Source: an uncultured Pelagibacteraceae bacterium
GTDB taxonomy: Bacteria; Pseudomonadota; Alphaproteobacteria; Pelagibacterales; Pelagibacteraceae
Length of the DNA stretch: 64,000 nucleotides
Direction of reading: 5' to 3'
Assembly (NCBI GenBank): GCA_902557775.1
Contig: CACEBD010000001.1
Coordinates: 62,001 to 126,000 of the forward strand
Shown here: positions 1-64,000 of the stretch, piece after piece
How the letters are laid out: each line of letters begins with the position of its first letter
Position numbering within the stretch: position 1 is the first letter of the stretch
Notes under the pieces: generated by a model
The model's database searches: none
What the model was told of the DNA's origin: nothing
What the model saw: only the letters and a program-made list of their open reading frames with translations
Made by a program: the position numbers and the translations under genes

Positions 1-1470
<1,470 letters not shown>

Positions 1471-1471
<1 letters not shown>

Positions 1472-3000
1472 TATTTTTTATTTTTTTTATGTTCTTCGAT
1501 AATTTGAATTAATAATTTTTCCGTACTCTCTTCAAGTTTTCCAGATGATTGAATTTGATCAATAATTTTAGGTTGTTCAGATTTAATTTTGTCAAGAATT
1601 TCAATTTCAAATTTTTTTATTTTCGGTAGATCTACATCATCCAAAAAACCTTTTACTCCTGTAAATACTGATATTACTTGCTCAGCTACTGTCATGGGGG
1701 AATATTGGTCTTGCTTTAATAATTCTGTTAATTTAGCTCCTCGATTAAGCAATTGTTGAGTCGAAGCGTCAAGATCTGAGCCAAATTGTGCAAAGGCTGC
1801 CATTTCCCTATATTGTGCCAGTTCTAATTTGATAGAGCCAGCAACCTTTTTCATAGCTTTTGTTTGAGCAGCAGACCCAACTCTAGAAACAGATAAACCA
1901 ACGTTAACTGCAGGGCGTATTCCTTGATTGAATAATTCAGTTTCTAAAAAAATCTGTCCGTCTGTAATTGAAATTACGTTAGTGGGTATATATGCGGATA
2001 CATCGCCTGCTTGCGTTTCTATTATTGGCAAAGCTGTTAAAGATCCTCCACCACTTTTGTCATTTAACTTAGCAGCTCTTTCTAATAATCTGCTATGTAA
2101 ATAAAAAACGTCCCCAGGATATGCCTCTCTTCCAGGAGGTCGTCTTAGTAAAAGGGACATTTGTCTATATGCAACAGCTTGTTTTGATAAATCATCATAA
2201 ATTATCAACGCATGCATTCCGTTATCTCTAAAATATTCACCAATAGTACATCCTGTATAAGGAGCTAAAAATTGCAGTGGAGCGGAGTCTGACGCTGTTG
2301 CCGCAACAATAGTGGTATATTTTAGTGCACCAGCTTCCTCCAAAGTTTTAGTTATTTGAGCAACTGTAGAACGTTTTTGTCCTATGGCTACATAAACACA
2401 ATATAATTTTTTCTTTTCGTTAGTCGACTCGTTTACTTTTTTTTGATTTATAATTGCATCAATTGCTACTGCTGTTTTACCAGTTTGTCTGTCTCCTATT
2501 ATCAATTCTCTTTGGCCTCTTCCAATAGGAATGAGTGAGTCTATTGATTTCAATCCCGTTTGCATTGGTTCGTTAACTGATTGTCTTGGAATAATTCCAG
2601 GTGCTTTAACCTCTACACGTTTTCTATTTTTTGCTGATAATGCTCCTTTTCCATCAATAGGATTTCCTAATCCATCAACTACTCTTCCTAAAAGCTCTTT
2701 ACCAACAGGAACATCTACTATTGCGTTAGTTCTCTTGATTGTATCTCCTTCTTTTATATTTCTGTCATCACCAAAAATTACTACACCAACATTATCGTTT
2801 TCTAAATTTAACGCCATTCCCTTGGAGCCATCTTCAAATTCAACCATTTCACCTGCTTGAACATTATCTAAGCCATAAACTCTTGCAATACCGTCTCCAA
2901 CTGATAAAACTTTTCCTATTTCAGAAACTTCAGCTTTCTCACCAAAATTTTTTATCTGATCTTTTAATAATTTTGTTACTTCAGAAGGGTTGATTGTCAT
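1471..3000 (-). CDS. atpA: ATP synthase F1 subunit alpha
   Basis: The alpha subunit is the non-catalytic nucleotide-binding partner of beta in the F1 hexamer. At 509 residues it has the usual length. Walker A GDRQTGKT is at residues 169-176, and the conserved [23 protein letters not shown] region follows near residue 290. It sits one base after the atpH stop and overlaps atpG by one base, inside a single atp operon. Nothing looks damaged. Confidence 0.98.
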
Positions 3001-3001
3001 T

Positions 3002-3559
3002 TTAGTTTTCTAACATTTTTTGTTCGTATTTTTTTAATTTATTTTTTATAGAGGTATCTATCATAAAGCTTCCTAATTGTAGTTTTAATCCCCCGATTAA
3101 CTCTTTATCTAATATATACTCAAATTTAAGGGTTGAGCCCATCGTAACTGATAAATCTTTTCTTATTTTTTCAAGTTCAGGTTGAGACAATTCCTTCGAT
3201 GAGATTAATGATGCTTTTACTTCACCTCTTTTTCTTGAACATAATTTTAAAAAACTTTCAAATATTTTTTTCACAAAAAAAATTCTTCTTTTTTCAATTA
3301 ATAATAGGAAGAAATTTTTTAAATTTTTAGAAAACTCAAGTTTCTCAGCCAATAGATTTATTACTTTGCCTTGTTCAATTGTGTTTTGGGTAGGGTCTTT
3401 TATAAAATTTTTTGTTTCGTAACTTGAAGTTAAAAGTAGCTGAAATTTATTTACATCAGCTTCTACTTTTTCCAATTCATTAGCGTCTTTTGATACCTCA
3501 AATAAAGCGCGTGAATACCTTTCTGAAGTTTCTGTTGAGAAAGATTTGTTTGTACTCAT
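3002..3559 (-). CDS. atpH: ATP synthase F1 subunit delta
   Basis: The delta subunit (OSCP homologue) joins the F1 head to the peripheral stalk. The protein has 185 residues, standard for the family. The N-terminal [14 protein letters not shown] segment and the C-terminal sheet region ([23 protein letters not shown]) are characteristic. It is the first atp gene here and follows an 81-base gap after priA, so a promoter for the F1 genes probably lies in 3560-3640. F0 genes are not in the window, as expected because alphaproteobacteria keep them at a separate locus. Confidence 0.95.
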
Positions 3560-3640
3560 TTTTTGTTGTTTGAATATATTGTGAAATTATGCACTGGTCG
3601 TATCATAAGAGTATATCTTGATCAAGTTGGCAATTATGGA
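3560..3640 (-). promoter_or_regulatory. Probable promoter region of the F1 ATPase operon
   Basis: This 81-base gap is among the few real gaps in the 26-kb minus-strand run. Read on the minus strand it holds a TTGATCAA palindrome followed by AT-rich segments resembling -10 boxes (TATACT, TATGAT). No clean -35/-10 pair with 16-18-base spacing stands out, so the exact promoter is not assigned. No terminator hairpin is visible. Confidence 0.35.
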
Positions 3641-5584
3641 CTAAGCAAAGTTAATAGGATCAACATCAACCATAAGTTTAATTTTGGGTGAGATTTTAAG
3701 CCTATTTAGTACATTTGCGATTTTTTTCTGCATAAGAAACCGATTATTGAACTTTATCAATAATCTAGACCTAAAGTTTTTTTTAATCTTTAGTAGGGGT
3801 GAGTCTACTGGTCCAAGAACTTCAAGATCGTTGATTTGTTTTAGTTTAAGTTTAACTTCTTTAGCTCCTTGCAAACTTAAGCTTCTATCTTTTGAAGAAA
3901 TGATAATTGAAATGAGTCTTATAAAAGGAGGTAGTTTATTTTTTTTTCTTAAAAAAAGCTCATTTTTTAAAAGTTCTTCAGATTTATTTTCAATCAAATC
4001 ATTAAGTGTAGTATCTTGTGGTGTTAGTGTTTGGTAAATTATAAGAGACTCTTGACTAAAACGTCCAGCTCTTCCACTTAATTGATGATACAGTTGAATG
4101 TTTTTCTCAGTAGCTCGAAGATCATAACCTCTTCCTGAAAAATCAGCATCGATAACAATTATACAATTTAGTCTTGGAAAATTAAAACCTTTTGAAATCA
4201 TCTGAGTTCCAACTAAAATATCAATTTTATTTTTATATATCTCATTAAATAAGGTTTTTGTTTTCTCTTTAGTTTTTAAATAATCACTTGAGAATATTCT
4301 TGCTTTTTTATTTGGGAATATTTCTTTTACCTCTTCAAATATTTTCTCTACGCCAGGTCCATACATTATAAATTCACAATTTCCACTCGATTGACATTTT
4401 GTTTTTAAATCTTTTTGAAAAGAACAATGGTGGCAGATTGCCTTATTCTTTAATTTATGAAAAGTTAAGTATAATGAACAATTAGAACAAACTTGTTTAT
4501 ATCCACATTTTTTGCAAATCAAATATGGAGAATAACCTCTTCTATTAATAAAAAATAATACTTGATCACCCTTATTAAGATAGGTTTTTACTAAATCTAC
4601 TGTCTCTTTTGCAACATATTTTTCTTTAATTTTATTAATATTTAAATTTATTATTTTTGTTTTTGGTAATGGATAATTTTCAAATCTTTTGTGTATATTA
4701 ATATGCCTATATTTTTTATTGAGAATATTATTATATGTTTCAATAGATGGTACAGATGTAACAAGATGAATTGGAATTTTTTCAAAACTAGCTCTCGATA
4801 TAGCCATATCCCTAGCGTTGTAGATTACACCTTCGTCTTGTTTGTAGGAGGAATCATGCTCTTCATCTACTATTATTATGCCGAGTTTTTTAAAAGGTAA
4901 TAATAAAGCTGATCTTGCACCAACCAAAATTTTTATATTATTATTTATTACTCCTTTCCATATGATTCTTTTTTGTTTTGGCGTGATCTTTGAATGCCAT
5001 ACAGCTGGTTCAAAACCAAAGTATTCTTCAAATCTTGATTTAAAGTCGTTTGTTAAAAATATTTCCGGTAATAATACAAGAGCTTGATAATTTTTTTTAA
5101 TAATCTTTTTAATTCTCTCAAAATAAACCAAGGTTTTTCCAGATCCGGTTGTGCCTTGTAATACCGAAACATTAAATCCTGTATTTTTTGTCTCAAGAAA
5201 CTTTAGTGCTTGTAGTTGTTCTTTATTAAGTATGAACTTTTTTGTTTTATTTATTATAGAATTGTTAAAAATATCTTCTTTTTTTAAAAATCTATCTGGA
5301 TTACCTATAACCATTTTTAAAACAAGTCCAATAGGAACCATATTGTAAGATGAAAACCATTCAATAAAATCTATTAATTTTTTATCTATAGAAAATTTAG
5401 TTTTTCTTTTGATTAACTTAAGTTTAATATTTTGTGGCTCAGAATATTTATTTTTCCAGATAACGCCTATTTCTTTTTTTAATCCAAAAGGAACCTCTAC
5501 AAGATCTCCAATTTTACAATCATTGCTTGATTTGTACGTAAAAGGGAAATTGAAAACTTTAGGCAGCAATACTTGTGCTTTCAT
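3641..5584 (-). CDS. priA: Primosomal replication restart helicase PriA
   Basis: PriA is a 3'-to-5' DNA helicase that recognises stalled forks and reloads the replisome. The protein has 647 residues, shorter than the roughly 730 of E. coli. An N-terminal DNA-binding region is followed by Walker A GTTGSGKT (144-151) and a DEEH box. The zinc-binding insertion has paired cysteines (CKKCGYKQVCSNC, then CHHC and CQSSGNC). The C-terminal helicase part includes GTQMISKGFNFPRL and the HQLSGRAGR motif VI. It lies between lpdA and atpH, a common alphaproteobacterial neighbourhood. Confidence 0.95.
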   Translation of the reverse strand: MKAQVLLPKVFNFPFTYKSSNDCKIGDLVEVPFGLKKEIGVIWKNKYSEPQNIKLKLIKRKTKFSIDKKLIDFIEWFSSYNMVPIGLVLKMVIGNPDRFLKKEDIFNNSIINKTKKFILNKEQLQALKFLETKNTGFNVSVLQGTTGSGKTLVYFERIKKIIKKNYQALVLLPEIFLTNDFKSRFEEYFGFEPAVWHSKITPKQKRIIWKGVINNNIKILVGARSALLLPFKKLGIIIVDEEHDSSYKQDEGVIYNARDMAISRASFEKIPIHLVTSVPSIETYNNILNKKYRHINIHKRFENYPLPKTKIINLNINKIKEKYVAKETVDLVKTYLNKGDQVLFFINRRGYSPYLICKKCGYKQVCSNCSLYLTFHKLKNKAICHHCSFQKDLKTKCQSSGNCEFIMYGPGVEKIFEEVKEIFPNKKARIFSSDYLKTKEKTKTLFNEIYKNKIDILVGTQMISKGFNFPRLNCIIVIDADFSGRGYDLRATEKNIQLYHQLSGRAGRFSQESLIIYQTLTPQDTTLNDLIENKSEELLKNELFLRKKNKLPPFIRLISIIISSKDRSLSLQGAKEVKLKLKQINDLEVLGPVDSPLLKIKKNFRSRLLIKFNNRFLMQKKIANVLNRLKISPKIKLMVDVDPINFA

Positions 5585-5612
5585 ATGACGATAGTATTAG
5601 AATTTTTTTTAT

Positions 5613-7013
5613 TTAAAAATGAATTGGTCTTTTATCAACAGCTAATGCTGCCTCTTTTATGGCCTCTGTGTGAGTTGGGTGTGCGTGACACGTTCTAGCA
5701 ATATCCTCGGCACTCGCACCAAATTCCATAGCCAAAGCCATTTCTGCAATCATATCCCCGCAATGTGGACCAATTATATGTACACCTAGAACTTTATCTG
5801 TTTTGCTGTCTGCTAAAATTTTTACAAATCCCTCTGTTTCATTGTTTACCTTGGCTCTTGAATTAGCCATAAAAGGAAATTTTCCAACTTTATAACTTCT
5901 GTTCTCACTCTTTAATTGCTCCTCTGTTTTACCAACTGTAGCTACTTCCGGTGCAGTGTAAATTACTCCTGGGATTACATCATAATTTACATGACCAGCT
6001 TGACCAGCTAAAATTTCAGCAACTGCTATGCCTTCCTCTTCGGCTTTGTGGGCTAACATTGGCCCTTTTATTACGTCACCAATAGCATAAATATTTTTGA
6101 TAGAAGTTTGTAATTTTTCATTAACCTCAATTCTTCCTTTTGCATCTTTTTTTACACCTACTTTTGCTAGATTAAGACCCTCTGTATAAGGCTTACGACC
6201 AACTGAAACTAAAACTTTATCGAAATCTGCTGTTTCGTTTTTCGAGTTTTTTATATCTGTAAAATTGATAGATACTCCTGAGCCTTTTTTTTTTACTGAG
6301 TTTACTTTTGAACCTAATTTAAATTTTATACCTTGTTTGATCAAAATTTTTTTAAACTCATTAGAAATTTCTCTGTCCATCCCAGGTGTTATATGATCTA
6401 GGTATTCTATCACAGTAACTTCTGAACCTAGTCTAGACCAAACGGAACCCATCTCTAAACCTATATATCCACCTCCAATTACTGCTAATTTTTTTGGTAC
6501 ACTATTAAGAGATAATGCGCCAGTTGAAGAAATTATATTATGTTCATCAATTTCTATGCCTGGTAATGAAACCACTTGGGATCCTGTTGCTATTACGATA
6601 TTTTTAGACTTATAATTTGTTTTTTTGTTATTATCGTAAACAAGTATATCATTTTTTGAAAACAATACCCCTTTACCTTTTATGTATGTTACTTTGTTTT
6701 TTTTGAATAAAAACTCAACACCTTTGGTAAGTACCTGTATCGATTTATTTTTATTAGACATCATTTTTTCAATATTAAGTTTGATGCCTTCAATTTCTAT
6801 ACCTTGCTGGTTGAAATCTTTTTTTGCTTTGTGAAAATTTTCTGAAAGATTTAATAAGCTTTTCGAGGGAATACAACCTACGTTAAGACAAGTTCCTCCT
6901 AAAGCTCCTCTCGACTCTATACAAGCTGTTTTAAGACCTAATTGAGCAGCTCTGATTGCACAAACGTAGCCGCCAGGGCCGCCACCGATAACTACTAAAT
7001 CAAAATTATCCAT
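5613..7013 (-). CDS. lpdA: Dihydrolipoyl dehydrogenase (E3)
   Basis: E3 reoxidises dihydrolipoamide with NAD+ in 2-oxoacid dehydrogenase complexes. The protein has 466 residues. It shows the FAD dinucleotide fold near the N-terminus (VVIGGGPGGY), the redox disulfide motif GGTCLNVGCIPSK, the NAD-binding GGGYIGLEMG, and the C-terminal HAHPTHTE with the catalytic His-Glu pair. It starts one base before the sucB stop side of the operon, directly downstream of sucAB, so it most likely serves 2-oxoglutarate dehydrogenase. Use by other complexes cannot be excluded. Confidence 0.96.
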   Translation of the reverse strand: MDNFDLVVIGGGPGGYVCAIRAAQLGLKTACIESRGALGGTCLNVGCIPSKSLLNLSENFHKAKKDFNQQGIEIEGIKLNIEKMMSNKNKSIQVLTKGVEFLFKKNKVTYIKGKGVLFSKNDILVYDNNKKTNYKSKNIVIATGSQVVSLPGIEIDEHNIISSTGALSLNSVPKKLAVIGGGYIGLEMGSVWSRLGSEVTVIEYLDHITPGMDREISNEFKKILIKQGIKFKLGSKVNSVKKKGSGVSINFTDIKNSKNETADFDKVLVSVGRKPYTEGLNLAKVGVKKDAKGRIEVNEKLQTSIKNIYAIGDVIKGPMLAHKAEEEGIAVAEILAGQAGHVNYDVIPGVIYTAPEVATVGKTEEQLKSENRSYKVGKFPFMANSRAKVNNETEGFVKILADSKTDKVLGVHIIGPHCGDMIAEMALAMEFGASAEDIARTCHAHPTHTEAIKEAALAVDKRPIHF

Positions 7014-7014
7014 A

Positions 7015-8355
7015 TCAAATATTTAAAAAAAGTCTTTTAGGTTGCTCTAAAGATTCTTTAAGAATCTTTAGAAATGACACTGCTTCTTTTCCATCAATTA
7101 TTCGATGGTCGTACGACAATGCTAAATACATAACAGGCCTAACTTCTACATTTCCATTTATAACGACTGGTCTTTCAATAATATTATGCATGCCAAGTAC
7201 AGCAGATTGAGGAGGGTTTAAAATAGGTGTAGACAACATTGAGCCATAGATTCCTCCGTTAGTAATTGTAAACGTTCCTCCTTGCAAATCTTCTATTGTA
7301 ATTTTTCCATCTCTGGCTTTCTTTCCTAACTCACCAATATTTTTCTCAATATCAGAAAATGACATTTCATCAGTTTCTCTTAAAACAGGAACCACTAAGC
7401 CTCTATCAGTTCCAACGGCAATGCTAATATTGTAATAATTCTTATAAACTATTTCATCACCTTGAATTTCTGCATTGATTGAAGGATAATTTTTAAGTCC
7501 AATAACGCAAGCCTTTACAAAAAAAGACATAAAACCAAGTTTTACTCCAAAGTTTTTTTGAAATTCTTCTTTATATTGATTTCTCATAGAGATCACTTCA
7601 CTCATATCCACCTCATTAAAGGTCGTTAACATTGCTGCATTTTCTTGAGCTTCTTTTAGTCTTTTAGCTATTGTCAATCTTAACCTTGTCATTTTCACAC
7701 GTTCTTCGGGGCCATGTTGTATTTTTCTTTCAGAAGGAGATGGTTTTGAGCCCATCAGAGTCATTATATCTTCCTTTAAAATTATTCCATTTTTTCCAGT
7801 TCCTTTTATTTTATTTATATCTACATTTGCTTCACTTGCCATTTTTCGAGCAGCAGGAGAAATTTTCGTTTCTGTATTTTTAGGTTTTACTTTCTTTTGT
7901 GGCTGCTTTTCCTCATGAACTTCGTCTAAGATTAATGGCTCTGTCTCATCAACAATGCTTTCTTTCTCTAACTTTAATACCGGTTCTGAAATTTTTGATT
8001 TATCTATTTTTTTTGCTAAGGGTTTGCTTTTTTGCTCAGATAGTTTTATTTCTTTCATAGCTGATTTTTTTGGTGGACTATAATCTTTGATTTCATTTGA
8101 TTTGGATAGGTCTTGATTAGAGTTATTAATTGTTCCTAGTAATGATCCAACATTTACAGTCTCTCCTTCTTTGACCGTAATTGTGCCAAGAACCCCGTTA
8201 ATTGGAGCTGGTACCTCAACATTAACTTTATCTGTTTCTAATTCAACTATAGGCTCATCTGCTACAACTTTCTCTCCTTGAGATTTTAACCACTTTGATA
8301 CAGTTGCCTCTGTGACTGACTCGCCTAATGTGGGAACTGTTATTTTTTCTGACAT
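7015..8355 (-). CDS. sucB: 2-Oxoglutarate dehydrogenase E2, dihydrolipoamide succinyltransferase
   Basis: E2 transfers the succinyl group from lipoamide to CoA and forms the core of the complex. The protein has 446 residues. There is one lipoyl domain with the lipoylation lysine in [15 protein letters not shown], then a charged flexible linker, the peripheral subunit-binding domain ([20 protein letters not shown]), and the acyltransferase domain ending with [12 protein letters not shown], which holds the catalytic His and Asp. It follows sucA without a gap and precedes lpdA by one base. Confidence 0.97.
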
Positions 8356-11244
8356 TTAATTCTTAAGTATCTTTTCTAATATTTCTTTTTGTTGTGCAAG
8401 ATGTTTATTCGCATTTCCAGTCGCAGTAGAGGAAGATGCCTTTCTTCCTACATATTTTACGTTGATATCTTTAAAATTTATCATTTCAAGCGTTCTATCA
8501 ATGTAATTTCGCATAGCATTCCATGCTCCCATGTTTTTAGGTTCTTCTTGGCACCATACAAATTTTGCCTTCTTATATCTTTTTAATACATTAGCTAAAG
8601 TTTTTGCAGGGAACGGGTAAAGTTGTTCAAGCCTTATGAAAACTACATCATTTTTTTTTGACTTCTCTCTAGCCTCGATTAAATCGTAATAAATTTTACC
8701 TGAACACATAACAACTTTTTTTATTTTTTTATCTTTTTCAAGTGAAATAAGTTTATTTTCCTCAAAATATGCATCGTCCTCTAAAACTCTGTGAAAAGAG
8801 CTTTTAGATGTAAACTCAGAGATATTTGAAATACATCGTTTGTGTCTTAGTAAAGATTTTGGTGTCATTATTATTAAAGGTTTTCTAAATTCTCTGTGCA
8901 TCTGTCTCCTTAAAACGTGGAAATAATTTGATGGAGTTGTGCAATTTACTATTTGGATATTTTCTCCAGCACAAAGTTGAAGAAACCGTTCAAGCCTAGC
9001 TGAAGAGTGTTCAGGACCTTGCCCCTCATATCCATGAGGCAATAACATTACAAGTCCGCTGGCTCTTCCCCATTTTGACTCTGACGATGTAATAAATTGA
9101 TCTATAATTACCTGACCTCCGTTAGCAAAATCGCCAAATTGAGCTTCCCAAAGTACCAATGTTTCTGGCTCAGACAATGAGTAGCCAAACTCAAATCCTA
9201 AAACTGCAAGTTCAGAGAGCAAACTATCTATAACTTCAAATTTCATTTGACCTTTTTCAATATTATTTACTGGAATAAATCTTTCATGATTTTCTTGATT
9301 TCTCAAAATTGCGTGTCTTTGACTAAAAGTTCCCCTTCCCGAGTCTTGACCAGATAATCTTACAGAAAATCCCTCAGTTAGTAGCGTACCTATTGCTAAA
9401 CTTTCTGCCGAGGACCAATCAAGTTTTCCTTTTGATAACATTTGATTTCTTGCGTCAAACACCTTTTTGAGTGTTTTATGGGCGTTAAAATTAGTAGGTA
9501 TTTTAAATATTTTTTTACCTACGCTTTTTAGTTTTACCTTGTCAACTCCACTCACACCACGTTTATCTTTACCTAGTCCAGGTTTAAATCTTGACCATGC
9601 TCCGTCAAACCATTTTAATTCTGATTTGTAGTTTTTAGATATACCAAATTCTTTTTCTAAATATTTTTTAAAATCTATTTTTTCGTTTTGTAATTTTTCA
9701 TCTGAAGTTAACCCCTCAGAAGTTAATTTTTTTCCATATATACTTAATGTAGTCGGATGAGATCTAATTTTTTTATACATAATTGGTTGAGTAAACGACG
9801 GCTCATCTCCCTCGTTGTGTCCAAAACGCCTGTAACAAACCATATCGATAACAACGTCACGGTTAAATTTCTGCCTATACTCGGTTGCGATTTTAGCACA
9901 ATGCACAACAGCTTCAGGATCATCACCATTTACATGAAAAATTGGAGCTTGAGCGATTTTGGCAACATCTGATGGGTAAGGTGAAGACCTTGCAAACCTT
10001 GGCGCTGTTGTAAAACCTATTTGATTATTAACAATTATATGTATAGTCCCACCAATGTTGTGTCCTGGCAATCCTGACATTGCAAAACATTCGGCTACTA
10101 TCCCTTGTCCTGCAAATGCAGCATCGCCGTGCATTAGTACTGGAATAACTTTTTTTCTTTCTTTGTCTTTATGAAAAAATTGTTTTGCTCGTACTTGACC
10201 TAGGACTACAGGATTTACTGCTTCAAGATGTGAAGGATTATCAGTTAAACTAATATGCACTGAATTGCCATCAAATTCCCTATTTGATGACGCTCCAAGA
10301 TGATATTTTACATCGCCCTCAAAATCTTTACTTGCACTTACTGATTTACCAAAAAACTCACTAAAAATTGCTCTAAAAGGTTTTCCCATAACATTAGCAA
10401 GCACATTTAATCTACCTCTATGCGGCATTCCAATCTTAATTTCTTTTGCTCCTAGGCTTCCACCTCTTTTAATAATTTGTTCCAAAGCTGGTATGAGCGA
10501 CTCTCCACCATCTAGACCAAATCTTTTTGTTCCTACAAACTTTACATGTAAATATTTTTCAAAACCTTCAGCTTGAATTATTTTGTTTAAAATAGCCTTC
10601 TTTCCATTTTCTGTAAAAGAAATATCTTTTTCAGGGCCTTCGATTCTATTTCTAATCCAAGCTTTTTCATCTGGATCTCCCATATGCATAAATTCATATC
10701 CGATTGTGGAACAATAAGTTTTTTTCAAAATTTTAAGAATTTGATTTAAATCTGCGTACTGAAGCCCTAACACACCATCTAGAAAAATTTTTCTGTTATA
10801 ATCATTTTTTGAGAAACCATAACTTTCTGGTTTTAATTCGGAGTGCTCTTCTTTTTTTTGAATTGATAGTGGATCTAAATTGGCAATTAAATGCCCTCTA
10901 ATTCTATAAGCTCTAATCAGCATTATAGCACGAACAGAGTCTTTTGAAGCAACCTTAATCGAGTCTAATTTTAATTCTTCGTTTTGTTTATCGTCTATTT
11001 TATCTGGAGATACTATTGGTTTAAATATCTTAATTTTTTTTTCCGGCGACCAGCTTGGACCGTTTAAATCACTTAAAATTAATTTTTCATCATCGCTTAA
11101 ACCGTCAAAAAATTTCTGCCAACCTTCCGGCAAAGAGTTGCGATCTGATAAATAATCAGAATAAAGTTGGTTTATAAATTCAGAATTAATACCTGATAAA
11201 AAAGACGTTTTTTTGAAAGTTATATTATTATCTGAAGAAGACAT
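8356..11244 (-). CDS. sucA: 2-Oxoglutarate dehydrogenase E1
   Basis: E1 is the thiamine-diphosphate enzyme that decarboxylates 2-oxoglutarate in the TCA cycle. The protein has 962 residues, within the usual 930-1000. The N-terminal FLSGINSEFINQLYSDYL segment is the E2-binding region of this family. The thiamine-binding domain shows GMPHRGRLNVLANV and HGDAAFAGQGIVAE, and the C-terminal half has the pyrimidine-binding and transketolase-like parts (LLPHGYEGQGPEHSSARLER). It follows sucD after 32 bases and is butted to sucB. Confidence 0.98.
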   Translation of the reverse strand: MSSSDNNITFKKTSFLSGINSEFINQLYSDYLSDRNSLPEGWQKFFDGLSDDEKLILSDLNGPSWSPEKKIKIFKPIVSPDKIDDKQNEELKLDSIKVASKDSVRAIMLIRAYRIRGHLIANLDPLSIQKKEEHSELKPESYGFSKNDYNRKIFLDGVLGLQYADLNQILKILKKTYCSTIGYEFMHMGDPDEKAWIRNRIEGPEKDISFTENGKKAILNKIIQAEGFEKYLHVKFVGTKRFGLDGGESLIPALEQIIKRGGSLGAKEIKIGMPHRGRLNVLANVMGKPFRAIFSEFFGKSVSASKDFEGDVKYHLGASSNREFDGNSVHISLTDNPSHLEAVNPVVLGQVRAKQFFHKDKERKKVIPVLMHGDAAFAGQGIVAECFAMSGLPGHNIGGTIHIIVNNQIGFTTAPRFARSSPYPSDVAKIAQAPIFHVNGDDPEAVVHCAKIATEYRQKFNRDVVIDMVCYRRFGHNEGDEPSFTQPIMYKKIRSHPTTLSIYGKKLTSEGLTSDEKLQNEKIDFKKYLEKEFGISKNYKSELKWFDGAWSRFKPGLGKDKRGVSGVDKVKLKSVGKKIFKIPTNFNAHKTLKKVFDARNQMLSKGKLDWSSAESLAIGTLLTEGFSVRLSGQDSGRGTFSQRHAILRNQENHERFIPVNNIEKGQMKFEVIDSLLSELAVLGFEFGYSLSEPETLVLWEAQFGDFANGGQVIIDQFITSSESKWGRASGLVMLLPHGYEGQGPEHSSARLERFLQLCAGENIQIVNCTTPSNYFHVLRRQMHREFRKPLIIMTPKSLLRHKRCISNISEFTSKSSFHRVLEDDAYFEENKLISLEKDKKIKKVVMCSGKIYYDLIEAREKSKKNDVVFIRLEQLYPFPAKTLANVLKRYKKAKFVWCQEEPKNMGAWNAMRNYIDRTLEMINFKDINVKYVGRKASSSTATGNANKHLAQQKEILEKILKN

Positions 11245-11276
11245 TAATGATTTATTTTAACATAAATTAAAAAAAA

Positions 11277-12152
11277 TCAACTATTAAGTTTGTCAAATAG
11301 TGTTTTACCAATATCTGCGGGAGATTTTGAGATAATAATTCCTGCAGATTTCATGATTTCAATTTTTTCTTCTGCTCCACCTTTGCCTCCTGAAATAATT
11401 GCTCCTGCATGACCCATTCTTCTACCTGGCGGTGCTGTTAATCCAGCAATAAAACCTACCATTGGTTTTTTTATCTTTTCTCTTTTTAAAAATTCAGCGG
11501 CCTCTTCCTCTGCAGAACCACCTATTTCTCCGATCATAATTATTGATTTGGTATCGTCATCTTTTAAAAATAATTCTAAACAATCAATAAAATTAGTTCC
11601 ATTAATTGGATCGCCACCGATTCCTATGCAAGTTGACTGGCCCATTCCATTTAAAGAAGTTTGTGCAACAGCTTCATATGTAAGCGTTCCTGATCTTGAC
11701 ACAATACCAACCGATCCCTTTTTATGAATGCTTCCAGGCATTATTCCTATTTTACATTCATCTGGAGTGATAATTCCAGGACAGTTTGGTCCAATTAATC
11801 TTGATTTGCTTTTACTTAATTTTTTTTTTACTTTTAACATGTCTATGACAGGAATGCCTTCTGTTATACAAATGATTAATTCAATTTCAGCTTCTATTGC
11901 TTCAATTATAGCTGCTGCTGCGAACTTTGGTGGAACATAAATCATTGACGCTGTAGCAGAAGTTTTTTCTTTAGCTTCATAAACTGTATTAAAAACCGGA
12001 AGATTTAAATGTTTTTGACCTCCTTTTTTAGGTGTAACACCTCCTACCAATTTCGTTCCATATTCTATAGCCTGGGTAGAGTGGAAAGTACCATGGTGAC
12101 CGGTAAATCCCTGACAAATTACTTTTGTATTTTTATTTACTAGAACTGACAT
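11277..12152 (-). CDS. sucD: Succinyl-CoA synthetase subunit alpha
   Basis: With SucC this enzyme converts succinyl-CoA, phosphate and a nucleoside diphosphate to succinate, CoA and NTP. The protein has 291 residues. The CoA-binding Rossmann part ([24 protein letters not shown]) is N-terminal. The phosphorylated active-site histidine is in RRMGHAGAI near the C-terminus. Its start overlaps the sucC stop by one base (12152). Confidence 0.98.
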
Positions 12153-13315
12153 TAGTTTATTGCCTCAACAATTTTTTTTGCAGCGTCATTTAAGTCGACA
12201 GCAGAAAGTATCTTTAAATTTGATTTATCTAAAATTTCTTTTCCTTCTTTGAAGTTGGTGCCGGCTAGTCTGACAACTAAAGGTACGCTTAAATTAATTT
12301 GTCTAGCGGCTTCTACCACTCCTTGTGCGAGTACATCACATCTCATGATGCCTCCAAAAATATTTATTAATATTCCTTTAACATTTTTGTCAGCCAAAAT
12401 AAGTTTAAATGCGGCAATTACTTTCTCTTTATTTGCACCACCGCCAACATCTAGAAAATTTGCTGGCTCTTTTCCATACAATTTTATTATATCCATAGTT
12501 GCCATTGCTAATCCGGCACCATTTACCATACATCCAATTGACCCATTAAGTTTTATGTATGCTAAATCGTACTTACTAGCCTCAATTTCAGCGGGTTCTT
12601 CCTCGTTTAGATCTCTAAGTTTTAATATTTCTGGTCTTCTGAAAACTGCATTATCATCAAAAGTCATTTTTGCATCTAAACAAATAATTTGATTTGTTTT
12701 TGTTATAATAAGGGGATTTATTTCTATTAAACTAGCATCTTTTTCTACCAGTATCCTATATAAAGACTTTATTAATTTACTAGCTACCTCTTTCTGGCTT
12801 TTTGAAAAATTAAACATTGAAATAACTTTTTCAATCTGCAAGTTATTAGGACCTTCATCATTTAAATCAATTTTAGTTGTAATAATCTTTTCTGGATTTT
12901 CTATTGCTATTTTTTCAATATCCATCCCTCCTTCTGTACTGCTGATGAACGCTATTTTTGAGCTTTCACGATCGACTAAGCATGATAAATAAAATTCTTT
13001 AGAAATATCGGAGGCCTCTTCAATGTATATTCTTTTTACCTGTTTACCTTGGGGGCCTGTTTGATGAGTAATCAAGGTTTTACCCATCATTTTTTTTGCT
13101 TCATCCTCTAAATCAGCTATGTTTTTTACTAGCTTTACTCCACCAGCTTTACCTCGCCCACCAGCATGAATTTGGGCTTTAACGACAAACTCTTTACTTT
13201 TAAGTCTTTGAATTTGGTTTTTAATATCACTTAAAGACAAAATAACTATACCATTAGATACTGGCGCTCCAAATTCTCTTAAAATTTCTTTGGCTTGATG
13301 TTCGTGAATATTCAT
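12152..13315 (-). CDS. sucC: Succinyl-CoA synthetase subunit beta
   Basis: This is the ATP-grasp subunit that binds nucleotide and succinate. The protein has 387 residues, the family length. It shows [19 protein letters not shown] at the start, the ATP-grasp [17 protein letters not shown], and the C-terminal [17 protein letters not shown] segment. It is placed immediately after mdh and before sucD, the classical alphaproteobacterial mdh-sucCD-sucAB-lpdA order. Confidence 0.98.
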
Positions 13316-15774
<2,459 letters not shown>

Positions 15775-15797
15775 GATGTAATTGAATAAATAAGCTT

Positions 15798-16574
15798 TTA
15801 GCTTGTTGCAAGCATTTTTTTTATAGAGCCTATTGCTTTTGCGGGATTTAGCCCTTTGGGACATGAATTAGTACAATTCATTATAGTATGACATCTATAT
15901 AACTTTAACTCGTCAGCAACTTTCTTCAATCTTTCTTTTTTATCGCCATCTCTACTATCGTTTATCCATCGATATGCTTGCAATAGAACAGCTGGTCCTA
16001 AATATTTTTCACCATTCCACCAATAGCTTGGACAAGAAGTGGAACAACAAGCACATAAAATACATTCATAGTATCCATCTAATTTCTCTCTATCTTTCTG
16101 TGATTGCTTAAGTTCAGTTTTCTCTTGCCCAGTTTGATCTACTTTCAACCAAGGTTGGATGGACTCGTATTGTCTATACAACGTCGTAAGATCTCCAATT
16201 AAATCTTTTACTACTTTTAAATGAGGTAAGGGATAAATATTTAGATCTCCACTTATATCCGAGTGAGATTTAATACATGCTAATCCATTTACTCCATCAA
16301 TATTCATCGCACAAGAACCACAAACACCATGAGCACAAGATCTTCTGAATGTTAATGATGGATCAATTTCATTTTTTATCTTAAATAAAATATCTAATAC
16401 TTTTGGACCGCAGTTATCCATATCAACCTCATATGTATCAATCCTAGGATTTTTTCCTGTTGAGGGATCCCATCTATAAACATTTATTTTTCTAAGATTT
16501 TTTGATTTAGTTTTATCTTTAAAATAATCTCCTACCTCAATTTTAGAATTTTGCGGTAGGCTAAATTGTGCCAT
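15798..16574 (-). CDS. sdhB: Succinate dehydrogenase iron-sulfur subunit
   Basis: It carries electrons from the flavoprotein to ubiquinone through three iron-sulfur clusters. The protein has 258 residues. The [2Fe-2S] cysteines are C80, C85, C88 and C100. The C-terminal ferredoxin-like part shows [12 protein letters not shown] and [12 protein letters not shown] for the [4Fe-4S] and [3Fe-4S] clusters. It lies 2 bases after sdhA, giving transcription order C-D-A-B. Confidence 0.98.
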
Positions 16575-16576
16575 TA

Positions 16577-18352
16577 TTAATAAACTCTCTCCTTTGGAGG
16601 AAAATATTGAACATCGTTAGTAAGAGTTCTAGAGTGGACATCTCTATATTTAATTTCAACTTTTTTTCCATTTTGCCATGCTAAAGTATGTTTCATAAAA
16701 TTTTTATCATCTCTTTTGGTAAAATCTTCTCTAGCGTGTGCACCTCTGCTCTCTTTTCTATTGTAAGCCGAGTCCATAGTTGTTAATGCTTGGCTAATTA
16801 AATTATCAAATTCTAAAGTTTCAACTAGATCTGTGTTAAATAACAAAGATTTATCTTTTACTGAAATATCACTCATACCCTCGTAAGGTTTCCTGATTTG
16901 CTCTACGCCCTCCTTTAAAGTTTTTTCAGTTCTGAAAACAGCGCATTTTGATTGCATCGTTTTCTGCATTTGCAGTCTAAGCTCTGAGGTTTTTGTTGTT
17001 CCGTGTGAATTTCTTATTTTATCAAATCTTTCTAAACATTTTTCTGTTTCTGAATTCGAAACTTCTTCATGCGGGCTGCCGGGTTTTACAATCTCGGCTG
17101 CTCTTTTAGCTGCTGCTCTTCCAAAGACGACAAGATCTATTAAAGAATTAGAACCTAATCTATTGGCTCCATGAACTGATACGCAAGCTGCTTCACCAAT
17201 TGCCATTAAACCTGGAACCGTTTTTTCAGATCCATTAAGTGTTAAAACTTCTGCTTTATAATTTGTTGGGATACCACCCATATTGTAATGAACAGTAGGT
17301 ACAACCGGAATTGGCTCTTTGCTTACATCAACATTAGCAAACGTTTTTGCAGCTTCAGAAATTCCTGGAAGTCGCTCATCTATAACTTTTTTATCTATAT
17401 GATCTAAGTGAAGATTTATATGATCTTTATTTTTTCCTGCGCCTCTTCCTTCGTTTATTTCCATTTCCATAGATCTGCTAACAACGTCTCGAGATGCTAA
17501 ATCTTTTGCATTAGGTGCATATCTTTCCATAAACCTTTCGCCTTTGCCATTAACTAAAAATCCACCTTCACCTCTAACTCCTTCTGTTATTAAACAACCT
17601 ACGCCGTATATTCCAGTTGGATGAAATTGAACAAATTCCATATCTTGTAAAGGTAAACCTGCTCTGAGCACCATTGCGTTTCCATCTCCAGTGCATGTAT
17701 GAGCTGATGTTGCAGAGTAATAAACTTTGCCATACCCTCCAGTTGCAATAATTGTAATATGTGATCTAAATCTATGTATTGTACCATCGGTTAAATTCCA
17801 AGCTATTACACCTTTGCATTCACCGTTCTTCATAATTAAATCCAATGCAAAATATTCAATAAAAAATTCTGTTTGTTGCTTCAAAGCTTGACCATAAAGA
17901 GTATGCAAGATAGCGTGACCAGTTCTATCAGCGGCTGCACAAGTTCTTTGAGCAGTTCCATTACCATAATTTTTAGTCATACCTCCAAAAGGTCTTTGGT
18001 AGATTTTTCCATCATCAGTTCTGCTGAATGGAACTCCGTATCTTTCTAATTCAACTACTGCTCTAGGGGCTTCCTTGCAAAGATATTCTATTGCGTCCTG
18101 ATCACCAAGCCAATCGGATCCTTTAACAGTGTCATACATGTGCCATCGCCAATCATCTTCACCCATGTTTCCTAATGCAGCGGAAATGCCTCCTTGAGCT
18201 GCTGATGTATGGCTTCTTGTTGGGAAAACTTTGGATATACATGCAGTTTTTAAACCTGACTCTGATAGACCAACAGCCGCTCTTAAACCAGAGCCTCCTG
18301 CTCCAAGAACAACAACATCATATTCGTGATCAATTATTTTATATGCGCTCAT
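16577..18352 (-). CDS. sdhA: Succinate dehydrogenase flavoprotein subunit
   Basis: It oxidises succinate to fumarate in complex II at the cytoplasmic face. The protein has 591 residues, the usual length. The FAD fold [14 protein letters not shown] is followed by [10 protein letters not shown], whose histidine is the usual site of covalent FAD attachment, then [21 protein letters not shown], and the C-terminal GAHAREDF with conserved arginine. It overlaps sdhD by one base. Confidence 0.98.
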
Positions 18353-18678
18353 TAATTAAGGTTATATATAGTTATTATTGTAAAAATTGGAACTAATATA
18401 GCAAATAAATTCAATACTTTATTTGCGACATTTTTGATTTGCTCATCATGTAAATAATCCTCAAAAATCTCACTTATAGTCAGTGTATAAAAAAAGAATG
18501 CAATAACTAGTAGTAGTGAAAATAATACTTTGGATACTTTACTTGAAAAAAATTCAATTATTTCTAAATAACCCTTATCGTAAATAGATACAAAACTAAT
18601 TAAAAACCAAATCATAAAGGGAATAAGAATTAGTGAACTAATTTTAGTAAAAATCCATTTTTTTGTAGAGTAATGCAT
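18352..18678 (-). CDS. sdhD: Succinate dehydrogenase membrane anchor subunit
   Basis: This is the small membrane anchor that with SdhC binds heme b and ubiquinone. The 108 residues hold three hydrophobic segments (about 13-33, 48-68 and 86-107). The middle region has [15 protein letters not shown], resembling the family pattern of a conserved heme-ligand histidine near an aspartate. The call leans on position between sdhC and sdhA, since these anchors diverge quickly. Confidence 0.9.
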
Positions 18679-18679
18679 T

Positions 18680-19063
18680 TTAAAAAAAATTTCTCCCAGC
18701 CAAATAAAATAAAATTGTTAAAATAAAAGATGCAATTAAAGTAATAACTCCTGATATTTTTGCTACTTTTAAATCAAAGCCAAAACCAGCATCCCATGCC
18801 AAATGTCTTATCTCATTTAAAATTTGAAAGCTAAAAGTCCAACAAAGTGAAATAGTCAAAAACTTTCCAAAAAAAGTATTTAGAAAAATTTCAAAGTATC
18901 GATAGAAATTTTCACCAAAAAATAATGAAATAGCCCAAAAACAAATTACAATTAATGCAAAAAAATTTATCACACCAACTACTCTATGCGTAATTGATAA
19001 TAAAGACGATATATGCCATTTATAAATTTGAAGATGTGGACTTAATGGGCTATTATTTTGCAT
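18680..19063 (-). CDS. sdhC: Succinate dehydrogenase cytochrome b556 subunit
   Basis: This is the large membrane anchor of complex II. The start chosen is the ATG at 19061-19063 (MQNNSPLSPHLQIYKWHISS), giving 127 residues. The family signature SPHLQIYKWHISSLLSITHR follows at once, and an upstream ATG at 19105 would overlap asd by 22 bases. Three membrane segments are visible. The heme-ligand histidine is expected in NEIRHLAWDAGFGFD. Confidence 0.94.
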   Translation of the reverse strand: MQNNSPLSPHLQIYKWHISSLLSITHRVVGVINFFALIVICFWAISLFFGENFYRYFEIFLNTFFGKFLTISLCWTFSFQILNEIRHLAWDAGFGFDLKVAKISGVITLIASFILTILFYLAGRNFF

Positions 19064-19083
19064 AATAAACTTATAAACTATAG

Positions 19084-20076
19084 TTATAATTTTTTCATTA
19101 AACACTCAGCGATTTGAACGGTATTTAACGCCGCCCCTTTTAATAAATTATCTGATACTACCCATAAATTAATCGCTTTAATATTAGAATTATCTTTTCT
19201 AATTCTTGATATATAGGTTGTATAACTTCCTTCAGCTTCTATAGGAGTCATATATCCTCCGTCACTACGCTCATCAATAACTTTACAACCTGGAGCATTT
19301 TTTAAAATCTTAATTATATTCTCGAAATCATAAAGATTATCAAACTCTATATTGATAGACTCTGAATGACCAGTTCTAACAGGAACTCTAACGCATGTTG
19401 CGGAAACCTCGATTTCATTATCTAAGATCTTTTTCGTTTCATTAGTCATTTTTAATTCTTCTTTTGTATATCCATCTTGATCAAAAGAATCGATATGTGG
19501 AATTAAATTAAAAGCGATTTGTTTAGTAAAATTTATTGGGTTAATTTTTTTTCCGTCTAAATAATCTCTTGATTGATCAAAAAGCTCATCCATAGGTTCT
19601 TTACCGGCACCAGAAACTGCTTGGTAAGTTGAAACTATAACTCTTTTGATTTTATACTCATCATGCAATGGCTTTAAAGGAAGAACCATTTGCATAGTTG
19701 AGCAGTTCGGATTTGCTATTATATTTTTATGCTTATTAAGTGCTTCTGAATTTACTTCTGGCACAACAAGAGGAACATCTTTTTGCATTCTAAAATAACT
19801 AGAGTTATCTATAACAATAGTTTCTTTTGCTGCTTTAGGGACCCATTCTTTAGCTACCTTGCTTCCTGCGGCAAAAAAAGTAATCTGGGCTCTAGAAAAA
19901 TTGTAATTTTTTAGATCTTCGATTTCAATTTCTTTATTTTTAAATTTAATCCTTTTTCCTGCACTTTTTAAAGATGCAACTAAAAAAAGATTATCAATAT
20001 TTATTTTAGATTTCTCCAAAATCTCTATTGTTTTTCTTCCAACATTTCCTGAGGCGCCAATAATTGCAAAATTCAT
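19084..20076 (-). CDS. asd: Aspartate-semialdehyde dehydrogenase
   Basis: It reduces aspartyl phosphate to aspartate semialdehyde for lysine/diaminopimelate, threonine and methionine synthesis. The protein has 330 residues. It shows the N-terminal IGASGNVGRKTIEIL NADP fold, the catalytic cysteine in NPNCSTMQMVLPLKPL, and the C-terminal VRVPVRTGHSESINIEF with the active-site histidine. It stands between leuB and sdhC, as in many alphaproteobacteria. Confidence 0.97.
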   Translation of the reverse strand: MNFAIIGASGNVGRKTIEILEKSKINIDNLFLVASLKSAGKRIKFKNKEIEIEDLKNYNFSRAQITFFAAGSKVAKEWVPKAAKETIVIDNSSYFRMQKDVPLVVPEVNSEALNKHKNIIANPNCSTMQMVLPLKPLHDEYKIKRVIVSTYQAVSGAGKEPMDELFDQSRDYLDGKKINPINFTKQIAFNLIPHIDSFDQDGYTKEELKMTNETKKILDNEIEVSATCVRVPVRTGHSESINIEFDNLYDFENIIKILKNAPGCKVIDERSDGGYMTPIEAEGSYTTYISRIRKDNSNIKAINLWVVSDNLLKGAALNTVQIAECLMKKL

Positions 20077-20087
20077 AATTAATTACT

Positions 20088-21191
20088 TTATTTCAATTTT
20101 GCGATGATTGCATCACCCATCTCAGTTGTAGAAACCTCTTTCATATTTTTAGACATTATATCTTTTGTTCTTAAACCATCGTCTAAAACACTCTGAACGG
20201 CATTATCAAGTTGATCTGCCTCTTTTCCAAGGTCTAAGGAATATCTTAATGCCATAGATAAACTTAAAATAGTAGCTATTGGATTAGCAATATTTTTTCC
20301 CTCGATATCAGGAGCAGAACCATGAACTGGTTCGTATAATGATCTAATTCTTCCGCTTTTATCTTTTGCACCCAATGATGCAGAAGGTAAAAGTCCTAGA
20401 GAACCTGTAAGCATTGCTGCCTCGTCTGATAACATATCTCCAAATAAATTGTCTGCTAAAATAACGTCAAATTGTTTTGGATATCTTAAAAGCTGCATCG
20501 CACAGTTATCAGCTAACATATGATTTAGCTCGACCTTTTTAAATTCTTTATCCTTAATCGCTTGTACCTCTTCTCTCCATAAAATACCTGCCTCCATCAC
20601 ATTTGATTTTTCGCAGGATGTAACTTTATTTTTTCTTTTTTTTGCCAAATCAAATGCAACTCGTGCTATCCGGTGAATTTCTGCAGTAGTATATGAGTGA
20701 GTATTAATACCTTTTCTTTGGTTATTTTCCATTGGTTCAATCCCACGCGGTTCACCGAAATAAATGCCACCAGTTAACTCTCTTACAATCATAATATCTA
20801 ACCCTGAAACTATTTCTGGTTTAAGAGTTGAAGAGTCAACAAGTTGTTTGAAGCAAATAGCTGGTCTTAAGTTAGCGAATAACTTTAGCTCTTTTCTAAG
20901 TTTTAAAAGAGCTCTCTCAGGTTTTTTTGAAAATTCCAAATTATCCCATTTAGGTCCGCCACAAGCACCTAATATTACTGCATCGGACTCTAAAGACTTA
21001 TAAAAAACCTCATCAGTAATTGGAACTTTATTTACATCAATAGACGCACCACCAATTAATTCTTGGCTTAAAACAAAATCTAAAGACTTTGTTTTATTCA
21101 TCCATTCAAGTATTCTTCTTACTTCTGCAACCACCTCAGGGCCTATACCGTCACCAGGTAAAAGCAAAATTTTCCTAGTCTTATTAGCCAT
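20088..21191 (-). CDS. leuB: 3-Isopropylmalate dehydrogenase
   Basis: It oxidatively decarboxylates 3-isopropylmalate in leucine synthesis using NAD+. The protein has 367 residues. Motifs include [12 protein letters not shown], the substrate loop [15 protein letters not shown], and [19 protein letters not shown] with metal-binding aspartates. It overlaps leuD by 8 bases (21184-21191). Confidence 0.98.
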
Positions 21192-21792
21192 TATTTAGAA
21201 CCCAAGGTTTTGTAGATTGTAGTTTTTTTTCGTAGTCGTCTATGCTGGAAATTTTTTCCATTGAAAGTGCTATATCATCTAGACCTTCCATCAAACATTT
21301 CTTTTTAAAGGGATCAAGCTCAAAATTTGCAACTTTGTTTCCATATTTTATTTCTTGCTTATCTAAACTAATTTCGATTTCCTCTTTCCTGTTAGAATAT
21401 TCGGCTAATTCAATCACGATTTTGTCATCAATCTTAATTGGAAGAATTCCATTTTTAAAACAATTGTTGTAAAAAATATCTGCAAAACTGGCACTTATTA
21501 CACACTTTATACCAAAATCAGATAAAGCCCATGGAGCGTGTTCTCTAGATGAACCACATCCAAAATTTTTTCCTGCTAAAAGAATTTTTGATTTATTATA
21601 GGGTTCTCTGTTAAGAATGAAATCAACATTTTCTTTCCCATTTTCATCATAACGCATTTCATAAAATAAACTTTTTCCTAAACCTGTTCTTTTAATGGTT
21701 TTTAAAAATTGCTTTGGGATAATCATATCTGTATCAATATTTTGTAATGATAGATATGATGGTATTGATCTTAAATTGTTAAACTTTTCCAT
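21184..21792 (-). CDS. leuD: 3-Isopropylmalate dehydratase small subunit
   Basis: It partners LeuC in isomerising 2- to 3-isopropylmalate. The protein has 202 residues. The swivel-domain signatures [16 protein letters not shown] and [20 protein letters not shown] are present. It overlaps leuB by 8 bases and lies one base after leuC. Confidence 0.97.
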
Positions 21793-21793
21793 A

Positions 21794-23191
21794 TTATATT
21801 TCTCTCACATCAGTTAGATGCCCTTTAATTGCTGCTGCGATAGCCATCCCTGGGCTGACTAAATGTGTTCTACCTCCACGACCTTGCCTGCCTTCAAAGT
21901 TTCTATTTGATGTTGAAGCACACCTTTCTCTGGGTTTTAATTGATCTGGATTCATGCCCAAACACATTGAGCAGCCAGGCTCTCTCCATTCAAAGCCTGC
22001 TTCTTTAAAAATTTTGTCAATTCCCTCTTTTTCAGCTTGCTCTTTAACTAATCCAGATCCTGGAACGACCATAGCGCTTACATTTTTGGCAATTTTTTTG
22101 CCTTTTAAAAGATCTGCAGCCAATCTTAAATCCTCTATTCTTCCGTTTGTACAGCTTCCTATAAAAATCTTGTCAATTTTTATGTCTGAAATTTTAGTAT
22201 TTGCTTTTAATCCCATATAATCGAGAGATCTTTTCATGGCCATTTTTCTATCCTCGTTCTTTTCCTTTTCTGGATCTGGCACAACACCAGTAACTGGTGA
22301 TACATCTTGAGGTGAAGTACCCCAAGTAACAAGTGGTTCTATATTTTTGCCATCAATATTTACCTCTTTATCGAATTTGCAGTCTTTATCTGAGTACAAA
22401 GTCTTCCAAAATTCTACAGCTTTAGTCCAATTTTCACCTTTTGGCGACATTGTTTTACCTTTTAAATAACTAAATGTTTTTTCATCTGGTGCGATTAATC
22501 CAGCTCTTGCACCTGCTTCAATGGTCATATTACAAACAGTCATTCTCTCTTCCATACTTAAGCTTTGAATCACATCGCCAGCAAATTCAACTACATATCC
22601 AGTTCCGCCCGCAGTTCCAATCGTACCAATAATTTTTAAGATTACATCTTTTGCAGTAACTCCTTTTGGTAAATTGCCATTAACATTTATTCTTAAATTT
22701 TTTGATTTCTTTTGCATTAAAGTTTGTGTAGCAAGAACGTGTTCAACTTCAGATGTTCCTATTCCGAAAGCTAATGCACCGAATGCTCCATGTGTAGCAG
22801 TATGGCTGTCGCCGCATACAATTACTGTGCCTGGTTGAGTGAAACCTTGTTCAGGTCCTATAATATGGACTATACCTTGACGCTTATCGTTAACATCAAA
22901 AAGTTCCACTCCGAAGTCTTTACAGTTTTTTCTCAATGTTTCGACTTGAATTCTAGAGTCCTCATCATTTATACCTTTTGACCTGTCAGTGGTAGGAACA
23001 TTGTGGTCAGGCACTGCAAGAGTTAATTCTGGTCGTCTAACTTTTCTTTTTTGTAATCTGAGTCCTTCAAAAGCTTGGGGACTCGTAACTTCATGGACTA
23101 AATGTCTATCGACATAAATTAATGACGTTCCATCGCTTTGTTCATGAACAAGATGGTTTTCCCATATCTTATCGTATAGAGTTTTAAACAT
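21794..23191 (-). CDS. leuC: 3-Isopropylmalate dehydratase large subunit
   Basis: This is the [4Fe-4S] aconitase-family subunit. The protein has 465 residues. It has [35 protein letters not shown] with the first cluster cysteine, and [15 protein letters not shown] with the other two. The gene follows rplS after 6 bases, linking leucine synthesis to the ribosomal protein cluster. Confidence 0.98.
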
Positions 23192-23197
23192 TTAATT

Positions 23198-23707
23198 TTA
23201 TTTTTTTTCGCCAGTCGGCTTTTCAGCTTTAGCTTTGACGTCTGGAGCCTCTTTTTTAACTTCTTCTACTTTAGTATCTTGCGCAGCAGGCTCGATCGAT
23301 TTTATTTTTGGCTCCTCAGGCTTTACTGAAACATCGACACCAATTTTCTTTTTAATTTTTTCAGCAATTCTTGCAGATTTTCCTTTTCTATTTCTCAAAT
23401 AATAAAGTTTAGCTCTTCTCACTTTTCCCGATCTAATTACTTTAATTGAGTCCACATTAGGACTATAAAGTGCAAAAGTTCTCTCTACACCCTCGCCAAA
23501 TGAAATTTTTCTTACAGTAAATGAAGAATTTATATCTCTATTTTTTTTAGCAATACAAACGCCTTCGAAATATTGAATCCTCTCTCTTTTACCTTCTATA
23601 ATTTTAACACCCACTTTAATTGTGTCCCCTGGAGAAAAGTCTGTAATTTTTTTATTAGCAACTATCTTTTTTATTGCTGCTTTATTTATGTCTTCAATGT
23701 TTTTCAT
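23198..23707 (-). CDS. rplS: Ribosomal protein L19 with Pro/Glu/Lys-rich C-terminal extension
   Basis: L19 sits at the 30S-50S interface. The canonical core spans about residues 1-120 ([52 protein letters not shown] is the expected order). The protein is 169 residues, against about 115 in E. coli. The extra 50 residues are rich in Lys, Glu, Pro and Ala and probably disordered. The start overlaps the trmD stop by 14 bases (23694-23707), suggesting coupling. S16, two genes upstream, has the same kind of tail. Confidence 0.95.
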
Positions 23708-24395
23708 TTTTTTTCTCTAAATATTTTTTCCAAAGATCGGGTCTCTGGCGACGTGTTATAGCCTCAGATTGAGATAAACGCCACCCTTTTATTTTGGCAT
23801 GATCTCCGGAAAATAAGACTTCTGGTGGGCTTTTACCTTCCCATTCTCTCGGTTTAGTATATTGAGGATATTCTAAAAGATGATTTTCAAAACTTTCTTC
23901 TTTGACGGAGTCTTTGTTTCCAAGTACTCCAGGTAATAATCTAATTAAAGCATCAACTAATACAAAAGAAGCTGGTTCACCCCCAGATAAAACGAAATCA
24001 CCTAAACTATATTCTTCAATGTTTCGTGTCTCTAGGAGCCTTTGATCAACACCTTCAAAATGACCACAGATAAGGTTTAAGTTTTTCTCCTTACTTAATG
24101 ATCTAGCAACGTGTTGATCAAATTTTTTTCCTCTTGGAGATAAGTAAATAATTTTTTCTCCTTTTTTTATATTCTTATCAAGAGCCGATGCTAATATATC
24201 AGGACGTAAAAGCATTCCACTTCCTCCTCCAAATGGAGTGTCGTCTACAGTTCCGTGATTATCTTTCGAATATTCTCTAATATTTATTACTTTTAGATTC
24301 CAAATCTTGTTTTCCCTCGCTTTTTTAAATATTCCAATGTCCAAAGGGCCAGGAAACAAATCTGGATATAAAGTAAAAATTTTTACCTTTAACAT
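23694..24395 (-). CDS. trmD: tRNA (guanine-N1)-methyltransferase TrmD
   Basis: It methylates G37 of tRNAs next to the anticodon using SAM and so prevents frameshifting. The protein has 233 residues. The trefoil-knot SAM site is seen in [15 protein letters not shown] and [15 protein letters not shown]. The start [16 protein letters not shown] matches the family. It lies 17 bases after rpsP; rimM, the usual gene in between, is missing. Confidence 0.97.
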
Positions 24396-24412
24396 CTCTA
24401 ATTACCTTTTGG

Positions 24413-24937
24413 TTAAGCCTTTTTCTCTTCCTTCTTTGGCTCTTCCTTTTTAGCCTCTGCTTTAGGTTGCTCCTTTTTAGGTTCTTCCTTCTTTGGCTCT
24501 TCCTTTTTAGCATCTGCTTTAGGTTGCTCCTTTTTAGGATCCTCTTTTTTTGTTTCAGCTTTTTGATCTGGCTTTTTACCATCAGCTGCTGGAGCATCTT
24601 TTTTAGTCTCTTCTTTTTGATCTCCTTCAACTTTTTTTCTATCTTTTTTTGGTATTGCCTTTTGAGGATTGTTCCCAGGTTTTGGCATTGGCATTAACTG
24701 CACCTCTCCTAGTAATCTAGAGACCCTCATCGTTGGCTGGGCTCCTTTACTCATCCAATATTTTACTCTTTCGGCTTCTACTTTTATTCTTTCCTTTTTA
24801 TCTTTCGGAAGTAACGGATTGTAAGAGCCAATTTTTTCAATAAATTTTCCATCTCTTGGGTATCTACTGTCAGCAATTACAATTTTATAAATGGGTCTTT
24901 TTCTTACTCCACCCATTGATAGTCTTATTCTTAACAT
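24413..24937 (-). CDS. rpsP: Ribosomal protein S16 with long repetitive Lys/Glu/Pro tail
   Basis: S16 is a 30S assembly protein. The canonical fold is residues 1 to about 83 (MLRIRLSMGGVRKRPIYKIV, IGSYNPLLP, VKYWMSKGAQPT). The total of 174 residues is roughly double the usual 80-90. The remainder is low complexity, dominated by Lys, Glu, Pro and Ala, and ends in a 19-residue unit present about twice (EEPKKEQPKAEAKKEEPKK type). The tail is likely disordered, and its role is unknown. The gene follows ffh by 10 bases. Confidence 0.95.
   Translation of the reverse strand: MLRIRLSMGGVRKRPIYKIVIADSRYPRDGKFIEKIGSYNPLLPKDKKERIKVEAERVKYWMSKGAQPTMRVSRLLGEVQLMPMPKPGNNPQKAIPKKDRKKVEGDQKEETKKDAPAADGKKPDQKAETKKEDPKKEQPKADAKKEEPKKEEPKKEQPKAEAKKEEPKKEEKKA
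24426..24539 (-). repeat. Tandem 57-bp direct repeat inside the rpsP tail
   Basis: Two nearly identical copies, 24426-24482 and 24483-24539, differ at only a few bases. The period of 57 bases equals 19 codons, so repeat number can change without a frameshift. It encodes the Lys/Glu/Pro-rich S16 tail and is a coding minisatellite, not a CRISPR or intergenic repeat. Confidence 0.85.
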
Positions 24938-24947
24938 TTTATACCTT

Positions 24948-26300
24948 TCATTTTAGTTGATTAAGCATTTCATCTGGGATCATCCCGGATGGAATTTTTT
25001 TTCCTTGAGACATTTTTTTCATCATGTCTGACATCATTTTAAATTGTTTTATTAGTTTATTAATTTTTGAAACATCTACACCTGCTCCTTTAGAAATTCT
25101 TTTCCGTCTTGATCCACTAATAATTTTTGGATTTTCTCTTTCATTTTTAGTCATTGATAAAATGATTGCCTCATTCTCTACTAACATTTTTTCATCTATA
25201 TTTGCTTGATCCATTTTTGCTTTCATTTTATTCACACCAGGCAACATAGACATAACTCCTTGCATGCCGCCCATCTTTTTCATTTGCCTTAGTTGTGAAA
25301 GATATGAGTCCATTGTGAAAATTCCTTTTTTTAATTCGTCCTCTGTTTCTTTAATTTTTTCTTCACTTAAATCTTGTTGGGCTTTCTCTACTAGGGTTAC
25401 TACATCACCCATTCCTAATATTCTATTGGCTAATCGATCTGGATGGAAAAGTTCAAGATCAGTAATTTTTTCTCCAACACCAATATATTTAATTGGTTTA
25501 CCTGTTACATGTTTCATGCTTAATGCTGCACCACCTCGCGCATCACCATCAACTCTTGTGAGAATGATTCCAGAAAGATTAACAGTGGTGTCAAATTCCT
25601 TTGCTACATTTACAGCTATTTGTCCTGTTAATGCATCGGCTACCAAAATTGTTTCAGCTGGGTTTGTAATGTCTTTAATTTGCTTAATCTCAGACATCAT
25701 TGGTAGATCTATCTGAGTTCTTCCTGCAGTATCAAATATAATTACATCTGAGCCATTGAGGTTGGCTGCATTTAATGCTCTCTTAGTAATGTCTATTGGT
25801 TGTTGCTTTTCAACTATAGGCAAACATTGAATTCCATTTGCTTCAGCAAGTAATTTAAGTTGTTCTTGAGCGGCTGGTCTGTAAACGTCTAAACTAACTA
25901 ACATTACTTTTTTTTTATAATTTTTTTCTATATTTTTTGCTAACTTTGCTGCCGAAGTTGTTTTACCTGAACCCTGTAATCCAACCAATAAAAGTGAAAC
26001 TGGTGTAACAGCTTTGAAGTTTAGCTCTTCATTTTTAGAACCTAAAATATTAACCAGTTCATCATAAACAATTTTAACTATCATCTGTCCAGCAGATGTT
26101 GATTTTATAATTTCTTTGCCTATTGCTTTTGGTTTAACGTTGGCTATAAATTCTTTAGTGACAGGAAGAGCCACATCAGCCTCTAATAAAGCTAATCGTA
26201 TCTCTTTTAAACCAGAGTCAACTTGCTCCTCGGTCAATGAGGGAGCGCTTTTCAATTTAGAAAAAATACTTTCTAATTTATTTGTTAAATTTTCAAACAT
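24948..26300 (-). CDS. ffh: Signal recognition particle protein Ffh
   Basis: Ffh is the SRP54 GTPase that binds signal sequences and the SRP RNA and docks with FtsY. The start used is the ATG at 26298-26300 (MFENLTNKLESIFSKL), giving 450 residues. An ATG six codons upstream falls in the structured leader and lacks family similarity. The N domain is followed by the G domain with GLQGSGKTT (107-115), DTAGRTQID and TRVDGDARGG, and then the methionine-rich M domain (SQLRQMKKMGGMQGVMSMLPG, and SGSRRKRISKGAGV for RNA binding). It leads the translation cluster and is preceded by a structured RNA leader. Confidence 0.97.
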   Translation of the reverse strand: MFENLTNKLESIFSKLKSAPSLTEEQVDSGLKEIRLALLEADVALPVTKEFIANVKPKAIGKEIIKSTSAGQMIVKIVYDELVNILGSKNEELNFKAVTPVSLLLVGLQGSGKTTSAAKLAKNIEKNYKKKVMLVSLDVYRPAAQEQLKLLAEANGIQCLPIVEKQQPIDITKRALNAANLNGSDVIIFDTAGRTQIDLPMMSEIKQIKDITNPAETILVADALTGQIAVNVAKEFDTTVNLSGIILTRVDGDARGGAALSMKHVTGKPIKYIGVGEKITDLELFHPDRLANRILGMGDVVTLVEKAQQDLSEEKIKETEDELKKGIFTMDSYLSQLRQMKKMGGMQGVMSMLPGVNKMKAKMDQANIDEKMLVENEAIILSMTKNERENPKIISGSRRKRISKGAGVDVSKINKLIKQFKMMSDMMKKMSQGKKIPSGMIPDEMLNQLK

Positions 26301-26420
26301 TTTTATTACGTCCAACACCTATCGCACTAGTGGGCGAACCTTCGCTGACTAGTGTCGACACTCTTGTTTTCAAGAGCACCGCAAAAACATGTGTATTTGC
26401 GGAAAGTTTGTGGAAACTAC
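26301..26420 (-). ncRNA. Structured 5' leader RNA of ffh (ffh-motif candidate)
   Basis: This stretch between ffh and dapF is visibly richer in G and C than its surroundings and packed with hairpins. Stems on the plus-strand coordinates are 26325-26331 with 26348-26354 (7 bp), nested 26334-26337 with 26342-26345, 26361-26366 with 26371-26376 (6 bp, 4-base loop), 26379-26385 with 26396-26402 (7 bp), and 26405-26409 with 26414-26418. A cis-regulatory RNA motif upstream of ffh has been described in Pelagibacter by comparative genomics, and position and character fit it. Autoregulation by SRP components is inference. It lacks the GGAA-loop core expected of 4.5S RNA. Confidence 0.65.
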
Positions 26421-26448
26421 AATTTGGGGTTTTAAAAGTCAATGAATA

Positions 26449-26454
26449 ATTATA
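26449..26454 (-). promoter_or_regulatory. Candidate -10 box for the ffh leader transcript
   Basis: A perfect TATAAT is read on the minus strand here, a few bases upstream of the first hairpins, which would start the transcript near 26442. No convincing -35 box is seen, and the matching stretch overlaps the first codons region of divergent dapF, so this is only a candidate. Confidence 0.35.
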
Positions 26455-26464
26455 CTAATCAATT

Positions 26465-27283
26465 ATGGCAAAGATTAACGCATATAAAATGGATGGATTG
26501 GGTAATGATTTCATTATTATCGATAGAAGATCAAATCCTATCAACTTAACCAAAGATAAAATTATTGAGTTAGGAAAAAGAAGCAATATTGGTTTTGATC
26601 AAATAATTTTCATAGAAAAAGAGAAAGAGAATTCTTTTCCAATAACAATTTTTAATTCTGACGGGGGTGAAGTAAGTGCTTGTGGAAACGGTTCAAGATG
26701 TGTTGCATATCTTTTGAGTAAAAATTTAAATGTTAACCAAATTAAACTAAAAACAAGTAATCGTAGTCTTAATGCTAAAATTGTTGGAAATTTAATGGTA
26801 GAGCTTGAAATGGGAAAACCTTTATTTGATTTTGAAGATATTCCGTTATCAAAAACAGTAAATCCTGCTGACGTCTCGCTAAATGTACAAGGCAAAAAAT
26901 TTACTGGTGGATTTTGTCTAAACGTAGGAAACCCCCACATAGTTTTTTTCGTAGATGATTGTTTTAAGTATAATTTGAAAGAGATAGGACCTTTAATTGA
27001 AAATCATGAATTATTTCCCGAAAAAACAAATGTAACATTTGCTCAAATTTTAGATAAAAGAAATATTTTAGTTAATGTTTGGGAAAGAGGTGCTGGGCTT
27101 ACTAAAGCATGTGGAACAGCAGCTTGTGCAACGGCCGTTGCTGGAAAAAACAACAAATTAGTAGAAAACAAAGTTGCTATTAAATTTAAAGAGGGGATCT
27201 TAAATATAGTTTTAGATGAAAAAAAAAATATATTTATGACTGGTCCAGTCTCAAAAATAAAGAATATAAAAGTAGAAATATAA
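26465..27283 (+). CDS. dapF: Diaminopimelate epimerase
   Basis: It converts LL- to meso-diaminopimelate for peptidoglycan and lysine. The protein has 272 residues. The two active-site cysteines are C73 (SACGNGSRC) and C216 (KACGTAACA). The N-terminal AYKMDGLGNDFIIID matches the family. It is divergent from ffh, with 164 bases between starts, and is followed by ftsY after 1 base. Very little sequence separates a possible -10 (TATACT, 26451-26456) from the ATG, so the message may be nearly leaderless. Confidence 0.97.
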   Translation: MAKINAYKMDGLGNDFIIIDRRSNPINLTKDKIIELGKRSNIGFDQIIFIEKEKENSFPITIFNSDGGEVSACGNGSRCVAYLLSKNLNVNQIKLKTSNRSLNAKIVGNLMVELEMGKPLFDFEDIPLSKTVNPADVSLNVQGKKFTGGFCLNVGNPHIVFFVDDCFKYNLKEIGPLIENHELFPEKTNVTFAQILDKRNILVNVWERGAGLTKACGTAACATAVAGKNNKLVENKVAIKFKEGILNIVLDEKKNIFMTGPVSKIKNIKVEI

Positions 27284-27284
27284 A

Positions 27285-28205
27285 ATGAGAATTTTTGATA
27301 AGTTTAAATCAGGGCTTGGGAAAAGTTCATCTAGCTTTTCAGATGGCTTTAAAAATATTTTTTCTAAAAAAAAGGTTGATTCCACCATTCTTGAAGAGTT
27401 TGAGGAATTAATCATTTCTTCTGATGCTGGTGTTGATGTAGCAAAAGAGCTTAGAAAAGATTTCGAAAACTTTAAGGTTGATAAAAAATTAGACGATCAC
27501 AAAGAAATTTTAAAACTCTTAGCTGATAAGTTAGCGATAAATCTCCAAAAGTACGAAAAAGATTTAAGCCTAATGGGGAATGCAAAATCTGCTGTAATTG
27601 TTGTATCTGGTGTGAACGGCGTTGGAAAAACAACAAGTATCGGAAAACTAGGAAAGTATTTTAAAGACAATAATAGATCCGTTGTCTTTGGTGCCGCAGA
27701 TACTTTTAGAGCAGCAGCTATAGATCAGCTTCAAGTTTGGGCTGCAAAAGTAAAAGTAGATATAATTAAGTCAGAAATAAATAGTGACCCGGCTTCTGTT
27801 GCTTTTAAAACTGCAGAATTTGCAAAAAAAAATGAAATTGATATCGCCTTAATAGACACGGCAGGAAGACTACAAAATAAAAAAAATCTAATGGAAGAAT
27901 ACAAAAAAATTATCAATGTCTTGAAAAAAATTGATGAGTCTTTTCCAAACGAAGTAATTCTAGTTCTTGATGCGACTACTGGTCAAAATGCACTGAATCA
28001 AGTTGAAGAATTTAGTAAAATACATAATCTTTCAGGCCTTATAATTACAAAACTTGATAGCACTGCAAAAGGTGGAGTAGTTTTAGCAATTTGTAAAAAA
28101 TATAATTTACCTATAGTTGCAATTGGAATGGGTGAAAAAGAAGATGACTTGCAACCCTTTAATGCTGAATATTTTTCAAAGGCTTTGTTAGGTATTGAAG
28201 CCTAA
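27285..28205 (+). CDS. ftsY: Signal recognition particle receptor FtsY
   Basis: FtsY is the membrane-associated GTPase receptor for SRP. The 306 residues give a compact NG-domain version; the long acidic A domain of E. coli is absent. G-domain motifs are GVNGVGKTTSIGKL (109-122), ADTFRAAAIDQL, DTAGRLQNK and ITKLDSTAKGG. It shares a two-gene plus-strand unit with dapF. Its 3' end overlaps the convergent hydrolase gene by 18 bases. ffh and ftsY are thus only a gene apart. Confidence 0.97.
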   Translation: MRIFDKFKSGLGKSSSSFSDGFKNIFSKKKVDSTILEEFEELIISSDAGVDVAKELRKDFENFKVDKKLDDHKEILKLLADKLAINLQKYEKDLSLMGNAKSAVIVVSGVNGVGKTTSIGKLGKYFKDNNRSVVFGAADTFRAAAIDQLQVWAAKVKVDIIKSEINSDPASVAFKTAEFAKKNEIDIALIDTAGRLQNKKNLMEEYKKIINVLKKIDESFPNEVILVLDATTGQNALNQVEEFSKIHNLSGLIITKLDSTAKGGVVLAICKKYNLPIVAIGMGEKEDDLQPFNAEYFSKALLGIEA

Positions 28206-28991
28206 AAACTTTCTTAAAGAATTCATCAATTGATCATTAAATTCCATCATATGATCATCGTTTTCAGAAAAGTAACTAAATTTTGGTTGATTAGCCTTGT
28301 CAAATAATTCTACACCCATTTTGAAAGGAACAACATCATCTTTCTTGCCATGCATGATTAAAATAGGAATATTGATATTTTTAATCTTTTTTGAAGAGTC
28401 GTATCTATCTTTAATCAATAAATCGATTGGTAAATAAGGATAATAAATTTTTGCTGCATCAGCAATTGATGTAAAAGGAGACTCTAAAATGACACCGGCA
28501 AAAGAATTGTCCTGGCCTAACTCTGTTGCAACGCCAGTTCCTAATGACTCCCCGTATAAAACTATATTTTTATTTTCAACCCCGTAATCATTTAACCACT
28601 GAACTGTTTTTTTTGCGTCTTGATAAAGATTTTTCTCAGTAGGCGCGCCTAGATTTCCACTAAACCCCCTCCAGGATATAATTAAAATGTTAATATCTAA
28701 CTTATTCAATTTATTTAATTTATGAATTCTATTCGATAAATCTCCAGCATTCCCGTGAAAAAACAAAATAGTTTTAAAATTTCTCAAATCTTTTTTGATA
28801 ATCCAGGACTTAAGTTTAATATTTTCATCAACATCTATAAATACTTCTTGATAATTAAAATTTATATTATCGCCTTGATAATTATTTTCACTCGGATGAT
28901 AAAGTAAGTTCCTTTGATAAAAATAAGTAAAAAGTAATATTATGACATAAGCTAAAAATATTGAAGATAAAGTTATGTATAAATATTTCAT
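28188..28991 (-). CDS. Membrane-anchored alpha/beta hydrolase (BEM46-like)
   Basis: This is an alpha/beta-fold hydrolase of 267 residues. Residues 1 to about 22 form a signal anchor, so the domain probably faces the periplasm. The oxyanion region ILFFHGNAGDLSNR precedes the nucleophile motif YGESLGTG (G-x-S-x-G). The acid residue is likely in MHGKKDDVVPF and the histidine in SENDDHMMEF. It resembles the BEM46/ABHD13-type family. The substrate is unknown; esterase or thioesterase activity is possible. It overlaps ftsY at the 3' end and the DMT permease gene by 4 bases. Confidence 0.8.
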   Translation of the reverse strand: MKYLYITLSSIFLAYVIILLFTYFYQRNLLYHPSENNYQGDNINFNYQEVFIDVDENIKLKSWIIKKDLRNFKTILFFHGNAGDLSNRIHKLNKLNKLDINILIISWRGFSGNLGAPTEKNLYQDAKKTVQWLNDYGVENKNIVLYGESLGTGVATELGQDNSFAGVILESPFTSIADAAKIYYPYLPIDLLIKDRYDSSKKIKNINIPILIMHGKKDDVVPFKMGVELFDKANQPKFSYFSENDDHMMEFNDQLMNSLRKFLGFNT

Positions 28992-29890
28992 AACTTTATT
29001 CCTCTCGCTAAATAAACTCCTAAAAAAACTAAAGCGCCACCAAAATAGTGAAAGTTAAGTAGCGGTTCTTTAAATATGATTATTCCGAATATAGCTCCGT
29101 AAACTGCAAATAAATATAGTCCAAAACCAGCAAGAGATGCGCCTAGATAACTTTGTAATCTAGTATGAAGTGAAAATGCTATGATGCTGGGTGAAATCGC
29201 TGCAAACAACACCCAAAATAAAAAACTCTCATTATAATTCGTTTTTACAAAATAAATATTTTCAATTAAAGCAAATGGCAGCAATGAGATAAAACCAAAC
29301 ATTGATATTAAAGTAAACCTCGCCATCAAACTAAATTTTGATCTCCAATTTAAAAGATAGATTGAATATAACGCCCATCCAGCAGCTGCTCCAAAAACCC
29401 AAAAATCACCAGATGTAAATGTAAAGTTTAATAGAAGATTAATATTTCCTTTTGAAATGATCACAAAAACTCCAAGTATACATACAATTAGTCCAATAAT
29501 TTTAAGTAGATTTGGTTTTTCATTAAACAGAAAGAAGGAGAGAAGAATAATAATAACCGGAGAAGAAGTATAAATTATTCCAATATTAGCCATAGTAGTT
29601 GTCATGCCTGCAATAAAAGGAAAGGCTCCACAAACTCCACATCCCATCGAACCAAGAAAAAAAAGCTTAAAAAACTCTTTTTTAAATTCTTTTTTTTTAC
29701 TAAATATCTCCTGATAAAAAAAAGGAGTTAAAATTAGGAAAACAGTGAGCCATCTCCAAAAAGCTAACGAAATAGGTGGAACAAATTCTACACCACCACG
29801 TGCGATAATCGTGTTTGTAGACATAAAGATCGGTTGAATAAAAAGTAAAATGTAGGGAAAATAATTATTTTTTGTCAATGAAGGCTTCAT
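28988..29890 (-). CDS. EamA/DMT-family permease
   Basis: This is a drug/metabolite transporter superfamily protein of 300 residues, with about ten hydrophobic segments in two EamA halves (first near ANIGIIYTSSPVIIILLSFF, second near SLAGFGLYLFAVYGAIFG). Such proteins export or import amino acids, nucleosides or other metabolites; no substrate can be assigned. It has a 4-base overlap with the downstream hydrolase, and its start lies within the end of the 59-residue ORF upstream. Confidence 0.85.
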   Translation of the reverse strand: MKPSLTKNNYFPYILLFIQPIFMSTNTIIARGGVEFVPPISLAFWRWLTVFLILTPFFYQEIFSKKKEFKKEFFKLFFLGSMGCGVCGAFPFIAGMTTTMANIGIIYTSSPVIIILLSFFLFNEKPNLLKIIGLIVCILGVFVIISKGNINLLLNFTFTSGDFWVFGAAAGWALYSIYLLNWRSKFSLMARFTLISMFGFISLLPFALIENIYFVKTNYNESFLFWVLFAAISPSIIAFSLHTRLQSYLGASLAGFGLYLFAVYGAIFGIIIFKEPLLNFHYFGGALVFLGVYLARGIKL

Positions 29891-30044
29891 AGAACATCAT
29901 TGCAATCACTATGCCCATTAAAATATAAACAGGAAGAACATCAAAAAAACCTATCATCATTGATCTAGTTAATGTTGTGGCTAAACCAATTAAAAAAAGG
30001 GTACAGAGCGCAACGCCAATTATTATTGTAATTTTATCCTTCAT
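29865..30044 (-). CDS. Hypothetical 59-residue membrane protein
   Basis: This is a short open frame starting at the ATG complementary to 30042-30044 and ending at 29865. It has two hydrophobic segments, about residues 5-25 (ITIIIGVALCTLFLIGLATT) and 36-52, separated by a short loop with one arginine, and a short charged C-terminus. It fills what would otherwise be a 143-base gap, overlapping the amidase stop by 11 bases and the permease start by 26, typical of this compact genome. A purine-rich GGAG lies about 13 bases upstream. No family is recognised; coding is supported by hydrophobicity and fit only. Confidence 0.55.
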   Translation of the reverse strand: MKDKITIIIGVALCTLFLIGLATTLTRSMMIGFFDVLPVYILMGIVIAMMFYEAFIDKK

Positions 30045-31368
30045 CTCTACAATTTTTCTCCAGCCAATTAGCTGTTCCTAAAAATCTTAAATCATCAAGC
30101 TTATCACCAATTAACTGAACACCTAATGGTAGGTCATTTTCTCCTGTAAGTAAAGGCAGTGAAATAGTTGGCAAACCAAGATAAGTCCATATTTTTTGAA
30201 AGTCTGCACTTCCAGTTGATTTCAATCCTTTATCAGCAACTCCGCTTGATGATGGAGTGATAATTCCGTGGTAATCTTCAAAAACTTCTTTATAGGACTC
30301 GTAACTTTGTTTCATAAAATCTGATGCATCTCCATATTCTTTTGCTGAGTACTTTAATCCTCTGAAGATGGCTTCTCTCATCTCTTTTGAGAGTTTTGTT
30401 TTATCTTTTTTGTAGTAAACTTGAAAATTATTTGCCATATCAACTTCGTGAATTATTTGATGATACTTTGGTATATCATCAAAGTAAGATGGTGTATCAA
30501 ATACCTCAATATTTTTTTTAAATGTTTTAATTAAAAATTCAAAAGCTTGCTGTGATTTTTTATTAATATTTTTCCAATTTTTTGTTTTATAAAAAATAAA
30601 TTTAGGATCAAAAACTGGTCCTTTCTCACATTCCTGAATCATATTGTCAGCAGCGAAATAAATTGTTGAGGGGTCATGTAAATCTTTTCTAATTAGTGAT
30701 TTAGCTAATAATGCAACATCTTTCACGCTTTTACCAAATACGCCCATTGTATCTAGTTTATCCGAAACTTTTAAAACACCGTTTCTAGAGATTAATCCAT
30801 ACGAGGGTTTATATCCAACTACACCACAATATGATGCTGGCCTGATTACTGATCCTCCAGTTTGAGAACCCACAGATAAAGGTGCCATATGAGCTGCAAC
30901 TGCTGCTGCTGATCCACTTGATGATCCCCCTGGTGTTCTTGAATAATCATGAGGATTTTTTGTTTTAGATGGATGTATATATGCAAGTTCACAAGTAACA
31001 GTTTTACCCATGATAATTGCTCCTGAATTTTTTAATAAGTTTACAATTTCCGAGTCTTGTGAATTGGACATTTTTTTTCTAAATACTGTCCCACATTCAG
31101 TTGGCATATCATACGTGCCTATAATATCCTTGATTGCAACTGGCATTCCGTGCAATGGTCCTAGAGGTTTTCCAGATTTTCTATAAGTGTCAGCTTCTTC
31201 AGCTTTTTCTAACAAAAGTTTTTTGTCTAAAAATTGCCAAGCCTGGACATCTTTTTCAAATTTTTTGATTCTCTCTAAATAAGCTTTGCAAAGATCTAAA
31301 GAAGAAATTTCACCAGAATGAAGTTTTTGAGATAAATCGTAAGCACTTAAAGATGTAACGTCTATCAT
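30034..31368 (-). CDS. Amidase (amidase-signature family)
   Basis: It hydrolyses an amide bond, releasing ammonia or an amine. The protein has 444 residues. The Ser-cisSer-Lys triad is visible as K80 (GMPVAIKD), S150 (TPGGSSSGS) and S173 (QTGGSVIRP). It is not obviously GatA: no gatB or gatC is adjacent and the C-terminal region is short. It follows dctM by 8 bases in the TRAP operon, so its substrate may be imported by that system or yield an organic acid. That link is inference. Confidence 0.88.
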   Translation of the reverse strand: MIDVTSLSAYDLSQKLHSGEISSLDLCKAYLERIKKFEKDVQAWQFLDKKLLLEKAEEADTYRKSGKPLGPLHGMPVAIKDIIGTYDMPTECGTVFRKKMSNSQDSEIVNLLKNSGAIIMGKTVTCELAYIHPSKTKNPHDYSRTPGGSSSGSAAAVAAHMAPLSVGSQTGGSVIRPASYCGVVGYKPSYGLISRNGVLKVSDKLDTMGVFGKSVKDVALLAKSLIRKDLHDPSTIYFAADNMIQECEKGPVFDPKFIFYKTKNWKNINKKSQQAFEFLIKTFKKNIEVFDTPSYFDDIPKYHQIIHEVDMANNFQVYYKKDKTKLSKEMREAIFRGLKYSAKEYGDASDFMKQSYESYKEVFEDYHGIITPSSSGVADKGLKSTGSADFQKIWTYLGLPTISLPLLTGENDLPLGVQLIGDKLDDLRFLGTANWLEKNCRDEG

Positions 31369-31376
31369 TTAAATTT

Positions 31377-32738
31377 TTAATTAGCGAATAATGTATCTGG
31401 CAACCAAAGAGCTATTCCTGGAAATAGATACATTAAAAACATGGCAAATATAACAATACCTAGGAAAGGCATAATACCTCTAAATATTTCCATTAACTCT
31501 ACATTTTTAGATTGGACACCTTTTAAATAGTAGGCGGACATTGCCATCGGCGGTGTTAAAAATGAAGTTTGTAAATTCAAAGCGATAAGCATTGCGAAAA
31601 AATAAGGATTTACCTCGAAGAAAGCTACTAAAGGTAAAAATATTGGAACAAATATAATTAAAATTTCCGTCCACTCCAGTGGCCAACCTAATAAGAAAAT
31701 AATTATTTGTGTGATTACTAAGAATTGCCATGGTTGTAAATTCATTGATTTAAAGAAATGCTCAAAAACTTCATGGCCACCTAAGTAAGAAAAAACAGAT
31801 GCGAAAGTCCAAGAGCCAATGAATAACCACATTATCATTGCGGTTGTCTTTGCTGTTAGAAATACAGACTCTTTAAAATTTTTCCATTTTAAAGTCTTAT
31901 AAAAATAAGAAAGCACTAAGGCACCAAAGGCACCAACTGCTGCAGCCTCAGCAGGTGTAGCAAGTCCTCCTAAAATAGTTCCTAATACTAATATTATTAA
32001 TGAGAAAAGCGGTAAGAATGAAACCATAACCTCTTTTAAAATTTCAGATCTTGGCGGAATATCCTCTTTTGGAGGTTTAGGCGCTATTGATGGATTAAAA
32101 TAAGCAAGTGTAACCGCATACATTATATAAAGACCAGCTAATAATAATCCTGGAAAAATTGCTGCTGCAAATAATCTTAAAGGTGATAGCTGAGCAATAA
32201 CTGAATAAACAATTAACATGATGCTTGGAGGAATCAAAATTCCTAAACATCCTCCGGAACAAATTACTCCTGAGGCAAATTTTTTATCGTATCCAGCCCT
32301 TATCATTGCAGGCCATGCAAGTAATCCCATTAGTGTAACAACAGCACCGATAATTCCTGTCGCTGTTGAAAATAAAGCGCAAGTTACAAGCGCGGCAACA
32401 GCCATAGAAGCAGGAAGTCTGTGAGAGGCTAATCTTATTGCAAAAAACAATCTAGAAACTATTCCAGCTCTTTCAACTAAGTAGCCCATAAATAAAAAGA
32501 GTGGAACGGCGGTTAAAACAGTGTTGTCCATAACTGTATAAGTGTTCTGAACAAATAATTGAAAAATCCTATTATCAAAAAGATGTTCCATTCTTGTAGG
32601 ATCGAAGTAAGCGTAATAGCCGAATCCAACTCCCATCGCCATTAATGTAAATGCAATTGGAAAACCTAGCAGTACAGCAAATAAGAAAATTGACATCATT
32701 AAAATTGCTATTTCGGGATTAGTTAAACTAAATAACAT
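31377..32738 (-). CDS. dctM: TRAP transporter large membrane subunit DctM
   Basis: This is the main transmembrane component of a TRAP transporter, driven by a sodium gradient. The protein has 453 residues and a dozen or more hydrophobic segments. DctM-type features include AVLLGFPIAFTLMAMGVG, CSGGCLGILIPPSIMLIVY and ATPAEAAAVGAFGALVLS. It overlaps dctQ by 11 bases (32728-32738). Confidence 0.95.
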   Translation of the reverse strand: MLFSLTNPEIAILMMSIFLFAVLLGFPIAFTLMAMGVGFGYYAYFDPTRMEHLFDNRIFQLFVQNTYTVMDNTVLTAVPLFLFMGYLVERAGIVSRLFFAIRLASHRLPASMAVAALVTCALFSTATGIIGAVVTLMGLLAWPAMIRAGYDKKFASGVICSGGCLGILIPPSIMLIVYSVIAQLSPLRLFAAAIFPGLLLAGLYIMYAVTLAYFNPSIAPKPPKEDIPPRSEILKEVMVSFLPLFSLIILVLGTILGGLATPAEAAAVGAFGALVLSYFYKTLKWKNFKESVFLTAKTTAMIMWLFIGSWTFASVFSYLGGHEVFEHFFKSMNLQPWQFLVITQIIIFLLGWPLEWTEILIIFVPIFLPLVAFFEVNPYFFAMLIALNLQTSFLTPPMAMSAYYLKGVQSKNVELMEIFRGIMPFLGIVIFAMFLMYLFPGIALWLPDTLFAN

Positions 32739-33312
32739 CTTTTTGATCCTCGTCTTGTGAAGTTCGCATTAACATTTTTTCTGTCTCCTCAGCTACTACC
32801 ATTCGAGCAGGCCAGTGACCGGTTTGAATACAAATAATTGCTCTACAAACTTCGCTGATACCCTGGATAACCAATAAAATTCCTGCTGCAGGAATCAAAG
32901 ATTTCGCCATATAAATTTGGATTTGAGCTGGGCTATTCCAGCTTGTTTCTTTTATCTTCCAAGCAAGCGAAGCATATTCATAACCATAAAAAGCTAAGGC
33001 AAGAACTCCAGGAAAGAAAAAAATAAAATATAAAATTAAATCTATGTAACCTTGTGTTCTTGGTTTAAAAAGTCTGTAAATTACATCACCTCTTACATGA
33101 GCTTCTGTAGATAAAGTGTATGCGCCTGCCATCATAAAAATTGCGCCATACATTTGTAAACTAAAATCGAAATTCCATAAGGTAGGAGCATTGAAAGCAT
33201 ATGCCATAACTACTTCATAACAAGTTCCTCCCATTAAGATTACGATGCACCAAGAAAATGCCTTCCCTACGGAAGTACTTAAAGTATCTGCAAAATGAAT
33301 AAATCCCCTCAT
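32728..33312 (-). CDS. dctQ: TRAP transporter small membrane subunit DctQ
   Basis: This is the small four-helix subunit of the TRAP complex. The protein has 194 residues with four hydrophobic stretches. Its family is recognisable from MMAGAYTLSTEAHVRGDVIY, the conserved loop after helix 2. It follows dctP after 84 bases that contain a terminator-like hairpin and overlaps dctM by 11 bases. Confidence 0.93.
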   Translation of the reverse strand: MRGFIHFADTLSTSVGKAFSWCIVILMGGTCYEVVMAYAFNAPTLWNFDFSLQMYGAIFMMAGAYTLSTEAHVRGDVIYRLFKPRTQGYIDLILYFIFFFPGVLALAFYGYEYASLAWKIKETSWNSPAQIQIYMAKSLIPAAGILLVIQGISEVCRAIICIQTGHWPARMVVAEETEKMLMRTSQDEDQKDVI

Positions 33313-33350
33313 GAAATTTTAAACTATTCTAATTTTTTTGTAATTTCCAT

Positions 33351-33382
33351 AAAAAAAGGGGACGCAAATACGCCCCCTTTTA
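33351..33382 (-). terminator. Rho-independent terminator-like hairpin between dctP and dctQ
   Basis: On the minus strand an 11-bp stem (AAAAGGGGGCG with CGTCCCCTTTT, one G-U pair) and a 6-base loop are followed by a run of seven T. It lies just after the dctP stop. A partial terminator here would make far more binding protein than membrane subunits, as is common in binding-protein transporters. Confidence 0.85.
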
Positions 33383-33396
33383 TGTTTAAAATATAA

Positions 33397-34545
33397 TTAA
33401 ATTTTAACTTTTGCTATTGAACCGAACTCATTCTCGTAAGCCAACTTGTAATTAGGTTGGTTCATGAGTAAGTATTTCATAACTCTCTTAGCATAAGCTT
33501 TTTGTGAGTCTACAATCTTTTTAAAGAATGGATCTTTCTTATTGAAATCACCAATTACTTTATCCCAACCTTTTAATTGTTGAGCTAAGATCGCATCTGA
33601 CGTTTGATACACATTTACTTTATGTTGATTCATCAATTTAGATAAGTCAGCTGAGTATCTTACTAATGCTTTAAAGTAGTTATCACTGTTCGCAGCATAA
33701 GCAGCATTTTTTAGAATAGCCTGATGTTTAGGCGATAATCCATTAAATGTCTTCTTATTAACCGGGATTTCAAACATCTCTTGTGATTGGTGGAAGCTTC
33801 CTAAGTGATAATGCTTAGAAACGTCTTGCATACCAAATTGAGAGTCTGATGTTGGGTTGTTGAACTCAGCAGCTTCAATCAAACCTGTCTTCATTGCAGG
33901 CTGAATTTCACCACCTGGTAATTGTCTTACAACCATTCCCATTGCTGTTAATACGTTAGTAGCTAGTCCTACTGTTCTGTACTTCATACCTTTTACGTCA
34001 GATACTTTTGTTACGTTCTTTTTGAACCATCCAAAAGGCTGTGCAGGCATTGGCATATGGAAGAAACCAATATAGTCGAAACCAACTTTTGCAAGTGTTT
34101 CATCATAAAGTTTTCTACCTCCACCATACTCTATCCATCCCATAATTTCTTGAGATGACATTCCGTATGACGGACCAGTACCGAATAGAGAAGCTGCTGG
34201 ATTTTTTCCATACCAGTAAGCTGTTACCCAGTGTCCCATATCAAGTACACCTGAACTTACTGCTTGTCCAATCTCCGAAGTCTTAACTACAGCTCCAACT
34301 GGCTGAAGATCAATTTTCAATTCACCTCCAGACATGTCGCCTACCATTTTTGCGTAGTCGCCAGCCATTTCAAAGAAAATGTTAGCGCCTGACGGCCAAG
34401 CCGCTTGCATCTTTAAAGTTTGAGGAGCACCAAATGCAACGTTAGGCATTGCAACTGTTGCTGCCGCTGCAGCACCCGTAGCTGCTGCTGCTTTAAAGAA
34501 CTTACGTCTTGATGGAGTTTTTACTCCTTTTTTTATTTTTGACAT
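33397..34545 (-). CDS. dctP: TRAP transporter substrate-binding protein DctP, Tat-exported
   Basis: This is a periplasmic binding protein that delivers substrate to DctQM. The protein has 382 residues. The N-terminus has a twin-arginine signal (SRRKFFKAAAATG, arginines 13-14) with cleavage likely near residues 39-40. The mature part shows MQAAWPSGANIFFEMAGDYA and YWYGKNPAASLFGTGPSYGM, typical of the TRAP subgroup that includes 2-oxoacid- and lactate-binding proteins, so an alpha-keto or alpha-hydroxy acid is a reasonable guess. The Shine-Dalgarno GGAGGA is only about 3 bases from the ATG. Adjacent genes for 2-hydroxyacid oxidation support the guess. Confidence 0.93.
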   Translation of the reverse strand: MSKIKKGVKTPSRRKFFKAAAATGAAAAATVAMPNVAFGAPQTLKMQAAWPSGANIFFEMAGDYAKMVGDMSGGELKIDLQPVGAVVKTSEIGQAVSSGVLDMGHWVTAYWYGKNPAASLFGTGPSYGMSSQEIMGWIEYGGGRKLYDETLAKVGFDYIGFFHMPMPAQPFGWFKKNVTKVSDVKGMKYRTVGLATNVLTAMGMVVRQLPGGEIQPAMKTGLIEAAEFNNPTSDSQFGMQDVSKHYHLGSFHQSQEMFEIPVNKKTFNGLSPKHQAILKNAAYAANSDNYFKALVRYSADLSKLMNQHKVNVYQTSDAILAQQLKGWDKVIGDFNKKDPFFKKIVDSQKAYAKRVMKYLLMNQPNYKLAYENEFGSIAKVKI

Positions 34546-34552
34546 ATGTCCT

Positions 34553-34570
34553 CCGTTAGTTAATTAACGG
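34553..34570 (-). promoter_or_regulatory. Hairpin overlapping the dctP ribosome binding site
   Basis: On the minus strand CCGTTA and TAACGG form a 6-bp stem with a 6-base loop, immediately before AGGACATATG. The last two G of the stem are part of the Shine-Dalgarno (34549-34554). Folding could hide part of the site and tune dctP translation. The stem is short, so this may be incidental. Confidence 0.35.
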
Positions 34571-34636
34571 AAATATTTAAGCACAATCTCAAATCAGAGT
34601 CTCGATATATTTTAGAATAATTTTAAAGTGAAAATA

Positions 34637-34651
34637 ATAGATTCAATCTAT
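34637..34651. promoter_or_regulatory. 15-base palindrome upstream of dctP, operator candidate
   Basis: ATAGATT and AATCTAT arms are separated by a single base, in the 113-base gap between the 2-hydroxyacid dehydrogenase stop and dctP. This is the right place for an operator of the TRAP operon. No clear -35/-10 pair is recognised next to it, and AT-rich palindromes arise by chance in such a genome. Confidence 0.35.
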
Positions 34652-34658
34652 GGGTGTG

Positions 34659-35615
34659 CTAATTAACTTGATCTTGTGGTTTCTTTCCAGAAAAAAAGTC
34701 CTCTAAATTTTTCGTAGCTCTAAACGCCATGTCCCACCTAGTCCTTTTTGTTGCGCTTCCTAAATGTGGAAGTAAAAAAATATTTTTTAATTTTAAATAC
34801 TCTGGATGAATTTTAGGCTCACCATTGTAAACATCCAAACCGTAAGCAAATACTTTTCCACTTTTCAATGCTTCGATCATAGCATCATCGTCTACTATAT
34901 CTCCTCTTGCTGCGTTACCTATCACAGTATTTTCCTCTAAGTAGCTTAGAGTTTTTTTGTTTACAAGTTTTGTTGTCTCAGGTGTAGCTGGACAGTTTAT
35001 TGACAAAAATTCACTTTGTTCAAAAAGGCTTTTTAAATCTTTGTGATAAATTGCACCATCTTCTAGGTCCGGCGAAAGTTTAGATCTATTATGGTAATGA
35101 ATTTCCATATTAAATGCTTTTGCTCTTTTAGCGACTGCTCTTCCTATTCTACCCATTCCTAATATTCCTAATTTTTTATAAGACATTTGCTTTCCTAACA
35201 AGAAATCCCAGGACCATTTCCAACTTTGGGTTTCAGCTGCTAAGCGTCCTTCATAAGCTTTTCTAGAAGCACCTAACAAAAGTAAAATCTGAATATCTGC
35301 TGTAGCATCTGTTAGTACATCAGGTGTATTCGTCACGGTAATTCCTTTTTCTTTTGCAGCTTTTATATCTATATTTCCAAAACCAACTGCGCCGTTAGCA
35401 ATAATTTTTATAGAACTAGAAAGTTTAGAGATTGTATCAGCATTAATAGGATCTGAAACAGAACTTAATATCCCATCAAAATTTTTTGAGCCATCTATTA
35501 TTTCTTGAGGTTTGTAAATCTTATCATCTTTATTTAAAGTAACTTCAAATAATTCTTTAAGTTTCTCCTCGTTTTCTTTGAGAAGTCTTCTTGTAACGAA
35601 AATCTTTTTTTTCAT
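34659..35615 (-). CDS. D-2-hydroxyacid dehydrogenase (glyoxylate/hydroxypyruvate reductase type)
   Basis: This NAD(P)H-dependent enzyme interconverts 2-keto acids and D-2-hydroxy acids. The protein has 318 residues. The nucleotide fold is LGILGMGRIGRAVAKRAKAF. The catalytic arginine is in NAARGDIVDDDAM and the histidine in FLLPHLGSATKRTR, with a glutamate between. Next to glcDEF it plausibly cycles glyoxylate and glycolate, but hydroxypyruvate or another keto acid is possible. It lies one base after glcF. Confidence 0.88.
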   Translation of the reverse strand: MKKKIFVTRRLLKENEEKLKELFEVTLNKDDKIYKPQEIIDGSKNFDGILSSVSDPINADTISKLSSSIKIIANGAVGFGNIDIKAAKEKGITVTNTPDVLTDATADIQILLLLGASRKAYEGRLAAETQSWKWSWDFLLGKQMSYKKLGILGMGRIGRAVAKRAKAFNMEIHYHNRSKLSPDLEDGAIYHKDLKSLFEQSEFLSINCPATPETTKLVNKKTLSYLEENTVIGNAARGDIVDDDAMIEALKSGKVFAYGLDVYNGEPKIHPEYLKLKNIFLLPHLGSATKRTRWDMAFRATKNLEDFFSGKKPQDQVN

Positions 35616-35616
35616 T

Positions 35617-36915
35617 TTAATAATTATTTAACTTATATGGCTTGGGGCCTCCGGTAAACCAATCAAGCAACTCTACGGTATGGATAATTGGTATTCGAGT
35701 ACCAGCTGAAATTTGTGTCATACAACCAATATTACCTGTTGAAATAAAATCAGGTGAAATTTTTTCTATATTATTTACCTTATTCTTTAAAAGTGATTTA
35801 GCCATCTTTTGATGTAAAATATTGTAAGTACCCGCGGAGCCACAACACAAATGTCCTTCTGGAATATCAAGTACTTCGTTACCAGTTTTTGAAATTAAAT
35901 CTTTTGGTTGATCGTGAACTTTTTGTCCATGTTGCATAGAACATGCTGAATGATAAGCTATTCTATATTTTTTTTCTGAGTTTAAATTTATGTTTAATTT
36001 TAAATTTTCGTCGAGGTATTCGGTAATATCTTTAGTTAATTCTGAGATTTTCTTAGCTTTCTTTTTCAGGTCTTTATCGTTTTTAAAAATATGTCCATAG
36101 TCTTTTAATGTTGTACCACATCCAGATGTATTACTTATTATCGCATCCAATCCATTTTTAAGATACTCTTCGTGCCAGCTCTCAATATTATTTTTAAATG
36201 ATTCATGTGCTAATTTTTGTTTACCCAAATGGTGGTTTAAAGATCCACAACAATTAATATCTGGCATTACTACTACTTCAACATTGTGCCTATTTAAAAG
36301 TCTTATAGTAGCTTCGTTTATTTCAGGAGAAATAACTCTTTGAACACAACCAGTCAATAAAGCGACCCTTGAAACCTTCTTACCTTTATTAACCTCATAA
36401 ACTTTTTGATCTTTTAATTTTTTTCCTGGGATTTTATCTGGCATTAAATTTAATGCGTTTCTAATAAATTTTGGAAATAAAAAACTAAATGGTTTAATTA
36501 GTTTAGATGATAAAGCCATTAGCAAAAACATTTTTGGTCTCGGTAGTACAAAAGAAAGTATATTTCTAAATACTCTATCTAAAAAAGGCCTTTTGTAAGT
36601 TTCTTCAACATAATTCCTACCATGGTCAATTAAATGCATATAGTTCACTCCTGAAGGGCAAGTCGTCATACATGAGTAACAGGATAAACAGCTATCAATG
36701 TGTTTTGCTATTTCTTTTGTAGCTGGTTTTTTATTCTCTAACATATCTTTAATAAGATATATTCTTCCTCTTGGTCCTTCTAACTCCTCTCCATTTACTT
36801 GATAAGTAGGGCAAGTAGCATTACACATTCCGCAGTGAACGCATTTCCTTATAATTGTTTCACTCGTTTTATTATCTTTGTCTTGAAGTTGTTTATCCGT
36901 AAATGATGTTTGCAT
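35617..36915 (-). CDS. glcF: Glycolate oxidase iron-sulfur subunit GlcF
   Basis: It passes electrons from glycolate oxidation to the quinone pool. The protein has 432 residues. Two [4Fe-4S] motifs have cysteines at 25, 28, 31, 35 and at 76, 79, 82, 86. Two cysteine-rich CCG domains follow (NCCGSLNHH and LCCGSAGTYN), as in LutA/GlpC/HdrB-type proteins. It is butted to glcE. Confidence 0.95.
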   Translation of the reverse strand: MQTSFTDKQLQDKDNKTSETIIRKCVHCGMCNATCPTYQVNGEELEGPRGRIYLIKDMLENKKPATKEIAKHIDSCLSCYSCMTTCPSGVNYMHLIDHGRNYVEETYKRPFLDRVFRNILSFVLPRPKMFLLMALSSKLIKPFSFLFPKFIRNALNLMPDKIPGKKLKDQKVYEVNKGKKVSRVALLTGCVQRVISPEINEATIRLLNRHNVEVVVMPDINCCGSLNHHLGKQKLAHESFKNNIESWHEEYLKNGLDAIISNTSGCGTTLKDYGHIFKNDKDLKKKAKKISELTKDITEYLDENLKLNINLNSEKKYRIAYHSACSMQHGQKVHDQPKDLISKTGNEVLDIPEGHLCCGSAGTYNILHQKMAKSLLKNKVNNIEKISPDFISTGNIGCMTQISAGTRIPIIHTVELLDWFTGGPKPYKLNNY

Positions 36916-38175
36916 TTAAATTCCTGTGTACATTTTCCCTGGATTAAAAATTCTTTTAGGGTCAAAACTCCTTTTAATTTTTTCACTTATTTTATACTTA
37001 ATTGGATCTATTGTAAAAATATCAGCAGAGGCTTTTAGATCCTCTTCAACTTTAATTAAAGTCATATATCCTTGATGTTTTTTTACTATATCCTTGATTT
37101 CACTAAGAATTTTTGTGTTCAATTGATCAAATGAGGCCCAGATTAGACCGCCTCCCCAATCAATAAAATATTTAATCTCAAAATTTTTAAGTTTTTGGAT
37201 AACCTGTAAGGTTTCACTCATTGGCAAAACTATTCTTAATAAATTAGTTTTTAAACTTTTAAAAACCTCTAAATTTTTTGTCCTACTCCAAAAAATGTTA
37301 CTTTGCTCACTATCTAAAATAGAAAGCTCTTGATCCAAAAGACCTAATTCTTTAGACAATCTGCTTGCTCTTTGATCCACAGAATTTGTTGGACCTTCAA
37401 TTCTTATAGCAGTTAGGCCTCCATCGTGTGTAAGATCATTCAAAACAAAATCTTTTCCAAAGTAGTCTGGATAAAAAACTCCACCGGATGGATCTGTAGA
37501 GGATGACAATGCTTTTCCAAGAAAGTCTAGTGCTTTTTTAAGATGAGGATTCTTTATAATTAAAGTTTTACTTGTTTCTGGTTTTGGTAAAACTTTTATT
37601 GAAAGCTCAGTTAATATCGTGAGTGTTCCAAAAGATCCTGATACTAATTTACTTAAATCATAACCGGTAACATTCTTAACCACTGTTCCTCCTGATTTAA
37701 TAGTTTCACCTTTTCCGTTAATCCCTTGAAATCCAAGTATGTGATCTCGAACACTTCCAACTTTAAATCTTCGTGATCCGGCAAAATTACATGAAACGAC
37801 TCCACCAATCGAACCGCTGTTACTTTGCCCAGAAAATAAGTAACCAAAATCATTCGGTTCAAAAGCTAATTGCTGATTATTTTTGTCTAGCTCCCCTACT
37901 ATTTCTTTCAAAGGTGTACCAGCTTTAACTTTGATATAGAGCTCTTCAGGTTTGTAATCAATTATACCTTTGTAATCAGAGAGATCTAAAGTTTTTTCAG
38001 ATTGAAAATTTCTTCCAATTTTATTTTTTGATTTTAATCCATTGATTTCTAGAGGTATATTTTTCCTATAACAAGTTTTAACTATCTCAACTATTTCCTC
38101 TCTTAAAGTAGGTTTAAAAATATTTTGATTAAAATCTAGGGATGTCTGGGAATTTTGTTTTTCCTCCATGGACAT
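36916..38175 (-). CDS. glcE: Glycolate oxidase FAD-binding subunit GlcE
   Basis: This is a second flavoprotein subunit of glycolate oxidase. The start used is the ATG at 38173-38175 (MSMEEKQNSQTS, 419 residues), because GGGAGAG lies about 4 bases upstream; the frame is open further to 38196. The FAD-binding type 4 domain shows EPNDFGYLFSGQSNSGSIGG and GTVVKNVTGYDLSKLVSGSFG. The C-terminus has RSFDPKRIFNPGKMY. It overlaps the end of glcD by 47 bases, unusually long even here. Confidence 0.93.
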   Translation of the reverse strand: MSMEEKQNSQTSLDFNQNIFKPTLREEIVEIVKTCYRKNIPLEINGLKSKNKIGRNFQSEKTLDLSDYKGIIDYKPEELYIKVKAGTPLKEIVGELDKNNQQLAFEPNDFGYLFSGQSNSGSIGGVVSCNFAGSRRFKVGSVRDHILGFQGINGKGETIKSGGTVVKNVTGYDLSKLVSGSFGTLTILTELSIKVLPKPETSKTLIIKNPHLKKALDFLGKALSSSTDPSGGVFYPDYFGKDFVLNDLTHDGGLTAIRIEGPTNSVDQRASRLSKELGLLDQELSILDSEQSNIFWSRTKNLEVFKSLKTNLLRIVLPMSETLQVIQKLKNFEIKYFIDWGGGLIWASFDQLNTKILSEIKDIVKKHQGYMTLIKVEEDLKASADIFTIDPIKYKISEKIKRSFDPKRIFNPGKMYTGI

Positions 38176-39631
38176 GAACTCTCCCTTCCTCAGCACATTT
38201 TCTAAGTATTGGATAAACTTTGCCTGGATTTAATAATGAGTTTGGATCTAAAGCAACTTTAATTGTTAATTGTTGTTGTATATCTTTATCATTGAATGCT
38301 TCACACATTAATTCTCTTTTCTCTATACCAACTCCATGTTCACCAGTTAGAGCCCCGCCGACTTTTACACAATACTTTAAAATATCAGCACCAAACTCCT
38401 CACATTTCCTTAAAGACTCTTTGTCATTCGCATCAAACATAATTAGAGGATGGAGGTTTCCATCTCCTGCATGAAATGCATTGGCAACTGGCAAATTATA
38501 TTTTTTAGAAAGTCTTGAAATTTCATTTAAAACCTCAGCAAGTTTTCCTCTAGGTATTGAACCATCCATACACATGTAATCAGGCGCTAAAACTCCACAT
38601 GCCGGAAAAGCTGCTTTCCTACCGGCCCAAAATTTTAATCTCTCTTCATTTGATTTACTGATTTTTAAACTTGAAGAATTATTTTTTTCAGCAATTTCTT
38701 TTGTCTTTTGAATGTAAGCTTCAACTTCATGTTCTGTTCCATCAAATTCTACAATCATCATCGCCTCTGCATCAGTTGGGTAACCTGCTTTAGAATAATC
38801 ATTAGTTGCTTTCGTCAGAGCTTTATCCATTATTTCCATCCCAGCCGGTATACATCCCTCTGCAATTATTTCAGCAACACAGTTTCCTGCATCCTCAATT
38901 GATGGAAACCCAACTAAAGCGGCTTTAACAACTTCAGGTGACTTTAAAATTTTTACAGTAACCTCTGTGATAACACCAAGTAAACCCTCTGAACCTGTCA
39001 TCAAGCCTAAGAAATCATATCCCTCCGCGTCCATAGCTTTACCACCAAATTTAGTAACAGTTCCATCCATTAAAACTACTTGAATACCCAAGAGATTATT
39101 TGTAGTTGCACCGTATTTAAGAGAATGCACTCCGCCAGAATTTTCAGCTACGTTACCGCCTATGGAACATGCGATTTGACTTGATGGATCCGGAGCATAA
39201 TAAAAACCTTTGTCTTGAACAGCATGAGTGATTGCTAGATTTGTTACACAAGGTTGCGTAACCACACATCTGTTTTCATAATCAATCTCAATTATTTTAT
39301 TAAATTTTCCCATTGCCATTAGAACACAATCTTCTAAAGGCATCGAACCACCAGATAAACCTGTTCCTGCTCCCCTTGGGACTACTTTAACTTTGTTCTC
39401 GTTACAATATTTTAAAATTTGACTAACTTCCTCAACTGTCTCAGGCATAACTACTAAAAGAGGCATTTGTCTATAAGCCGTCAAGCCGTCAGTTTCGAAA
39501 GGTCTTAGTTCATCAGGATTGGAAAGAACATTTTTAGAATTGATAATTCCACGAAGATCCGATGCAATTTTATCTTTTTTAGACATAATTGCGTTATCAA
39601 CTTTTGGCATTTGTAAACTGCTCATAATCAA
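38129..39631 (-). CDS. glcD: Glycolate oxidase subunit GlcD
   Basis: This is the catalytic FAD subunit that oxidises glycolate (and D-lactate) to glyoxylate. The protein has 500 residues. It shows VVPRGAGTGLSGGSMP, DPSSQIACSIGGNVAENSGG, HAGDGNLHPLIMFD and GGALTGEHGVGIEKR. The C-terminal tail after LNPGKVYPILRKCAEEGR extends into the glcE start. It lies 2 bases after the aminotransferase gene. Confidence 0.95.
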   Translation of the reverse strand: MIMSSLQMPKVDNAIMSKKDKIASDLRGIINSKNVLSNPDELRPFETDGLTAYRQMPLLVVMPETVEEVSQILKYCNENKVKVVPRGAGTGLSGGSMPLEDCVLMAMGKFNKIIEIDYENRCVVTQPCVTNLAITHAVQDKGFYYAPDPSSQIACSIGGNVAENSGGVHSLKYGATTNNLLGIQVVLMDGTVTKFGGKAMDAEGYDFLGLMTGSEGLLGVITEVTVKILKSPEVVKAALVGFPSIEDAGNCVAEIIAEGCIPAGMEIMDKALTKATNDYSKAGYPTDAEAMMIVEFDGTEHEVEAYIQKTKEIAEKNNSSSLKISKSNEERLKFWAGRKAAFPACGVLAPDYMCMDGSIPRGKLAEVLNEISRLSKKYNLPVANAFHAGDGNLHPLIMFDANDKESLRKCEEFGADILKYCVKVGGALTGEHGVGIEKRELMCEAFNDKDIQQQLTIKVALDPNSLLNPGKVYPILRKCAEEGRVHVHGGKTKFPDIPRF

Positions 39632-39633
39632 TC

Positions 39634-40797
39634 CTACTTAAGCATTTTTGATATTTTATCTAGTGCTTTTTGAATGTTATCCCTTGATGCGGCGAAGCTA
39701 AAACGTACATAATCTACTGATGTTTTGCCAAATGCTGTTCCTGGAACAATTGCCACACCTGCTTCGTGCATACATTTCTTTGAAAATTCACTTCCACTCA
39801 TACCTGTTCCCTTTACATTTGGAAAAGCGTAAAACGCTCCACCAGGCATACTGCATTCAACACCAGGTAAATCATTTAAACCTTTGTGAATTAATTTTCT
39901 TCTTTGATCAAACTTTTCCATCATATGATGTATAGAGTCGTCGGGTCCATCTAATGCTGCTATTCCAGCAAATTGTGAAGGCGCATTTACACAAGAAAAA
40001 CTATTTATAGCTAATTTAGTTACATGTGGAATTAAATTTTCTGGCCACACGCTCCATCCCATTCTCCAGCCAGTCATGGAGTAAGCTTTGCTCCATCCAT
40101 CTAAAACTATCAACCTGTCTTGTAAATCTGGGTAATTGAAAAAAGTCGGCATCTCTTTTCCATCGAAAATTTGTCTACTATAAATTTCATCACTAAGAAT
40201 AGTAACGTGTGGATGTTTCTTTAAACCTTCAGCAAGAAAATCAATTGCAGGTTTTTCAACAAAACTTCCTGTTGGATTATTGGGATTAATCAATATCACA
40301 AGACGAGTTTTGTCTGTTATCAAAGATAAAATTTTTTCAGGATCAAATTTTAAATCTTTTTCTTTTGTTAAATCATATGGAACTGCTTTGGCGCCAGTAT
40401 AATTAATCATAGACTCATAAATTGGAAAACCAGGTGTTGGATGAACTATTTCTGCACCAGGCTCGCCGATCATTTGAATAGCAAAGTACATTGTAGGTTT
40501 TCCACCGGGCATAATCATAATCCGTTCGGGACTAACTTCTTTTTTATATAAACTTTTTATTTTTCTTGAAACTGCTTGTCGACATTCAGCAATCCCGTTA
40601 GCTAAAACATATCCATGATGTCCGTCATCAATAGCTTTTTTCGCTGCGTCCATAATATGCTTAGGAGTCATAAAATCTGGCTGACCTAAACCCAAGTGAA
40701 TCATTTCTTTACCCTGAGCTTCGAGCTTCTTAGCTTCAGCTAAGACACTAAAAGCAGTTTCTGTTCCAAGTCTCTCTAAATTTTTTGCTAATTTCAT
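39634..40797 (-). CDS. Class I/II aminotransferase
   Basis: This is a PLP enzyme of the aspartate aminotransferase fold, 387 residues. It has the substrate loop LGLGQPDFMTPKHI, LINPNNPTGSF, and the PLP-lysine motif LDGWSKAYSMTGWRMGW. Family members use aspartate, alanine or aromatic amino acids and cannot be told apart here. Co-transcription with glcDEF suggests it may aminate glyoxylate to glycine, which would matter because SAR11 bacteria depend on glycine. That role is inference. Confidence 0.9.
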   Translation of the reverse strand: MKLAKNLERLGTETAFSVLAEAKKLEAQGKEMIHLGLGQPDFMTPKHIMDAAKKAIDDGHHGYVLANGIAECRQAVSRKIKSLYKKEVSPERIMIMPGGKPTMYFAIQMIGEPGAEIVHPTPGFPIYESMINYTGAKAVPYDLTKEKDLKFDPEKILSLITDKTRLVILINPNNPTGSFVEKPAIDFLAEGLKKHPHVTILSDEIYSRQIFDGKEMPTFFNYPDLQDRLIVLDGWSKAYSMTGWRMGWSVWPENLIPHVTKLAINSFSCVNAPSQFAGIAALDGPDDSIHHMMEKFDQRRKLIHKGLNDLPGVECSMPGGAFYAFPNVKGTGMSGSEFSKKCMHEAGVAIVPGTAFGKTSVDYVRFSFAASRDNIQKALDKISKMLK

Positions 40798-40846
40798 ATT
40801 CTAAACCTAGTATTTATTAACACTTTTGAAAACTAGTTTTTTTGCA

Positions 40847-41995
40847 TCACCTATATACAATTTTAGTTTTATTTAGCTCTTTTATGCTCTTACATCCCAA
40901 TAAAATCATGTCTCTTCTAATCTCGTCCCTCATTCTCTTTAAAATTTGCTCAACTCCTTTTTGGCCGCCAGCCCCTAATGCAAATAAAAAACCTTTTCCG
41001 AAACTACAAGCTGTTGCTCCTAAAGATAGTGCTTTTAGAACGTGAGTGCCTCTTCTTACTCCTCCGTCTAAAATGATTTCTATTTTGCCCCCAACTGCAT
41101 CAGCTATTGCAGGCAACTGATCGAAAGGTGATCTAGACCCATCAAGCTGTCTACCTCCATGATTTGAAAGCATTATTGCCGAAGCTCCAATTTCAACCGC
41201 TCTCTTCGCGTCTTCTACTGACATTACACCTTTTAAAGCAAAAGGTCCTCCCCATTTCTTTACAACATATTCAGCGTCTTTCCAGCTCATTGCCGGATCG
41301 TATTGTTCGTTAATGTATTCCATTACCCCTTTTGCAATGCTTGAACCTTTTTTAGTCCAGTGAGAAACGTTTGCGAGTTGAAATTTTTCATGTGTTAAAT
41401 AATTAAATGCCCATTTAGGATGCGATGCAAAACTCATCAAACTTTTTAAAGTAAGCTTTGGCGGCGTAGTAAATCCCCATCTATGGTCTCTTTCTCGATT
41501 GCCTGCAACCACAGTATCGACAGTTAAACACATCGCTTTAAATCCAGAACTTTTACACCTATCAATTAGGTTGTCTGTGAGACCTTGGTCTTTATGAATG
41601 TAAAGTTGAAAAAGTTTTGGACCCCCTGAAATGTTAGCTACTTCCTCAATTGAAGAAGTTGCCATAGTAGACATGCTGTAAAATGTTCCAAATTTTTCAG
41701 CGGCTCTTGCAGAAGCTTTATCTCCGTCATGATGATAAAGTCTTTGCATAGCTGTTGGTGATAAAAAAAGCGGCATATCAATTTTTTGACCGAAAACATT
41801 TGTTGAAAGATCCGGTTCACCAACGCTTGCAAGAATATTAGGGACTAGATCACATTTTAAAAAAGACTCGGTATTTCTCCTAAGTGTTGTTTCATCGTCA
41901 GCGCCGCCATCTATATAATGAAATATTGGTCCTGGTAAATTTTTTTTTGCTAGTTTTCTAAAATCATCAAAATTATAACAATCGTTTAAATTCAT
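40847..41995 (-). CDS. lldD: FMN-dependent L-lactate dehydrogenase / alpha-hydroxy-acid oxidase
   Basis: It oxidises an L-2-hydroxy acid, probably L-lactate, to the keto acid with FMN. The protein has 382 residues. The N-terminus (FRKLAKKNLPGPIFHYIDGGADDE) and C-terminal SNHGGRQLDGSRSPFDQLP with the active-site histidine and arginine, followed by ILDGGVRRGTHVLKAL, define the family. Glycolate is also possible. A 49-base gap precedes the aminotransferase gene. Confidence 0.9.
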   Translation of the reverse strand: MNLNDCYNFDDFRKLAKKNLPGPIFHYIDGGADDETTLRRNTESFLKCDLVPNILASVGEPDLSTNVFGQKIDMPLFLSPTAMQRLYHHDGDKASARAAEKFGTFYSMSTMATSSIEEVANISGGPKLFQLYIHKDQGLTDNLIDRCKSSGFKAMCLTVDTVVAGNRERDHRWGFTTPPKLTLKSLMSFASHPKWAFNYLTHEKFQLANVSHWTKKGSSIAKGVMEYINEQYDPAMSWKDAEYVVKKWGGPFALKGVMSVEDAKRAVEIGASAIMLSNHGGRQLDGSRSPFDQLPAIADAVGGKIEIILDGGVRRGTHVLKALSLGATACSFGKGFLFALGAGGQKGVEQILKRMRDEIRRDMILLGCKSIKELNKTKIVYR

Positions 41996-42000
41996 TGTTA

Positions 42001-42504
42001 TTAAAAGTTTTTAGAAAATGTTATTTGTTGATTATCTGTTCCAGGATTAGTATCACCCCAATCATTGTTCGATAAATGGCTATAACTGTAACTTAGTTTC
42101 GAATTTTCAAAAATATCTAGGCCAATTTTAATTTCACTTTTGAACTCAAGAACGCTTCCTAAATCTTTGCCATCTCCTTTTTCATAATACCCAGGTGAAA
42201 AACTAGGTAAGATTTTTAATGGACCAATTCCGTATTGACCCTCTACACCAGTGTATAAATAAACAGAGCTGTTTCCAGTTATGAAAGCTCCAGAGATAGG
42301 TTTAAATTTTCCTAGAAAGGTATCTCTAAACAAATTAGGATTTTTATGTTCTATACCAAATAATGAAGTTTGATCATCGCCTTCCTCATCGATGACATCA
42401 AAAGTTCCTGTATAAAAAGATAAGTCAGAACTACTTTCATCAGCTTGTATTGATGAAAATAAAAATAGAAAAGAAAATAAAAATACTAATAAACGAAGTT
42501 TCAT
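42001..42504 (-). CDS. PagL-like acyloxyacyl hydrolase family outer-membrane protein
   Basis: This is a probable outer-membrane beta-barrel of the PagL (lipid A 3-O-deacylase) family. The start chosen is the ATG at 42502-42504, giving 167 residues with a signal peptide ending near residue 21 (ADESS); an ATG five codons upstream gives a poorer signal. Family features are YYEKGDGKDLGSVLEFKSE and the His-x-Ser pair H143 and S145 (YSHLSNNDWGDTNPG). The family glutamate seems replaced by D157. True lipid A activity is unproven. Confidence 0.65.
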   Translation of the reverse strand: MKLRLLVFLFSFLFLFSSIQADESSSDLSFYTGTFDVIDEEGDDQTSLFGIEHKNPNLFRDTFLGKFKPISGAFITGNSSVYLYTGVEGQYGIGPLKILPSFSPGYYEKGDGKDLGSVLEFKSEIKIGLDIFENSKLSYSYSHLSNNDWGDTNPGTDNQQITFSKNF

Positions 42505-42548
42505 TTGGAAAAAATACAACTAAATATCTAAGATGTACAGTTTGGATT

Positions 42549-42917
42549 TCAAGTTTTTTTTGACCTTTTTCTTATTAAAAAAACAATAATTGCACCTCCA
42601 AAGACCAGTACTAAATAAGGAAGACTCCACAGTAAAAGATTACCAGCGTTTAGCTTAGGATTATATAAGATCCAGTCTCCATATTTTTCTGAGAGAAAAT
42701 CATAAATTTCATCCTCTGATTTGCCGTTCTTAATCAAGTCTTTAACAACCATTTTAAGCGTTATAGCAAAATCAGAATTTGAATCAGCTATTGATTGGCC
42801 TTGGCAAACTAAACATCTTAGATTTTTATGTATTTTACTTTCATCAATTGTCTCAGTTGAACCAAGATTTAAATTAAAGCTAATAAAAAAAATGGTCAGA
42901 AAAATTTTTATCTTCAT
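42549..42917 (-). CDS. ccmH: Cytochrome c maturation protein CcmH
   Basis: This is a thiol-redox protein that reduces apocytochrome c for heme ligation. The protein has 122 residues with a signal peptide, the CxxC motif RCLVCQGQSI (C35 and C38), DFLSEKYGDWILYNP, and a C-terminal membrane anchor. It overlaps ccmG by 4 bases. It is the short CcmH; no CcmI follows. Confidence 0.95.
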   Translation of the reverse strand: MKIKIFLTIFFISFNLNLGSTETIDESKIHKNLRCLVCQGQSIADSNSDFAITLKMVVKDLIKNGKSEDEIYDFLSEKYGDWILYNPKLNAGNLLLWSLPYLVLVFGGAIIVFLIRKRSKKT

Positions 42918-43435
42918 AAATTATTTATTATTTCTTTTATACTATTAAGGTCTTGTTTTGTAAGAGGTCCGACAAATTTTTTTATTATCGTTAATTTGTC
43001 ATCTATTAAAATACTTTCAGGGATACCATATATTCCAAAATTGACCGACTGTTTCCCATTGCTATCTCTAGTCAAATATTTATAAGGATTACCCAAATCT
43101 TTTAGAAATTTTAAAGCATTATTTTTTTTATCTTTAAAATTCACTCCTAATATTTTAATATTATTTTCTTTTGACAATTCCATCAAATGCGGATGTTCTA
43201 CTCTACATGGAGCACACCAAGATGCCCAAAAGTTGATTAAAGTAAAACTATTCTTTTTAAAATCATCGTTTGTAAAAATACTATCATCTTCAAAACTTAC
43301 TAATTCTATTTCGCCTAATTTATTTCCAATTAAAGACTCTGTATTATAATTTAAATTTTTGTTTAACGATAAAAAAAATATTCCAAGAATAAAAATTAAA
43401 AGAAATATTATTGTAATCTTAATTATTTTTTGCAT
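42914..43435 (-). CDS. ccmG: Periplasmic thioredoxin CcmG (DsbE)
   Basis: This is a membrane-anchored periplasmic thiol reductant of cytochrome c maturation. The protein has 173 residues: an N-terminal anchor (about 4-24), then a thioredoxin fold with INFWASWCAPCRVEHP (C74, C77) and the cis-proline region YGIPESILID. It overlaps ccmF by 17 bases. Confidence 0.95.
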   Translation of the reverse strand: MQKIIKITIIFLLIFILGIFFLSLNKNLNYNTESLIGNKLGEIELVSFEDDSIFTNDDFKKNSFTLINFWASWCAPCRVEHPHLMELSKENNIKILGVNFKDKKNNALKFLKDLGNPYKYLTRDSNGKQSVNFGIYGIPESILIDDKLTIIKKFVGPLTKQDLNSIKEIINNL

Positions 43436-45293
43436 TTCTTATGAAGCTTAAAAATCCACCAAATGATAGCATGATAACTGAAATCCAGATCCAAATCATA
43501 AGTGGTTTTTCTTGAAATTTAATATTGTAATAATCTGAACGATCTATGTTGCTCATTGTTAAGTAATAATCTCTAAAAAAATTTGTTTTAATTGAAGCTT
43601 CGTAAGTTAAAGTTTGAGGATTATCATAAATTCTAATCTCTGGATTTAAGGTCCTTTTTTTGTTGGTAGATAAATCACTTATTTGAATTTTGCCTATAAC
43701 AGCTTTATAATTGTCATACTGTTGTAATTTTAAATCTTTAAGTTCAAAATTATAATTGTCAATTTTTTTTGTTTCACCTAATTTTAAATTAAAATCTTTT
43801 TCAATTGAAAAATTATGATTTAATCCTATAAAAAAAATTAAAAAACCGAAAGAAAAATGTGAGATGATTCTCGCAAAATTAATCTTTGGTTTTTTAAATG
43901 CGTCCAAGATAGTTGAAATAATCAAAAATACCGATGAAATAATGATTAAATTGGAAATTAGACTATAACTTTTAAAGAAATAAGTGATAATAAAATTTAC
44001 AGCTATTGCCCCAGCAATTATTTTTAATAAATCTTTAAAATTTAAATATTCATTTTTTATCCATTTCACTTTCGGACCAACAGCCATAAAAAATAAAAAG
44101 ATAATTACAACAGGTGTTATCACCGAATTATAAAAAGGAGGACCGACTGAAATTTTATTGTTTGAAATTGCGTCAGTAAAAATTGGGTATAAAGTTCCTA
44201 ATAAAACAGTAATTAGGTAAAACATCATAAACCAGTTATTTATCAAGATGAATGTTTCTTTGCTATTAGAGTTGATTTGATCATTTGTTGGTTTGTATTT
44301 AGCGAATAAAATATAAACCGATGCAAATATCATTAAGCTTAGAAATGATAAAATATAAATTCCTCTAGAGGGGTCATTGGCAAATGTATGAACAGAATTA
44401 AGTATTCCGGATCTCACTAAGAAGGTTCCTGTCACACTTAAAGTAAATGTTAACAAACAAAGTATGATCGACCAAAAATAAAGTATATTTCTTTTTTCTA
44501 AAACTAATAGTGAATGCAACAATGCAGTCATAGCAAACCAGGGAAGTAAAGATGCATTTTCAACAGGATCCCAAAACCAAAATCCGCCCCAACCTAACTC
44601 GTAATAGGCCCAAATTGATCCAACTAGAATTCCAAGTGTTTGAAAAGACCAAGAAATGATTACCCAACTTTTAATTGATTGTGCAAAAGATTTACCAGAA
44701 TAATTTGTAATTACAGAAGCCATAGCTGCGGAAAAATATATAGAGGACCCCACAAAACCCACATAAAGTAATGGAGGGTGAATAGCTAAAGCTGGATCTT
44801 GTAAAATAGGATTTAATCCAAGCCCTTCTTTTGGAACAGGGCTTATAGAGCTAAAAGGATTCGAATTAAATAAAATAAAAAATAAAAAACCTAAAATTAA
44901 AATATTTTGAATGATTAAAGTATTTATTCTGTAATTTTTTGGATGATTTTTATTTGTAATAAGAAACAAAAATGAAAAAATTGTCAAAATAATTACCCAA
45001 AGCAATAAACTACCCTCATGATTTCCCCAAGTTCCGGAAATTTTATAGAAAATTGGTTTTAGTGTATGCGAGTTCTGGTAAACGTTTATTAAAGAAAAAT
45101 CGGACACCATGAAAGCTCCGACTAATGTGAAAAAACAAATTAAAATAGTTGTGCTTTGTAGCAAACTAATTTTATAAATACTTTTGAATATCATATTGTT
45201 AGTTTTTTTTAGACAAGCAAACGATTGGAAGATAATAAAAAAAGTAAATAAAATACTTAAAAGTAATAAAAAATTTCCAGTATTACTCAGCAT
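43419..45293 (-). CDS. ccmF: Cytochrome c heme lyase subunit CcmF
   Basis: This large membrane protein attaches heme to apocytochrome c. The protein has 624 residues and many membrane segments. The tryptophan-rich heme-handling motif is WGGFWFWDPVENASLLPW, and conserved histidines are in GNHEGSLLLW and IHPPLLYVG. It overlaps ccmE and ccmG. Confidence 0.96.
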   Translation of the reverse strand: MLSNTGNFLLLLSILFTFFIIFQSFACLKKTNNMIFKSIYKISLLQSTTILICFFTLVGAFMVSDFSLINVYQNSHTLKPIFYKISGTWGNHEGSLLLWVIILTIFSFLFLITNKNHPKNYRINTLIIQNILILGFLFFILFNSNPFSSISPVPKEGLGLNPILQDPALAIHPPLLYVGFVGSSIYFSAAMASVITNYSGKSFAQSIKSWVIISWSFQTLGILVGSIWAYYELGWGGFWFWDPVENASLLPWFAMTALLHSLLVLEKRNILYFWSIILCLLTFTLSVTGTFLVRSGILNSVHTFANDPSRGIYILSFLSLMIFASVYILFAKYKPTNDQINSNSKETFILINNWFMMFYLITVLLGTLYPIFTDAISNNKISVGPPFYNSVITPVVIIFLFFMAVGPKVKWIKNEYLNFKDLLKIIAGAIAVNFIITYFFKSYSLISNLIIISSVFLIISTILDAFKKPKINFARIISHFSFGFLIFFIGLNHNFSIEKDFNLKLGETKKIDNYNFELKDLKLQQYDNYKAVIGKIQISDLSTNKKRTLNPEIRIYDNPQTLTYEASIKTNFFRDYYLTMSNIDRSDYYNIKFQEKPLMIWIWISVIMLSFGGFLSFIRNAKNN

Positions 45294-45711
45294 TTTCTTT
45301 CATGATATTTTTTAACTCTGGGGGCATATAATTTTCGTCATGTTTAGCAAGAATTCTTTCCGCAATAAAAAATTTTTTATCTTGTAATTTCCCTTCTGCT
45401 ACTACTCCTTTGCCTTCAGCAAACAAGTTTGGTATTGTACCTTTAAAACTTACCTCTACCTCATTTTTAAAATCAGTAATTATAAATCTTATTTCCTGAT
45501 CTTTAATATTAAGTGTATTTTTTTTTACCATTCCGCCAACTCTCATTTTTTTATTATAGTTAATATCTTGGCTAATTTTTATATCTGTAGGTGAATTAAA
45601 GTATAATATATTTTTGTTAAGAGCATTTAAAATCAAAAAAACTCCAATTATAGATAATAATAAAAATATTGATAAAAGAGAGGCTCTTTTTTTTACTTTT
45701 TTAGGAAGCAT
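45283..45711 (-). CDS. ccmE: Heme chaperone CcmE
   Basis: This periplasmic heme chaperone holds heme covalently before transfer to CcmF. The protein has 142 residues with an N-terminal anchor, an OB fold (MRVGGMVKKNTLN), and the heme-binding LAKHDENYMPPE, with H124 and Y128. Confidence 0.96.
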   Translation of the reverse strand: MLPKKVKKRASLLSIFLLLSIIGVFLILNALNKNILYFNSPTDIKISQDINYNKKMRVGGMVKKNTLNIKDQEIRFIITDFKNEVEVSFKGTIPNLFAEGKGVVAEGKLQDKKFFIAERILAKHDENYMPPELKNIMKENAE

Positions 45712-45719
45712 TAAATGCT

Positions 45720-45953
45720 TTAGATAGTTTTATTATAAGAAGATAAGATTTTTGATGCAATTTTAGAATTTTCGATAACTATTTTTTTCTGCTCAATTGG
45801 AAGTTCGTTAATTTCTTTAGCGAATTCCTCTTCGTACTTTCTTAAAGTTTTACGAGTTTTGTAATAAAAAATCCCACAAACTAAAAAAGTTAGAATAAAG
45901 GATGACCACACAAAAATTCCGTAACCGTTCATTAAAATTAAATCACTAATCAT
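45720..45953 (-). CDS. ccmD: Heme exporter protein CcmD
   Basis: This is a small membrane protein needed to release holo-CcmE from CcmC. The 77 residues have one membrane helix (about 12-30) and a charged cytoplasmic tail. The NGYGIFVWSSFILTFLV segment resembles the CcmD pattern. Its start overlaps the ccmC stop by 4 bases. The call depends largely on position. Confidence 0.85.
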   Translation of the reverse strand: MISDLILMNGYGIFVWSSFILTFLVCGIFYYKTRKTLRKYEEEFAKEINELPIEQKKIVIENSKIASKILSSYNKTI

Positions 45954-46657
45954 AATCTTTTTAAATTTTTTTTCTTGATTCTAATGATTTCTGTCTTGTA
46001 TTTCATTAGAAAAATTAACGCACAATACATTATTAATACAAAAAACATAAGTAATAGTGGCATTAACATTGAAGAATGTATTGTGCTTGATCCTATTATT
46101 TTTATGCTAGCAGGTTGATGAAGAGTACTCCACCATTCAACAGAGTATTTTATGATTGGTATATTTATTAATCCAAATGCAGCAATAATACTTGAAATTT
46201 TATTAGCTCTGTCTTCATCTGAAACTAATTTATGAATAAAAATAAATGCTAGATAGAAAAGTGCTAATATAAGCATAGAAGAAATTCTTGCATCCCAAGC
46301 CCAAAAAGTTCCCCAAGTAGGCTTTCCCCAAATAGATCCAGTAACAATTGCAATACAAGTAAACATCAAACCAATAGGTGCAATACTTTTAGTAATTATT
46401 GTGAGGTGTTTAATTTTAAAAATAAAATTAAAAATTGAGAATAGTGCTATACATGAAAAAGAAGCTAAACTAATCCAAGCGGCAGGTACATGTACATACA
46501 TAATTCTAACACTGTCTCCTTGCAAATAATCTGGTGGAGAAAAAACTAGCGCAAATGATAAACCAGCGATTAGTAATGCGAAAAAAATTGAATTAATAAA
46601 ATTCGTCAATTTTTCTATCCAAGTAAAAATGTTGTTATTGTAAAAAAAATTAAACAT
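45950..46657 (-). CDS. ccmC: Heme exporter protein CcmC
   Basis: This membrane protein loads heme onto CcmE. The protein has 235 residues with six membrane segments. The WWD motif WGKPTWGTFWAWDARISSML and flanking histidines (VHVPAAWISL, WWSTLHQPASI) are present. It is the first ccm gene of the cluster; ccmA and ccmB are not in the window. Confidence 0.96.
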   Translation of the reverse strand: MFNFFYNNNIFTWIEKLTNFINSIFFALLIAGLSFALVFSPPDYLQGDSVRIMYVHVPAAWISLASFSCIALFSIFNFIFKIKHLTIITKSIAPIGLMFTCIAIVTGSIWGKPTWGTFWAWDARISSMLILALFYLAFIFIHKLVSDEDRANKISSIIAAFGLINIPIIKYSVEWWSTLHQPASIKIIGSSTIHSSMLMPLLLMFFVLIMYCALIFLMKYKTEIIRIKKKNLKRL

Positions 46658-46696
46658 CTGCCTTAACTACTATAATATTTTTTTTTTGTGAAGTTC

Positions 46697-46831
46697 TATT
46701 ATAAGCCCAACTGAGAACTGGAGGGAGTAATATAAGAAGTTTATTCCCAATTGGGCTAAAACATCATTAAGATAGCTGCTCTCTGTGTCACATATTTGAA
46801 TAAATGGTGTTTTATTTTAGGCGACAGCTAA
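46697..46831 (+). ncRNA. Candidate structured RNA of unknown class between ccmC and hspQ
   Basis: This 174-base gap holds two nested hairpin domains. Domain 1 pairs 46704-46710 with 46751-46757 (7 bp) around 46723-46730 with 46741-46748 (8 bp including a G-U). Domain 2 pairs 46773-46778 with 46825-46830 and, inside, 46789-46791 with 46807-46809 and 46794-46797 with 46802-46805. The G-U pairs (46727 with 46744, 46793 with 46806) form only in plus-strand RNA, hence the strand call. No terminator is seen. A leader of ccmC or 3' end of hspQ on the minus strand remains possible. It was compared by eye with 6S and tmRNA features and does not match. Confidence 0.4.
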
Positions 46832-47155
46832 TTAATTTGAAATTTTGAAGTAACTTGAGCCTTTTTTTCCTGAAAAAATTTCTTCAATTAAAGGATGCTT
46901 AAGAGGTTCATTAGATTTATCTAATAATAAATTTTGTTCAGAAACGTATGCTTCGTAAGTTACTTCATTACTTTCAGCTAATAGATGATAGAAAGGCTGA
47001 TCTTTTCTTGGTCTTACCTCTTTTGGTATTGATTGATACCATTCTTCGGAATTATTAAATTCAAAATCTACGTCGTAAATAACACCCCTAAAATCGAAAT
47101 GTCGATGCTTAACAACCTCACCAATTGAAAATTTTGCTTTATTACTTGTTGCCAT
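46832..47155 (-). CDS. hspQ: Heat shock protein HspQ / hemimethylated DNA-binding YccV family
   Basis: This is a small protein of the HspQ (YccV) family, which affects protein turnover and was first noted for binding hemimethylated DNA. The protein has 107 residues. Characteristic parts are FSIGEVVKHRHFDFRGVIYDV and QPFYHLLAESNEVTYEAYVS. It stands alone, divergent from ispZ. Confidence 0.9.
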   Translation of the reverse strand: MATSNKAKFSIGEVVKHRHFDFRGVIYDVDFEFNNSEEWYQSIPKEVRPRKDQPFYHLLAESNEVTYEAYVSEQNLLLDKSNEPLKHPLIEEIFSGKKGSSYFKISN

Positions 47156-47232
47156 TCTTAATAGTTAATAATATTTTTTTTAAAATCAATATCTAATTTG
47201 TTTAAATTTAATAATATGTTAGTCTCTTTATT

Positions 47233-47778
47233 GTGAATAAGTCATTTTTAAAATTTGTTACTGACTTTGGGCCTTTATTAATTTTTTTCACGATCTATTA
47301 TAAAACTGGAAACAATTTATCTGCTGCTATTCCACCATTAATTATTTCAACTATTATTGCTATTGCAATTATGTATTTTGTAGAAAAGAAAATTCCTTTT
47401 GTTCCATTGATAGGGGGAGTAATTATTACACTTTTTGGGGGCCTTACTCTGTATTTTGATAATCCTATATTTATTTATATGAAGCCAACAATAGTTAATA
47501 TAATTTTTGCAGGAATATTAATTGCAAGTAAAGTTTTTTTTCAAAAAAATTTTCTAAAATTTTTTTTAAAAACTGCTTTTCAACTGCAAGAAATTGGATG
47601 GGACAAGTTGAATTTTAGATGGGCTTATTTTTTTATTTTTTTAGCAATATTGAATGAAATTGTTTGGAGGACCCAACCTGAAGCTACTTGGGTAAACTTC
47701 AAAGTGTGGGGTATTTTACCTATTACTTTTATATTCACAGCTTCTCAAGTACCTTTAATTAAAAAATATAAATTATGA
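47233..47778 (+). CDS. ispZ: Septation protein A family membrane protein (IspZ/YciB)
   Basis: This is an inner-membrane protein implicated in septation and envelope integrity. The protein has 181 residues with about five hydrophobic segments. Family motifs are FGPLLIFFTIYYKTG and LNEIVWRTQPEATWVNFKVWG. The start is GTG at 47233, since no earlier ATG exists and the sequence matches from there. It overlaps the DUF2794 gene by 4 bases. Confidence 0.92.
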   Translation: MNKSFLKFVTDFGPLLIFFTIYYKTGNNLSAAIPPLIISTIIAIAIMYFVEKKIPFVPLIGGVIITLFGGLTLYFDNPIFIYMKPTIVNIIFAGILIASKVFFQKNFLKFFLKTAFQLQEIGWDKLNFRWAYFFIFLAILNEIVWRTQPEATWVNFKVWGILPITFIFTASQVPLIKKYKL

Positions 47779-48122
47779 AAAAAATTAAATTGATCATTAA
47801 TAACGATTTTAAAAAAAATGAAAGAGAGAGATTTTTTATTAAGAGAGAATTGCAATGTATTTTAAATCTATATGCGAAAATGGTCTCTAATGGCTCTTGG
47901 AAAGATTACTCTCTCTCAACTGGAACAAGAGAAGTTTCATTTGATGTTTATCAAAGATCATCTGATAAACCCGTGTTAAGAATTACAAAAAACTTAAAGC
48001 CGAATTATTTTAATGAAAAATATTTAATCAAAGATAAAGACGGGAAAGTGATTAAAAAGTCAGAAAGTTTAAATCTCCTAATAGATAGAACTAGCTGGAA
48101 TAGATTAAAAATTATTAAATAA
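47775..48122 (+). CDS. DUF2794 family protein
   Basis: This is a conserved alphaproteobacterial protein of unknown function, 115 residues, soluble and basic. The family pattern is seen in FIKRELQCILNLYAKMVSNGSWKDYSL followed by VSFDVYQRSSDKPVLRI. It is likely co-transcribed with ispZ (ATGA overlap). It ends directly against the convergent Bax-inhibitor gene. Confidence 0.82.
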   Translation: MKKIKLIINNDFKKNERERFFIKRELQCILNLYAKMVSNGSWKDYSLSTGTREVSFDVYQRSSDKPVLRITKNLKPNYFNEKYLIKDKDGKVIKKSESLNLLIDRTSWNRLKIIK

Positions 48123-48866
48123 TTATCTTCTTTGACCGAAAAGTCTTAAAAGCATGATGAAAAGATTTATAAAATCAAGGTAAAGCGTTAAAGCTCCCAT
48201 AACAGCTTTCTTGCCCATCAGCTCACCACTATCGCTTACTAAATACATATTTTTAATTTTTTGAGTATCGTAAGCAGTTAAACCAACGAAAATTAAAACC
48301 CCTAAAATAGAAATCACAAAATACATCATTGCTGATTTCATAAATAGATTAACTAAAGATGCAATTATAATTCCAATTAGGCCCATCATTAAAAAAGATC
48401 CTAACTTAGTTAAATCTCTTTTAGTAGTATAACCATAAATACTCATTGCTCCAAAAGTTCCTGCGGTAATAAAAAAGACTCTTGCTATACTAGCTTCAGT
48501 GTAAATTACAAAAATTGATGAAAGTGATAAGCCCATCAATCCTGCAAAAATCCAAAAAACTGTCTGTGCTTTAGAAGCACTCATTTTAGCAATGCCAAAA
48601 CTCATATAAAAAACTACTCCTAATGGTGCTAACATTACAACCCAAGCTAAACCTGTATTATAAAGTGAATTACCTAATGGAGATAAAATTAATGGCTCAA
48701 AAGACTGTACTGCAAATTTTGCTGTTAATAGAGCAACAAATCCTGTTAAGACTAAAGCCGAAGCCATGTAGTTATAGACTTTAAGCATGTAAGAACGCAG
48801 ACCCTGATCTATAATTGCTTCAGAAGCTGACGAACGAACTGTAGATCTTTGTTTATTAATTTCCAT
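48123..48866 (-). CDS. Bax inhibitor-1/YccA family membrane protein
   Basis: This integral membrane protein belongs to the BI-1 (TMBIM) family, whose bacterial members can leak calcium or interact with FtsH. The protein has 247 residues and seven hydrophobic segments. The GLTAYDTQKIKNMYLVSD segment holds the paired aspartate region, and YLDFINLFIMLLRLFG is the C-terminal signature. It is a single gene, divergent from the aldo/keto reductase. Confidence 0.92.
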   Translation of the reverse strand: MEINKQRSTVRSSASEAIIDQGLRSYMLKVYNYMASALVLTGFVALLTAKFAVQSFEPLILSPLGNSLYNTGLAWVVMLAPLGVVFYMSFGIAKMSASKAQTVFWIFAGLMGLSLSSIFVIYTEASIARVFFITAGTFGAMSIYGYTTKRDLTKLGSFLMMGLIGIIIASLVNLFMKSAMMYFVISILGVLIFVGLTAYDTQKIKNMYLVSDSGELMGKKAVMGALTLYLDFINLFIMLLRLFGQRR

Positions 48867-48911
48867 AACTGATTATATAAGTTTTTTTAAATACTTTTCA
48901 ATAGGCAAAAA

Positions 48912-48940
48912 TTGACCTAAAAAACTGTTATAATTATTAA
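48912..48940 (+). promoter_or_regulatory. Candidate sigma-70 promoter of the aldo/keto reductase gene
   Basis: TTGACC (48912-48917) and TATTAA (48935-48940) are 17 bases apart, with a TATAAT just inside at 48929-48934. Transcription would begin close to the ATG at 48947, giving a very short or absent leader. Confidence 0.4.
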
Positions 48941-48946
48941 GTTTTT

Positions 48947-49984
48947 ATGAAATTTAAAAAATTGGGCACTACAGATTTAGATGTGAGCTTAATATGTTTA
49001 GGAACTATGACATGGGGCACACAAAATACTGAAAAAGATGCTTTTGAACAAATGGATTACTCCTTAAGTGAGGGGATTAACTTTTTTGACACTGCAGAAC
49101 TTTACTCGGTCCCCCCTAACTCGGACTCTTATGGCAAAACCGAAGTGATGATTGGAAATTGGTTTGAAAAAAGAAAAAACAGAAAAAAAATAATCTTAGC
49201 TTCAAAAGTTGCAGGCCCAGGATGTAGTTGGATAAGAGGTGGAGGAAATAATTTTAATGAAAAAACAATTGGAACAGCAATCGATGGAAGTTTAAAAAGA
49301 TTAAAAACAGATTATATAGACTTATACCAATTGCATTGGCCCGAAAGATCAACCAATTACTTCGGCAAAAGAGAATATGCTATTGATAGTGATGAAGGTG
49401 AATGGAATAGCTTTGAAAGCGTTCTACAGGCCCTAGAAAAATTTATCAAGAGCGGAAAGATTAGATACATTGGCATGTCAAATGAAACTCCATACGGTCT
49501 TTCAAGATACATTGAATTATCTAAAAGTAAAAAATTACCTAGGATGATGTCGGTACAAAACCCTTACAATTTAGTTAATAGAACTTATGAAATCGGAATG
49601 TCTGAAATTTCAATAAGAGAAAAATGTGGACTTCTAGTTTATTACCCTCTTGCTACAGGTGCGCTTTCTGGAAAATATAGAAATGGTAAAATGCCAAAGA
49701 ATTCTAGACAAGCTTTGTTCAAAGGTTGGGAAAGACATCTTAATCCTTTAGCTATGAAAGCTTACGAAGAATATTATAAATTAGCTAAGGAAAGTAATTT
49801 GACAATGGCTCAGCTAGCACAGGCTTTTGTAAACACAAGACCTTTTGTTACGAGTAATATAATCGGGGCAACAACAATGGAGCAATTAAAGGAAAATATA
49901 GATAGTGTAAATATTAAACTATCCGATGAAATTTTAAATAAGATTGATGTTATCCATAATAATAACCCAAATCCATCTCCTTAG
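48947..49984 (+). CDS. Aldo/keto reductase (Tas-like)
   Basis: This NADPH-dependent oxidoreductase has a TIM-barrel fold, 345 residues. The catalytic Asp-Tyr-Lys-His set is in FFDTAELYS, ILASKV and YQLHWPERST. The NADPH region is ASNIIGATTMEQLKENI-like (SNIIGATTMEQL). It is closest to the E. coli Tas type in length and motifs. The substrate is unknown. Confidence 0.88.
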   Translation: MKFKKLGTTDLDVSLICLGTMTWGTQNTEKDAFEQMDYSLSEGINFFDTAELYSVPPNSDSYGKTEVMIGNWFEKRKNRKKIILASKVAGPGCSWIRGGGNNFNEKTIGTAIDGSLKRLKTDYIDLYQLHWPERSTNYFGKREYAIDSDEGEWNSFESVLQALEKFIKSGKIRYIGMSNETPYGLSRYIELSKSKKLPRMMSVQNPYNLVNRTYEIGMSEISIREKCGLLVYYPLATGALSGKYRNGKMPKNSRQALFKGWERHLNPLAMKAYEEYYKLAKESNLTMAQLAQAFVNTRPFVTSNIIGATTMEQLKENIDSVNIKLSDEILNKIDVIHNNNPNPSP

Positions 49985-50029
49985 AATACAAAGCATTGAA
50001 ATAGATAATTTTTAGTATAAAAATAAAAT

Positions 50030-50530
50030 ATGTCAGTTAAAAAAATTTTTGTAATACTAATTCTGTGTTTATTTTCTGTGAATGTTTTTGCTATTACGCC
50101 AAGATCAACAGGAAAATATAAAAACTGGGAGAGCTTTATAGCAGAAACTGATAAAGGAAAAATTTGCTTTGCTCAAACTGTTCCAACAAAAAGAGCACCA
50201 GCTGCTGTAAAAAGAAATAAATCAAAGTTATTTGTAACTTTCAGGCCTTCCGAAGAAATCAAAGATGAAGTGAGTTTGACAAGTGGCCATGATTATAAAA
50301 CATCAAGTGTAACCGCTAGCTCTGGAAAAAGAAGATACTCTTTTTTTTCACAAAAAGATTTTGCTTGGTTGTTGGATGATCAGGAAGAGAAAAAATTTAT
50401 TCAATTAATGAAAAAAGCAACTGACATAATTGTAAAAGCTAGAACCACTAAAGGGGCTGAGACCACTGATCACTATTCTATGATGGGATTTACAAAGGCG
50501 TATAACACAGCAAAAAAAACTTGCAGCTAA
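50030..50530 (+). CDS. Invasion-associated locus B (IalB)-like secreted protein
   Basis: This probable periplasmic protein of 166 residues has a signal peptide (residues 1 to about 21, ending NVFA). The mature part has the IalB-family layout: a WESFIAETDKGKICFAQTVP strand pair, a cysteine near the start and one at the end (KKTCS) that may form a disulfide. Family function is unclear. Its stop abuts argG, which follows directly. Confidence 0.65.
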   Translation: MSVKKIFVILILCLFSVNVFAITPRSTGKYKNWESFIAETDKGKICFAQTVPTKRAPAAVKRNKSKLFVTFRPSEEIKDEVSLTSGHDYKTSSVTASSGKRRYSFFSQKDFAWLLDDQEEKKFIQLMKKATDIIVKARTTKGAETTDHYSMMGFTKAYNTAKKTCS

Positions 50531-51715
50531 ATGAAAAAAATTGTTTTAGCCTACTCAGGCGGTTTGGATACATCTATAATTTTAAGATGGTTGCAAGAAA
50601 ATTATAATGCTGAAGTAATTGCTTACACCTGTGATATTGGACAAGTTTTAGATAAAAAAAAAATTATCAAAAATGCTGAAAGACTGGGCGTTAAAAAAAT
50701 AATTATTGAAAATTTAAAAAATAACTTTGTGAAAGATTATATTTTTCCAATGATAAGAGCTCATGCAGTTTATGAGGGAGTATATCTATTAGGCACATCT
50801 ATTGCCAGGCCGTTAATTGCAAAAAGACAAGTTGAAATTGCAAAAAAATTTAAGGCTTTTGCAGTTTCGCATGGCGCGACTGGGAAAGGTAACGATCAAG
50901 TAAGATTCGAGCTAAGTTACTCATATTTTGGTAAAAGTAAGATTAAAACAATAGCGCCATGGAGAGAATGGAAATTACAATCAAGAGCAGATTTAATTAA
51001 ATACGCTAAAAAAAATAATATACCAATTCCTAAAGATAAAAAAGGAGCGCCGCCATTTTCTGTAGATGACAATATTTTTCATACATCAACTGAAGGCAAG
51101 GTTTTAGAGAACCCAAAAAATTCCGCTCCTGAATTTATTTATCAGAGGACAGTTTCACCACAAAAAGCTCCTAATAAACCTACAAAAGTAAAAATTACTT
51201 TTAAAAACAGTGATCCAATTGCAGTAAATGGAAAAAAATTAAATCCTGAAAAGCTTTTAAATAAATTGAATATTCTGGCTGGAAAAAATGGAATAGGAAG
51301 AGTTGATCTAGTTGAAAATAGATTTATTGGGATTAAATCCAGAGGTGTTTACGAAACTCCAGGTGGTACTGTGTTATATGCTGCACATAGAGCTATAGAG
51401 TCTGTTACTCTTGATAAAGAAACCGCTCATAAAAAAGAGAGGGTAATGCCAGAGTATGCTGAGCTAGTATATAACGGATACTGGTTTTCGAAAAAAAGAT
51501 TAAAATTACAAAAATTAATTGATAGAAAGAGAAGCAAAGTATCTGGTGAAATTGTTTTAAGTTTGTACAAAGGGAACATAACTGTACTGTCAAGAAGAAC
51601 GAAAAATAAAGCTTATTCAATGAAAAAAGTTTCTTTTGAGGAGAATAAAACCTTTAATAAAAGAAAAGTTGAAAATTTCATAAAATTTCACTCTAAACAG
51701 TTAAATAAAGCCTAA
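50531..51715 (+). CDS. argG: Argininosuccinate synthase
   Basis: It joins citrulline and aspartate with ATP in arginine synthesis. The protein has 394 residues. Motifs include VLAYSGGLDTSIILRWL (PP-loop), GATGKGNDQVRFEL and DDNIFHTSTEGKVLENP. The AT-rich composition gives a high lysine content. It is butted to the IalB-like gene. Confidence 0.97.
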   Translation: MKKIVLAYSGGLDTSIILRWLQENYNAEVIAYTCDIGQVLDKKKIIKNAERLGVKKIIIENLKNNFVKDYIFPMIRAHAVYEGVYLLGTSIARPLIAKRQVEIAKKFKAFAVSHGATGKGNDQVRFELSYSYFGKSKIKTIAPWREWKLQSRADLIKYAKKNNIPIPKDKKGAPPFSVDDNIFHTSTEGKVLENPKNSAPEFIYQRTVSPQKAPNKPTKVKITFKNSDPIAVNGKKLNPEKLLNKLNILAGKNGIGRVDLVENRFIGIKSRGVYETPGGTVLYAAHRAIESVTLDKETAHKKERVMPEYAELVYNGYWFSKKRLKLQKLIDRKRSKVSGEIVLSLYKGNITVLSRRTKNKAYSMKKVSFEENKTFNKRKVENFIKFHSKQLNKA

Positions 51716-51737
51716 ATTTTTGATAGATTAATTACTG

Positions 51738-52124
51738 ATGAACAGTTCGATTCGAAATATTCAGTTAGTTGCGGTTATAGTTGTTCTTGTATCAACAATT
51801 ATTGCTTTCTTTTTAGAAATGAAAGAAATGTACGAAAATAAAGATATTACATTAGCTGATTTGCTTTTAATGTTCATTTATATCGAAGTAATTGGTTTAG
51901 TGAGATCTTATTGGGAAACTCAATCCGTAAGAATAACATATCCTTTAATCATAGCTATTACAGCGCTAGCTCGGTTCATAATATTACAAGATAAAGAGAG
52001 TGACCCTGCAAACTTAATTTATATTTCTTTAGCTATTTTAATAGTTGCGATTGCTACAGTTATTATAAGATTTAGAAATAGTAAGTACTTAAAAATTGAA
52101 AAGTCTAGGTCAAGCGAGCTTTAA
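51738..52124 (+). CDS. PsiE-like phosphate-starvation-inducible family membrane protein
   Basis: This membrane protein of 128 residues has four hydrophobic segments, with IYIEVIGLVRSYWETQSVRITYPL in the second loop, a pattern of the PsiE family. No phosphate-control site is recognised. Its end overlaps convergent folD by 20 bases. Confidence 0.75.
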   Translation: MNSSIRNIQLVAVIVVLVSTIIAFFLEMKEMYENKDITLADLLLMFIYIEVIGLVRSYWETQSVRITYPLIIAITALARFIILQDKESDPANLIYISLAILIVAIATVIIRFRNSKYLKIEKSRSSEL

Positions 52125-52947
52125 AACACGTTAAAGTATTCTTTAATAAACATGCAATTGTCATTGGTCCTACGCCTCCCGGAACTGGAGTTATTGCTTT
52201 AACGTTATCTTTTAATTCATCAAAATTAACATCTCCTACTATTTTTTCTCCTACTTTATTAATACCAACATCTATAACAATCGCATTTTTTTTTACCCAA
52301 TCTTTTTTGATTAAATTTGGAACTCCGACAGCTGCTACTAAAATATCTGCTTTGAGACACTCATTTTGTAAATCATTTGTTTTTGAGTGAACTATAGTTA
52401 CTGTGCAATTTTCCTTTAATAATAATTGAGCCATTGGTTTACCATTTAAATTAGATCTTCCTATTATAACAGCATGTTTGCCTGCTAAATTTGATTCTAT
52501 TTTTTTTATCAATAAAAGACATCCCAAAGGTGTACAAGGAACGATTGAGTTATAACCTGATGAAAGATTACCAACATTTATTGGATTGAAACCATCTACG
52601 TCTTTGGATGGATTAATTGCATTAATAATTTTCTCCTTGCTTATCTGGCTGGGCAATGGAAGCTGAACTAAGATACCAGAAATTTCATCGTTTTTATTCA
52701 ATTCTTCAATTTTTTCTAAAATATCTTTTTCACTCACATTTTTTGGATATCTAATTATTTCAGAGTTAATGCCAACTTCTCTAGCACTTTTTTCTTTATT
52801 CTTTACGTATATTAAACTGGGTGGAAAATCTCCGATCAAGATAACTGTAAGACTGGGTGTTTTACCGCTTTTTTTCTTTAAATCTGAAATTTCTTTTTTA
52901 ATTTCATTTCTAATAATCTCTGCTTGTTTTTTTCCATCAATAATCAT
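52105..52947 (-). CDS. folD: Methylenetetrahydrofolate dehydrogenase/cyclohydrolase FolD
   Basis: This bifunctional enzyme interconverts methylene- and formyl-tetrahydrofolate. The protein has 280 residues. The signatures are EISGILVQLPLPSQI, PSKDVDGFNP, GRSNLNGKPMAQLLL and TPVPGGVGPMT, with the catalytic YVKNKEK lysine near the N-terminus. It lies 2 bases after the YggT gene. Confidence 0.97.
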   Translation of the reverse strand: MIIDGKKQAEIIRNEIKKEISDLKKKSGKTPSLTVILIGDFPPSLIYVKNKEKSAREVGINSEIIRYPKNVSEKDILEKIEELNKNDEISGILVQLPLPSQISKEKIINAINPSKDVDGFNPINVGNLSSGYNSIVPCTPLGCLLLIKKIESNLAGKHAVIIGRSNLNGKPMAQLLLKENCTVTIVHSKTNDLQNECLKADILVAAVGVPNLIKKDWVKKNAIVIDVGINKVGEKIVGDVNFDELKDNVKAITPVPGGVGPMTIACLLKNTLTCFKARLT

Positions 52948-52949
52948 CT

Positions 52950-53240
52950 TTAAAATAATCCTGGTGCAAACATTTCAAAAACTAAATTCCTAAAAAACAT
53001 CAATCCTAAGATCAGTATCACTGGAGAGATATCTATAGACCCTAAGTTGGGTAAAAATCTTCTGATAAAATTTAAAGGTGGAGCTGTAAGTTTGTAAGAA
53101 ACATCTAAAACAGAATATACAAACCTATTACTTGTATTTAAAACATTAAAAGCAACCAGCCAACTAAATATTACGTGAATAATTAATATCCAAATGTAAA
53201 GGCTAACTATATTGTCGAATAGAATTAACATCGACTTCAT
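52950..53240 (-). CDS. YggT family membrane protein
   Basis: This small membrane protein has 96 residues and two YggT-type helices. The loop TAPPLNFIRRFLPNLGSIDISPVILIL is the family pattern (P-x3-IRRxLPxxGxxDxSP). Function is unsettled; in other bacteria it is linked to membrane or division proteins. It overlaps the MscS gene by one base. Confidence 0.88.
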   Translation of the reverse strand: MKSMLILFDNIVSLYIWILIIHVIFSWLVAFNVLNTSNRFVYSVLDVSYKLTAPPLNFIRRFLPNLGSIDISPVILILGLMFFRNLVFEMFAPGLF

Positions 53241-54331
53241 TAATTTTTCTCCACATAAACTGACGTACTTGGAAATGCAAAAGACGCATTATTTTTTTCT
53301 ACTATATTTTTTATTTCAAGGGCTAAAAGATCTTTTACCTTCATCCACTCTAAGTATTTTTTGGTTTTAGTGAAACATATTAGTTTAATATCTATTGAAC
53401 TTGCTGCAAATTGATCGATTTTTACTGATAGCATTGTATTTTCTGATTTTGAAAATAATTCGCTATTTTTTATATAATTTTCTATCTGTTGTTTAATATC
53501 AATTAATTGTTTGCTTGTTGTTCTATATTCTAGGCCTATAATCCAATTAATTCTCCTATTGGTAATTAAGGAATTATTTATTACTGCTTTCTCTGCAAAC
53601 TGAAAATTAGGGATTGTTGCAAGAGATTTGTCAAATCTTCTAACAACTGTAGATCTAAAACCTATTGACTCAACTGTGCCTTCAATAACATCTTCAACAT
53701 ATATCCAATCTCCAACTTTAAATCTTTTCTCAACTAAAACTAATATACCTGAAATTAAATTTTTAAATAAATCTTGCGCTCCGAGTGCAACGGCAACACC
53801 AAATAGTCCTAGTCCGGCTATAATTGGTCCAATTTTAATTCCCCAAAGTTCTAAAACAGCCGCTAATCCTAGAATTATAATTAAGACCTTTAGAGCTTTG
53901 ATAATCCAATTAACTAAATCCCTTGAGAGTAAATCGCTGACTGATTTAACAACAGTTGAAAAGGGTCCAATAATTTGGTGAAAGGTCCAGAATATAAGAA
54001 TTGTAATTAAAGAACGATTGATAGTTTCTAAAAAATCTGCGGCTTGAGTTTCAATAGTTAGATAACTAGTAGCTACAAAAAAACCTAATACGATCGGAAA
54101 AAACTTAGCTGGCCCTTCCATGGACTTTACAAGAGTATTATCAAAGTTATTTGAGGTTTTTGATACGTAATTCTCCAATCTTTTAATTACGAATTTTGAA
54201 AATATTCCTCTTAAAAAAAGAAAAAATAAAAAAATGATCAAAGCAATAATAATTTCAGAAATATTAACTCCCGAAATACCTTTATTCCAAACATCTAAAA
54301 ATAATATCTTAAAATTTTGCAATACTTCCAT
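53240..54331 (-). CDS. Mechanosensitive ion channel of the MscS family
   Basis: This pore protein opens under membrane tension to release solutes on osmotic downshift. The protein has 363 residues: about four N-terminal hydrophobic segments, then the glycine/alanine-rich pore helix GLGLFGVAVALGAQDLFKNL and the beta domain (FKVGDWIYVEDVIEGTVESIGFRSTVVRR). It is butted to hemD. Confidence 0.92.
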   Translation of the reverse strand: MEVLQNFKILFLDVWNKGISGVNISEIIIALIIFLFFLFLRGIFSKFVIKRLENYVSKTSNNFDNTLVKSMEGPAKFFPIVLGFFVATSYLTIETQAADFLETINRSLITILIFWTFHQIIGPFSTVVKSVSDLLSRDLVNWIIKALKVLIIILGLAAVLELWGIKIGPIIAGLGLFGVAVALGAQDLFKNLISGILVLVEKRFKVGDWIYVEDVIEGTVESIGFRSTVVRRFDKSLATIPNFQFAEKAVINNSLITNRRINWIIGLEYRTTSKQLIDIKQQIENYIKNSELFSKSENTMLSVKIDQFAASSIDIKLICFTKTKKYLEWMKVKDLLALEIKNIVEKNNASFAFPSTSVYVEKN

Positions 54332-55030
54332 TTAATTACCAATTTTTATAAGTTCATCTCCAACTTCGAAGGTTTCTAAATTTCTCCATCCAGCTTCTTT
54401 GAAAACATTTAAAACTTTTTCACTTATACACATTACTCTTGAGCCTGTCATCAGTCCATTGAGTGAGTACTTTTTTGCTAAATCAATAAAGCTTTCTGCG
54501 CTCCTTTTTGAGTAAACAAAAATTATGTCAGGAGGATGATCATTGATTAAATTATTAGTATCTTCATTTAATTCTTTAATTTTTTCTGAAGTATAGTTGA
54601 TAATTTTATCTATTTGAAAACCTTCCTTTTGTAGCTCTAAATCCAAGTCTGAAGTAATATTATCTCCACATATATACGCCATGACTTTTTTTTTATCTAA
54701 GTCACCTGAATTAACAATAATATTTTTTAAGGCATTTATCGTTCCTCCAGCTGAAATAGTATTATTATAACCTTGTTGTCTTACAATCTTTTCTGTAATT
54801 GCTCCAACGCAGAAACAAATTTTATTTCTATCTGGTTTTAATAGTTTTAGACTCCTTATTGCATTAGCACTTGTAAATATAAATGCATTGTATTTCTCGG
54901 AGTCAATAGGATCAAGTTCTGCTTTAGAAATCTTTAAAGTAGGCACATGAATAATTTTATGACCTAAAGAAAGTAATTTACCCATTAAATCTTCAGAGTC
55001 AATTAAGGGTCTTGTTATTATAATATTCAT
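54332..55030 (-). CDS. hemD: Uroporphyrinogen-III synthase
   Basis: It closes and inverts ring D of hydroxymethylbilane to uroporphyrinogen III. The protein has 232 residues. HemD sequences vary greatly; support comes from the ITRPLIDSEDLMGKL start, the FTSANAIRSL motif, and a 4-base overlap with hemC. Confidence 0.9.
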   Translation of the reverse strand: MNIIITRPLIDSEDLMGKLLSLGHKIIHVPTLKISKAELDPIDSEKYNAFIFTSANAIRSLKLLKPDRNKICFCVGAITEKIVRQQGYNNTISAGGTINALKNIIVNSGDLDKKKVMAYICGDNITSDLDLELQKEGFQIDKIINYTSEKIKELNEDTNNLINDHPPDIIFVYSKRSAESFIDLAKKYSLNGLMTGSRVMCISEKVLNVFKEAGWRNLETFEVGDELIKIGN

Positions 55031-55944
55031 TTTTTTTTAAATTTTTCTCCAGCTAGATTTAATAATTTTTCCCCAACGCTTTTTCCTATAAAAGAAGCGT
55101 CAACCTCTTTACCTGAGAGTTCATATTCAAAACTCTCTTGACCGCTATCTGAAAAAAGCTGAGCTTTAAGTTTTAAATTATGGTTTTCAATTTCAGCTAA
55201 CCCACCTATCGCAGTATCGCAATCACCTCCAATGGTTTGAAGCATTTTTCTCTCAGCAATTGCGCAAAGACTAGTTGTATTATCGTTAATTCTTTTTATT
55301 AAACTTTGAATTTTATCTTCCTTTCTACATTGCACAGCAATAATTCCTTGCCCCACCGCCGGTAAAATTTGCTCACAATTAAAAGTGAAGCTAATTTTTT
55401 TATCGAGTTTAAGTGATTTTACTCCGGCAGCAGCAAGAATAATGCCGTCTAAATTGTTTTCGTTAATTTTATTCATTCTTGTATCAATATTTCCCCGAAT
55501 ATTGATTACAGAAATTTTATTATTAATTTTTTTTAATTGAAATTCTCTTCTTTTTGAACTTGAGCCGATTTTTATACCATCTCGCAAATCAGAAAGATTT
55601 TTAATTTTTTCACTTATTATTACGTCTCGGTAATCATTTCTTTTTAAATATGCTCCAATTAAAAGACTCTCATTTTCAAAAGCCTCCATATCTTTTAGAG
55701 AATGGACAGCAATGTCTATTTCTTTTTTCAACAAACTTTCTTCAATTTCTTTACAAAATAAATGTTTTCCACCTATTTCTGAGATGTTCTTATTTAAATT
55801 CAAATCACCTGATGTTTTTATGGCTTTAAAATAAATATTTTCCTCTTTAAGATCTTTGTTATTTTTTACTAATAGCTCCTTAACTTTTGCTACATAAGCT
55901 AATGAAAGTTTACTACCTCTTGCGCCAATTGTAATTTTTTTCAT
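55027..55944 (-). CDS. hemC: Porphobilinogen deaminase (hydroxymethylbilane synthase)
   Basis: It polymerises four porphobilinogens to hydroxymethylbilane. The protein has 305 residues. The dipyrromethane cofactor cysteine is C242 (IGGDCDTAIGG). Other features are IGARGSKLSLAY and HSLKDME with the catalytic aspartate. It is divergent from tsaD, a conserved alphaproteobacterial arrangement. Confidence 0.96.
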   Translation of the reverse strand: MKKITIGARGSKLSLAYVAKVKELLVKNNKDLKEENIYFKAIKTSGDLNLNKNISEIGGKHLFCKEIEESLLKKEIDIAVHSLKDMEAFENESLLIGAYLKRNDYRDVIISEKIKNLSDLRDGIKIGSSSKRREFQLKKINNKISVINIRGNIDTRMNKINENNLDGIILAAAGVKSLKLDKKISFTFNCEQILPAVGQGIIAVQCRKEDKIQSLIKRINDNTTSLCAIAERKMLQTIGGDCDTAIGGLAEIENHNLKLKAQLFSDSGQESFEYELSGKEVDASFIGKSVGEKLLNLAGEKFKKK

Positions 55945-55999
55945 TAATTGATTATATATTTGATAGAACTACTTTATACTATTTTAATTTTAAAAAGAG

Positions 56000-57076
56000 A
56001 TGACAAAAAGGATTACTTTTTTAGGAATTGAAACAAGTTGTGATGAAACTGCAGCAGCTGTTATAAGGGAAAATGATAAAGGCACTGCAGATATTTTATC
56101 CAATATTGTTTCTAGTCAAATTTCAGAACATAAAAAATTTGGCGGAGTAGTTCCTGAATTGGCTGCAAGGGCTCACTTAGAAAATATAGAATTCATAATT
56201 AATTCTGCAATACAAAGCAGCAAAGTTTCTATTAATGAAATTGATGGTATTGCAGCTACAGCCGGTCCAGGTTTAATTGTATGCCTTACAATCGGTCTAA
56301 ATATAGGTAAGTCAATCGCAACATTTTCGAATAAACCTTTCATTGGCGTTAATCATTTAGAAGGGCATGCATTAAGTCCTGGTCTAGAAAAAAATATAAA
56401 ATTTCCTTATCTTTTATTATTAATATCTGGAGGGCACACTCAATTTTTAATTGTTAAAGATGTAGACAAATACGAGCAACTTGGAACTACAATTGATGAT
56501 GCACTCGGAGAAGCTTTTGACAAAACTGCTAAAATGCTTGACCTAGGATATCCTGGTGGACCAAGTGTAGAAAAGTTTTCCTATTTAGGAGACAAAAATT
56601 TTTTTAGACTTCCAGAGCCAATTATAAATAAAGCTGGCTGTAATTTATCATTTGCCGGACTTAAAACCGCAGTATTAAGAGAGTCAAAAAAAATAAATGA
56701 TGATGATAAAATGAAATATAATCTTGCAGCCTCTTTTCAAAATACAATTAATAAAATTCTTTATAAAAAAACTAAAATCGCAGTTGATATTTTTAAAGAA
56801 AAAACTCAAGCAGAAGAAGTTAAATTAATTGTTGCCGGTGGAGTAGCTGCAAATAAGACTATTAGAGAAAATTTATCTAACTTAGGAAAAGAAATGAAAT
56901 TTGAAACTATTTATCCAAGTATAGAATTTTGCGGTGATAATGCAGCAATGATAGCTTGGGCCGCTATACAAAGATTTAAGAGAAAACTTAAAAGTGATAT
57001 TAGTTTATCTGCAAAGTCTAGATGGCCACTCGATGAAAATGCTCCCTACATGAAAGGACCAGGTTTAAAATTATGA
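56000..57076 (+). CDS. tsaD: tRNA N6-adenosine threonylcarbamoyltransferase TsaD
   Basis: It transfers the threonylcarbamoyl group to A37 of ANN-decoding tRNAs. The protein has 358 residues. It has GIETSCDETAAAVI, the metal-binding H119 and H123 in NHLEGH, and LLISGGHTQFL. It overlaps the EVE-domain gene by 4 bases. Confidence 0.97.
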   Translation: MTKRITFLGIETSCDETAAAVIRENDKGTADILSNIVSSQISEHKKFGGVVPELAARAHLENIEFIINSAIQSSKVSINEIDGIAATAGPGLIVCLTIGLNIGKSIATFSNKPFIGVNHLEGHALSPGLEKNIKFPYLLLLISGGHTQFLIVKDVDKYEQLGTTIDDALGEAFDKTAKMLDLGYPGGPSVEKFSYLGDKNFFRLPEPIINKAGCNLSFAGLKTAVLRESKKINDDDKMKYNLAASFQNTINKILYKKTKIAVDIFKEKTQAEEVKLIVAGGVAANKTIRENLSNLGKEMKFETIYPSIEFCGDNAAMIAWAAIQRFKRKLKSDISLSAKSRWPLDENAPYMKGPGLKL

Positions 57077-57489
57077 AGCAATATTGGTTACTTAAATCTG
57101 AACCAGATGTTTGGTCGATTGACCAGCAAAAAAAATCTGGAAAAAAAGGTGCGGTTTGGGATGGAGTTAGAAATTATCAAGCTGCAAATAATTTAAAAAA
57201 AATGAAAGGTGGAGATTTATGCTATTTTTACCATTCAAATATTGGAAAAGAAATTGTTGGCATAGTTAAAGTTATCAAAACTGCATTTGTCGATAAAACT
57301 GATAGCAAAAAGAGATTTGTGGCCGTTCAAGTTAGGTTTGTGAGTAAATTAAATAGACCAGTTTCATTAGAAAAAATTAAAAAAAACAAGAAAATTTCTC
57401 ATTTACCTCTAATTAAACAAAGTAGACTATCAGTTATGCCAATAGATTATAAAAGCTGGAAAATTATTTATAAGATGGGTAAAGTATAA
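57073..57489 (+). CDS. EVE domain-containing protein
   Basis: This EVE-domain (PUA-like fold) protein of 138 residues may bind modified bases in DNA or RNA. Signatures are YWLLKSEPDVWSIDQ, WDGVRNYQAANNLKKMK, DLCYFYHSN and PLIKQSRLSVMPI. In many alphaproteobacteria gpsA and a YCII gene separate it from tsaD; here they are directly joined. Confidence 0.88.
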   Translation: MKQYWLLKSEPDVWSIDQQKKSGKKGAVWDGVRNYQAANNLKKMKGGDLCYFYHSNIGKEIVGIVKVIKTAFVDKTDSKKRFVAVQVRFVSKLNRPVSLEKIKKNKKISHLPLIKQSRLSVMPIDYKSWKIIYKMGKV

Positions 57490-57507
57490 GATAAAAATGA
57501 GGTAATT

Positions 57508-59640
57508 GTGCCAAAAAAGAAAAAAAGAAAAAAAACAAAGTCGAAAAAAAGAAGAAAAACTAGGAAAATAAAAAATTCTAGAAAAATAATAAGATCTAGA
57601 AAAAAAACTAGAAAAAGTAAAAAAAAGAAAAAATCAATAAGAAGAAGAAAAAAAATAAGAAAGATAAATTTTAAAGCCCCATCGTTTTCAAAAGATAGCG
57701 ACGGTAACTCTGTGATTAAAGTTTCAGACAGTTGGGCTAATCAAGCATACGTTAATGAGTCAAAGTACAAAAAGAAATATAAACTTTCGATTAAAGAAAA
57801 TGATAAATTTTGGGCTAAAGAAGGAAAAAGAATAACTTGGATTAAAAAATACACAAAAATTAAAGACGTCAAATATAGTAAAGATGATGTTAAAATTAAA
57901 TGGTTTTACGACGGTACACTCAACGCTTCTGCAAATTGTATTGACAGACACCTTAAAAAGAATCCAAGTAAGACAGCAATTATTTGGGTAGGGGATGATC
58001 CTGCGGACACAAAAAAAATATCTTACAGAGAGCTACATCAGAATGTTTGCAAAGCTGCTAATGGTTTAAAAAGTTTGGGTGTCCAAAAGGGAGATAGAGT
58101 TACAATTTATCTTACTATGATACCAGAGTTAGCTTACATTATGTTAGCTTGTGCAAGAATAGGCGCTGTTCACTCTATTATATTTGGTGGTTTTTCACCT
58201 GACTCTATCGCTACAAGAATTTCTGACTGTGAGTCAGAATATTTAATTACAGCAGATGAAGGTGTTAGAGGTGGAAAAATAATTCCACTAAAAAAGATCG
58301 CTGATGAGGCGCTAGACCAGTGTCCGGGTGTTAAAAAGTGTGTGGTCGTTGAAAGAACTGGAAATCAAGTAGATTGGAACAATGAGAGAGATGTTTCATA
58401 TAAAGAATTAATTTCATCCGTGCCTGCTAAGTGTGATCCAGAAGAAATGAATGCTGAGGACCCATTATTCATTCTTTACACTTCGGGATCTACAGGAAAA
58501 CCTAAAGGTGTTCTCCACACAACTGGCGGATACATGGTTTATGCATCTATGACTCATCAATATATTTTTGATTACAAAGCAAATGATATTTATTGGTGCA
58601 CTGCAGACATTGGTTGGGTTACAGGCCATAGCTATATAATTTATGGCCCACTTTCTAATGGTGCAACAACAATAATGTTTGAGGGAGTTCCAAATTATCC
58701 TGATAGTTCAAGATGGTGGCAAATTGTAGACAAGTACAAGGTAAATATTTTTTATACTGCGCCAACAGCTATAAGAGCATTAATGAGAGAGGGTGATAAA
58801 CCGGTAAAAAAAACTAGTAGAAAAACTTTAAAATTACTTGGAACTGTTGGCGAACCAATTAACCCTGAGGCATGGATGTGGTATTTCAAGACTGTAGGGG
58901 ACTCTAAATGTCCTATAGTTGATACATGGTGGCAAACCGAAACGGGAGGAATTTTAATAGCCCCTCAACCTGGAGCTATCGATTTAAAACCAGGATCTGC
59001 TACTAAACCTTTTTATGGTATTAAACCTGTCTTGGTTGATAAAGACGGGAAGGTAGTTAAAGGGGAAGGTAAAGGACGACTTTGCATGGCATCTTCATGG
59101 CCTGGCCAGATGAGAACAGTTTACGGCGATCATCAAAGATTCATAGATACATATTTTTCCCAATTTGATGGAAAGTATTTTACTGGAGATGGTTGCAGAA
59201 GAGATAAAGACGGATACTACTGGATAACTGGAAGAGTGGACGATGTGATAATAGTTTCAGGCCACAACCTTGGAACTGCTGAAATAGAAAGTGCATTTGT
59301 TGCCCATCCAAAAGTTGCAGAGGCAGCTGTGGTAGGCTTTCCACATAGTATTAAAGGTAATGGATTGTATTGTTATGTAACACTTAATGCTGGAGAAAAT
59401 CCAACTGGTGACCTTGAAAGAGATCTTAAACTATGGGTAAGAAAACAAATTGGACCAATAGCTACACCAGATGTTATTCAATTTGCACCTGGATTACCAA
59501 AAACAAGATCTGGGAAAATTATGAGAAGAATTTTAAGAAAAATCGCTGCCAATGAACCAGATAATTTAGGAGATACAACAACATTAGCGGATCCAAGTGT
59601 TGTCGCATCTCTTGTGGAGAATAGACAAAATAAAGGCTAA
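57508..59640 (+). CDS. acs: Acetyl-CoA synthetase with basic N-terminal extension
   Basis: It activates acetate to acetyl-CoA via acetyl-AMP. The protein has 710 residues, about 58 more than E. coli. Residues 1-53 are almost all Lys and Arg. The enzyme proper begins near residue 65. It has AMP-binding [11 protein letters not shown] (324-334), WWQTETGG and the acetylation-site lysine K670 in [10 protein letters not shown]. The start is GTG at 57508, with GAGGT about 5 bases before it; an in-frame GTG at 57712 (codon 69) is an alternative lacking a good binding site. The symporter genes downstream suggest acetate uptake plus activation. Confidence 0.93.
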
Positions 59641-60278
59641 TTAAATTTTAAATCTTTTGTTAATTTTTTAAATTCATCCTTCATCAAGCCCCATTTTAAA
59701 TGTATAGAATTTAAGACTATTTTTTTATCAAGAGATTTCAATTCATCTGCGATAGGTGACCAATAATATAAAGCATTGCCACTCTCTTTAAACGGTTCAT
59801 TTAAATGATAATTTGAAAAATTTACTTTGTCTAATCTTTCTAAAAAATGTTTTTTGCCTCTATCAAAAATTTCATCACTTAAACCATTTTTCTTTTCATT
59901 TTCTAAAATATTTAAAAAGATTTCTTTACAATCATTATTTTTTAAGTTTTTTTCTGAGATAAGATAAGAGAAAACGTAAAAAGCGCAATCAGCTAATGCG
60001 ACCATATAGATATTCCATTTTGCTAGATTGATTGACTTTAAAAACCTTTCGTCTTCCATCATGGCAATATATTTAACTCCAATTCTTGTTTTTAAATAAC
60101 CGTAGAGAGTTGTTTGAGTAACATGAGCAGATCTCTCTTGAATAAAATTTTCTAAATCTTTTTTTGATTTTATGCTTTTAAATAAACCGGAAATTTTCCA
60201 AATCGGAATAACATATTCCCAAACGCTTATTAGAGTGGTTCTAAGAGTGTTTCGCAATTTATCTAGATTCAATTTCAC
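59637..60278 (-). CDS. Conserved hypothetical protein
   Basis: No family is recognised. The 213 residues are soluble or peripherally associated: a basic, partly amphipathic N-terminus ([20 protein letters not shown]), [23 protein letters not shown], and a mainly helical remainder ending in charged residues. It overlaps the end of acs by 4 bases in a convergent arrangement and is divergent from the symporter genes. Its function is unknown. Confidence 0.75.
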
Positions 60279-60393
60279 GTTGTATTTAAAAAACCCTTTA
60301 TTTCCTTGTCTTATAGCATTTCAAATTGGTTTTGGGGTCCTTTTTTCTCTTTTAATTCAACTCATAATCAGTATGCTCCCCTGCAATAAGAGT

Positions 60394-60411
60394 ACTTTTT
60401 ACGTAAAAAGT
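60394..60411. promoter_or_regulatory. Perfect 18-base palindrome upstream of the symporter genes
   Basis: ACTTTTTAC is followed at once by its inverse complement, ending 21 bases before the DUF4212 ATG, in the 154-base divergent region 60279-60432. It could be a regulator binding site or the start of a hairpin in the leader. A strong ribosome binding site (AGGGGGAA, about 60423-60430) follows. Apart from these, the gap shows only T-rich stretches and no convincing promoter pair. Confidence 0.5.
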
Positions 60412-60432
60412 TAAAAATAAATAGGGGGAAAT

Positions 60433-60690
60433 ATGTCAAATAAAGACGCATATTGGAATAAGACCAAGAACCATATGATCGTAACATTGGTTCTTTGGGC
60501 TTTCTTCTCATTAGTGATCTTCATGTTTGGTTCAGAACTGAACACGATGTCTTTTCTTGGCTATCCACTAGCATATTACATGACTGCGCAAGGTTCACTT
60601 CTTGCCTTTGTGATAATTTTGTTTTGGACTGCAAATAAACAAGAGAAAATCGACGAAGAACATGGTTTCTCAGAAAGAGAGGATGACTAA
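60433..60690 (+). CDS. DUF4212 small subunit of a sodium:solute symporter
   Basis: This 85-residue protein has two membrane segments (about 15-35 and 45-66) and an acidic tail. It belongs to the DUF4212 group that is always next to VC_2705-type sodium:solute symporters and is thought to be their small subunit. TAG/TGA geometry: its stop overlaps the symporter ATG by one base. A strong AGGGGGAA binding site precedes it. Confidence 0.88.
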   Translation: MSNKDAYWNKTKNHMIVTLVLWAFFSLVIFMFGSELNTMSFLGYPLAYYMTAQGSLLAFVIILFWTANKQEKIDEEHGFSEREDD

Positions 60691-62546
60691 TGTTTAAAGG
60701 AGATTTTATACAAAACCTTCCTAAAATATATGGTACCTACACTGGTGGCTTTATAGTGTTCATCATTTTGATGGCATTAGCAGAGCAAGCAGGTGTGTCA
60801 GCTAAAAACATCGGAGTGATGTTCGTAGCTTTCACGGTATTGATTTATGCCTTAATTGGTTATTTATCAAGAACCATACAAGTAGATGCCTACTATGTTG
60901 CAGGAAGACAAGTGCCAACCGTGTTTAACGGAATGGCAACAGCAGCTGACTGGATGTCAGGTGCATCATTCGTAGCTTTAGCGGGTGGAGTTTACTTTGG
61001 TGGCTATACTTATATGGCCTTCTTAGTAGGTTGGACAGGTGGATACGTACTTGTTGCAACACTAATGGCTCCGTACCTAAGAAAGTTTGGATGTTACACA
61101 GTTCCTGATTTTATCGGAACACGATACGGTGGTAATGCGGTGAGAGCTGCATCAGTATTCGTGCTTTTCATAGCATCATTTACCTACGTAACAGCACAAA
61201 TTAATGCTACGGGAACAATTGCTTCTAGAGCTCTTGGAATTCCGTTCGAAGCAGGAGTATGGGTAGGATTAATAAGTATCCTTATCTGTTCAATGCTTGG
61301 TGGAATGAGAGCCGTAACTTGGACACAAGTTGCTCAGTACATTGTATTAATCATCGCATACTTAATACCAGTATTCTGGATTAGTTCTAACGTAGGTGGA
61401 GGAATTTTCCCTCACTTGATGTTAGGTGATGAAGTTGCAAGACTTGGTGAACTTGAACAGCAATTTGGACTAGTTAAAAACAGCGCCGCAGATATGAAAG
61501 CAGCTGGGGTACCAGGAGGATTGAAATACATCTCTGGATCTCACTCTGGAGTACCTGAAGGTGGAATGGCTGTCTGGAAATACTTATCGTTAGCGATTTG
61601 TATGATGGTAGGAACTGCATCGTTACCTCATATCTTAATGAGATACTTTACAACTCCTACAGTAAGAGCAGCAAGAAAATCAGTAGCTTGGTCGCTATTC
61701 TTTATTTTCTTACTTTACTCTTCAGCGCCTATGTTAGCGACATTGTCTAAATTAGCATTGATGGATCCTAATCTACCAACTGGAATTATCGGAAAATCTA
61801 TTTCTGAAGTTCAGTCGATAGAGTGGGTTCAAAGATGGTCTGAAGTTAAGCAAGTATTTATTGCAGACTTTAATGGTGACGGAATACTTCAGTTGAACGA
61901 ATGGTTCATGAGAGGTGACGTTGTAGTATTAGCTACTCCAGAAGTAGCGGGTCTACCGTTCGTAATCTCAGGACTTGTGTTTGCTGGTGGTATGGCTGCT
62001 GCCATGTCAACTGCCGATGGTTTAGTTCTTGCGATATCAAATGCGTTATCACACGACATTTATTACAAGATCATAAATCCAAAAGCGGAGACATCTAAAA
62101 GACTATTAGTTGCTCGTACACTTCTAGTAATAATCGGAGCTGCTGGTGCTTACATAGCCTCTTTCAGGCTAACAAGTATCTTAGGTTCGGTTGCTTGGGC
62201 ATTCGACTTTGCAATGTCAGGTTTATTCTTCCCACTTGTACTTGGTGTATGGTGGAAGAGAGCTACTAGAGAAGGTGCAATCGCTGGTATATTGGCGGGA
62301 ATTATTTCAGGAACAGTTTACTTAACGTGGGTGTTCCCTAAATTCTCAGTTCCAATATGGGGCGGTGTAAATACTCCTTTCTTAGGTATTGACCACTTAA
62401 GATTTGGTTTAATTGGAGCACCAATTTGTTTAGTTGTAATGGTGGTAGTCAGTTTAATGACTAAAGAACCAAGTCCAGCTACACAAAAATTAGTAGACGA
62501 TACAAGAATACCAACAGGTAAGGCTATTCTTGGTAAGCAACACTAA
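60690..62546 (+). CDS. Sodium:solute symporter, acetate/monocarboxylate type (VC_2705 subfamily)
   Basis: This is a Na+-coupled carboxylate symporter of 618 residues, about 13 membrane segments. SSS features include DAYYVAGRQVPTVFNGMATA and ADWMSGASFVALAGG, and GGMAAAMSTADGLVLAISNA near residue 430. A canonical EF-hand loop is inserted at residues 393-404 (DFNGDGILQLNE). Codon choice contains more C and G than neighbours, as in highly expressed genes. Acetate is the likely substrate given acs nearby; pyruvate or propionate are alternatives. Confidence 0.9.
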   Translation: MFKGDFIQNLPKIYGTYTGGFIVFIILMALAEQAGVSAKNIGVMFVAFTVLIYALIGYLSRTIQVDAYYVAGRQVPTVFNGMATAADWMSGASFVALAGGVYFGGYTYMAFLVGWTGGYVLVATLMAPYLRKFGCYTVPDFIGTRYGGNAVRAASVFVLFIASFTYVTAQINATGTIASRALGIPFEAGVWVGLISILICSMLGGMRAVTWTQVAQYIVLIIAYLIPVFWISSNVGGGIFPHLMLGDEVARLGELEQQFGLVKNSAADMKAAGVPGGLKYISGSHSGVPEGGMAVWKYLSLAICMMVGTASLPHILMRYFTTPTVRAARKSVAWSLFFIFLLYSSAPMLATLSKLALMDPNLPTGIIGKSISEVQSIEWVQRWSEVKQVFIADFNGDGILQLNEWFMRGDVVVLATPEVAGLPFVISGLVFAGGMAAAMSTADGLVLAISNALSHDIYYKIINPKAETSKRLLVARTLLVIIGAAGAYIASFRLTSILGSVAWAFDFAMSGLFFPLVLGVWWKRATREGAIAGILAGIISGTVYLTWVFPKFSVPIWGGVNTPFLGIDHLRFGLIGAPICLVVMVVVSLMTKEPSPATQKLVDDTRIPTGKAILGKQH

Positions 62547-62565
62547 TTAACAATTATTTAAAATT

Positions 62566-62597
62566 AAAAGGGGCGATTTATTCGCCCCTTTTTTTTT
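62566..62597 (+). terminator. Rho-independent terminator after the symporter
   Basis: An 11-bp stem (AAAAGGGGCGA with TCGCCCCTTTT) with a 5-base loop is followed by a run of nine T in total. It lies 20 bases after the symporter stop and closes the DUF4212-symporter unit. Confidence 0.92.
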
Positions 62598-62622
62598 ACC
62601 CAAATCATGATACTTTAGAAAT

Positions 62623-62958
62623 ATGATACCTACTTGGGCTATAGTTCTAGACTATATATTAGGAACAATTATGTGGACCTTAATAGGTAGAGCTTTTATG
62701 AATATTTTTCAAAGAGAAGACTCTCAGTTTTTCTTTATGAGAGTATTTGTAAAATATACTAATCCTATAATTAATTTGTTCAAATTTATCACGCCTAGTT
62801 TCTTATTTGGTCCTTTTATAGCTTTGTATGTTGCTTGGTTTTTCTACCTATTTAGATTTTATGCCATGCCTTATATTTTAGGTTATGACGTCTGGGGAAT
62901 GCTTGCATTTCCATTAGAAAGTGATTTTTCAAGACAATTATATCAACTGTTTAATTAA
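62623..62958 (+). CDS. Small hypothetical membrane protein (possibly YggT-like)
   Basis: This 111-residue protein has two or three hydrophobic segments (about 5-22, 60-80). The middle segment MRVFVKYTNPIINLFKFITPSFL loosely recalls YggT proteins, but the typical RRxLP loop is absent, so the family is uncertain. It lies between the terminator and rpe and probably has its own promoter. Confidence 0.65.
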   Translation: MIPTWAIVLDYILGTIMWTLIGRAFMNIFQREDSQFFFMRVFVKYTNPIINLFKFITPSFLFGPFIALYVAWFFYLFRFYAMPYILGYDVWGMLAFPLESDFSRQLYQLFN

Positions 62959-63001
62959 GCTTATTTTTTGACAAAGTTTTGGATTAAAATATAAGTAAAG
63001 A

Positions 63002-63664
63002 ATGAGTAACTCGATTAAAATTTCACCATCTATTCTATCAGCTGATTTCAGTAAATTGGGTAGTGAGGTTATTTCTTTAGAAAAAGCTGGTGCAGACTAT
63101 ATACACATAGATGTAATGGATGGACATTTTGTTCCAAATTTGACTATAGGGCCTGAAGTTATAAAAAAACTTCGTCCCCTAACGAAGAAAACATTTGATG
63201 TTCATCTAATGATTTCACCAGTAGATAACTTTATTAAAGACTTTGCTGATGCAGGATCAGACATTATTACTTTTCATCCTGAAGCTACTCGAGATATTTC
63301 AAAAACAATAGATTTAATTAAGAATGAGAAAAAAAAAGTTGGAATTTCGCTTAAACCAAAATCAAAAATAGACTTAATCGAAAATTATTTAAGTGAGATA
63401 GACTTAGTACTTATTATGAGTGTTGAGCCAGGGTTTGGTGGACAAAAATTTATGCCTGAAGTTTTAAGTAAAACTAAAACTTTAAAAAAAATGATTAAAG
63501 AAAAAAATTTAAATGTAGATATTGAAATTGATGGTGGAATTAATTTTGAAAATTGTACTCTAGCTAAAGAGGCTGGTGCAAATATTCTTGTTTCTGGTTC
63601 AACTATATTTAGAGAAAACCAAGGTGACTTGAAAAAAAATATAGAAATTTTAAGAAAAAATTAG
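63002..63664 (+). CDS. rpe: Ribulose-phosphate 3-epimerase
   Basis: It interconverts ribulose 5-phosphate and xylulose 5-phosphate. The protein has 220 residues. Metal-binding residues are visible in ISPSILSADFSKLG, YIHIDVMDGHFVPN, FDVHLMI and IEIDGGIN, and the phosphate loop is NILVSGSTIF. The downstream gene starts 4 bases later. Confidence 0.97.
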   Translation: MSNSIKISPSILSADFSKLGSEVISLEKAGADYIHIDVMDGHFVPNLTIGPEVIKKLRPLTKKTFDVHLMISPVDNFIKDFADAGSDIITFHPEATRDISKTIDLIKNEKKKVGISLKPKSKIDLIENYLSEIDLVLIMSVEPGFGGQKFMPEVLSKTKTLKKMIKEKNLNVDIEIDGGINFENCTLAKEAGANILVSGSTIFRENQGDLKKNIEILRKN

Positions 63665-63667
63665 TAG

Positions 63668-64000
63668 ATGTTTGGCTTAAAAGGTGCCTATTTTTATTTA
63701 ATTGCTCTTCAAATAACTATTATCAAATTTTTTAAGAAAATATATTTTACTTCGAACTATTACAATAAATCTTTGTTATCAAAGATACCTGTACAGGTTT
63801 ACTATAATCCCAATCCATTTTTATTATCAATAATATCTCCATATAAGAGGGGATCTTTTAAAATAAGTGAAATTAATCCTAACGATTTTTGGTTAAGTCA
63901 TAAAAACAATTTTGATCATCACAATTTTTTGTGGCTAAGTTTAATCGATAGAAAAGTAGATGGAAAAAATATTCAAAAAATTATTTTTTTATGGATGCTT
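63668..64000 (+). CDS. Probable heparinase II/III-like protein, partial (N-terminal 111 codons)
   Basis: An open frame from the ATG at 63668-63670 runs to the right edge. The visible residues include a hydrophobic N-terminus, a YYNPNPFLLSIISPYKRGSF region and a HNFLWLSLIDRK motif. In alphaproteobacteria a heparinase II/III family gene often follows rpe and precedes purH, and the motif fits its N-terminal domain. This is based on a small piece; treat as tentative. Confidence 0.5.
   Translation, partial: MFGLKGAYFYLIALQITIIKFFKKIYFTSNYYNKSLLSKIPVQVYYNPNPFLLSIISPYKRGSFKISEINPNDFWLSHKNNFDHHNFLWLSLIDRKVDGKNIQKIIFLWML

Follow-up and report, generated by a model that had tools for sequence, protein, structure and literature searches.

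The gaps between genes in SAR11 genomes are very short in general, and the locus studied here raises the question of what occupies the 174 bases (46658-46831) that separate hspQ from ccmC in an uncultured member of the Pelagibacteraceae. In the window, i.e., the whole analyzed stretch of 64,000 nucleotides, 52 of the 63 gaps between hand-listed genes are shorter than 50 bases and five are of 100 bases or more; the hspQ-ccmC gap is thus indeed unusual here, as a preliminary sequence-only reading had stated. The longest gap between listed genes of the window (60279-60689, 411 bases) lies between divergent frames and has no Rfam match. Both neighbors of the hspQ-ccmC gap are encoded on the minus strand. 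The downstream one, ccmC (45950-46657; Pfam Cytochrom_C_asm, E 1.9e-31), is the gene led by the element and is followed by ccmE-, ccmF-, thioredoxin- and ccmH-like frames (Pfam), a CcmD match there being below its cut-off. The upstream one is hspQ (46832-47155; Pfam YccV-like, E 1.4e-29). Gap-like DNA was found in 21 of 36 relatives from the same genus (E <1e-14) and in none of 24 genomes from a different family within the order, and ccmC- and hspQ-like frames flank it in 22/22 loci, including the locus of the window itself. Gene direction and GC skew turn near ccmC/hspQ (window 44000-50000; G086:C1, about 284-292 kb), and a replication origin may lie near.

The structured element in this gap is one minus-strand hairpin, with the same orientation as hspQ and ccmC. 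In the RNA, the 5' arm (46743-46757), recognized by fold, covariation, and pairing in aligned sequences, pairs with the 3' arm (46704-46718), and the two enclose a loop of 24 nt (46719-46742) with a conserved motif, CUCCCU, at 46722-46727, just 5' of the 3' arm (in context, ACUCCCUCC, 46720-46728). The strand was assigned on 22 aligned sequences, those of the window and 21 relatives: the 14-bp core helix (46705-46718/46743-46756) is complete in 22/22 as minus-strand RNA and in 0/22 as plus-strand RNA. Folding energies agree, as the minus strand of 46670-46845 reaches -32.8 kcal/mol against a shuffle mean of -22.3 kcal/mol (z -3.0; 2 of 200 shuffles as good), whereas the plus strand, at -32.2 against -31.6 kcal/mol (z -0.16; equaled or bettered by 80 of 200 shuffles), does not differ from its shuffles; the predicted leader alone, on the minus strand, yields z -2.1 against shuffles.

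The sequence-only reading had proposed here a two-domain plus-strand RNA, possibly antisense to its neighbors, with three helices; what was found instead is the single hairpin, sense to both genes. All three helices can be written in the sequence, but as a plus-strand fold they do no better than shuffles. The outer one (46704-46710/46751-46757) does belong to the real hairpin, but its seven pairs are uninformative about the strand: owing to variation in the outermost pair, they are complete in 11/22 sequences as plus and 9/22 as minus RNA. The inner one (46723-46730/46741-46748) competes with the core helix and is complete in 6/22 sequences on the plus and 0/22 on the minus strand, while the second domain (46773-46778/46825-46830) is complete in just 2/22 on either strand. 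The sequence-only reading had wobble pairs working only in plus-strand RNA; across the 22 sequences, the core helix contains 270 Watson-Crick cells, 38 A.C cells, which become G.U only in minus-strand RNA, and no plus-strand G.U cell.

Hairpins of the same type recur across the family. The best 80 of 577 relatives in a CcmC scan were combined with the 22 loci above, giving, after removal of 6 duplicates, 96 distinct ccmC leaders, and a hairpin around the C-rich motif was present in 96/96 of them, as well as in 20 further ccmC leaders, mostly from other genera. Its stem is 12-19 bp long, its loop 17-38 nt with the motif on the 3' side, and its distance to the ccmC start codon is 27-54 nt in the 96 leaders. 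The loop motif of these leaders is nearly fixed (CUCCCU in 83, CUCCCCU in 12, and AUCCCU in 1), while the stems are wholly different between clades (GCCCAATTGAGAAT; CTGATCAAGAGTG; GTCTGGTTTGGAG; GTCCAGTTTGAAG; CCTAACTGAG).

Covariation was analyzed in two sets. In A3 (47 of the 96 leaders, <93% alike), 86.2% of 893 cells were paired, against 34-48% in slid controls, and 17 of 19 pairs showed two-sided changes; in A4 (35 hand-chosen sequences from at least 13 genera, CUCCCCU variants left out; CUCCCU in 35/35 loops), 91.7% of cells were paired, against 29-49%, and all 17 pairs showed two-sided changes. In both cases, what is counted is sequences rather than independent events. None of 500 shuffles reached the covariation score or the share of paired cells in either set. 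The count of pairs with two-sided changes was less extreme, being reached by 15 of 500 shuffles in A3 and 20 of 500 in A4, and that of further pair types was reached by 128 of 500 in A3 and 0 of 500 in A4. Alignment of the rows relied on sequence, with no fitting to structure; the hairpins, however, were cut out by a complementarity search (best helix round TCCC), which favors pairing. This bias was addressed by the slid controls and by a control on the own genome, where 30 of the 42 WCTCCCTC sites were examined; the element scored 33 and the next best site 18. When G.U and A.C cells were scored alike, 218 sense G.U cells stood against 56 A.C cells, with 81 of the 96 leaders favoring the ccmC sense, 3 the other strand, and 12 tied; the 20 further leaders gave 34 against 5. 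The covariation that the sequence-only reading had called for is strong, yet it belongs to the minus-strand hairpin and not to the fold then proposed. Given the short gaps and the few classical regulators of SAR11 bacteria, selection must act on a hairpin that persists through at least 13 genera with its stem rewritten.

Upstream of the hairpin lies a conserved 28-bp block (46784-46811, minus strand), AACA-N3-TT-N4-CAAA-N-CT-N2-G-N-CA-N-A, which is matched at 13 or more of its 21 fixed positions by 113 of 115 sequences; L080 and L136 fall below this threshold and are left out of the following counts (n=113). The block occurs as a single site per genome in 6/6 genomes, the reversed control giving none. 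Nine nt after the block comes a conserved TA, the start of a predicted -10 element (TATCTT, 46769-46774, minus strand; first position T in 110/113, second A in 106/113, sixth T in 82/113), and the hairpin begins 19-31 nt past the block. No canonical -35 element was found in the block at 16-18 nt from the TA, and the block might serve as the site of an activator, overlying the -35 region. A consensus promoter scan offers another pair, GTGACA/AATGAT, with 8 sites in the region against 3.8 expected. This arrangement places the predicted start of the transcript around 46757-46765, level with the 5' arm or immediately ahead of it. Since the block lies upstream of the hairpin, transcription is expected to begin close to the hairpin and to continue into ccmC. 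The remainder of the predicted leader (46658-46703, minus strand) is A/T-rich and contains no Shine-Dalgarno-like word. In three loci (L129, L131, and L138), AAACTTTGTCACAT, in full or lacking its first bases, stands right after the stem and resembles a part of the upstream block of other leaders, CTTTGTCACA; it is possibly a second binding site.

The block, the hairpin, and ccmC form a linked unit that is independent of hspQ. Among the 115 ccmC-match loci, which hold some genomes twice (e.g., L113 and L125), hspQ is found upstream on the same strand in 106; the nine others comprise six sister-family loci, L145 (a distant match in another gene), L131 (cut by the contig end), and L133. In L133, a frame for an ABC-transporter membrane protein takes the place where hspQ would be, and in L040 a methyltransferase frame is inserted between hspQ and the element; the block, hairpin, and ccmC are still together in both. 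The hspQ gene is thus a neighbor and not an obligatory part of the unit. The conserved RNA structure is sense to, and directly upstream of, the same gene, as expected of a cis-acting mRNA leader, and we conclude with high confidence that the element is an RNA on the minus strand that leads ccmC, with which it is predicted to be transcribed.

Comparison with Rfam 15 gave no match at gathering score at the element, either in the window or in 8 further loci, nor any in G086 up to E 5, so a known Rfam family was rejected, and the sequence-only reading was right in placing here a structured element of no familiar class. No covariance-model match to 6S RNA, tmRNA, or SRP RNA families was obtained at the element, and none to known riboswitches; the element consists of a single hairpin, in which a short loop motif is almost fixed. 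The best sub-threshold alignment, to SpF41_sRNA (RF02435; 20.6 bits against a gathering score of 52, E 0.64), lies on the plus strand, opposite to the hairpin, and has another fold. A known leader motif, that of ffh (RF01793), is present elsewhere in the window (26317-26369, minus strand).

Leader RNAs in long gaps have been described from the same lineage, namely, the rpsB, rpsL, ffh, and SAM-V motifs of Meyer 2009 (PMC2704228). The hspQ-ccmC gap is absent from Table 1 of that paper, where the lowest GC content listed for a gap is 26.4%; this is above the values of the hspQ-ccmC gap in G086 (182 bp, 23.1%) and G134 (181 bp, 24.3%). Another gap survey sought structured RNA in a SAR11 genome, that of HIMB5 (PMC6429828); its main text does not contain "ccm", and its Table S1 may list this gap. 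The main texts of PMC2704228, PMC5069720, PMC8632094, PMC11109978, and PMC6429828 do not contain ccmC. No ccmC leader RNA in SAR11 was found in the literature searched, as judged by titles or the start of abstracts.

With a limit of E 1, model R1 of the element found matches, the weakest probably fortuitous, in 107 of 147 family genomes and none in the other 40, some of which are explained by draft genomes and by other stems. In genera g8, g10, g12, and g15, the ccmC leaders read directly show the hairpin with other stems, and R1 gave no match in these genomes or matches at E 0.08 and above. Ten weak R1 matches were read, six from the sister family (f2) and four from the own family: nine are located within long open frames, and the remaining one is a hairpin resembling a terminator where a frame ends; the weak extra matches (E 0.008-1) were taken as chance. 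Model R2 yielded one clear match in each of 10/10 genomes from 5 genera, at least 4 of which had contributed rows to the model, with the next match at another place at E 0.35. Together with the site control in the own genome, this led us to reject second genomic copies. In L168 (G089:C10), a part of the loop with CTCCCT is repeated downstream of the hairpin, possibly a local duplication. A search with R2 across 142 genomes of the class (E 0.05) matched two, both from the family; this negative result is a weak one, because the stems change freely. In f2, about 30-35 nt separate ccmC from the open frame that precedes it in 6/6 genomes read, and this frame was CcmB by Pfam in 2/2 tested; no such leader fits in between.

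As to function, we give about an even chance to a cis-acting leader hairpin at the 5' end of the ccmC mRNA, the loop of which would be bound by a trans-acting factor. In this mechanism, the dedicated conserved promoter would start the transcript at or just before the hairpin, the stem would present the loop and protect the 5' end, and the transcript would continue past the hairpin to the ccmC start codon. The C-rich loop would be the binding site of the factor, most likely a cold-shock-type single-strand RNA-binding protein, and the bound factor would set the stability or translation of the ccmC mRNA when cytochrome maturation must change, e.g., in sulfur or iron stress. In the own genome, the motif is no more frequent than its reversed control (42 against 45 sites) and so gives no clue to the partner of the loop. 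The cold-shock proposal comes from the general binding habits of these proteins and from an inverse trend of the cspL and ccmC mRNAs. According to the tables of a study of sulfur limitation in HTCC1062 (PMC5069961), the ccmC mRNA (SAR11_0287) is 10.35-fold up in sulfur-limited and 2.18-fold in control stationary phase, both relative to exponential phase, and differs 4.74-fold between the two stationary phases; the table with ccmC also shows the cspL mRNA decreasing to 0.07. The other ccm genes are absent from both tables, so the ccm operon may not respond as a whole to sulfur limitation; a ccmC leader goes unmentioned by the authors in the parts of the paper available here (PMC5069961). CspE and CspL have been proposed as post-transcriptional regulators in this bacterium (PMC2864753), and we infer their link to the hairpin.

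The main rival explanation is a trans-acting small RNA: the hairpin RNA would be released, either by processing or by an end ahead of ccmC, and would pair through its C-rich loop with G-rich ribosome-binding sites. We consider it unlikely, if the most serious of the alternatives. An independent small RNA had been suggested by the sequence-only reading, but the linkage of promoter, hairpin, and ccmC favors the ccmC leader. Such a role would be consistent with the poor conservation of the stretch between hairpin and ccmC in distant loci and with ccmC being the sole ccm gene in the sulfur tables (PMC5069961), and it has a precedent in the rhizobial anti-Shine-Dalgarno loop RNAs SmelA075/SmelA099, also from alphaproteobacteria, in which a C-rich loop (CCUCCUCCC) is conserved and the stems vary (PMC3927594). 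These RNAs, however, are described as built of three or four hairpins and as present in several copies in a genome (PMC3927594), while the ccmC element has one hairpin, one clear copy, and the loop CUCCCU, and is located ahead of ccmC; it thus does not show the rhizobial pattern of CCUCCUCCC in several hairpins and copies. All clear matches read in context stand ahead of ccmC, and a scan of 46600-47240 with loops of 3-8 detected no terminator-like site. Moreover, Hfq (PF17209) was not found in 6/6 family genomes (G000, G134, G063, G100, G069, and G065), the control search being positive in Caulobacter and E. coli, and a Shine-Dalgarno-like word precedes just 10 of 55 hand-listed window genes, against 5.1 expected at random places. 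With Hfq undetected and few Shine-Dalgarno-like words present, a leader read by a protein is more likely than a classical Hfq-dependent anti-Shine-Dalgarno RNA.

A simpler role, which we regard as improbable, is that of a plain 5' stabilizer shielding the ccmC mRNA from decay, the loop having no partner. The predicted start at the hairpin and the conservation of the stem as structure, not as sequence, would fit it; a nearly fixed C-rich motif, kept in a loop of otherwise variable length and content, would not be needed for it.

Quite improbable is a function at the DNA level, as a protein-binding inverted repeat or a hairpin of single-stranded DNA, perhaps tied to a nearby replication origin. 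Here one could point to the GC skew of G086, a complete relative, which in the stretches sampled turns near the element from mostly negative to mixed or positive, to hspQ being YccV-like, a Pfam family of hemimethylated DNA-binding proteins, and to the strand-biased wobbles, which a folded single DNA strand could also explain. Yet the stems differ wholly between genera, unlike an operator, hspQ is dispensable for the linkage, and the window shows no excess of the DnaA-box pattern (9 against 11.4 expected).

An attenuator or a terminator of hspQ is very improbable. The hairpin is stable and lies between co-directional genes, and some distant members carry short T runs a few bases after the stem, but the scan described above, which covers loops of 3-8, detected no G+C-rich stem directly followed by a T run, by which a Rho-independent terminator was rejected; besides, the promoter-like block sits between hspQ and the hairpin, and the element persists without hspQ. 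Finally, the two-domain antisense RNA on the plus strand, whose helices can be drawn and whose inner helix has a plus-strand G.U and is complete in 6/22, has next to no probability and was rejected, given its z of -0.16, the absence of the complete core helix on the plus strand (0/22), and the rarity of its second domain (2/22).

The ccmC leader is thereby the preferred reading of the element. SAR11 bacteria have few classical regulators, and the leader is a concrete candidate for the control of ccmC, a gene reported to rise about 10-fold in sulfur starvation, in bacteria for which the search found no Hfq. Surveys of gaps based on G+C content can miss AT-rich structured RNAs. Tentatively, and with more doubt than confidence, we suggest that the element represents an undescribed class of regulatory RNA of the Pelagibacteraceae, a stress-responsive leader occurring where ccmC stands apart from ccmB, with a CUCCCU loop read by an Hfq-independent factor, either a cold-shock protein or an RNA partner. 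If this is true, one of the most abundant groups of bacteria in the ocean, poor in regulators, would control the maturation of cytochrome c post-transcriptionally under nutrient stress.
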